A DNA stretch of 37,576 bases from Syntrophobacterales bacterium. GTDB taxonomy: Bacteria > Desulfobacterota > Syntrophia > Syntrophales > UBA2210. The stretch covers positions 1 through 37,576 of the forward strand of contig JAGGXJ010000059.1 of NCBI GenBank assembly GCA_021163105.1. Direction: 5' to 3'. Position numbers and translations under genes: made by a program. Under the pieces are notes generated by a model. That model worked only from the letters and a program-made list of their open reading frames with translations. It had not been told where the DNA came from and made no database searches. Below, piece after piece: positions 1 through 37,576 of the stretch; positions within the stretch are counted from its first letter, which is position 1; the number at the start of each line of letters is the position of its first letter.

Positions 1-8
1 ATTTATTG

Positions 9-84
9 GCCCACGTAGCTCAGTCGGTAGAGCACATCCTTGGTAAGGATGAGGTCACCAGTTCAATCCTGGTCGTGGGCTCCA
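9..84 (+). tRNA. tRNA-Thr (anticodon GGT)
   Basis: The cloverleaf reads directly: acceptor arm GCCCACG (9-15) pairs with CGTGGGC (74-80). The anticodon stem CATCC/GGATG encloses loop TTGGTAA, so the anticodon is GGT and the tRNA reads ACC/ACU. The T-loop is TTCAATC, and discriminator T plus CCA (82-84) are encoded. It ends only 25 nt before rpmG. In relatives such as Geobacter (from memory) a tuf copy commonly lies between this tRNA and rpmG; here it does not. Confidence 0.95.
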
Positions 85-109
85 TTTTGGTGAAAGCAGG
101 CTTATTGAA

Positions 110-259
110 ATGAGAGATATTGTTATTCTTGCGTGTGGTGAGTGCAAACAGAGAAATTACACTACGACAAAAAACAAGCGAATTACGAAAAATCGTCTTG
201 AGATGAAGAAATATTGCAAATTCTGCCAGTGTCATACAATACATAAAGAGACGAAATAA
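110..259 (+). CDS. rpmG: 50S ribosomal protein L33, zinc-binding form
   Basis: This 49-codon gene encodes L33, a small protein near the E site of the large subunit. The protein begins [12 protein letters not shown] and carries two CxxC pairs, C9/C12 and C36/C39, the zinc-ribbon (C+) signature that zinc-independent paralogs lack. Length and the K/N/R-rich middle match the family. It lies between tRNA-Thr and tRNA-Trp, the common bacterial rpmG position upstream of secE-nusG. No strong Shine-Dalgarno is visible before ATG 110 (nearest purine stretch is GAAAGCAGG, 92-100), so expression may depend on how the tRNA-mRNA transcript is processed. Confidence 0.93.
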
Positions 260-300
260 AAGATCTGTTTGTGTCTCATGATATGTCGGGTGGCAGGGTT

Positions 301-363
301 TTCCGGTAGTGTTGGTATTGGGGGTGTGGGAATTCGGGAATGTTTCTTTGTGGACTACCGGAA
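301..363 (+). repeat. Inverted repeat in the rpmG-tRNA-Trp spacer
   Basis: Perfect 10-bp arms TTCCGGTAGT (301-310) and ACTACCGGAA (354-363) enclose 43 nt. No T-run follows, so it is not an intrinsic terminator. It sits 29 nt before the tRNA-Trp 5' end and could shape tRNA processing. No protein is supported in the 260-392 spacer. Confidence 0.6.
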
Positions 364-392
364 TCTCAAAATAGAAATATATCGTTTGGGAT

Positions 393-469
393 AGGCCAGT
401 AGCTCTAACGGCTAGAGCACCGGACTCCAAATCCGGGTGTTGGGGGTTCGAATCCCTCCTGGCCTGCCA
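393..469 (+). tRNA. tRNA-Trp (anticodon CCA)
   Basis: Acceptor stem AGGCCAG (393-399) pairs with CTGGCCT (459-465), followed by G and encoded CCA (467-469). The anticodon stem CCGGA/TCCGG encloses CTCCAAA, giving anticodon CCA. The T-loop is TTCGAAT and the T-stem contains one G-U pair. tRNA-Trp directly before secE is a widespread bacterial arrangement. Confidence 0.96.
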
Positions 470-493
470 TTATGTTTTTGCCGGGTTTGTCTA

Positions 494-697
494 ATGGAAA
501 AGATCAAGTTGATGATAAGCAGGATAAAACGTTTCTTGAGGGAAGCGAAGGTTGAGCTGAGGAAGGTGACATGGCCAACCCCGAAAGAGGCTCTTGCCTC
601 GACTTCAGTCGTGATAGTTGTCGTTATTATCGTGTCCCTGTTTCTCGGTGTGGTGGATTTAGGTCTTACCAAAATAATAAGATTGGTTTTAGGTTAA
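494..697 (+). CDS. secE: Preprotein translocase subunit SecE
   Basis: This is the 67-residue short form of SecE, the clamp subunit of the SecYEG channel in the inner membrane. An amphipathic, basic N-terminal helix carries the conserved motif ELRKVTWPTPKEA (about residues 22-34). A single transmembrane segment (roughly residues 38-58, rich in V and I) follows. The open frame continues upstream into tRNA-Trp, but ATG 494 gives the family-typical N-terminus, so I start there. nusG follows after 4 nt, the usual secE-nusG pair, so the two are almost certainly co-transcribed. Confidence 0.93.
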   Translation: MEKIKLMISRIKRFLREAKVELRKVTWPTPKEALASTSVVIVVVIIVSLFLGVVDLGLTKIIRLVLG

Positions 698-701
698 AGA
701 T

Positions 702-1232
702 ATGGCTTTCAGCTGGTATGTCGTTCATACATACTCAGGTTTTGAAAACAGGGTAAAGAGCTCTCTGGAAGAGAGGGTGACCACCTCTGGTATGCAGGAT
801 TATTTTGCCGACATACTGATACCGGAGGAGGATGTGGTCGAACTCAAAAAAGGGGAGAAAAAAACTTCGAAGAGAAAATTTTTCCCCGGTTACATACTCG
901 TAAACATGGAATTGAACGATGACACATGGCATATAGTAAAGGATACTCCTAAGGTCACCGGTTTTATAGGAATGAGGGACAGACCCTCGCCTGTGTCCGA
1001 TGAATCCGTCCGGTTGCTGAAAACCAAGATAGATGAGGGTACATTGAAGCCCAAGCCGAAGTTCGAGTTTGGACTTGGAGATCATGTGAGGATTGTGGAT
1101 GGTCCCTTTACGAATTTTGACGGGGTTGTTGATGAAGTCAAGCCGGAAAAGGGTAAGTTGAGAGTTATCGTGAGTATCTTTGGAAGATCAACACCTGTAG
1201 AGCTTGATTTTATACAGGTTGTCCAAAACTGA
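702..1232 (+). CDS. nusG: Transcription termination/antitermination factor NusG
   Basis: NusG (176 aa) binds the clamp of RNA polymerase to promote processivity and links it to Rho or ribosomal protein S10. The N-terminal NGN domain is clear (WYVVHTYSGFENRV at residues 5-18, FPGYILVNM around 62-70). A C-terminal KOW domain begins near residue 122 (GDHVRIVDGPFTNFDG) and ends in the family-typical ELDFIQVVQ. Length is standard and no domain II insertion is present. It follows secE by 4 nt and is separated from rplK by a 166-nt spacer holding a foldable repeat. Confidence 0.97.
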   Translation: MAFSWYVVHTYSGFENRVKSSLEERVTTSGMQDYFADILIPEEDVVELKKGEKKTSKRKFFPGYILVNMELNDDTWHIVKDTPKVTGFIGMRDRPSPVSDESVRLLKTKIDEGTLKPKPKFEFGLGDHVRIVDGPFTNFDGVVDEVKPEKGKLRVIVSIFGRSTPVELDFIQVVQN

Positions 1233-1238
1233 AAAAAC

Positions 1239-1350
1239 GTAATTACTCAGGTTAGTAGGTCCAAAGTTCAAGGGTTCAGATGCTGATTGACTATTAGCTG
1301 AAAATTAACCGTGAGCTGTGAACCGTGGAACTATAAACCCGAGCAGTTAC
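1239..1350 (+). repeat. Foldable TACTCAGG-ended element between nusG and rplK
   Basis: The termini GTAATTACTCAGG (1239-1251) and CCCGAGCAGTTAC (1338-1350) pair at 11 of 13 positions counting one G-U. Pairing continues inward, including GGTTCA (1273-1278) with TGAACC (1319-1324). The inside is rich in GTTCA/TGAAC words. Similar termini occur in the argC-cysS spacer. It has no coding content and no T-run, so it looks like a non-autonomous dispersed repeat. Confidence 0.5.
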
Positions 1351-1398
1351 AAAGAATCAAAAAAATTTCGAAAATGGAAATAAATAAAGGGGAGTCTA

Positions 1399-1824
1399 AT
1401 GGCTAAGAAGGTTATAGCAAGTATCAAGCTTCAGATTCAGGCCGGCAAAGCCACGCCGTCGCCGCCAATCGGTCCCGCCTTGGGCCAGCACGGGGTTAAT
1501 ATAATGGAATTCTGCAAGGCCTATAATGCCCTTACGCAGAAGCAGGAAGGGATGATAATACCGGTTGTGATAACCGTGTATGCCGATAAATCATTTACCT
1601 TTATTACCAAAACGCCGCCAACATCCGTTTTATTAAAACAGATGGCGAAAATTGCGAAGGGTGCCGGGGATCCTAAAAGAGAAAAGGTCGGAACAGTAAC
1701 CCCCAAACAACTGAGGGAAATCGCTGAAATAAAGTATGAAGACTTGAATGCCGTAGATATTAATGGAGCGATGGCTATTGTAGAAGGGACTGCAAGGTCC
1801 ATGGGTATTGGGATTGCCAAATAA
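1399..1824 (+). CDS. rplK: 50S ribosomal protein L11
   Basis: L11 (141 aa) binds 23S rRNA at the GTPase-associated centre and is the thiostrepton and RelA-linked stalk-base protein. The N-terminal domain carries the proline-rich [20 protein letters not shown] (about residues 20-39). The C-terminal rRNA-binding domain ends [13 protein letters not shown]. Length equals the usual bacterial L11. GGGGAG at 1389-1394 precedes ATG 1399. rplA follows after 23 nt, the usual L11-L1 pair. Confidence 0.98.
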
Positions 1825-1847
1825 ATTTACTTCGGGGTTTTATAGAG

Positions 1848-2558
1848 ATGTCTAACAGAGGTAGGGGATACTTGGAAGCAAGAAAAAAAGTGGAGTCCGG
1901 GCAGCGCTATTCGTTGGAAGAAGCCGTGAAGCTTGCGGTATCAACTGCAAGGGCGAAATTTGATGAGACGGCTGATATTGCCATTAAACTGGGTGTAAAT
2001 CCAAAGCACGCGGATCAGATGATAAGGGGGAGTGTTGTACTTCCTAATGGGCTCGGCAAGTCTGTGAGGGTGCTGGTTTTCGCAAAAGGAGACAAAGAAA
2101 GAGAGGCCCTTGACGCCGGAGCGGATTTTGCCGGTTCAGACGATCTTGTCGAAAAAATTAAAGGCGGCTGGATGGAGTTTGACAGAGTTGTCGCTACTCC
2201 GGATATGATGGGCAGTGTTGGAAAGCTGGGCAAGATCTTGGGACCGCGCGGTTTGATGCCTAATCCCAAGGTTGGAACTGTAACGTTTGACGTAAAGAAC
2301 GCAGTCGAAGAACTTAAAGCCGGCAAGGTCGAATTCAGGGTGGAGAAAGCGGGAATTATTCACAGTCCTGTGGGTAAGATTTCATTCGGAGCAGACAAGC
2401 TGACAGAAAATATCCTTGCATTGGTAGAATCAATAATGAAGATGAAGCCTGTATCCAGTAAAGGGACATATCTGAAAGCTATTTCTCTTTCCACTACCAT
2501 GGGTCCGGGAGTTAAAATAGACCCACTGGATGTCAGGAATGCCTTAAAGGCCGGGTAA
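1848..2558 (+). CDS. rplA: 50S ribosomal protein L1
   Basis: L1 (236 aa) forms the mobile L1 stalk that helps release E-site tRNA. In many bacteria it also represses its own operon by binding the rplK leader. Visible family features are the N-terminal [10 protein letters not shown], the central [15 protein letters not shown] block (about residues 127-141) and the C-terminal [21 protein letters not shown]. Length is normal. It follows rplK by 23 nt and is separated from rplJ by a 185-nt structured leader. An L1 operator upstream of rplK could not be recognised with confidence. Confidence 0.98.
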
Positions 2559-2574
2559 AAAGACAGACAAGAAG

Positions 2575-2740
2575 TCAGAGACAGCAGGTACAGAATGTTT
2601 AATCGAGCACCGGGCCGGCCTGCCGAGACTATGGAGGAGTTTAAGTAGTATTTTCCTGTATAGCGGTCTGACTTTCAGATAATTCTGATCGCCTCCGGGC
2701 GGCAGGATATTTTGGAATTCAAGTGTTGAAAGGAGGCCAT
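2575..2740 (+). promoter_or_regulatory. L10 leader-like autoregulatory RNA before rplJ
   Basis: The rplA-rplJ spacer contains GCAGG (2584-2588) pairing with CCTGC (2619-2623) inside CCTGCCGAGACT, which resembles the CTGCCGAG core of L10-leader RNAs bound by the L10-(L12)4 complex. Further hairpins are GCGGTC/GATCGC (2663-2668/2687-2692) around TCAGA-TAAT-TCTGA, and TCCTG (2654-2658) with CAGGA (2703-2707). GCCTCC (2691-2696) is exactly complementary to GGAGGC (2732-2737), which includes the rplJ Shine-Dalgarno. The L10-leader assignment is from pattern memory; the complementarities are seen directly. Confidence 0.55.
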
Positions 2741-2743
2741 GTA

Positions 2744-3265
2744 TTGAATAGAAGTGCTAAAAAACAGGTTGTCACCGAGCTTCATAAAAAGCTTAAGAAT
2801 GTGAAGCTGGCTATTCTTGCGGACTACAGCGGTATTAAGGTCAAGGATATTACCGACCTGAGGAATGAGTTGCGTAAGGTGGACAGTGAATTTAGGGTGG
2901 TAAAAAACAACCTCTTGAGCATTGCCCTGAAGGATACTGAGTTTTTACCGCTGGATGACCATCTCAGGGGCCCCAGAGCTCTCATGATGAATTTTGGAGA
3001 TGTGGTTGAGCCGACCAGAATACTTGTTGAATTTGCCAAAAAGAATGACCGACTTGACATCGAAGCGGGCGTACTGGACGGCAGACTTTTGAGCAGAGAG
3101 CAGATAGGAGACCTGTCTAAGTTACCGAGCAGAGACATCCTTCTTGGAAAATTCCTCTCTATCCTGGTTGGGGTACAGACCCAGTTTGTCACGGTTTTGG
3201 GCGGAGTTCCCAGAGGACTTGTGCAGGTACTTGAGGCACATAGAATGAAGAAAGAAGAAAAATAA
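2744..3265 (+). CDS. rplJ: 50S ribosomal protein L10
   Basis: L10 (173 aa from this start) anchors the L7/L12 dimers on the stalk and, with L12, binds the leader of its own mRNA. The N-terminus LNRSAKKQVVTELHKKL, the FRVVKNNLLSIAL block and the RGPRALM block are typical. The C-terminal helix that binds L7/L12 ends in KKEEK. I start at TTG 2744 because AAGGAGG (2730-2736) lies 7 nt upstream and the family N-terminus begins there. The upstream in-frame GTG 2723 would place the Shine-Dalgarno inside the gene. Confidence 0.95.
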   Translation: MNRSAKKQVVTELHKKLKNVKLAILADYSGIKVKDITDLRNELRKVDSEFRVVKNNLLSIALKDTEFLPLDDHLRGPRALMMNFGDVVEPTRILVEFAKKNDRLDIEAGVLDGRLLSREQIGDLSKLPSRDILLGKFLSILVGVQTQFVTVLGGVPRGLVQVLEAHRMKKEEK

Positions 3266-3291
3266 ACATACAGGAAAGGAAGTAGCAAAAA

Positions 3292-3681
3292 ATGGCAACA
3301 GCAAAAAAAATCACGAAAGAAGAAGTTATAGGTTTTATCGAAAATATGACAGTTCTTGAGTTGTCGGAATTGGTTAAGGAGCTGGAAGAAAAGTTTGGTG
3401 TTTCCGCAGCAGCTCCGGTGGCTGCCGTTGCGGCAGCTGGACCGGCCGCAGCAGCTCCGGCAGAGGAAAAGACTGATTTTGATGTTATGCTCACAGGGTT
3501 CGGCGATCAGAAGATCCAGGTTATCAAAGTCGCCAGGGCTGTAACAGGGCTGGGTCTTAAGGAGGCCAAAGACCTGGTTGAGGCTGCGCCCAAAGCGGTT
3601 AAAGAGGGTGTATCAAAGGACGAAGCCGAAGAAATTAAGGCCAAGCTGGAAGCAGTAGGCGCAAGTGTAGAAATTAAATAG
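3292..3681 (+). CDS. rplL: 50S ribosomal protein L7/L12
   Basis: L7/L12 (129 aa) forms the flexible stalk that recruits and stimulates the translational GTPases. An N-terminal dimerisation helix ([19 protein letters not shown], about 19-37) is followed by an Ala/Pro-rich hinge (about 38-60). The compact C-terminal domain has the conserved [23 protein letters not shown] 3292 follows the purine-rich GGAAAGGAAG at about 3275-3284. It lies 26 nt after rplJ, forming the L10-L12 stalk operon. The next gene, rpoB, is 140 nt away across a long hairpin. Confidence 0.98.
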
Positions 3682-3732
3682 CAGTCGTAAACAGTTACTA
3701 AAAGTTAAAAAGGGATTCAAGATTATGAGTCC

Positions 3733-3785
3733 AGAAGCCAGAGATCAGAAAGAAATTAAAGAGATTTTTTTCTATTCTGGCTTCT
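3733..3785 (+). promoter_or_regulatory. Long hairpin in the rplL-rpoB spacer (attenuator or RNase III site candidate)
   Basis: AGAAGCCAGA (3733-3742) is perfectly complementary to TCTGGCTTCT (3776-3785). Inside, AGAAAGAAAT pairs with ATTTTTTTCT with one G-U, giving a nearly continuous stem of about 20 bp. Only a weak T-rich tract follows. In E. coli this spacer holds a partial attenuator and an RNase III cleavage site that set the r-protein to RNA polymerase ratio. The same role here is inferred from position and structure. Confidence 0.6.
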
Positions 3786-3821
3786 CTATTTTATGAAGGG
3801 TAAATCATCATAAGGATTACT

Positions 3822-6800
3822 ATGGGTACTTATAGAAAAAGTTTTGGCCGCATAAAGAAAACAATCAAGATGCCTGATCTTATAGAAATTCAGAAAAAGT
3901 CTTATGAGAAATTTCTCCAGGCTGATGTGAAACCTGAAGATAGAGGGAGTTTCGGTCTCCAGGGAGCATTTAAGAGTGTTTTTCCCATTATGGATTTTGG
4001 CGGAAAATGTTCTCTGGAGTTTGTCAGCTATAAGATAGGAGATCCCAGATATGATGTCAGGGAATGCACACAAAAGGGCATGACCTATAATGCTCCTCTG
4101 AAAGTTGTAGTCAGGCTTATTGTGTTCGACAATGGTCGGGGCAACGAACAAAAGTCCATAAGAGATATAAAGGAGCAGGAAATATACTTTGGCGAAATTC
4201 CGCTGATGACCGACAAGGGTACTTTTAATGTCAATGGTACCGAGAGGGTTATCGTAAGTCAGCTGCATCGATCGCCGGGTATATTTTTTGATCACGACAA
4301 GGGGAAAACCCATGTGAGTGGGAAGCTTATATATTCAGCGAGGGTTATCCCCATAAGGGGTTCCTGGCTTGATCTTGAGTTTGACCCGAAAGATCTTCTC
4401 TACGCGAGAGTGGACAGGAGAAGGAAGATGCCGGCCACGGTGCTTCTTAAAGCCATGGGATATTCTGTTGAGGAATTGATAGAGTACTTCTACGACATTA
4501 AAAGAGTAATTTTGAATGACCACCGCGTGTCTCTGGTGATAGATGACAGTCTTATCGGCGAAAGGATATCTGAAGATGTTAAGGATAGTCAGACCGGTGA
4601 GGTAATCCTGAAGAAGGGAAGGAAGATTTTAAAGACTTTCCTGAAAAAAATGGCGGATGCCGGGGTGGAACTGATGGACCTAAGCGAGGATTACCTTATG
4701 GGCAAAATCCTTGCTTCAGACGTGGTAGATACTGAGACCGGTGAAGTCATTCTGAAGTGCAATGATGAATTGGACGAAGATGGCGTGGCGTTGCTGCATG
4801 AAAGGAACATTGCTGAAGTAAGATTTATTCAGCTTGATGAGGAAGGGCTGAATTCCTATATCAGGAATACTCTGTTCGTGGATAAAATTGAGACAGAAGA
4901 GGAGGCCATTGTAGACATATACAGAAGATTAAGGCCAAGCAACCCCCCCTCGCTTGAAACTGCCCGCAAATTTTTCAACAGTCTCTTTTTCGATCACAAC
5001 AGTTATGACCTGTCTGATGTCGGGCGTGTGAAGATGAATTATAAGCTTCGCATGGATGTACCTTCAGATGTGACGGTTCTCCGCCGGGAGGATGTCATGA
5101 AGGCTGTGAAATACCTCATAAATCTGAAGAATGGTATGAGCGAATACAACGTTGATGATATAGATCACCTTGGAAACAGAAGGATAAGATCTGTTGGAGA
5201 GCTTATAGAAAATCAGTACAGGATCGGTCTGGTGAGGATGGAGCGCGCCATCAAGGAAAAAATGAGTCTCCTTGACATAGAAACCATGATGCCGCACGAT
5301 CTTATAAATGCCAAGCCTGTTACCGCCGTAGTTAATGAATTTTTCGGGAGCAGCCAGCTTTCTCAATTTATGGATCAGACCAATCCTCTTTCTGAGATTA
5401 CGCACAAGAGAAGGTTGTCGGCTCTCGGCCCCGGAGGCCTTACCCGCGAGAGAGCGGGTTTTGAGGTAAGGGATGTGCACAATACCCATTACGGGCGTGT
5501 GTGCCCTGTTGAAACGCCGGAAGGCCCCAATATCGGGCTGATTGTATCTCTCAGTGCCTATGCCCGGGTAAACGATTTCGGTTTTATAGAGACGCCTTAC
5601 AGGGTTGTGAAAGATGGCAGGGTTTTTGATGAAATCCGGTATCTTACCGCGACAGAGGAAGAAGATTACATTATAACTCAAGCGAACGTGCCTGTTGATT
5701 CAAAAGGCAAATTTATTGAAGATCTCATCACCGCGAGAAAGAGCGGAAACTACATAACCGTGAATCCGCAGGAGATAAACCTGATGGACGTGTCTCCCAG
5801 CCAGCTTGTTTCGGTTGCTACCGGGCTTATCCCGTTTCTGGAACATGATGATGCCAACCGGGCGCTGATGGGCTCTAATATGCAACGTCAGGCCGTCCCG
5901 CTTTTAAAACCGGAGGCTCCCCTTGTGGGGACCGGTATGTGTGCGGTTATTGCCAAGGATTCCGGCGCTGTCATTGTGGCAAGGGAATCAGGTACCGTGG
6001 AAGATGTCGATGCGGAGAGAATTGTTATCAAGCGCGACGCAAAAGACGGAGATGAGTCCGATATTGGTGTTGATATGTACAGCCTCATAAAATACCAACG
6101 GTCGAACCAGAATACCTGTTCTAACCATAAACCTATTGTAGACAAGGGCAGCAGTGTAAAAAAGGGAGACATTATAGCTGATGGCCCGGCTACCGATAAC
6201 GGCGAACTGGCACTGGGCAGGAATATTATGGTGGCCTTCATGCCGTGGGGCGGATACAATTACGAAGATTCCATATTGATCAGCGAAAGAGTTGTAAAGG
6301 ATGACATCTATACTTCCGTGCATATAGAGGAATTTGAAACAGTAGCCAGAGACACAAAGCTGGGCAAGGAAGAGATTACACGAGATATTCCCAATATGGG
6401 AGAAGATGCCCTGAGGAATCTGGATGAAAGTGGTATTGTCAGAATGGGTGTCCCGGTCAAGGCGGGCGATATTCTTGTAGGAAAGGTTACGCCCAAGGGC
6501 GAAACCCAGTTGTCACCTGAGGAAAAGCTTCTCCGCGCGATATTCGGAGAAAAGGCGGGCGATGTCAGAGATACATCTCTGAGAGTCCCGCCCGGCGTAG
6601 AGGGGATTGTTATAGATGCCAAGATATTTACCCGCAAGGGCGCTGAGAAAGACAGCAGATCACAGTCGATAGAAAGCGAAGCAATCGACAGTCTTCTCAA
6701 TGACAGAGATGATGAAATCAGGATTATTAACGATAGTGTGAAGAAAAAGATTTCCGAATTACTCGCAGGGAAAGGTTCCGCTTCGAAGCTGGCTGATCCA

Positions 6801-7907
6801 AATAGCAGGAAGGCTTTCTTGAAGAAATCGGAAATAATTACCGAAGACGCGCTTGAGCTTATTCCATTCAGATTCTGGAAAGATATAACGCTGGATGATT
6901 ACAAAGCTGAAGAGAAAATGAGGACCATATTGGGGGGTCTTGAGAAAAGGGTAGAAAATGTCGAAACGTTTTTCGCGGAGAAAATAGAAAGGGTGAAAAC
7001 TGGCGATGAACTGCCACCCGGTGTGATAAAACTGGTAAAAGTGTATATTGCCATAAAGAGGAAGCTCTCCGTTGGTGACAAGATGGCGGGCAGGCACGGT
7101 AACAAGGGTGTGCTGTCAAGGATACTTCCGGAGGCGGATATGCCGTTCTTTGAGGATGGAACACCTGTTGATATCGTTTTAAATCCCCTTGGCGTGCCTT
7201 CGCGTATGAATGTAGGACAGATTCTCGAGACGCACCTCGGATGGGCGGCGAAGGGTCTGGGCGAGAAGATTCATGCCCTTGCGGAAAAAGCTGGTGTGGA
7301 TATGGTGAAGAAAGAGCTGAGGGGAATATATTCCTCTCCTGAGTTCGATGATTTTGTGGATGGAGCTACTGATGATGAAATCAGGAAACTTGTTCGCAGA
7401 TTGGAAAAAGGAGTATCTCTGGCCACCCCGGTTTTCGATGGGGCCAGTGAAGGTGAAATAAAGGGTATGTTGAGATCGGTAGGGCTGCCGGAAACGGGGC
7501 AGACGAGACTTTACGATGGCCGTACAGGAGAACCTTTCGACCAGAATGTAACGGTGGGAATGATCTATATGTTGAAACTCCACCATCTTGTCGATGATAA
7601 GATTCATGCGAGATCCATAGGGCCGTATTCCCTGGTTACACAGCAACCGCTTGGAGGAAAGGCGCAGTTTGGTGGGCAGAGACTGGGTGAAATGGAGGTG
7701 TGGGCAATTGAGGCCTATGGAGCCGCCTATGCGTTGCAAGAGTTTCTTACTGTCAAGTCGGACGATGTGGCGGGAAGAACAAGAATGTACGAGGCTATAG
7801 TAAAAGGGGAACATACCCTGGAGCCCGGATTGCCGGAGTCCTTTAATGTGCTTGTCAAAGAATTACAGGGTCTGGCTATTGATGTTGAATTAGTAGAAGA
7901 TGAGTAA
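3822..7907 (+). CDS. rpoB: DNA-directed RNA polymerase subunit beta
   Basis: The beta subunit (1361 aa) forms one jaw of the RNA polymerase active-site cleft. Intact landmarks include the rifampicin region near residues 505-540 ([28 protein letters not shown]), with wild-type residues at the classic resistance positions. Also present are [13 protein letters not shown], the [20 protein letters not shown] block, [10 protein letters not shown], and the C-terminal [21 protein letters not shown]. Residues near 960-1060 are a lineage-variable stretch. It is full length for a proteobacterial-type beta. AAGGA (3813-3817) precedes ATG 3822, and rpoC follows after 44 nt. Confidence 0.99.
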
Positions 7908-7951
7908 GAGTTTATTATAGAACATTCTTAAAACAAAGGGAGTTTTATCCA

Positions 7952-10900
7952 GTGGAAGATATCTATGGTTTTTTCGAGAAGCCTAAGGATCCTGTAAGAT
8001 TTAATGCCATCAAAGTATCGCTGGCCTCGCCGGAAAGTATAATTTCGTGGTCCCGGGGAGAAGTTAAAAAGCCTGAGACTATAAATTACAGGACATTCAA
8101 GCCTGAAAGAGACGGACTGTTTTGTGCAAAAATATTCGGACCGGTCAAGGATTACGAGTGTCTCTGCGGTCGCTATAAGAGAATGAAACACCGCGGCATG
8201 GTGTGCGAGAAATGCGGAGTTGAAGTCATCCAGTCGAAGGTTCGCAGGGAGAGGATGGGACATATAGTCCTGGCCGCGCCTGTGGCGCATATCTGGTTTC
8301 TTAAAAGCCTGCCCAGCAGAATAGGAAATGTCCTGGATCTTACGCTGAAGGAGTTGGAGCGAGTTTTGTATTTTGAGTCGTGGATAGTTCTTGATCCGAA
8401 GGATACCCGTCTGAAAAAGAAAGAACTCCTTTCAGAAGATCAATATCTGGAAGCGCTGGATGAATACGGCGAGGATGCTTTTGAGGCAGGTATCGGTGCG
8501 GAATCTATCAGGAAGCTCCTGGAGGAAGTCAATCTGGAAGAACTGGACAATGAGCTCCGGGTCGAACTCAAGGGTGCTACTTCAGTCACCAAAAAGACAA
8601 AACTCACAAAAAGGTTGAAGGTTGTCGAAGCCTTGAAAAAATCGGGAAACAGACCCGAATGGATGACCCTCACAGTGATTCCTGTAATTCCACCTGACCT
8701 GAGACCGCTGGTTCCGCTGGATGGAGGCCGTTTTGCCACATCCGACCTGAATGATCTATACAGGAGGGTCATAAACAGGAACAATCGATTGAAACGTCTG
8801 CTGGAGCTGAATGCCCCGGAGATTATTATAAGGAATGAAAAAAGGATGCTCCAGGAAGCCGTTGATTGTCTGTTTGATAATGGAAGACGTGGTCGCGCGG
8901 TTACAGGCTCCAACAAAAGACCTTTAAAGTCTCTGTCGGACATGCTCAAAGGAAAGCAGGGAAGATTCAGGCAGAATCTACTCGGGAAGAGAGTTGATTA
9001 TTCCGGAAGGTCTGTGATTACAGTAGGACCGGATCTGAGGTTGCATCAGTGCGGGCTTCCTAAAAAGATGGCGCTCGAATTATTTAAGCCCTTTATCTAT
9101 AACAGGCTTGAGGAAAAGGGATATGTCACGACCGTAAAGAGCGCGAAAAAAATGGTCGAAAAGGAAAGCTCGGAAGTATGGGATGCCCTGGATGAAGTTG
9201 TGCGTGAATATCCCGTGTTGTTTAACAGGGCTCCAACTCTGCACAGGCTCGGTATCCAGGCTTTTGAGCCGGTACTCATCGAAGGTAAGGCGCTGCAGCT
9301 TCATCCCCTCGTTTGCGCGGCATTCAATGCGGATTTTGACGGGGATCAGATGGCAGTGCATGTACCTCTGTCGATAGAGGCGCAGGTAGAGGCAAGATGC
9401 CTCATGATGTCTACCAATAACATACTCTCCCCAGCTAATGGCAAGCCGATAATCGTTCCCAGTCAGGATATGGTCCTGGGTATATATTATATGACGAGGT
9501 CAAGGGGATATGTAAAAGGGGAAGGGATGATATTTTCCAATCCCGGCGAGGTGAGGAGAGCGTATGATGCGGAAGCGGTTGATCTTCATGCCAGGATAAA
9601 GGTTCGCATGAAAGAAGGGATGATTGACACAACCGTGGGCAGAATATTACTCTATGAAATTATTCCTGACGAGATTCCCTTTGATTTTATTAATAAGGTT
9701 ATGAATAAGAAAGAAATAGCCAACCTGATTGATTACGCTTACAGACATTCCGGGGCAAAAACAACGGTTATACTGGCAGACCAGTTGAAGGATCTTGGCT
9801 ATAAATATGCCACGATTTCCGGTCTGTCGATTGCCATAAATGATCTTGCCATTCCTGGCAGCAAAAGTGATATTGTCGACAAGGCGCAGCAAGATGTTTT
9901 GGAAATACAGAAACAGTATATGGATGGACTGATAACCGATGGTGAACGTTACAATAAGGTTATCGATATCTGGGCACATGCCACCGAGAAAGTTGCCGAT
10001 GATATGCTGAAGGATATCGGTACCGAGGAAATAAAAACTCCCGACGGGATGAAGGAACAGGCTGAGAGCTTCAACTCAATTTATATGATGGCCGATTCCG
10101 GCGCCCGTGGCAGTGCGGCTCAGACGAGGCAGCTTGCCGGCATGAGAGGTCTGATGGCAAAACCGTCAGGGGAGATTATAGAAACACCCATTACCGCTAA
10201 TTTCAGGGAGGGTCTTTCTGTTTTGCAGTATTTTATCTCCACGCATGGTGCCAGAAAAGGTCTTGCTGACACCGCTCTGAAAACGGCAAACTCCGGGTAT
10301 CTCACGAGAAGGCTTGTTGACGTGGCGCAGGATTCTATTGTTATGGAGAAGGATTGTGGAACGCTTGATGGAATTTACGTTTCAGCCCTGGTTGAGGGTG
10401 GAGAAATGATCGAAACGGTGGGTGAGCGCATTCTTGGAAGAGTTGCCCTGGAAGATATAGAAGATCCCTTTACCGGAGAAATTCTGGCAGAGGCGAATCA
10501 GGAAATTGATGAGACTATTGCTGACAGGATTGACAAGGCAGGACTGGAGAGAGTGCTTATAAGATCCGCCCTGACCTGCAAGTCGAAACATGGAATCTGC
10601 GCGCTGTGTTACGGAAGAGACTTGGCGCACGGGCATCTGGTAAATATAGGTGAGGCTGTTGGGATTATTGCCGCGCAATCCATAGGCGAACCTGGAACGC
10701 AGTTGACCATGAGAACATTCCACATTGGTGGTACGGCGAAGTTTGAAGAACACTCCACTCTGGAAGCGAGACATGATGGAGTACTTGAGTTTGTTGATCT
10801 CGATATGGCGGTGAGCAAGAATAATGAAGTCGTTGTTATGAGCAGGAATGGGGAGATTCATGTTCTGGATAAAGAGGGAAGGAATCGTGGTAAATATCCT

Positions 10901-12097
10901 GTTCCCTATGGTGCCCATTTAAAGGTTGTTGAAGGACATGACATAAAGGCGGGTACCCTGATTGCTCAATGGGATCCCTATGCGATTCCAATACTTTCCG
11001 AAATTGATGGAACCATAAAATTTGGAGATATTGTTGAAGGGAAAACAATGCAGGAACAGGTTGACGAGGTTACCGGTCTTTCGAGGAGGGTGATTGTAGA
11101 ATACAGGTCTGCCGATCTGCGCCCCAGGGTTTCGATAAAAGACAGGGATGGAAAAACAACCAGGGTTCCTGGAACGCATAAAATCGCGCGGCACCTGCTG
11201 CCTGTGGGAGCGAACATTGATGTTTCAGAGGGTGATGAGATAAAAGCAGGCGATATTATCGCCAGGATTCCCAGAGAAACCACAAAGACGAAGGATATTA
11301 CGGGGGGGCTCCCGCGTGTCGCGGAGCTCTTTGAGGCGAGGAAGCCGAAAGAATATGCCATAATAGCCGAGATAGACGGAGAGATTTCTTACGGTGACGA
11401 TACCAAGGGAAAAAGAAAGATAATCATAACGCCTGACGTGGGAGACCCGAAGGAATATTTAATTGCCAAGGGAAAGCATATCAGTGTCCAAGAGGGTGAC
11501 AGAGTTGTAGCGGGTCAGTCCCTGATGGATGGATTGAGTAATCCCCATGACATGCTCAGTATAAAGGGCGAGAAAGCACTGGCAAGTTATATGGTCGACG
11601 AGGTGCAGGAAGTTTACAGATTGCAGGGAGTCAAGATCAATGACAAACACATAGAGATTATAGTGCGACAGATGCTCAAGAAGGTAAGAATAACAGATTC
11701 CGGTGACACCTCTTTTCTCGTGAATGAACAGGTAGATAAGAACAGGTTTGAAGAGGAAAATGAAGAAGCTGTTAACAAGAAGAGGAAACCGGCAACGGCC
11801 GTGCCTGTACTTCTTGGCATTACAAAGGCATCGCTTCATACCGACAGCTTCATATCCGCGGCATCTTTCCAGGAAACAACCCGTGTGCTTACAGAGGCTG
11901 CCCTATCCGGAAAGGTGGATTACCTTAGAGGTCTTAAGGAAAATGTGATTATGGGCAGGTTGATTCCTGCCGGCACGGGACTTCCCATGTATAAGAAGCT
12001 GGGAATAGACGTTAAGGACGAAAATCCGGTTTCTGAAGATCAGCAAATAAATGAAGAAAATATTGAGAAAAACCTTGACAGTCAAGTTGCGAATTGA
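7952..12097 (+). CDS. rpoC: DNA-directed RNA polymerase subunit beta'
   Basis: The beta' subunit (1381 aa) carries the catalytic magnesium. N-terminal zinc ligands C70, C72, C85 and C88 match E. coli numbering. The catalytic loop NADFDGD places aspartates at 461, 463 and 465. The bridge-helix/trigger-loop region includes [20 protein letters not shown], and the second zinc site is CGTLDG with [15 protein letters not shown]. The C-terminal region ends in a short acidic tail. The start is GTG 7952, 9 nt after AAAGGGAG (7935-7942). No frameshift or insertion is seen. Confidence 0.99.
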
Positions 12098-12103
12098 TAC
12101 AAA

Positions 12104-12143
12104 CCGCTACTTTGCTGTACGTCAGTTTCTGAAGATGTAGCGG
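12104..12143 (+). repeat. Small inverted repeat between rpoC and rpsL
   Basis: CCGCTAC (12104-12110) is perfectly complementary to GTAGCGG (12137-12143), leaving a 26-nt loop. There is no T-run, so it is not a terminator. Its place just after the rpoC stop and before the rpsL Shine-Dalgarno suggests an mRNA processing or translational control structure; this is inference. Confidence 0.4.
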
Positions 12144-12163
12144 GAAGGATTTGTGGAGGGATA

Positions 12164-12535
12164 ATGCCTACGATAAACCAATTGATACGCAAGGGCAGAT
12201 CAAAATTAAAGAAGAAAACTTCGGCGCCGGCTCTTGCCAGTTGCCCCCAGAGAAGAGGTGTTTGTGTCAGGGTGTATACCACTACACCCAAGAAGCCGAA
12301 TTCTGCCCTGAGAAAGGTAGCCAGGGTTCGTCTTACCAGCGGGTACGAGATTACCTCATATATACCGGGCATAGGACATAATCTTCAGGAGCATTCTGTT
12401 GTTCTTGTAAGGGGAGGCAGAGTTAAAGATCTTCCCGGAGTCAGATATCATGTAGTAAGGGGTTCTCTTGATGCCGTAGGAGTTCAGAACAGAAAACAGG
12501 GCAGGTCGAAATACGGCTCCAAAAAACCTAAGTAG
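12164..12535 (+). CDS. rpsL: 30S ribosomal protein S12
   Basis: S12 (123 aa) sits at the decoding centre and is the streptomycin-resistance protein. It begins [12 protein letters not shown] and contains the [18 protein letters not shown] loop with lysine at the classic resistance position. The second loop ([22 protein letters not shown]) is also intact, consistent with a drug-sensitive form. GGAGGG (12155-12160) precedes ATG 12164. It opens the str-type cluster and is followed by rpsG after 14 nt. Confidence 0.98.
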
Positions 12536-12549
12536 ACAGGAATAGTTAT

Positions 12550-13020
12550 ATGTCGAGGAGAAGAGAAGTAACAAAAAGAAAAATACTGGCTGATCCAAAG
12601 TACGACAGTATTCTGGTTGCCAGGTTTATTAATAATCTGCTGAAAAAGGGAAAGAAAAGCGTTGCCGAGTCCATACTATACGGTGCCTTTGACATTATAG
12701 AAAATAAGGTAAAGGGATCACCACTTGAAGTTTTCGAGAAGGCCATGGATAATGTAAGACCTGTCCTTGAGGTGAAATCAAAACGTATAGGTGGCGCCAC
12801 ATATCAGGTTCCTACGGAGGTGTTGCCGGACAGGAGACAAGCCCTTGCGATCAGATGGCTGATAGGGAATGCTCACTCGCGTGCCGGTAAGAGCATGATG
12901 GAAAAAATGGCAGCTGAGCTTATGGACGCGGCTGCAGGCAGGGGAGCGTCTGTTAAGAAGAGAGAAGACACCCACAAAATGGCTGAGGCAAACAAAGCAT
13001 TTGCCCATTACAGATTTTAG
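12550..13020 (+). CDS. rpsG: 30S ribosomal protein S7
   Basis: S7 (156 aa) nucleates assembly of the 30S head and contacts E-site tRNA. In E. coli it is the translational repressor of the str operon. Typical blocks are the N-terminal [39 protein letters not shown]-like [14 protein letters not shown], and the C-terminal [19 protein letters not shown]. Length equals the usual bacterial S7. The next gene is tuf, 137 nt away, rather than fusA as in most bacteria. Confidence 0.98.
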
Positions 13021-13157
13021 GGTTCAGCTCGCGGGTCGGGATTTCATGTGGTTTTGATGTTAGGGTGAGTTGAAACGAGATATATTCGGGAGTAGAAAGA
13101 AAAGTTATTAAAACAGGGGAATCAATTAACCATTTTTAATTAAAGGAGGTAATGGTT

Positions 13158-14351
13158 ATGGCAAAGAAAAAATTTGAAAGAACTAAACCGCATCTGAATA
13201 TCGGAACCATTGGACACGTGGATCACGGCAAAACTACATTGACCGCGGCTATAACAAAAAACCTGGCCGCTAAGGGATTTGCCGAATATATGCCCTTTGA
13301 TTCAATTGACAATGCCCCTGAGGAGAAGGAAAGGGGTGTTACCATAAATATAGCGCATGTTGAGTATGAAACCGAGAAGAGACATTATGCTCATGTCGAT
13401 TGCCCGGGGCATGCTGACTACATAAAGAATATGATATCCGGTGCCGCCCATATGGATGGCACCATACTGGTAGTGGCGGCCTCAGATGGCCCTATGCCAC
13501 AAACGAGGGAACACATACTCCTGGCCAGGCAGGTTCAGGTACCATATATTATCGTTTACATGAATAAGGTTGACCTAGTAGATGACCCGGAGCTTCTCGA
13601 TCTTGTTGAGCTTGAGCTGAGAGAGCTCCTGACGGATTATAATTTCCCGGGTGATGATATTCCGATTATAAGGGGATCGGCATTGAAAGCCCTCGAAAGC
13701 GATGATCCTGATTCTGAAGATGTTAAAAGTATCTGGGAACTGATCGATGCCGTTGATACCTATATTCCGGAACCTGTCAGAGATCTTGATAAGCCCTTTC
13801 TTATGCCTGTCGGCGATGTGTTTACTATTTCCGGACGAGGAACGGTTGTTACCGGTCGGGTTGACAGGGGAGTTGTCAAGACAGGTGAGGAAGTTGAAAT
13901 AGTAGGGATCAGGCCCACATCTAAAACAGTATGCACCGGTGTGGAAATGTTCCGCAAGACCCTTGATGAGGGAAGGGCCGGCGACGATGTTGGTCTCCTC
14001 TTGAGAGGCATAAAACGGGAAGATGTTGAAAGAGGCCAGGTTGTCGCAAAGCCCGGTTCAATTACCCCTCATACCAAGTTCAAGGCTCAGGTCTATGTTC
14101 TCACGAAGGAAGAAGGTGGAAGGCATACCCCCTTCTTCAACGGTTATCGTCCACAATTCTATTTCAGGACAACGGATGTGACGGGGATTGCCACTCTTCC
14201 GGAAGGCGTTGAAATGGTAATGCCCGGTGACAATGTGGAAATAGTGGCTGAGCTGATAACACCCATCGCCATGGAGGATCAGTTGCGATTCGCTATTCGT
14301 GAGGGTGGCAGGACTGTTGGAGCTGGTGTCGTCAGCGAGATTATAGAATAG
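13158..14351 (+). CDS. tuf: Translation elongation factor Tu
   Basis: EF-Tu (397 aa) is the GTPase that delivers aminoacyl-tRNA to the ribosome. G-motifs are intact: GHVDHGKT (19-26), DCPGH (81-85), NKVD (136-139) and the SAL motif near 174. Domains II and III are complete, ending [10 protein letters not shown]. Two in-frame ATGs exist at 13152 and 13158. AGGAGG (13144-13149) is 8 nt from the second but only 2 nt from the first, and [12 protein letters not shown] is the family N-terminus, so 13158 is chosen. It is flanked by rpsG and rpsJ, with no fusA beside it. Confidence 0.98.
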
Positions 14352-14375
14352 AGAACGGATCTGGTAAAGGATTAG

Positions 14376-14684
14376 ATGGAAAATCAAAAGATACGAATTC
14401 GTCTCAAGGCTTATGATTATAAGTTGCTTGACAGGTCGGCGCAGGACATTGTGGAAACTGCGAAGAGAACAGGAGCGCGTGTTGCGGGTCCAATTCCTCT
14501 TCCAACTGTGATAAATAAGTATTGTGTAAACAGGTCCCCTAATGTTGACAAGAAGTCCAGGGAGCAGTTTGAAATCAGAACGCATAAGAGACTTATAGAT
14601 ATTGTTGAGCCGACGCAGGCGACGGTTGACACGTTAATGAAGCTTGACCTTTCAGCCGGTGTTGATGTGGAAATAAAGTTATAG
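14376..14684 (+). CDS. rpsJ: 30S ribosomal protein S10
   Basis: S10 (102 aa), also known as NusE, is a head protein of the 30S subunit and the partner of NusG and NusB in antitermination complexes. The sequence [16 protein letters not shown], the PLPT loop and the [14 protein letters not shown] block are typical. Length matches the family. It lies 24 nt after tuf, so it is probably transcribed with the str cluster. An 87-nt spacer with a terminator-like hairpin separates it from rplC, an unusual break inside the S10 cluster. Confidence 0.98.
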
Positions 14685-14701
14685 GCTTATCGGATGATAG
14701 C

Positions 14702-14739
14702 GAGGAGATGATTTTTCAAGTTTCATCTCCTCATTTTTT
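14702..14739 (+). terminator. Intrinsic-terminator-like hairpin between rpsJ and rplC
   Basis: GAGGAGATGA (14702-14711) is perfectly complementary to TCATCTCCTC (14723-14732), with an 11-nt loop. A and then six T (14734-14739) follow. This has the form of a Rho-independent terminator or attenuator. It could end str-rpsJ transcription partially, or be the attenuation site of the remaining S10 cluster. Confidence 0.65.
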
Positions 14740-14771
14740 GCTGGAAAAGTATATGGGAAGTCGTAGATGTC

Positions 14772-15401
14772 ATGGAAAAGGGACTGATAGGCAAAAAGTT
14801 GGGGATGACACAAATATTCTGGGATGACGGGTCCGTTATTCCGGTGACTGTTATTGAGGCTGGACCCTGTGTTGTCGTACAGAAGAAAACTGGTGAAGTG
14901 GACGGGTATGATGCCCTGCAACTCGGGTTTGACCGGGCAAGGGAAAAGAGGGTCAATAAACCCCTCAAGGGGCATTTCAAAAAAGCCGACAAGGGATATT
15001 TCAGAATTCTCAAGGAGTTTAAGCTGGAATCCTCCAATGATTATGAGGTGGGCTCGGAGCTGAAAGCAGATATTTTTAAGGTGGGTGACTATATAGATGT
15101 AGTTGGAACGACCAGAGGGAAGGGGTTTGCCGGTGTAGTAAAGAGATACGGATTTCGTGGCGGGCCTTCCGGTCATGGCTCAATGTTTCACAGGGCACCG
15201 GGATCTGTAGGGGCCAGCGCATGGCCGTCCCGGGTTTTTAAGGGTAAAAGAATGCCCGGACATATGGGTAATCGCAGACAGACCGTGCAGAATCTGATGG
15301 TGGTAGGTATAAAGCCGGAGGAAAACCTTATTCTGGTGAAAGGTTCCGTTGCCAGCAGCAAGAATGGCATCGTTCTCATTAAGGACGCTATTAAAATATA
15401 A
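14772..15401 (+). CDS. rplC: 50S ribosomal protein L3
   Basis: L3 (209 aa) is an early-assembly protein whose extension approaches the peptidyl-transferase centre. It begins [20 protein letters not shown]. The conserved long loop is present: [22 protein letters not shown], then [11 protein letters not shown] and KRMPGHMGN, carrying the Gln/Gly-rich tip region. Length is standard. ATG 14772 follows weak purine stretches only. rplD begins 9 nt downstream, so the two are coupled. Confidence 0.98.
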
Positions 15402-15410
15402 GGATATTGA

Positions 15411-16043
15411 GTGGTAAAAATGCCGGTTTTAAATGTATACGATATAGAGAAAACTAAAATAGCCGAGTTGGAGCTCAGTGATCGTGTCTTTGGCGCCGAA
15501 GTTAATGAGCATATACTTTATGAAGTTGTCAAGATGCAGCTTGCGTGCAGAAGGCAGGGCAGTGCTTCCACAAAGTGCAGAAGCGATGTGCGTGGTGGCG
15601 GCAGGAAGCCGTGGCGCCAGAAGGGGACAGGGAGAGCAAGGGCCGGCACGAACCGATCTCCCCTGTGGAGAGGTGGCGGGATTGTGTTTGGTCCCAAGCC
15701 CAGAGATTATTCTTACAAAGTTCCGAAAAAGGTAAGGAAAGCCGCGTTAAGATCCGCTCTGAGCATGAAGGTTCAAGAGGACAAGGTGATAATTCTCAGG
15801 GACTTTCCCATGGATCAAATAAAGACTAAGAAGTTTCAGGAGATTCTTGACAGGCTTGAGCTTGGCAATGCCCTCTTTGTGCTGGATGAGAGGAACGCCA
15901 TCTTGGAAAAATCTTCTAGAAATATCAAAGATGTGAAGATGATGCGATCAGAGGGTATCAATGTGTATGATCTGCTCAAGTATGACAATCTTGTTCTCCT
16001 GGAACCCTCTATAAAAAAGATAGAAGGGGCGTTGTTGTCATAA
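15411..16043 (+). CDS. rplD: 50S ribosomal protein L4
   Basis: L4 (210 aa) lines the nascent-peptide exit tunnel. In E. coli it represses the S10 operon by attenuation and translational block. The conserved tunnel loop (RRQGSASTKCRSDVRGGGRKPWRQKGTGRARAG) lies near residues 43-79. The C-terminal part carries the NVYDLLKYDNLVL motif. GTG 15411 is 6 nt after AAGGA (15400-15404). The internal ATG 15420 is a less well placed alternative. The stop overlaps the rplW start as TAATG. Confidence 0.96.
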   Translation: MVKMPVLNVYDIEKTKIAELELSDRVFGAEVNEHILYEVVKMQLACRRQGSASTKCRSDVRGGGRKPWRQKGTGRARAGTNRSPLWRGGGIVFGPKPRDYSYKVPKKVRKAALRSALSMKVQEDKVIILRDFPMDQIKTKKFQEILDRLELGNALFVLDERNAILEKSSRNIKDVKMMRSEGINVYDLLKYDNLVLLEPSIKKIEGALLS

Positions 16044-16330
16044 TGGATATATATTCCGTCATAAGAAGGCCGCTTGTTACAGAGAAAAGCACCATTGCCA
16101 GAGATGAAGAAAATAAACATCTTTTTGAGGTGGATCGAAGGGCGACCAAGATAGAAATACGCAATGCTGTGGAAAAAATATTCAAGGTTCGTGTTGTGAA
16201 TGTCCACACCATGAATATGACCGGCAAAAAGAAAAGACATGGGAGAATTGCAGGTAGAAGGCGTAACTGGAAAAAGGCTGTGATTACTCTCGCCCCCGGA
16301 GGTTTGATTGAGGTTTATGAGGGAGTATAG
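16043..16330 (+). CDS. rplW: 50S ribosomal protein L23
   Basis: L23 (95 aa) sits at the tunnel exit and docks trigger factor and SRP. It begins [17 protein letters not shown], and the core [24 protein letters not shown] is typical. A basic extended loop, [19 protein letters not shown], reaches into the rRNA. Its ATG overlaps the rplD stop by 1 nt (TAATG), so translation is coupled. Length is normal for the family. Confidence 0.97.
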
Positions 16331-16353
16331 GAAAAAGGAGTTTTGCGAAAGAT

Positions 16354-17175
16354 ATGGCACTGAAAACATATAAACCAACATCGCCGGGCAGAAGATTTCA
16401 GACCGGGTTCACCTTTGAGGAAATAACAAAATCTGAACCTGAAAAGAGTCTTGTAAAACCGATGAAGAAGACCGGCGGGCGGAACAATCTGGGGCGGATG
16501 ACAAGCAGGCATATCGGCGGCGGGCATAAAAGAAAATTCAGGGTTATAGACTTCAAACGCGATAAGATGAATATTCCCGCCAAAGTGGCAGCAATTGAGT
16601 ATGACCCGAATAGATCCTCAAGGATAGCACTTCTTCATTACGTGGATGGAGAAAAAAGATATATACTTGCTCCGCTGGGTATTGAAGTAGGAGATACTGT
16701 TATCAGTGGCGAGAAAGAGGATATAAAAACAGGGAACACTATTCCTCTGAGAAATATACCCCTGGGTTCTTTGATCCATAATCTTGAGCTTAAAATAGGT
16801 AAAGGCGGGCAATTGATTCGCAGTGCCGGTTCCTATGGACAGCTTATGGCAAAAGAGGGGTCTTATGCCCAGGTTCGATTACCTTCGGGGGAAGTCCGAA
16901 AAATTCTGATGGGGTGCAAAGCCACAATAGGCCAGATCGGTAACGTTGAGCACGAGAATTTGAGTATTGGAAAGGCGGGCCGGACAAGATGGATGGGCAG
17001 GAGGCCCAAGGTTCGAGGAGTGGTTATGAACCCTGTTGACCATCCAATGGGCGGCGGTGAGGGCAAGTCGTCCGGCGGCAGGCACCCCTGCACCCCGTGG
17101 GGAGTTCCCACCAAGGGTTACAAGACGAGAAAGAACAGGAATTCTGATAAATATATCGTGAAGAAAAGAGGGTAG
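16354..17175 (+). CDS. rplB: 50S ribosomal protein L2
   Basis: L2 (273 aa) is a primary 23S rRNA-binding protein needed for subunit association and peptidyl-transferase assembly. It starts [15 protein letters not shown]. The [19 protein letters not shown] block, the RVIDFKRDK block and the C-terminal [16 protein letters not shown] loop (about residues 229-244) with its conserved histidine are present. It ends in a basic tail, YIVKKRG. GGAG about 14 nt upstream is a loose Shine-Dalgarno. rpsS starts 3 nt after the stop. Confidence 0.98.
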
Positions 17176-17178
17176 AGT

Positions 17179-17463
17179 GTGTCGCGTTCAATAAAAAAAG
17201 GTCCTTATATTAGTGAAAAGCTTCTTAAGAAGGTGCGGTCGGCCGAGGCTGCAGGGAGCAGGGCAGTGATAAAAACATGGTCCCGTCGTTCTATGGTTGC
17301 TCCCGAGCTTGTAGGCCATACATTCGCGATACATAATGGGAAGAAATTCATCCCTGTATATATGACTGAAGAAATGGTTGGGCATAAACTGGGTGAATTT
17401 GCGCCAACGAGAACCTTTTACAGTCATGCGGGAGACAGAAAAACAAGGCTGAAAACAAGATAG
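17179..17463 (+). CDS. rpsS: 30S ribosomal protein S19
   Basis: S19 (94 aa) forms a head complex with S13 near the A and P sites. [19 protein letters not shown] at the N-terminus, the KTWSRRSMV block, and [21 protein letters not shown] at the C-terminus are diagnostic. The start is GTG 17179, 6 nt after GAGGG (17168-17172) at the end of rplB. Spacing to rplB is 3 nt and to rplV 30 nt. Length is standard. Confidence 0.97.
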
Positions 17464-17493
17464 ACCGGATCAGCATGTGGGGTTTTGTGATAG

Positions 17494-17826
17494 ATGGAAA
17501 CTAAAGCCGTTGCTAAATATGTTCGGATATCACCGCAGAAAGCAAGGTTGGTGGTTGATCTGATAAGAGGGAAGAAGGCCGGGGAAGCGGATACGATGCT
17601 CGGGTTTACACATAAAAAGGCCGCGAGCATTGTGCAAAAGGTTTTGAAATCCGCGATGGCTAATGCAGTACAGAATCCCAATATGGATGAAAATGTACTT
17701 TATGTAAAAGAAATATTTGTGGATCAGGGCCCTACGCTGAAAAGATGGAGGGCAAGGGCACAGGGAAGAGCAACCCCCATAAAGAAAAGAACAAGCCACA
17801 TAACAGTGGTACTTGGCGAAGGGTAA
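17494..17826 (+). CDS. rplV: 50S ribosomal protein L22
   Basis: L22 (110 aa) lines the exit tunnel with L4 and is a site of macrolide resistance. The N-terminus is [27 protein letters not shown]. The C-terminal beta-hairpin loop near residues 78-96 ([21 protein letters not shown]) is intact, with no insertion or deletion of the kind linked to erythromycin resistance. It lies between rpsS and rpsC in standard order. Confidence 0.98.
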
Positions 17827-17845
17827 TCTGTAAGGAGGTAAAGGT

Positions 17846-18502
17846 TTGGGACAAAAAGTAAATCCCATCGGGTTCAGGCTTGGCATTAATAAGACTTGGA
17901 GCTCAAAGTGGTTCGCGCAGCGCAACTACAGTGAGTTGCTTCATGAAGATATACGGGTCAGAAAACATATAAAAGACAAGTTTTTCCACGCAGGGATCTC
18001 CAGGATAGAAATTGAAAGAGCTTCCGACAAAGCCAAGATTAACATTTATACGGCGCGTCCCGGCATTATCATCGGGAGAAAAGGGACGGAAATAGAGAAG
18101 GTAAAAAAAGACATCGAAGGAGTCATGACGGGGGATATCATCATAAATATACTGGAGGTGCGCAAGCCGGAGACAGATGCTCAGCTTGTAGCCGAAAATA
18201 TCGCATTACAACTTGTAAGACGGGTAAGCTTCAGGCGGGCCATGAAGAGGGGTGTTACCACGGCCATGAAGTTTGGCGTCAAGGGTATCAGGGTTGCCTG
18301 TGCAGGGAGATTGGGAGGCGCGGAAATGGCCAGAAAAGAATGGTATAGAGAAGGCAGAGTTCCACTCCATACATTGCGGGCGGATATTGATTACGGTTTT
18401 GCCGAGGCCCGTACAACCTATGGGATCATAGGCGTCAAGGTTTTGATATTTAATGGCGAAATTTTACCGGACAAGAAAAACAGCTTGAGCCCCCAGGGAT
18501 AG
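17846..18502 (+). CDS. rpsC: 30S ribosomal protein S3
   Basis: S3 (218 aa) lines the mRNA entry channel and has mRNA helicase activity with S4 and S5. [18 protein letters not shown] opens the protein. A KH domain with [16 protein letters not shown] (about residues 70-85) follows, then the C-terminal [21 protein letters not shown] and the [13 protein letters not shown] block. The start is TTG 17846, 7 nt after AAGGAGG (17832-17838), a strong site that compensates for the rare start codon. Confidence 0.98.
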
Positions 18503-18509
18503 GATTATT

Positions 18510-18932
18510 ATGTTAGCACCAAAGAGAGTAAAATATAGAAAGCTTCAGAAAGGCCGCATAAAAGGCCGTGCTCACAAGGGCATCAAAGTGGACTTCGGTG
18601 AATATGGACTTCAGGCAATGGGAAATGGCCGGATCACGGCACGGCAGATTGAGTCGGCTCGTATTGCGATAACTCGTCATGTCAGGCGTGGAGGCAAGAT
18701 ATGGATACGGATCTTTCCCCATAAGTCGGTAACAAAAAAACCGGCGGAAACCCGCATGGGAAAAGGGAAGGGATCTCCTGAAGAATGGGTTGCCATAGTC
18801 AAAAAGGGCATGGTTCTCTATGAAATGGAGGGAATTACGGAAGATGTTGCTCGCGAGGCATTGAGGTTGGCATCGCACAAACTTCCTGTTGCGACCAGAT
18901 TTCTTTCCAGGGAGATATTTGATGAGAATTAA
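18510..18932 (+). CDS. rplP: 50S ribosomal protein L16
   Basis: L16 (140 aa) helps position aminoacyl-tRNA in the A site and organises the peptidyl-transferase region. It begins [16 protein letters not shown] and contains [35 protein letters not shown]-type sequence. The [14 protein letters not shown] loop, whose neighbouring arginine (near E. coli R81) is hydroxylated in some bacteria, is intact. The last codons overlap the first 11 nt of rpmC, so L16 and L29 are translationally coupled. Confidence 0.98.
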
Positions 18933-19116
18933 AGAAGTTAGGGATCTCAGCGTTGATGAGTTAAAGGAAAAGGAGAAGAGTTTCATTGAAGAGCTTTTCA
19001 GACTTCGCGTCAGGTTTGCAACCGGGCAGTTGGAGTCTCCCTCTGTAATAAAAAGTGTAAAGAGGGATGTAGCTCGCGTGAAAACTGTTCTCAAGGAAAA
19101 GGGAGACCCGAGGTAA
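18922..19116 (+). CDS. rpmC: 50S ribosomal protein L29
   Basis: L29 (64 aa) is a two-helix hairpin protein by the exit tunnel next to L23. The sequence [19 protein letters not shown] and the motif [15 protein letters not shown] match the family. ATG 18922 is chosen over upstream codons because GGGAG inside the end of rplP is well placed and the family N-terminus begins here. It overlaps rplP by 11 nt, and rpsQ starts 1 nt after its stop. Confidence 0.95.
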
Positions 19117-19117
19117 T

Positions 19118-19375
19118 ATGAACAACAGTGGCAACAAGAGAAGCATACAGGGGATGGTGGTAAGTGACAAAATGGACAAGACGGTCGTCGTCCTGACGGA
19201 ACGGCTGGTCAAACATCCCAGATTTCATAAATATATCAAAAGACACGTAAAATACAAGGCCCATGACAGGGAAAACAGATGTGGTATGGGAGATAAAGTA
19301 TTAATTGTTGAGTCGCGCCCTTTCAGCAAAGAGAAGAGGTGGAGGGTGTGTGAGATACTGGAGAAGGCGAAATAA
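19118..19375 (+). CDS. rpsQ: 30S ribosomal protein S17
   Basis: S17 (85 aa) is a primary 16S rRNA-binding protein with an OB fold. Motifs are the N-terminal [18 protein letters not shown], the [18 protein letters not shown] block with basic loop residues, and [24 protein letters not shown] lies about 5 nt before ATG 19118. It ends the usual L16-L29-S17 trio and is followed after 27 nt by rplN. Confidence 0.97.
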
Positions 19376-19402
19376 TAGAATTGTAGCGGCGGGGTTTTTG
19401 TT

Positions 19403-19771
19403 ATGATACAGATGCAAACCTTTTTAAGGGTAGCGGATAATTCTGGAGCTAAAAAGGTCTGTTGTATAAAGGTTCTTGGTGGTTCGAAAAGGAGATACGC
19501 AAGCGTTGGAGATGTCATCGTGGTTTCTGTAAAGGAAGCTATTCCCAACTCGAAGGTGAAGAAGGGAGACGTGCTGAAAGCTGTTATCGTGAGAACGAGG
19601 AAAGAAATCGGCCGGAGCGACGGTTCGTATCTCAAGTTTGACGAGAACTCTGCTGTCCTGATAAATGATCAGTTTGAGCCGCTTGGCACAAGGATATTCG
19701 GGCCGGTTGCCAGGGAACTTCGGGCAAAACAGTTTATGAAGATAGTTTCTCTTGCCCCGGAAGTGATATAA
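19403..19771 (+). CDS. rplN: 50S ribosomal protein L14
   Basis: L14 (122 aa) lies at the subunit interface and is the target of the silencing factor Rsf[20 protein letters not shown] at the N-terminus and the [14 protein letters not shown] block with C-terminal [10 protein letters not shown] are diagnostic. Length matches the family exactly. A small GAGAT/ATCTC hairpin lies just after the stop (about 19772-19789). The 130-nt spacer before rplX is longer than is usual in the spc cluster and also holds TCTCC/GGAGA pairing near 19849-19864. Confidence 0.98.
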
Positions 19772-19901
19772 GAGATTGGAATCTATCTCAGATGGATTTC
19801 GCAACCTGTTAATTGTTGAATAAAATTCAAGTGAACTTTAGGGGATATCTCCTTAAGGGGAGACCTTCTGCAAGGATTTTGTGATATTGGAGATGCAGCG
19901 A

Positions 19902-20213
19902 ATGCATATAAAGAAAAATGATACAGTAAAGGTAATAGCCGGCAGGGAAAAGGGAAAAACCGGTAAAGTACTCACTGTGATCAAAGACAAAAACCGTATT
20001 GTAATAGAGAAGATTAATCTGATAAAAAAACACCAGAGGCCCGACGCAACAGGTAAGGGCGGAATATTGGAAAAAGAAGCCCCACTCCATATATCCAATG
20101 TCATGCTTGTGTGTAACAAGTGTGATGCAGGCATAAGAATAGGACGCAAGGTACTTGAGGATGGCAAGAAGGTGCGTGTCTGTAAAAAGTGCGAAGAGTT
20201 GCTGGATGAATAA
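19902..20213 (+). CDS. rplX: 50S ribosomal protein L24
   Basis: L24 (103 aa) is an assembly-initiating 23S rRNA protein with a KOW motif. MHIKKNDTVKVIAGREKGK is the family N-terminus. The C-terminal half carries four cysteines in two pairs (CNKCDAG and CKKCEE), a zinc-ribbon-like arrangement seen in some but not all L24 proteins. ATG 19902 has GGAG 9 nt upstream (19889-19892). In-frame ATG 19893 and GTG 19881 are alternatives that would add three or seven residues. Confidence 0.93.
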   Translation: MHIKKNDTVKVIAGREKGKTGKVLTVIKDKNRIVIEKINLIKKHQRPDATGKGGILEKEAPLHISNVMLVCNKCDAGIRIGRKVLEDGKKVRVCKKCEELLDE

Positions 20214-20312
20214 AGGGATAGAAATTGGGTGCCTGACTGATCGGAATTAAAAGAGCTAAGGATCAAGAAAAGGTAAATCTGAGTTTCAAAGAGGGAAAGA
20301 CAGGAGGAAAAA

Positions 20313-20516
20313 ATGAGTGAGAAAGCAATAGAAACTATGAGCAAAGAAGAGCTTTTGGCCGAACGCCAGAAAATGGTAGAGCGGATCCTTGCAAGAGATG
20401 CAAAGGGAGAAGAAAAAGGAAGTCATGTAGACAACTCGCGGGGGAGTGCCGAATGGCAAGAAGCCGCAGCCCGGTTTCGTGAAATAGATGAACTGATATT
20501 TAAATCTAATAACTAG
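20313..20516 (+). CDS. Unrecognised 67-residue protein inserted between L24 and L5 genes
   Basis: I do not recognise this protein. It is 67 residues, highly charged and predicted helical. A first helix (about 9-30, KEELLAERQKMVERILARD) and a second (about 44-64, GSAEWQEAAARFREIDELIF) are joined by a polar G/S/N/D-rich linker. There is no cysteine, no signal peptide and no membrane segment. AGGAGG (20302-20307) sits 5 nt before ATG 20313, so translation looks efficient. It lies 99 nt after rplX and 33 nt before rplE, same strand, in a position normally occupied by nothing. Co-transcription with the spc genes is very likely. A ribosome- or assembly-linked role is only inference from context. 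Confidence 0.75.
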   Translation: MSEKAIETMSKEELLAERQKMVERILARDAKGEEKGSHVDNSRGSAEWQEAAARFREIDELIFKSNN

Positions 20517-20549
20517 AAATAATGTAGGATTAACGAGTGTGGATGACGG

Positions 20550-21089
20550 ATGGCCAGATTAAAGAAATATTATAAAGAAGAGGCAATGCCCTCACTGATC
20601 AAGGATCTTGGATATAAAAACCCTATGCAGGTTCCCAGGCTTGAAAAGATTGTGATTAATATGGGCTTGGGTGAGGCGATACAGAATATCAAGATACTTG
20701 ATAATGCCGTTTCCGAGCTTGCCATGATTGCGGGCCAGATGCCTGTTGTTACCAAAGCGCGCAAATCGATCGCCACTTTTAAACTGCGTAAAGGTATGCC
20801 AATAGGATGTATGGTGACCTTGAGACAAGAGAAAATGTACGAATTTTTTGACAGGCTTGTCAATGTTGCCGTCCCCAGGATCAGAGACTTCAGAGGGATT
20901 TCTCCGAAATCATTCGATGGCAGGGGAAATTTTTCTATGGGGATTAATGAACATTATATTTTCCCCGAGATCGATTATGATAAGATCGAAAAGGTTAAGG
21001 GGTTGAATATAACTATTGTCACGACGGCTGAAACAGACGACGAGGCAAGGCAGCTCTTGAAATTAATGGGTGTTCCATTTCGTAATTAG
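20550..21089 (+). CDS. rplE: 50S ribosomal protein L5
   Basis: L5 (179 aa) binds 5S rRNA and contacts P-site tRNA and S13 across the subunit bridge. The family blocks [62 protein letters not shown] and the C-terminal [19 protein letters not shown] are all present. Length is standard. The Shine-Dalgarno is weak (GGATGACGG). It follows the inserted 67-codon gene by 33 nt instead of rplX directly. Confidence 0.98.
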
Positions 21090-21101
21090 GGGAGAATGGG
21101 T

Positions 21102-21287
21102 GTGGCAAAAAAATCCTTGATAGCAAAAGCCAAGGCTAAAAAGAAATTTCCCGTCAGGGAGTATAGTCGTTGTCCGTTGTGCGGAAGACCGCGCGCTTAT
21201 TATAGAAAATTTGATATGTGCAGGATATGTTTGAGAAAACGTTCACTTAACGGAGAAATCCCGGGTGTTATAAAATCAAGCTGGTAA
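21102..21287 (+). CDS. rpsN: 30S ribosomal protein S14, type Z
   Basis: S14 (61 aa) completes the 30S head. This is the short zinc-binding form, with C24, C27, C40 and C43 (CPLCG and CRIC). It ends in the typical [11 protein letters not shown]. The start is GTG 21102, because AGGGGAG (21088-21094) lies 7 nt upstream and the protein is then exactly 61 residues, the family length. ATG 21096 would sit 1 nt from the Shine-Dalgarno. It lies between rplE and rpsH in standard spc order. Confidence 0.95.
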
Positions 21288-21299
21288 AGGAGAATCAAG

Positions 21300-21704
21300 A
21301 TGGGGATGACCGATCCCGTTGCCGATATGCTGACAAGAATCAGAAACGCGAATCGCATGAAATTTAAAAATGTGGATGTGTTGCTGTCAAGAGTCAATTT
21401 GAACCTTGCGAAAGTGTTAAAAGACGCGGGATATATAAACGGGTTTGATGTCAGAAAAGGCGATAAGAAGCCATATGGTATGTTGAGGATACATCTAAGA
21501 TATTCGGGCGCAAAGGATAGCGTGATAACGGATATACAGAGGGTGAGTAAACCGGGCAAGAGGGTATATTCCGGCAGCCAGGATATTCCCAGGGTCTTAA
21601 ACGGATATGGAGTGGCTATTCTTTCAACTTCCAGGGGGATCATGACTGATAAGCAAGCGCGGGCGTTGAACGTGGGCGGTGAAGTTCTCTGTAATGTGTG
21701 GTAA
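21300..21704 (+). CDS. rpsH: 30S ribosomal protein S8
   Basis: S8 (134 aa) is a central-domain assembly protein. In E. coli it represses the spc operon by binding mRNA near rplE. MTDPVADMLTRIRNANRMK and the C-terminal STSRGIMTDKQARALNVGGEVLCNVW are diagnostic. Two in-frame ATGs exist (21300 and 21306). AAAGGAG (21286-21292) is 7 nt from the first, so 21300 is used. Length is normal. An S8 operator resembling its rRNA site was not identified by eye. Confidence 0.97.
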   Translation: MGMTDPVADMLTRIRNANRMKFKNVDVLLSRVNLNLAKVLKDAGYINGFDVRKGDKKPYGMLRIHLRYSGAKDSVITDIQRVSKPGKRVYSGSQDIPRVLNGYGVAILSTSRGIMTDKQARALNVGGEVLCNVW

Positions 21705-21742
21705 AAAGAGTTGGCTGATAAGATGAGGCGGGAGATTTATTC

Positions 21743-22282
21743 ATGTCGAGAATTGGCAAGAAACCGATAGAGATTCCTGATGGTGTAAAAATCAGGAGAG
21801 ACGGTTCTTTAATAACAGTAGAAGGCCCCAAGGGGACTCTTTCCAGGGAAATTCCTGAGGGAGTTGAAGTCATTTTAGAGGAAAATGCGATTCTTGTAAA
21901 TACAGGGTCTGGTGATAGAAGGGAAAGATCGTTGCATGGTCTTGTAAGAACGCTGATTGCCAATATGGTAACGGGTGTGAGCAAGGGGTTTGAGAAGTCT
22001 CTGGAGATAGTCGGTGTCGGGTACCGTGGAGAGGTAAAGGGTGACACTCTTGTTTTGCTCATTGGTTACTCTGACCCGGTGAAATATAAGATACTGGAAG
22101 GAATAACCGTGAAGGTTGACAAGCAGGTTAACGTGGTGGTTTCCGGTATAGATAAAGAGCTTATCGGCAGGGTTGCGTCAGAGATAAGGGATCTGAAGAA
22201 ACCCGAGCCTTATAAGGGTAAAGGGATCAGATATAAAGGCGAGTATGTCAGGAAGAAAGTAGGGAAATCTGCCGGGACATGA
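21743..22282 (+). CDS. rplF: 50S ribosomal protein L6
   Basis: L6 (179 aa) lies near the factor-binding site and the sarcin-ricin loop. MSRIGKKPIEIPDGVKI, VEGPKGTLSREIP, the RTLIANMVTGVSKGFEK block, GVGYRGEVKGDTL and the C-terminal IRDLKKPEPYKGKGIRY are all typical. The duplicated-domain structure is intact and length is usual. GCGGGAG precedes the ATG at about 12 nt. It is followed after 62 nt by rplR. Confidence 0.98.
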   Translation: MSRIGKKPIEIPDGVKIRRDGSLITVEGPKGTLSREIPEGVEVILEENAILVNTGSGDRRERSLHGLVRTLIANMVTGVSKGFEKSLEIVGVGYRGEVKGDTLVLLIGYSDPVKYKILEGITVKVDKQVNVVVSGIDKELIGRVASEIRDLKKPEPYKGKGIRYKGEYVRKKVGKSAGT

Positions 22283-22344
22283 GTTGTTTTGTTGATTTAT
22301 GAGGGTTTTTGCGAGATTTTTAAAACTATTGCAGGGGAGTTGCT

Positions 22345-22713
22345 GTGGCATCGACAAGAAAATTGGAAAAGATAAGAGAGAGGCGCAAAAGAAGGGTTAG
22401 AAGCAAGATATATGGTACGCAAGTGCGGCCGCGCCTTTCAGTCTTTCGTAGTTCCAGATATATATATGTTCAGGCGATCGCCGATGATACAGGGGAAACA
22501 CTGGCTCAGGCTTCGGCGCTGAATAAAGAGCTTAAAGGGAATCCGGAAGGTCTCAAAAAGACTGAAACAGCCAGGGAAGTTGGAAAGCTGTTGGCGAAGG
22601 ACTTGTTGTCAAAAAACATAAAAGAGGCCGTTTTTGACAGAGGCAGTTTCCTTTATCATGGAAGGGTGAAGTCTCTTGCTGAAGGTGTAAGGGAAATGGG
22701 CGTAAAATTATAA
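22345..22713 (+). CDS. rplR: 50S ribosomal protein L18
   Basis: L18 (122 aa) binds 5S rRNA in the central protuberance together with L5. Basic N-terminus ([17 protein letters not shown]), then [18 protein letters not shown], and the C-terminal [21 protein letters not shown] are the family signature. The start is GTG 22345, 5 nt after GGGGAG (22334-22339). It lies between rplF and rpsE as expected. Confidence 0.97.
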
Positions 22714-22738
22714 ATTTTTGGATCTGGATAAGGAAGAT

Positions 22739-23218
22739 ATGGAAGAAAGCGAACTGCTTGACAAGGTAATAAAGATCAAAAGGACTGCCAAAGTGGTAAA
22801 AGGCGGCAGAAGATTTAGATTCAGTGCCGTGGTGGCGGTCGGTGACGGGAACGGTTCTGTAGGCGTGGGACTGGGAAAGGCCCATGAGGTTCCTGAGGCT
22901 ATCAGGAAGGGTATGGAGATGGCCAAAAAAAGCATCGTTCAAGTATCCATTGCGGACGGAACCATACCCCATGAGGTGATAGGGCATTACGGGGCGGGGA
23001 GAGTTCTCTTAAAGCCTGCTTCCAAAGGTACGGGCCTTATAGCCGGTGGTGCTGTCAGGGCTATCCTTGAGGTAGCGGGAGTTCAGAATATATTAACCAA
23101 ATGTTTAGGTTCGCACAATCCCCATAATCTTGTTAAGGCAACGATGGATGGGCTTAGGAGCTTGAGAAATCCTGCGGAGATAGCCGCACTGCGGGGAAAA
23201 GATATCGCTGAAATCTAA
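22739..23218 (+). CDS. rpsE: 30S ribosomal protein S5
   Basis: S5 (159 aa from this start) lines the mRNA entry channel and affects decoding accuracy. It contains the double-stranded-RNA-binding-like N-terminal fold [22 protein letters not shown], with the loop where spectinomycin-resistance changes map, and the C-terminal [19 protein letters not shown] 22739 with AAGGA (22730-22734) just upstream gives the family N-terminus [13 protein letters not shown]. An in-frame TTG at 22718 would add seven residues and has no Shine-Dalgarno. Confidence 0.94.
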
Positions 23219-23244
23219 GAAGATGTTATGTTGAGGTATGGGCT

Positions 23245-23436
23245 TTGAAACAACTTAAGATCAAACTTGTCAAGAGTTTCATAGGAAGACCTGAGAAACA
23301 GAGAAAAGTACTCCGTGGGATGGGACTTGAGAAGTTGAATAAAACAGTTTATCTGAAGGATACCCCGGAAACCAGGGGCATGATCAACAAGGTTTCGCAT
23401 CTGGTTTCCGCGGAAGAATGTGAGATGGATATATGA
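23245..23436 (+). CDS. rpmD: 50S ribosomal protein L30
   Basis: L30 (63 aa) is a small large-subunit protein. The sequence [29 protein letters not shown]-type block and the [14 protein letters not shown] segment define it. The start is TTG 23245, 8 nt after GAGG (23233-23236). ATG codons upstream are in other frames and stop early. Its stop overlaps the rplO start by 4 nt (ATGA), showing translational coupling. Confidence 0.94.
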
Positions 23437-23873
23437 AGCTGAACGAATTGAGGCCTGCAGAAGGGTCCACTAAGACGAGAAAAAGAGTGGGACGTGGTGA
23501 TGGTTCAGGTCACGGCGGAACATCCTGCAGGGGCTCCAAGGGCCAGAACGCCCGTTCGGGTGGAGGTGTCAGACCCGGATTCGAGGGTGGGCAGATGCCC
23601 CTTACAAGAAGATTGCCGAAAAGAGGGTTTTACAACAGATTCCGAAAAGATATTGTTATAGTTAATATCGGACAGTTAAGTACATTCCCGAAGGATTCGG
23701 TTGTCGACGCGGATGCCCTGGTAACGAGCGGCATTGTTAAAAGCAGTGGCGATGGAATTAAAGTGCTTGGCAATGGGAGTATAGACTATCCGTTAACATT
23801 GAGAGTCAGTAGTATAAGCTGCGGTGCAAGGGAAAAGATAGAGGCTTCAGGCGGTACGATAGAGGTTGTTTGA
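23433..23873 (+). CDS. rplO: 50S ribosomal protein L15
   Basis: L15 (146 aa) is a late-assembly 23S-binding protein. It begins [31 protein letters not shown]-like, with the Gly/Arg-rich extended N-terminus typical of the family. The [18 protein letters not shown] motif and a globular C-terminal domain ending in ASGGTIEVV follow. It overlaps rpmD by 4 nt and secY by 1 nt (TGATGA region), so the three genes are translated as a coupled set. Confidence 0.97.
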
Positions 23874-25180
23874 TGATAGGTGGCTTTAAGAACATAACAA
23901 AGATCCCGGAGCTGCAGAAAAAGATATTGTTTACTTTCTTTCTCCTTGCCGTTTACAGGATAGGTGCGCATGTGCCCACGCCAGGTATAGATACGCAGGC
24001 CCTTGCCGCCTTTTTTGCGCAGGCGCAAAACTCCCTTTTAGGGCTCTTTGACATGTTTGCGGGAGGCGCGCTGAGCAGGCTTTCCGTGTTTGCCCTGGGA
24101 ATTATGCCCTATATCAGTGCATCCATTATCCTCCAGCTGCTCACCGTTGCCGTTCCTCACCTTGAGAAATTATCTAAAGAGGGAGAGGCGGGCAGAAGAA
24201 AGATAACCCAGTATACAAGATATGGCACGGTTCTTTTAAGTATCATACAGGGGTTCGGGATAGCCGTCGGTCTGGAAAATATGGCTGGTCCTTCAGGTTT
24301 ATCGGTTGTTATAGCGCCAGGGTGGGCTTTTCGCCTGATGACGGTTATTACACTGACGGCAGGTACGTCGTTTATCATGTGGCTGGGGGAAACGATTACG
24401 GAGAAGGGAATAGGCAACGGAATATCCCTGATTATCTTTGCCGGTATAGTATGTAGAGGGCCTGCTGGTGTTGCAAATACCTTCCGCCTGTTATCTACGG
24501 GTGAGATGGGGATATTCTTTATTGTGCTTCTTGTAATAATGATGGTTGCTGTTGTCGGTGTGATCGTATTTGTCGAAAGTGCGCAGAGGAGGATTCCTGT
24601 GCAGTACGCGAAGAGAGTTGTCGGGAGAAAGATGTATGGTGGACAGACAACCCATCTGCCTCTGAAGGTTAATACAGCGGGTGTTATTCCACCCATTTTT
24701 GCCTCATCCATTATCATGTTTCCCGCTACTATTGCCAATTTTATCCCTCATCCATGGATGAAAATAATGGCGGGTTTTCTGATGCCCGGCCGATTGGTGT
24801 ACGAGTTGTTTTACGTCACGCTTATAATATTCTTCTGCTATTTTTATACAGCCGTTACATTCAATCCGGTGGATGTTGCCGACAATATGAAAAAAAATGG
24901 CGGCTATGTGCCGGGTATACGACCAGGTAAAAAAACTGCCGAGTATATAGACAGTGTCCTGACGAAACTTACCTTCAGTGGTGCCATATATGTGTCCGCT
25001 GTTTGTGTCCTTCCGAGCGTCCTTATAAGTAAGTTTAATGTTCCTTTTTATTTTGGAGGTACGGCGCTCCTTATAGTTGTAGGGGTTGCTCTTGACACCG
25101 CCGGCCAGATAGAAACCCACATGCTTACCAGGCAGTACGAAGGATTTATGAAAAAGGGCAAAATGGGTAGAAGGCGTTGA
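23873..25180 (+). CDS. secY: Protein translocase subunit SecY
   Basis: SecY (435 aa) is the channel subunit of the inner-membrane Sec translocon. Ten hydrophobic segments are visible, starting about residue 18. The plug and pore region AGGALSRLSVFALGIMPYISASIILQLL, the LGETITEKGIGNGISLIIF block, and cytoplasmic loop QRRIPVQYAKR are typical. The protein ends in a basic GKMGRRR tail. ATG 23873 overlaps the rplO stop by 1 nt and has GAGG (23862-23865) 7 nt upstream. In many bacteria adk and map follow; here only a fragment of map does. Confidence 0.98.
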   Translation: MIGGFKNITKIPELQKKILFTFFLLAVYRIGAHVPTPGIDTQALAAFFAQAQNSLLGLFDMFAGGALSRLSVFALGIMPYISASIILQLLTVAVPHLEKLSKEGEAGRRKITQYTRYGTVLLSIIQGFGIAVGLENMAGPSGLSVVIAPGWAFRLMTVITLTAGTSFIMWLGETITEKGIGNGISLIIFAGIVCRGPAGVANTFRLLSTGEMGIFFIVLLVIMMVAVVGVIVFVESAQRRIPVQYAKRVVGRKMYGGQTTHLPLKVNTAGVIPPIFASSIIMFPATIANFIPHPWMKIMAGFLMPGRLVYELFYVTLIIFFCYFYTAVTFNPVDVADNMKKNGGYVPGIRPGKKTAEYIDSVLTKLTFSGAIYVSAVCVLPSVLISKFNVPFYFGGTALLIVVGVALDTAGQIETHMLTRQYEGFMKKGKMGRRR

Positions 25181-25211
25181 TGGATATTTCTCTTGTGAGG
25201 CAATAACCCGG

Positions 25212-25388
25212 ATGATCATCCTGAAATCTCCCGAAGAGATTAGAAAAATGGGAGAAAACAACGCTGTTGTAGCGGAGATGTTGACCGGTTTAGCCGTTGC
25301 TGTGAGCAGGATTTCCGTGTCAGTCAGCCAGGCTGATAAAGGCAACAGAAGAATCTCTGTACAGGGGGATCTGGAGACAGGATTGTGA
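25212..25388 (+). pseudogene. map: Truncated methionine aminopeptidase remnant (map 5' end)
   Basis: A 58-codon frame starts MIILKSPEEIRKMGENNAVVAEML, which matches the N-terminal helix of type I methionine aminopeptidases (commonly MIxLKSxxEIxxMRxAxxIVAExL). Similarity fades by about residue 40 and a stop follows. All metal ligands and more than 200 catalytic residues are missing. It occupies the map position between secY and infA. It may still be translated from the operon, but cannot be an active peptidase, so a full-length map must exist elsewhere. Confidence 0.7.
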
Positions 25389-25435
25389 TATTAAGTAACA
25401 GGGCATAAGCAGGATGCCGGCGGAGTAATAATCAA

Positions 25436-25654
25436 ATGGCTAAAGAAGAAGCTATAATTGTTGAAGGTACTGTGCTGGAACCATTGCCGAACGCGATGTT
25501 TCGTGTTGAGCTCGAAAATGGTCACCGTGTTCTGGCCCATATATCAGGCAAGATGAGGATGCATTTTATCAAGATATTGCCGGGAGACAAGGTCACGATA
25601 GAATTATCACCCTATGACCTGACCCGGGGCAGGATTACATATCGGTCGAAATAA
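25436..25654 (+). CDS. infA: Translation initiation factor IF-1
   Basis: IF-1 (72 aa) is an OB-fold factor that occupies the A site during initiation. [33 protein letters not shown] at the start and [30 protein letters not shown] are nearly invariant across bacteria. It lies between the map remnant and rpmJ, as expected for the end of the spc cluster. GGCGGAG precedes the ATG at about 10 nt. Confidence 0.98.
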
Positions 25655-25677
25655 GACGGAAATGGAGTGTGAGAGCA

Positions 25678-25791
25678 GTGAAGGTGAGAGCGTCTGTTAA
25701 GAAGATGTGCGATAAGTGTAAGATTATAAAGAGACGTGGTGTTGTAAGGGTCATATGTGAAAATCCTAAACATAAACAGCGCCAGGGATAA
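25678..25791 (+). CDS. rpmJ: 50S ribosomal protein L36, zinc-binding form
   Basis: L36 is 37 residues, ending [10 protein letters not shown]. Zinc ligands are C11, C14, C27 and H32, the C+ form. The start is GTG 25678, with GGAG (25664-25667) 10 nt upstream. GTG 25669 is also in frame but would be 1 nt from the Shine-Dalgarno. It sits between infA and rpsM, the typical junction of spc and alpha clusters. The protein begins [15 protein letters not shown], nearly identical to consensus. Confidence 0.96.
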
Positions 25792-25809
25792 ACAGCGGGA
25801 GGTTGCAAG

Positions 25810-26181
25810 GTGGCAAGAATCGCAGGAGTCGATTTACCTAAGAACAAGAGAATGGAAATAGCCCTGACGTATATATACGGTGTCGGGAAATCCAGATCCA
25901 GGAAGATTCTTGAAGAAGCCGGGATTGATCTTGATACAAAGACAGATAATCTGCTCGACGAGCAGGTCACTGCCATAAGGGACATTATAGATAAGGATTA
26001 TAAAATTGAGGGAGACCTCAAGAGAGATATTGCCATGTCTATAAAACGCCTTATGGATATAGGGACATACAGGGGCTTGAGACACAGGAAGGGACTTCCT
26101 GTGAGGGGCCAGAGAACATCTACCAATGCAAGAACGAGAAAAGGCCCGAAAAGATCTGTGGGAGGAAAGAGAAAGAAATAA
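25810..26181 (+). CDS. rpsM: 30S ribosomal protein S13
   Basis: S13 (123 aa) forms intersubunit bridges and contacts P-site tRNA from the 30S head. The N-terminus [49 protein letters not shown] and the basic tail GGKRKK are diagnostic. The start is GTG 25810, 7 nt after GGAGG (25798-25802). It is the first gene of the alpha cluster, joined to rpmJ by an 18-nt spacer with no terminator between them. Confidence 0.97.
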
Positions 26182-26223
26182 TATAAGATCTGTCGTTAGG
26201 CAGGTTTTATGTCTGGAGGAGAG

Positions 26224-26616
26224 ATGGCTCGACCAAAAAAGCGAAGTGTAAAGAAAAAAGAAAAAAAGAATATCTCTGAAGGGATTGCTCATATTCAATC
26301 AACTTTTAATAATACCATAGTTACCATTACGGATTTGAGGGGCAATGTTATTGCCTGGTCTTCCGGTGGCGGGCAGGGGTTCAAAGGTTCCAGAAAAAGC
26401 ACTCCCTTCGCCGCTCAGTTAACGGCTACGGACGCCGTTAAAAAAGCAACGGTGCACGGGCTGAGAAGCGTGCAGGTGTATTTGAAAGGACCCGGGTCGG
26501 GAAGAGAGTCGGCGCTCAGGGCGTTGCAGACAGCGGGTTTGAATATAAGTCTTATCAAGGATGTGACGCCGATTCCCCATAACGGTTGTCGTCCGCCTAA
26601 GAGAAGGAGAGTTTAG
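26224..26616 (+). CDS. rpsK: 30S ribosomal protein S11
   Basis: S11 (130 aa) shapes the mRNA exit channel and the Shine-Dalgarno helix. [35 protein letters not shown] and the C-terminal [15 protein letters not shown] are invariant signatures. ATG 26224 follows GGAGG (26215-26219) by 4 nt and gives the family N-terminus [16 protein letters not shown]. An in-frame ATG at 26209 would put the Shine-Dalgarno inside the gene. It lies 42 nt after rpsM. Confidence 0.96.
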
Positions 26617-26670
26617 TCTCTCCGTAATGATGAGTTATTCTGGTTGATTATATATTAGTGGAGGAATATT

Positions 26671-27303
26671 TTGGCAAGATATAGAGGATCTTTATGCAGA
26701 TTATGCCGGACAGAAGGCATGAAACTGTTTCTTAAGGGAGACAGGTGCTATGGCGACAAGTGTTCCTTTGAACGAAGGAGTTATGTGCCCGGAGAACATG
26801 GACAGGTTAAGTTCAGGCGAAAGGCATCAGATTACGGTACCCAGTTGAGGGAAAAGCAAAAGTTAAAGAGATCCTTCGGCCTTTTGGAAAAATCATTCAA
26901 AGGTTATTTTGAAAAAGCTGAGAGGCAAAAGGGTGTAACAGGTACAAATCTGCTGCTCCTGCTGGAGAGAAGACTGGACAATATGGTGTACAGGCTTGGT
27001 TTTGCGAGTTCCAGAAGCGAGGCGAGACAGCTTGTAAAGCACAATCATTTCCTGGTGAACGATAAAAAGGTGAATATACCTTCATATCTGGTTAAAATTG
27101 GTGACAAAATACAGGTTAAGGAAAAAAGCAGGAAGGTTATCACTATACTTGATGCGGTAGAAACCGTTGCCAGGCGAGGTGTGCCTGAGTGGCTGGATCT
27201 GGACAAAGATAATTTTGCCGGTGTTATAAAAGCACTACCTACCCGGGAAGAGCTGACTATGCCTATCCAGGAACAGCTGGTGGTAGAGTTTTACTCTAAG
27301 TAA
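26671..27303 (+). CDS. rpsD: 30S ribosomal protein S4, zinc-binding form
   Basis: S4 (210 aa) initiates 30S assembly. In E. coli it represses the alpha operon by binding rpsM mRNA. The N-terminus holds four cysteines (C9, C12, C26, C31) as in zinc-containing S4 proteins such as that of Thermus. An S4 RNA-binding domain begins near residue 90 ([24 protein letters not shown]). The start is TTG 26671, 6 nt after GGAGG (26660-26664). It is followed by rpoA, the usual order. Confidence 0.97.
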
Positions 27304-27329
27304 AAAGTTTTATATGAGGGACTAACAAT

Positions 27330-28331
27330 ATGGAGAGAAACTGGCGCAGCCTTATAAAGCCAAAGCGAATAGAAGTTGATGATAAAACCCATACATCGTT
27401 TTATGGTGAATTTACATGCCAGCCCCTGGAAAAGGGGTTTGGTATCACACTGGGTAATGCCCTGAGGAGAGTACTTCTCTCTTCCATTTATGGTGCAGCT
27501 ATTACCTCTGTGAAATTTGACGGAGTCCTTCATGAATTTTCTACTATTTCCGGTGTCAAAGAGGATGTTACGGACATCATCTTAAATATGAAGGGGGTCC
27601 GGCTGAAATTACATGAAGATGGTCCCAGAACACTTCATATAAATGTCTCACGTGAGGGTGCCGTTAAAGCGGGAGATATTGTCACAGATGAAACCGTCGA
27701 AATCCTCAATCCAGATCACCACATAGCGACTCTTTCTGATAAAGCGGTATTCAAGGCCGAACTGGTAGCGGATATCGGGAAAGGGTATGTCCCTGCCAAA
27801 CGAGAGACAGAAGCATGGCAGCCTGAGGGGACAATCAATATTGACGGCATATTTTCCCCCATTAATAAGGTCGCATATACGGTTTCCAACGCGCGAGTTG
27901 GTCAGATAACCGATTACGATAAGCTGGTTTTTGAAATCTGGACGGATGGCAGTATCCTGCCTGAGGACGCCGTTGCCTATGCAGCCAAGGTCTTAAAGGA
28001 ACAGGTGAATGTGTTTATCAATTTTGATGAGCAGGAAAAAGTGGAAGAACCGAAAGAACCTGTAGAAGAAGACCAGGTCAATGAGAACCTGTTTAAGAGT
28101 GTCGAAGATCTCGAGCTTTCAGTGAGATCGGCTAATTGCCTGAAGAATGCGGGTATCCAATATATAGGAGAGCTTGTGCAGAAGACAGAAATGGAGATGC
28201 TCAAGACGAAGAACTTTGGAAAGAAGTCTTTAAACGAGATCAAGGATATGCTTGTTGAGATGGGGCTCAGCCTCGGCAGTAAAGTGGACTTTCATCTTCC
28301 CGGAGAGGATGATGGGGACAGAGAAGAATAA
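27330..28331 (+). CDS. rpoA: DNA-directed RNA polymerase subunit alpha
   Basis: The alpha subunit (333 aa) dimerises to assemble the polymerase and contacts UP elements and activators. The N-terminal domain contains [21 protein letters not shown], the dimerisation and beta-contact motif. A flexible acidic linker lies near residues 230-250. The C-terminal domain ([18 protein letters not shown], then [11 protein letters not shown], with the DNA-contact helices) is complete. It lies 26 nt after rpsD and 21 nt before rplQ. Confidence 0.99.
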
Positions 28332-28352
28332 TATTTAGAGGGGTAATATATA

Positions 28353-28751
28353 ATGCGCCACAGGAAAGCCGGAAGGAGACTTGGCAGAACATCAAGTCAC
28401 AGAAGGGCTATGATGAGGAATCTGGTGACCTCTCTTCTGGAACATGAGAAGATCATCACAACCGATGCTAAGGCCAAGGAATTGAGAGGCGTTGCCGACA
28501 AGATGATAACCCTGGGTAAAAGGGGGACTCTTCATGCGAGAAGACAGGCACTGTCTTTTATAAGAAACAGCCGGGTTACGGGGAAAGTGTTTGAGGAGTT
28601 ATCATCCCGTTACACGGAGAGGGCTGGCGGGTATACAAGAGTAGTTAAAGTAGGTAACAGAGAAGGTGATGATGCCCTTCTTTCCATGATAGAATTGATG
28701 CCGGCTGAAAAGAAAAAGAAAAGCATAAAAAAGAAGAAAACTGCCAAGTAG
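28353..28751 (+). CDS. rplQ: 50S ribosomal protein L17
   Basis: L17 (132 aa) is a tunnel-exit-side protein of the large subunit. It begins [28 protein letters not shown], the diagnostic start. The [23 protein letters not shown] block and a basic tail ([13 protein letters not shown]) complete it. It is the last gene of the superoperon: a strong terminator begins 24 nt after its stop. Confidence 0.97.
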
Positions 28752-28775
28752 TGGTGGTGTAAGTTAGTTTTCGAG

Positions 28776-28800
28776 GGGCAGGGAATCCTGCCCTTTTTTT
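28776..28800 (+). terminator. Rho-independent terminator after rplQ
   Basis: GGGCAGG (28776-28782) pairs perfectly with CCTGCCC (28787-28793) across a GAAT loop, followed by seven T. This is the only strong terminator between rplC and the end of the r-protein genes, and it marks the end of the superoperon. Confidence 0.93.
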
Positions 28801-28805
28801 ATTTC

Positions 28806-28833
28806 TTGATTTTTCCAGGAGATGGGTTATAAT
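28806..28833 (+). promoter_or_regulatory. Sigma-70-type promoter for the EF-Tu-domain-II-like gene
   Basis: TTGATT (28806-28811) and a perfect TATAAT (28828-28833) are separated by 16 nt. They lie immediately after the rplQ terminator and about 70 nt before the next start codon. Confidence 0.72.
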
Positions 28834-28900
28834 CAAACTTGTTATTCTTTGTAGAGGTTTTTTCATGTAGTTTTGAACGACGACAAGGAGGCTGTGGGTT

Positions 28901-29161
28901 ATGGGAGAAGAAAGAGTTGGTGAGGTAATGAAGTTCTTTGCGAAGCCCAGTGTTGCAGCTGTCAAGATTACATCGGGAGAATTGATGGCAGGTGATACGG
29001 TTAAATTTGTCGGACATACCACGGATTTCGAAGACAAGATTAGTTCAATGGAAGTCGACAATAAACAGATAGAAAAGGCAACAGCAGGCGATTATATAGG
29101 CATTAAGGTTTCTGGCCGTGTTCGCCCCGGGGATGAGATGTTCAGGATCGTTCCTGAGTAA
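28901..29161 (+). CDS. Small EF-Tu domain II-like protein
   Basis: An 86-residue protein that consists of a single beta-barrel resembling domain II of translational GTPases: VGEVMKFFAKPSVAAVKITSGELMAGDTVKF at the start, then KISSMEVDNKQIEKATAGDYIGIKV and GRVRPGDEMFRIVPE. Free-standing proteins of this kind are annotated in archaea and bacteria as translation elongation factor-like, and similar domains occur at the C-terminus of U32 peptidases. No GTPase domain is present. AAGGAGG (28885-28891) is 9 nt before ATG 28901. It has its own promoter and a strong terminator, so it is a single-gene unit. The function is not known to me. Confidence 0.85.
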   Translation: MGEERVGEVMKFFAKPSVAAVKITSGELMAGDTVKFVGHTTDFEDKISSMEVDNKQIEKATAGDYIGIKVSGRVRPGDEMFRIVPE

Positions 29162-29240
29162 TGCTGTTAACTCTTTTTCTTCGGTCAGACATGGATTGTC
29201 CCTGACGATGATCTGTGCGATAGGTGATAGAAAGATTTAA

Positions 29241-29280
29241 GGGCCATGGGTTGCAATATAGATCCCATGGCCCTTTTTTT
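29241..29280 (+). terminator. Rho-independent terminator before folC
   Basis: GGGCCATGGG (29241-29250) pairs perfectly with CCCATGGCCC (29264-29273) across a 13-nt loop, followed by seven T (29274-29280). The folC Shine-Dalgarno GGAG starts at the next base. Confidence 0.93.
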
Positions 29281-29291
29281 GGAGTGCGTGT

Positions 29292-30566
29292 ATGCAGAAT
29301 CCTCTCTCGTACCTGGAAGGGTTAAAACAAAGGGGAATAAATCCGGGTATTGGACCCATCTCCAGGCTTCTCGCCCGTCTTGGCAGTCCCCAGAATGGAT
29401 ATAAAACGGTCCTGATAGGCGGGACCAACGGCAAGGGGTCCACGGCGGCGATTCTTTCTTCTATATTAATAAAGGAGGGTATGAAGGTTGGGCTCTATAC
29501 TTCTCCGCACATGTGCGATTTCAGGGAACGGATAAGAGTAAATGGGTGTATGGTTTCGGAAGCTGCGCTTTGCGCCCTTGTAGATAAAGTAAGGAAAGAG
29601 ACCAGAGAAGACGTTACCTATTTTGAGTTTACCACTGCCATGGCATTCCTGTATTTCTCCCGGTGCGAGGTGGATATCGCGGTTGTTGAAGTGGGCATGG
29701 GAGGGAGGCTTGATGCTACAAATCTAATATCCCCGGAGGTATCCGTAATAACCAATATTTCCCTGGAACATCAGAAATATCTGGGTAATGATCTGGAGTC
29801 GATTGCCCGTGAAAAGGGTGGAATCATAAAAAAGAACGGAATATGCGTAACGGCTGCAAAAGGACGCAAAGTTATTGATACACTTGAAAAAATTTGTAGT
29901 CAGAGAGGATCCGCATTCTATAGAACAGGCAGGGATATAAGGGTTAGGAGGTTTGAAAAGGGAAATTTTTCCTACTATGGAATTAATAAAAGCTATGGAG
30001 GCCTCAGAAATGTTCTCACTGGTGAACACCAGATTGCAAATGCCGTTTTGGCCCTTGCGGTTGTTGACATTCTAACAGCAAAAGGTATGGACATCAATGA
30101 CAACTCCGTGATCGGAGGGCTGAGGGATGTTAAGTGGGAGGGAAGGCTGGAACTTATTTCCCGTAACCCCGTGATTGTTGTAGATGGCGCCCATAATCCG
30201 GCAGGCATTTCATCCCTGTGTAATTCTCTGTCGGCAGATTTTTCTTACAAGAGATTAATAGTGGTGTTCGGCGTGCTTCGTGACAAGGATTACGGGGGGA
30301 TGCTGAAAAGGTTAATGCCTCTGGCGGACAGAATTATACTCACAAGGCCGAGAGAAGAAAGAGCCGCGTGTACAGAGAATTTATTATCGGTTACTTCACC
30401 GTATCATGACCATGTTGAGGCTATAGCCGATTCGGCAGAGGCCCTTGCCAGGGCCCGCTTTCTGGCCGGCGTGGACGACCTTATATGTGTTACCGGATCA
30501 CTGTATCTTGTGGGAGAGATAAAAGAGCATCTGAGTTTTGATCTTCCGAAAAACGGGCTTTTGTGA
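29292..30566 (+). CDS. folC: Folylpolyglutamate synthase / dihydrofolate synthase
   Basis: FolC (424 aa) adds glutamate to folates using ATP, and often also joins dihydropteroate to glutamate. The P-loop GTNGKGST is at residues 44-51. Also seen are TSPHMCDFRERI (the substrate loop), VVEVGMGGRLDATN, NISLEHQKYLGN and the C-terminal VDGAHNPAGI of the Mur-ligase C-domain. Length is typical. ATG 29292 follows GGAG (29281-29284), which abuts the preceding terminator. lptD follows across a palindromic element. Which of the two activities is retained cannot be told from sequence alone. Confidence 0.95.
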   Translation: MQNPLSYLEGLKQRGINPGIGPISRLLARLGSPQNGYKTVLIGGTNGKGSTAAILSSILIKEGMKVGLYTSPHMCDFRERIRVNGCMVSEAALCALVDKVRKETREDVTYFEFTTAMAFLYFSRCEVDIAVVEVGMGGRLDATNLISPEVSVITNISLEHQKYLGNDLESIAREKGGIIKKNGICVTAAKGRKVIDTLEKICSQRGSAFYRTGRDIRVRRFEKGNFSYYGINKSYGGLRNVLTGEHQIANAVLALAVVDILTAKGMDINDNSVIGGLRDVKWEGRLELISRNPVIVVDGAHNPAGISSLCNSLSADFSYKRLIVVFGVLRDKDYGGMLKRLMPLADRIILTRPREERAACTENLLSVTSPYHDHVEAIADSAEALARARFLAGVDDLICVTGSLYLVGEIKEHLSFDLPKNGLL

Positions 30567-30589
30567 TAGTAAATACAACCTGTTTGTAA

Positions 30590-30771
30590 TATGAGGCCGT
30601 CCGGGAATACCCTTCTGCTGCGGGTGGCTGCAAATTCCACGTGTTGTGTTAGCAAGACCAAAACCTCCTCACCGTAGGCACAGCTACGCTTCCGGTGTTT
30701 TTGGCCTCGCCGCCTTGCCCGAGAAATTTTCGCTCGCCCTCGCGACGAAGCTATTCTTGGACGGCCTCATA
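30590..30771 (+). repeat. 182-nt symmetric long palindrome between folC and lptD
   Basis: ATGAGGCCGTCCGGGAATA (30591-30609) pairs over all 19 positions, allowing two G-U pairs, with 30752-30770, and T30590-A30771 extends it. The apex is CGTAG (30673-30677) and CTACG (30684-30688) around GCACAG. The centre of the loop coincides with the centre of the element (30680.5). Intermediate blocks also match, for example GACCAAAAC (about 30657-30665) with GTTTTTGGCC (about 30697-30706). It is open in one frame into lptD but has no coding character. It resembles dispersed palindromic repeats of deltaproteobacterial genomes (from memory). It is probably a non-autonomous mobile or REP-like element. Confidence 0.75.
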
Positions 30772-30795
30772 GAAATCTTGTCTGGGGAGTGTATC

Positions 30796-32982
30796 GTGAA
30801 AAAAGGGTGCATACTGTTTCTCATATTAATGTCTTTGTTTTTCCGCGGGGACTTTTCTTTCGCCTCTGTGCCGGATCTGCCGGAACGAGTGGATATGGAA
30901 GCGGATAGTCTCACATATGAGAGCGATACCGAAACATACCGGGCCAGTGGCAAAGTTGTTATTACCTTTGAGGACGGCTATATTAAGGCCGATGATGTCA
31001 TGTTGAACAGAGTGACCAATGATGTAACAGCCAAGGGGCATGTATTTATTAAGAGCGGCAAAGATATACTCGAAGGGGAAAGCGCGCGGTTTAATATTGC
31101 CGACGAGACCGGAATCATATCCGGTGGAAAGGTATTTTTTGACAGGAATCACCTTTATCTCAGAGGGGAAACAATTGAAAAAAGGGGAGGCGCGACATAT
31201 TTTCTGAAGGATGGGCAGGCAACAACATGCGATGGGGAGAATCCCGACTGGATGTTTACCGGCAAGGAACTGGAAGTTACCATCGACGGATATGGAACTG
31301 TTAAACAGGGGACATTTCAGGCGAAAGGTATTCCCCTTCTCTACATGCCCTATCTTATATTTCCCGCTAAAACTACAAGACAGACAGGATTGCTGTTTCC
31401 CCGCATCGCCTATTCATGCGACAAACTGGGATGGGATATCGGGATCCCGTTTTACTGGGCTGTTTCAGAAAACGTCGACACAACCTTTTATCAACGATAT
31501 ATGGACAAAAGAGGATTCCAGGAAGGGGTGGAGCTCAGATATATTACAGCTAAAGATTCGTATGGCACATTATATGGTGATTATCTCAATGACAGCATGG
31601 AGATATCAGATTCCGGAGAAGGTGATTTTCTACGCAGGGATTGGAAAGAAGATCATAAACGGTGGTCATATTATCTGGATCAAGAGACAACTTTTAAATC
31701 CGGTTTCTACCTGAAGACAGACATAAAGAAGGTGTCGGACAGGTGGTATTTCAGGGATTTCGATTCATATAATTATTATATGGAAAATTATGAGAGGAAC
31801 AACACACAAAAATTCGGCGGAGTTTCGTTCAATGGCAATGGATCCCTCGCTTCTCTGAATTCAACGGTTCGTCTTGTCAAAAACTGGAGCCTGTTTAACG
31901 CGACCGCCCTTATGGAATATACGGATAATTTCCAGAGCTGTTCCAATGACGAAACACTGCAAAGATATCCGCATATTACATTTACCGGCATGAAGCAGCC
32001 TGTTCTTGATTCTCCCCTCGATTTTGAACTGGAATCATCTTATGCTTATTATTACAGGGCTACAGGATACAAGGGGCATTTCCTTGACGCACATCCGGTA
32101 TTTACACTGCCTCTGAGGCTTGGTGACTATCTGGAATTTACACCCTCTCTGGGACTGAGAGAAACAAAATGGGAAAGCTCCTACAGTGGTACTGCTGCGG
32201 GGAATGACGACAAAGATGGCAGCCGTGAGATGTACAATATAGGTGCGACCCTTTCCAGCGAAGCGCACAGGGTATTTGATGTGGGGGGGCAAGTTGTAGA
32301 CAAGATACACCATGGCATCAGACCGGAACTGGAATACACTTATATTCCCAATGTAGATCAAGATGACATCCCCGATTTTCTGAGTGAGATAGAGGAAACA
32401 AACAATTTGACCTGTTCGCTCACCAACATCCTTATCGCCAGGCTGAAAGATGTGGATGGAAAGGTTACCTACAGGGAGTTTTTCAAGCTGAAGCTGAGCC
32501 AGACTTACGATATCGGGGAAGCGAGAAGAAATCCTGACGGATCTTCAAAGGAGGAGAGACCGTTCGGTGATATAGATGCAGAACTTGAATTTGCTCCTTT
32601 TCAGTATTTCTCCCTTGATGCCGACGCGCAGTTCGATGTTAATTCTGGTGAGTGGAAAAAGATAAATTCCGCCTTCGATATAAGTAATCCACGTGGCGAT
32701 TCTCTGACCACCGAATACCGGTATACGCAAAATTCAGTGGAGGAGATCAATCTTTCTTTTAAGGGGAAGGCAACAGAATTTCTTGATCTGATGTATATTT
32801 TGAGGAAAGATCAACTCGGCAGTAAAACCCTTGAAGCTACTTATGCCGTGAATTATCATAAACAATGTTGGAGCGCAGAGCTTAGCTATTCCGATTCGCC
32901 TGACGACAAAAGGCTCATGCTTGTTTTTTCCCTTTATGGTCTTGGAAAAGTTGGTGGATTAGCGGGCGAGTTGGCGGATTAG
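30796..32982 (+). CDS. lptD: LPS-assembly protein LptD
   Basis: LptD (728 aa) is the outer-membrane barrel that inserts LPS with its lipoprotein partner LptE. A signal peptide covers residues 1-23 (basic MKK, hydrophobic core, cleavage after FSFA). An LptA/OstA-like periplasmic domain (about 31-185: MEADSLTYESDTETYRASGKV, then ARFNIADETGIISGGKVFF) follows. The barrel starts around LLYMPYLIFPAKTTRQTGLLFP. GTG 30796 has GGGGAG (30784-30789) 6 nt upstream. The open frame extends to 30646, but that part runs through the palindromic element and lacks a signal peptide. It is co-oriented with folC. Confidence 0.93.
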   Translation: MKKGCILFLILMSLFFRGDFSFASVPDLPERVDMEADSLTYESDTETYRASGKVVITFEDGYIKADDVMLNRVTNDVTAKGHVFIKSGKDILEGESARFNIADETGIISGGKVFFDRNHLYLRGETIEKRGGATYFLKDGQATTCDGENPDWMFTGKELEVTIDGYGTVKQGTFQAKGIPLLYMPYLIFPAKTTRQTGLLFPRIAYSCDKLGWDIGIPFYWAVSENVDTTFYQRYMDKRGFQEGVELRYITAKDSYGTLYGDYLNDSMEISDSGEGDFLRRDWKEDHKRWSYYLDQETTFKSGFYLKTDIKKVSDRWYFRDFDSYNYYMENYERNNTQKFGGVSFNGNGSLASLNSTVRLVKNWSLFNATALMEYTDNFQSCSNDETLQRYPHITFTGMKQPVLDSPLDFELESSYAYYYRATGYKGHFLDAHPVFTLPLRLGDYLEFTPSLGLRETKWESSYSGTAAGNDDKDGSREMYNIGATLSSEAHRVFDVGGQVVDKIHHGIRPELEYTYIPNVDQDDIPDFLSEIEETNNLTCSLTNILIARLKDVDGKVTYREFFKLKLSQTYDIGEARRNPDGSSKEERPFGDIDAELEFAPFQYFSLDADAQFDVNSGEWKKINSAFDISNPRGDSLTTEYRYTQNSVEEINLSFKGKATEFLDLMYILRKDQLGSKTLEATYAVNYHKQCWSAELSYSDSPDDKRLMLVFSLYGLGKVGGLAGELAD

Positions 32983-33009
32983 CAGATCAGAAATTTTTTG
33001 GATTTTTCC

Positions 33010-33038
33010 TTGACAAATGCGTCTTAATTACATATCCT
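33010..33038 (+). promoter_or_regulatory. Sigma-70-type promoter for rplM-rpsI
   Basis: A perfect TTGACA (33010-33015) and TATCCT (33033-33038) are separated by the optimal 17 nt. They lie 39 nt before rplM. A short CTCT/AGAG hairpin with T-rich loop sits in the leader. No clear intrinsic terminator is seen after lptD. Confidence 0.75.
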
Positions 33039-33076
33039 CGCTCTCTTTGAGTTTTTAGAGACACAGGTGGGTTTTT

Positions 33077-33505
33077 ATGAATACATATAGTGCCAGGAAG
33101 GAAGATGTCGCAAGGGATTGGTACCTTGTTGATGCGGAGGGTAAAGCGCTGGGCAGGCTTGCCGCCGAAATTGCGAAACGTTTAAGAGGAAAACATAAAC
33201 CAGTCTATACACCCCACATTGATACAGGGGACTTTATAGTCGTGGTAAACGCGGATAAGATTGCCCTTACGGGTAAAAAACTTACCGACAAGATTTATTG
33301 CCATCACACCGGTTATCCGGGTGGCTTGAAATCGGTGACAGCGGGCAAGCTGTTGGAGGAAAAACCGGAAGATCTTTTGACAGGTGCTGTCAAGGGGATG
33401 CTTCCGAAGAACAGTTTGGGGAGACAGATGCTGAAGAAGCTTAAAGTGTACAGGGGCGACAGGCATCCACATAAGGCCCAGATGGTCAAGCTGCTGGAAG
33501 TGTAA
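33077..33505 (+). CDS. rplM: 50S ribosomal protein L13
   Basis: L13 (142 aa) is an early-assembly 23S protein. [27 protein letters not shown], the [22 protein letters not shown] block, the [11 protein letters not shown] motif and [26 protein letters not shown] define it. Length is normal. It forms the usual two-gene operon with rpsI, 16 nt downstream, transcribed from the promoter at 33010-33038. Confidence 0.98.
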
Positions 33506-33521
33506 ATCAGGAGAGAGAAAC

Positions 33522-33914
33522 ATGTCAGTAAAAAGTTATTATGCGACAGGTAAGAGAAAATCCTCGATAGCGAGGGTATGGATGAAAGAGGGAAACGGTG
33601 TTTTTGTAATCAACAAAAGGAATTTTGATGATTATTTTACACGTGATATATTAAAGAGACTGATACTGCAGCCTCTCGATATGACCGACAAAAAGGATAA
33701 GTTTGATTTTTATATCAATGTCAACGGCGGGGGAGTTTCCGGTCAGGCGGGTGCTATCAGGCATGGCATATCCAAAGCTCTTGTGGGATATGATGAAGAA
33801 TTAAAATCTGTTCTAAAAAAGGCAGGTTTTCTTACAAGAGATGCCCGTGTAAAAGAGAGAAAGAAATACGGTCAGCCTGGTGCCAGAAAAAGATTCCAGT
33901 ATTCTAAGAGATAA
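33522..33914 (+). CDS. rpsI: 30S ribosomal protein S9
   Basis: S9 (130 aa) has a C-terminal tail that reaches the P-site tRNA anticodon stem. [15 protein letters not shown], the [21 protein letters not shown] block and the tail [17 protein letters not shown] ending in lysine-arginine are diagnostic. GGAGAG precedes ATG 33522. It ends the rplM-rpsI operon at a strong terminator-like hairpin. Confidence 0.98.
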
Positions 33915-33950
33915 GAACAGCGAGACGAGACTTTTTCAAGGGTTTCGAGG

Positions 33951-33977
33951 AGAGGGGGCCATTGGCCCCCTCTTTTT
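33951..33977 (+). terminator. Rho-independent terminator after rpsI
   Basis: AGAGGGGGCC (33951-33960) pairs perfectly with GGCCCCCTCT (33964-33973) around an ATT triloop, followed by a short T-run (33973-33977). argC begins 15 nt later, so some read-through may feed argC. Confidence 0.88.
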
Positions 33978-33992
33978 ATTTGGAGGTGGTTT

Positions 33993-35030
33993 ATGTTGAA
34001 GGTGGGTATATACGGGGCGAGCGGTTATACCGGTCAGGAACTTTTAAGACTTTTAATCTGTCATCCCGGTACAGATGTTGTTGCCCTAACTTCGAGGAAA
34101 TTCAGGGGTATTCCGATTTCTGAAGTGTATCCGGCATTTGCCGGCATTACAGACCTGAAATTTGTGGACTCGTCTCCAGAAAATCTTATGTCCTCCTGCG
34201 AGGTTGTATTCTTGGCGCTTCCGCACGGTGAAGCCATGAAAGTAGCGCCGGAATTTGTTGCAGCCGGCATAAAGGTCATAGACCTCAGCGCCGATTTTCG
34301 TTTGAGAGATGTATCGGTATATGAGGAGTGGTATACAGGGCACACCTCTCCCGATCTGGTGCGCAGGGCTGTCTATGGACTTCCAGAGCTATATAGAGAT
34401 GATCTTAAGGGATCGCATTTTGTTGCCAATCCCGGTTGTTATCCTACCGGGATTATCCTGGGACTCGCGCCTCTGTTAAGTAAAAAGTGTATTGATACTT
34501 CATCGATTATAGCGGATTCAAAATCGGGTGCAAGCGGGTCTGGGCGTGAGCTGCAACTCGGTTCACTTTTCTGTGAAGTGAATGAAGGATTCCGAGCATA
34601 TAAGATAGCATCACATCGTCACACCCCGGAGATAGAGCAGGAGCTTGGGCGCATCGCGGATACGGCCATAAAAGTTTCCTTTACCCCCCATCTTGTGCCG
34701 GCAAGCAGAGGAATTCTCAATACAATATATGCAAATCTTCACAGTGATATATCCGAGGCTGAGATATTTGATATCTATGAAAAATTCTACAGTGATGAGA
34801 AATTTGTAAGAATATGTAAACTGGGTATTTTGCCGAATATTTCTTCGGTCAGGGGTTCCAACAACTGTGATATAGGAATCGCTGTTGACGGACGTACTGA
34901 GAGGGTAATTGTTGTGTCGGCTATAGATAATCTGGTAAAGGGCGCTGCCGGGCAGGCGGTGCAGAACATGAATCTCATGTGTGGACTCCGGGAGGACACC
35001 GGTCTGGATCATATATCACTGTTTCCTTAA
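33993..35030 (+). CDS. argC: N-acetyl-gamma-glutamyl-phosphate reductase
   Basis: ArgC (345 aa) is the NADPH-dependent enzyme for the third step of arginine biosynthesis. The nucleotide-binding motif GASGYTG is at residues 8-14, and the catalytic cysteine is C149 in NPGCYPTG. The HRHTPEIEQEL block and the FTPHLVPASRGI motif are also typical of type I ArgC. Length is standard. GGAGG precedes the ATG. It follows rpsI closely; rplM-rpsI-argC is an order known in deltaproteobacteria such as Geobacter (from memory). Confidence 0.96.
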   Translation: MLKVGIYGASGYTGQELLRLLICHPGTDVVALTSRKFRGIPISEVYPAFAGITDLKFVDSSPENLMSSCEVVFLALPHGEAMKVAPEFVAAGIKVIDLSADFRLRDVSVYEEWYTGHTSPDLVRRAVYGLPELYRDDLKGSHFVANPGCYPTGIILGLAPLLSKKCIDTSSIIADSKSGASGSGRELQLGSLFCEVNEGFRAYKIASHRHTPEIEQELGRIADTAIKVSFTPHLVPASRGILNTIYANLHSDISEAEIFDIYEKFYSDEKFVRICKLGILPNISSVRGSNNCDIGIAVDGRTERVIVVSAIDNLVKGAAGQAVQNMNLMCGLREDTGLDHISLFP

Positions 35031-35079
35031 GGGGTTTGAGCAGGTACCGGAGAGTTAACTGCCCGATGAGTTAAGCGGC

Positions 35080-35190
35080 GTAACTACTCACGCAGTCAGG
35101 CTGTCCCGACGAGTCGGAATTAGGCTGACTGCTGTTAATTTTTTGTAATCTGAATGTTTTCAGGTTACAGCCTATCTACCTGAGTAGATG
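35080..35190 (+). repeat. Foldable TACTCA-ended element between argC and cysS
   Basis: CTACTCA (35084-35090) and TGAGTAG (35181-35187) bound two further hairpins. One is the terminator at 35092-35144. The other is a 10-bp hairpin with a TGTT loop at 35145-35168, whose arms pair fully with one G-U. The right end, read on the other strand, gives TACTCAGGTAGATAGG, similar to TACTCAGGTTAGTAGG at the left end of the element at 1239-1350. Confidence 0.55.
35092..35144 (+). terminator. Probable terminator after argC
   Basis: GCAGTCAG (35092-35099) pairs with CTGACTGC (35125-35132), with an inner CCGA/TCGG hairpin. TGTTAA and six T (to 35144) follow. It lies inside the TACTCA-ended element, so the repeat may supply the terminator. 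Confidence 0.65.
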
Positions 35191-35204
35191 TTGAGAGGTT
35201 GTAT

Positions 35205-36683
35205 ATGAGTCTAAGATTTTATAATACCCTGACAAAGAAAAAAGAGAAGTTCATTCCTGTCAAGGAAGGGAAAGCAGGCATCTATGTCTGTGGGATTACT
35301 GCGTATGACGTGTGTCATATCGGACATGCCAGATCGGCATTGGTTTTTGATATTATTTACAGATACCTGAAGTATGCAGGTTATGATGTAACCTATGTAA
35401 AGAATTTCACCGATGTTGATGACAAGATTATCGGGAAAGCAAATGCGGAGGGTTCTGATATATACGATATATCGGAGAGATATATAAAGGAACATAATGA
35501 AGACATGGACCGCCTTGGAGTGGCCAGACCTACGATAACTCCCAAGGCGACTGAGAACATAAAGGGAATGATCCGCCTTATAGACACTCTTATAGAAAAG
35601 GGCTTTGCCTACGTTGTCGACGGCGATGTGTATTATTCAGTGGAAAAGTTTAAAGGATACGGCAAACTGTCGGGCAGGGGGCTGGACGACATGCTGGCCG
35701 GCGCCAGGATTGATGTGGACAAAAAAAAGAAAAACCCCTTTGATTTTGTGCTGTGGAAATCCAGCAAAGAGGGAGAGCCTTGGTGGAACAGTCCCTGGGG
35801 CAGGGGCAGGCCGGGATGGCATATAGAATGTTCCGCAATGAGCCAGAGGTTTCTGGGAGACACTTTTGATATTCATGGTGGTGGTGAAGACCTGATATTC
35901 CCACACCACGAGAACGAGATAGCCCAATCGGAGGGTGCAACGGGGAAACCCTTTGCAAACTATTGGATACATAATGGGTTCATAAAGGTAAACGATGAAA
36001 AAATGTCAAAATCTCTCGGGAACACTCTTACCATAAAAGAGGTGTTGGCCGCCTACCACCCGGAAGTGGTAAGATTCTTTATCCTTCAGAATCACTATAA
36101 AAGCTACATAGATTTTTCTGATGCCTCCATCGCCGAGGCAAGAGTTGGCATGGAGAGATTTTATACGACGCTGAAGAACATAAAGGATGCGCTTGATGAT
36201 GGGGTTAATTTCTCCGACACTTCCGAAAAAGATCTCTCCGGAGAAGACGAAGAGGTGTTCAAGAAAATGAAAATGCTTCCCGATAGATTCAAAGAGGCCA
36301 TGGATGATGATTTCAATACTGCCAGGGCAATAGGATACATGTTTGACAGCGTACGTATTATAAACGGTTACACTTCAAAGAATTTTGTACCAACCGGAGA
36401 ATCACTTTTTGTTCTTAGTGAAGCAAAGAGACATATGAAAAGTGTAGGCAAGGTGCTGGGGCTGTTACTGGAAGATCCCGATGAATATTTCGAAAAGGAC
36501 AGAAAGAGAGAAATCGGAAAATCAGGTCTGGATGTGCGAGAAATAGAACGGTTGATTGATGAGAGAAAGAATGCAAGAGAATCCAGAGACTGGGACCGCG
36601 CCGATGAATTGAGAGATCTTTTGTCTGCCAGGGGAATTATCATTAAAGATACATCCACTTCTACCACATGGAAAGTGAAATAA
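35205..36683 (+). CDS. cysS: Cysteinyl-tRNA synthetase
   Basis: CysS (492 aa) charges tRNA-Cys. Class I motifs are HIGH (residues 38-41) and KMSKS (266-270). Zinc ligands C29, C209, H234 and E238 are all present (E. coli: C28, C209, H234, E238). The C-terminal anticodon-binding part contains the DALNxARD-like RDWDRADELRDLL element near the end. ATG 35205 is 6 nt after GAGAGG (35193-35198). In-frame TTG 35199 would lie on the Shine-Dalgarno. It sits after the argC-cysS repeat and is convergent with greA. Confidence 0.97.
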   Translation: MSLRFYNTLTKKKEKFIPVKEGKAGIYVCGITAYDVCHIGHARSALVFDIIYRYLKYAGYDVTYVKNFTDVDDKIIGKANAEGSDIYDISERYIKEHNEDMDRLGVARPTITPKATENIKGMIRLIDTLIEKGFAYVVDGDVYYSVEKFKGYGKLSGRGLDDMLAGARIDVDKKKKNPFDFVLWKSSKEGEPWWNSPWGRGRPGWHIECSAMSQRFLGDTFDIHGGGEDLIFPHHENEIAQSEGATGKPFANYWIHNGFIKVNDEKMSKSLGNTLTIKEVLAAYHPEVVRFFILQNHYKSYIDFSDASIAEARVGMERFYTTLKNIKDALDDGVNFSDTSEKDLSGEDEEVFKKMKMLPDRFKEAMDDDFNTARAIGYMFDSVRIINGYTSKNFVPTGESLFVLSEAKRHMKSVGKVLGLLLEDPDEYFEKDRKREIGKSGLDVREIERLIDERKNARESRDWDRADELRDLLSARGIIIKDTSTSTTWKVK

Positions 36684-36820
36684 TCAGATAATGCCTTGTG
36701 CTTCCTTTGGGAATTTTGAAGATTTTCATTGGTGATAAAGATTTTTCAAGAAACCTTGTTTTTAAATTCTGAATCCTGAGAGGTTTATTTTGCGAGTAGT
36801 GGGTTTTGTGTATAGATATC

Positions 36821-37294
36821 TCAGGCTATGACTATATCCACAATTTCAAATTCTCTGATACCTCCAGGTGTGTTGGCCTTAACCTCATCTCCCACCTCTT
36901 TTCTGAGGAGTGCCTTACCTATAGGAGAAGTAACGGATATCTGATTCCTGCTCATGTCGGATTCAAATGGTCCTACAAGCTGATAGCGAGTCACCTCTCC
37001 CGTAATGGTATCCTCTATCGTAACAGTTGTTCCAAAGACGACCATCTCATCAGTCAGATTTTTCAGATCCACAATACTTGACATGGCAAGGTTATTTTCT
37101 ATTTCCTGGATCTTTCCCTGGATAAATGACTGCCTTTCTTTTGCCGCGGCGTATTCGGCATTTTCCGAAATATCACCATGGGCTCTGGCTTCCTCAATGT
37201 CTCTTATATTTGCCGGCACCTCAACCTTTTTCAGTCGGGCCAGCTCTTTTTTTAATCTTTCGAATCCCGCTCTTGTTATAGGAGATTTATTCAT
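36821..37294 (-). CDS. greA: Transcription elongation factor GreA
   Basis: GreA (157 aa) stimulates transcript cleavage in backtracked RNA polymerase. The N-terminal coiled coil carries the catalytic tip residues D41 and E44 in ARAHGDISENAEYAAAKERQ. The C-terminal FKBP-like domain has the SPIGKALLRKEVGDEV motif. Length is standard. On the minus strand GAGGGAG precedes ATG. It is the only minus-strand gene in the window, convergent with cysS across a 137-nt spacer. That spacer holds only a weak AAACCT/AGGTTT pairing and no clear terminator. Confidence 0.97.
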   Translation of the reverse strand: MNKSPITRAGFERLKKELARLKKVEVPANIRDIEEARAHGDISENAEYAAAKERQSFIQGKIQEIENNLAMSSIVDLKNLTDEMVVFGTTVTIEDTITGEVTRYQLVGPFESDMSRNQISVTSPIGKALLRKEVGDEVKANTPGGIREFEIVDIVIA

Positions 37295-37333
37295 AGCTCC
37301 CTCTCCGATTTGTATCTGTCAAGATAATTTCCT

Positions 37334-37361
37334 ACCATAAAATAACAATGCACAGAGTCAA
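37334..37361 (-). promoter_or_regulatory. Candidate greA promoter
   Basis: On the minus strand TTGACT (37361-37356) and TATGGT (37339-37334) are separated by 16 nt, about 40 nt upstream of the greA start. The -10 match is only four of six. Confidence 0.4.
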
Positions 37362-37469
37362 TAATATTTAACCCCATGCATCTTATGCGATATATACACT
37401 ACTCAGCCTGCTTTTTCAATCTATTTAAGGCATTTGGGGATTAGTTGGAGTTTAATTCGTTCTAAAAAT

Positions 37470-37576
37470 CCACGTCCTATGGGCGTGGTCAGAGTCTGAC
37501 GGCTTTGCCTGAAGAGTGCTCACTGTGCTACTCCTACAATCGAGTTGTTCCCGCAACTTCGAGAAAGGAGCGGCAA
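37470..37576 (+). ncRNA. Structured RNA at the right edge, candidate omega-RNA (HEARO/IscB-like) or 5' UTR
   Basis: Three local structures occur in 107 nt. One is an 8-bp hairpin with a TAT loop (37470-37477/37481-37488). A second stem is GAGTGC with GCTACTC (37514-37519/37527-37533). A nested structure follows: CTCCT (37531-37535) with AGGAG (37566-37570) enclosing CGAGTTG/CAACTTCG (37541-37561). AAAGGAG at 37564-37570 would serve a start codon whose A could be base 37576. A compact structured RNA ending at the ribosome site of the next gene is the arrangement of IscB/IsrB-associated omega RNAs. That assignment is from memory and unproven because the gene lies outside the window. Confidence 0.4.

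Follow-up and report, generated by a model that had tools for sequence, protein, structure and literature searches.

In Archaea, the gene rps4e lies between rpl24 and rpl5. The locus described here likewise carries an additional gene at the L24-L5 junction, but the archaeal gene encodes eS4, a far larger ribosomal protein with recognizable domains, whereas the product of the present gene has none. With the orphan small genes of bacteria, this gene shares its short length, lack of a family, narrow range, moderate purifying selection, and what appears to be one recent gain, but unlike them it lies within the spc operon of ribosomal-protein genes, and the junction it occupies spans just 8 to 16 bp elsewhere in the family. 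In Escherichia coli, uS8 represses the spc operon at the rplE start (PMC10931766), which is where the insert studied here ends; however, that control point is an RNA operator bound by uS8, whereas the insert is a gene. Outside gamma-proteobacteria, regulation of spc has been described as unknown (PMC10931766).

The window analyzed here is the whole 37,576-nucleotide stretch of DNA, in which the rplX-rplE gap measures 336 bp (20214-20549). The gap and its flanking genes contain the following features:

19899..20213, + strand: rplX (ribosomal protein L24), 5' neighbor of the ORF (Pfam PF17136, 1.3e-27; KOW, 6e-9)
20214..20312, + strand: rplX-ORF spacer (three-carrier alignment: 72-76% identity between the window and the other carriers, with indels)
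20302..20307, + strand: AGGAGG, the ORF Shine-Dalgarno (SD) site, 5 nt before the ATG (from the sequence; duplex energy -10.3 kcal/mol)
20313..20516, + strand: 67-codon orphan gene, predicted to encode an acidic helical-hairpin protein (ORF, same-site homologs, selection, structure model)
20517..20549, + strand: ORF-rplE spacer of 33 nt, holding the weak rplE SD (anti-SD duplex energy -3.6 kcal/mol)
20550..21089, + strand: rplE (ribosomal protein L5), 3' neighbor of the ORF (Pfam PF00673, 2.5e-42; PF00281, 5.3e-29)

The 67-codon frame between rplX and rplE, with AGGAGG 5 nt before its ATG, can be read directly as the original prediction described it, and both neighbors are confirmed by Pfam. 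The gene had been placed at 20214-20549, where it is indeed present, but that range is the entire rplX-rplE gap and the ORF proper occupies 20313-20516. Its 67-aa product in the window (MSEKAIETMSKEELLAERQKMVERILARDAKGEEKGSHVDNSRGSAEWQEAAARFREIDELIFKSNN) is acidic, as are those of the other carriers (net charge -1 to -3, pI 5.1-5.8). Comparisons with Pfam, NCBIfam, PHROGs, and PDB sequences returned no family and no significant match, in agreement with the earlier view that the product belongs to no recognized family; 2 PDB sequence matches, to an IF-2 N-domain (E 1.1) and a kinase (E 1.9), were taken as chance. Assembly-helper, regulator, and hibernation-factor families, looked for in the same 4 collections, were not matched either.

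The ORF is present at the same rplX-rplE site in 2 further lineages, with protein identities of 78-79% to the window copy, and every homolog found keeps this position. One copy (79% identical) resides in G005 (JAFDAI010000001.1, MAG Deltaproteobacteria bacterium AB_1215_Bin_93) and the other (78% identical) on a 5.4-kb contig, JAUVKS010000143.1 (G061:C1; L042/L048), of MAG CSMAG_486. Because the ribosomal proteins of this contig are mostly 89-97% identical to those of the window and the MAG has a second, different rplE (75% identical to that of the window, as in other members of its assigned family), the contig is most likely mis-binned contamination whose true place is near the genus of the window. 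The comparative case consists of 3 ORF sequences, 2 of them close and one on this probably mis-binned contig. The carriers are a few related sediment bacteria that form a subclade of one uncultured deltaproteobacterial genus.

In 2-6% of dinucleotide shuffles of the gap, a frame of 67 or more codons arose on the + strand, so the window genome taken by itself is weak evidence, barely above chance, and the proof of coding rests on the other 2 carriers. Across the 3 carriers, the ORF contains no indels and no stops, whereas indels occur in the spacer upstream of it, which is also less identical. Differences between the window and the other 2 copies are distributed over the codon positions as 9/9/16 and 11/9/16, and dN/dS values (NG86) for the 3 pairs are 0.148/0.402, 0.157/0.431, and 0.038/0.137, corresponding to ratios of about 0.28-0.37. 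In neutral simulations (the same counts of transitions and transversions placed at random, 5000 runs), about 44 and 43 of the 67 residues remained identical in the 2 distant pairs, compared with 53 and 52 observed; at most 1 of the 5000 runs (a fraction of at most 0.0002) reached the observed identity, and 68-70% of the runs gained a stop. The close pair alone is weaker in this respect (fraction 0.027). Among the 6 frames, that of the ORF shows the highest conservation in both distant pairs, closely followed by one antisense frame that contains stops, and the ORF frame scores highest for codon usage in all 3 carriers. An antisense frame that is open in all 3 carriers was dismissed as a gene, its translation being conserved no further than the neutral level. 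Residues 36-48 (GSHVDNSRGSAEW), which form a 13-residue loop, are invariant in the 3 carriers despite codon differences, making this polar loop the best-conserved part of the product according to both model and comparison. The neighboring ribosomal proteins are more tightly constrained (dN/dS 0.04-0.11), and the constraint on the ORF is therefore real but moderate. Comparison of the 3 copies shows, at the level of sequence, a genuine protein-coding gene kept by moderate purifying selection rather than a chance frame. The original prediction had taken the absence of homologs under purifying selection as the mark of a chance frame; homologs were found, and they carry the dN/dS ratios given above.

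The original prediction further held that the L24-L5 junction is highly conserved and that an extra coding gene there is unusual. In 4 congeners (G001, G002, G004, and G006) and 11 other family members, the junction spans 8-16 bp without an ORF (G003 and G017 gave no rplE and are not part of this count), and 29 of 32 additional, more distant loci from the order and phylum have gaps of at most 45 bp. Conservation thus holds for most relatives but not for L064, L071, and L073, with gaps of 195, 88, and 179 bp, which appear to be non-coding. With the junction short in nearly all relatives and apparently non-coding in the longer exceptions, the second claim stands: apparently non-coding insertions occur elsewhere, and it is the conserved coding insert that is unusual. 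The insertion in L064 (1306-1500), whose host belongs to another family of the phylum, is a repeat-like, apparently non-coding sequence of 195 bp, most of which is missing from its congener L065.

In a five-protein tree, the 3 carriers form one clade (support 100/99). Because the carriers are one clade and the 15 close relatives have junctions of 8-16 bp, a single recent gain in the ancestor of a small subclade suffices, on this comparison, to explain the distribution. The search for a source of the gene yielded none: the genome of the window has no second copy of the ORF, and 155 genomes from the order and class and 395 sampled across the phylum gave nothing beyond chance-level partial matches. 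The weak phylum-level matches (E 7e-4 to 0.05) were partial, several with stops and in unrelated contexts, and were judged to be chance. Short-pattern scans of viral and GTDB contigs, which reach close relatives only, recovered just the 2 known carriers, and nothing convincing emerged among plasmids and phages. A mobile or repeat origin of the insert was rejected, as there are no other copies and just short weak repeats around it. Across the genomes searched and the pattern scans reaching close relatives, homologs are confined to a narrow clade, and the frame is under purifying selection in 3 lineages; by these comparisons, the ORF is a taxonomically restricted orphan gene. Within 19800-20650 of the window, the closest-relative pattern of rplX and the ORF departs from that of the flanking genes: in the rplX-ORF segment, G005 is nearest to the G061 contig (92-94%, versus 78-89% to the window), and most flanking segments differ from this. 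Such a pattern suggests either that lineages have recombined here or that the window copy has changed faster.

The ORF SD in the window shows the second strongest predicted anti-SD pairing among 22 operon starts, and those of the other 2 carriers reach -7.8 kcal/mol. Conversely, the rplE SD is predicted at -3.6 kcal/mol in the carriers versus -5.7 to -8.6 kcal/mol in congeners without the ORF. Given the weak rplE SD and the strong ORF SD, L5 translation in the carriers may partly depend on ribosomes finishing the ORF; the 33-nt gap between the two genes is long for strict translational coupling. A hairpin hiding the rplE start was not consistently seen in the carriers, and promoter and terminator scans remained at chance level. 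A structured RNA in the insert was also rejected, with no Rfam match, fold z-scores of mixed sign, and no common fold at the rplE start.

The rplN-rplX spacer (19772-19898 of the window) measures 127 bp in the window and G005 versus 33 bp in the 4 congeners, a difference of about 95 nt, and holds a palindrome, GGGGATATCTCC in the window and GGGAATATTCCC in G005, which changes in step between the two. The palindrome is lost in the third carrier through a 26-nt deletion, and the long spacer is not carrier-specific because other genomes have spacers of 90-165 nt. Between secY and infA (25212-25388), map (methionine aminopeptidase) is reduced in the window to a 58-codon scar, which matches the longer gene of G005, G002, and G006 over 27 N-terminal residues and a short C-terminal piece. 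G001 likewise lacks map between secY and infA, and 2 other M24-family genes are located elsewhere in the genome of the window.

Structure prediction of the product alone (AlphaFold2, three-sequence alignment; mean pLDDT 76, pTM 0.54) placed helices at residues 3-7, 11-34, and 46-66, consistent with the two-helix shape with a linker proposed from the sequence. In size, and perhaps in fold (the model shows a short N-terminal helix followed by a two-helix hairpin), the product resembles uL29 (rpmC, PF00831), and uL29 chains were the top Foldseek matches in the PDB (TM 0.6-0.75, E 0.4 or worse), with VIA-align Z-scores of up to 8.7 over 61-63 residues, nearly the whole chain, a score too low to be discriminating for helical proteins. 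As a calibration, the uL29 encoded by the window's rpmC (single-sequence model) gave E 2.4e-3 and TM 0.88, and viral helical hairpins matched the ORF model at TM of about 0.7 with E-values similar to those of uL29. In sequence, PF00831 did not match the product at E up to 10, a uL29 HMM (49 fetched sequences plus E. coli) scored the 3 copies at 2.8, -1.1, and -1.1 bits, within the range of shuffles, and hhalign gave a probability of 1%, with a weak resemblance in the N-terminal stretch (P 0.052). In global alignment to uL29, 4-7% of shuffles equaled the window copy, a borderline result, and the other 2 copies showed no similarity; DNA similarity between the ORF and rpmC was absent. The rpmC product is basic (net charge +5, pI 9.9), opposite to the acidic ORF product, in which the motif of the basic rRNA-binding surface of uL29 (RRDIAR-type second helix, GQL loop) is absent; moreover, a normal rpmC is present at 18925-19116. 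Given the lack of sequence support, the opposite charge, and the nearly equal matches of viral hairpins, we regard uL29 as a likeness in predicted shape, not a relationship, and do not call the ORF L29. A diverged uL29 paralog, arising either by duplication of rpmC, located about 1.2 kb upstream, or by import of a uL29-like gene, would account for the top-ranking folds and the N-terminal resemblance but is very improbable, the more so as the gain is recent (rplE dS to congeners 0.5-1.0) and a local duplicate would still be recognizable unless under strong positive selection. Nor does the predicted uL29-like shape discriminate among the proposals of an assembly helper, a regulator, or a hibernation factor.

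The reading that we favor, with some confidence, is that of a real, restricted gene, gained once and selected, which most likely encodes an accessory protein made together with ribosomal proteins. On the comparative evidence, the ancestor of a small subclade acquired the gene at the rplX-rplE junction, and moderate purifying selection has kept it since. From its position, orientation, and strong SD, we infer that the gene is presumably part of the spc mRNA and translated alongside the ribosomal proteins encoded there. The product, predicted to be a small acidic helical hairpin, would act as an accessory protein made in step with the ribosomal proteins, its conserved loop perhaps binding a basic partner, for example a ribosomal protein in free form or a subunit under assembly, and translation of the ORF may also help to deliver ribosomes to rplE. 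We offer this mechanism, partner binding through the loop with possible ribosome delivery, only tentatively, as what ties the product to the ribosome is its genomic address. A narrower version, in which a lineage-specific acidic, uL29-shaped large-subunit accessory would be made together with L24 and L5 and would chaperone, mimic, or restrain a ribosomal protein or an intermediate of assembly, appears improbable.

A real gene whose role is unrelated to the ribosome, settled in the spc operon for constant strong expression, is rather unlikely, although no ribosome-related family was matched and a narrow distribution with moderate constraint fits any orphan gene; what speaks against it is nothing direct, just the address and the acidic charge, which favor a ribosomal partner. 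If instead the peptide mattered little and the act of translating the frame delivered ribosomes to rplE or set the L5 level, the weak rplE SD in all 3 carriers, stronger in the ORF-less congeners, and the strong ORF SD would be explained, but not the protein conservation in excess of the neutral expectation, including the invariant 13-residue loop; the 33-nt gap and the lack of a consistent hairpin over the rplE start also argue against such a role, which we consider a poor candidate. Least probable of all is an open frame that arose by chance in inserted non-coding DNA: non-coding insertions exist at this junction in other lineages and gap shuffles occasionally yield a frame of this length, but hardly one kept free of stops and indels in 3 lineages, with dN/dS below 1 and the neutral-simulation fractions obtained for the 2 distant pairs.

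This locus is a clear example of a new gene that entered an operon ranking among the most conserved and was retained under selection. What is unusual is the location of the gene; the system itself is not of a new kind. The locus shows one place in which an orphan gene can establish itself, and the gene may change L5 translation in the carrier clade. If the product binds ribosomes, it would represent a lineage-specific addition to a near-universal machine.
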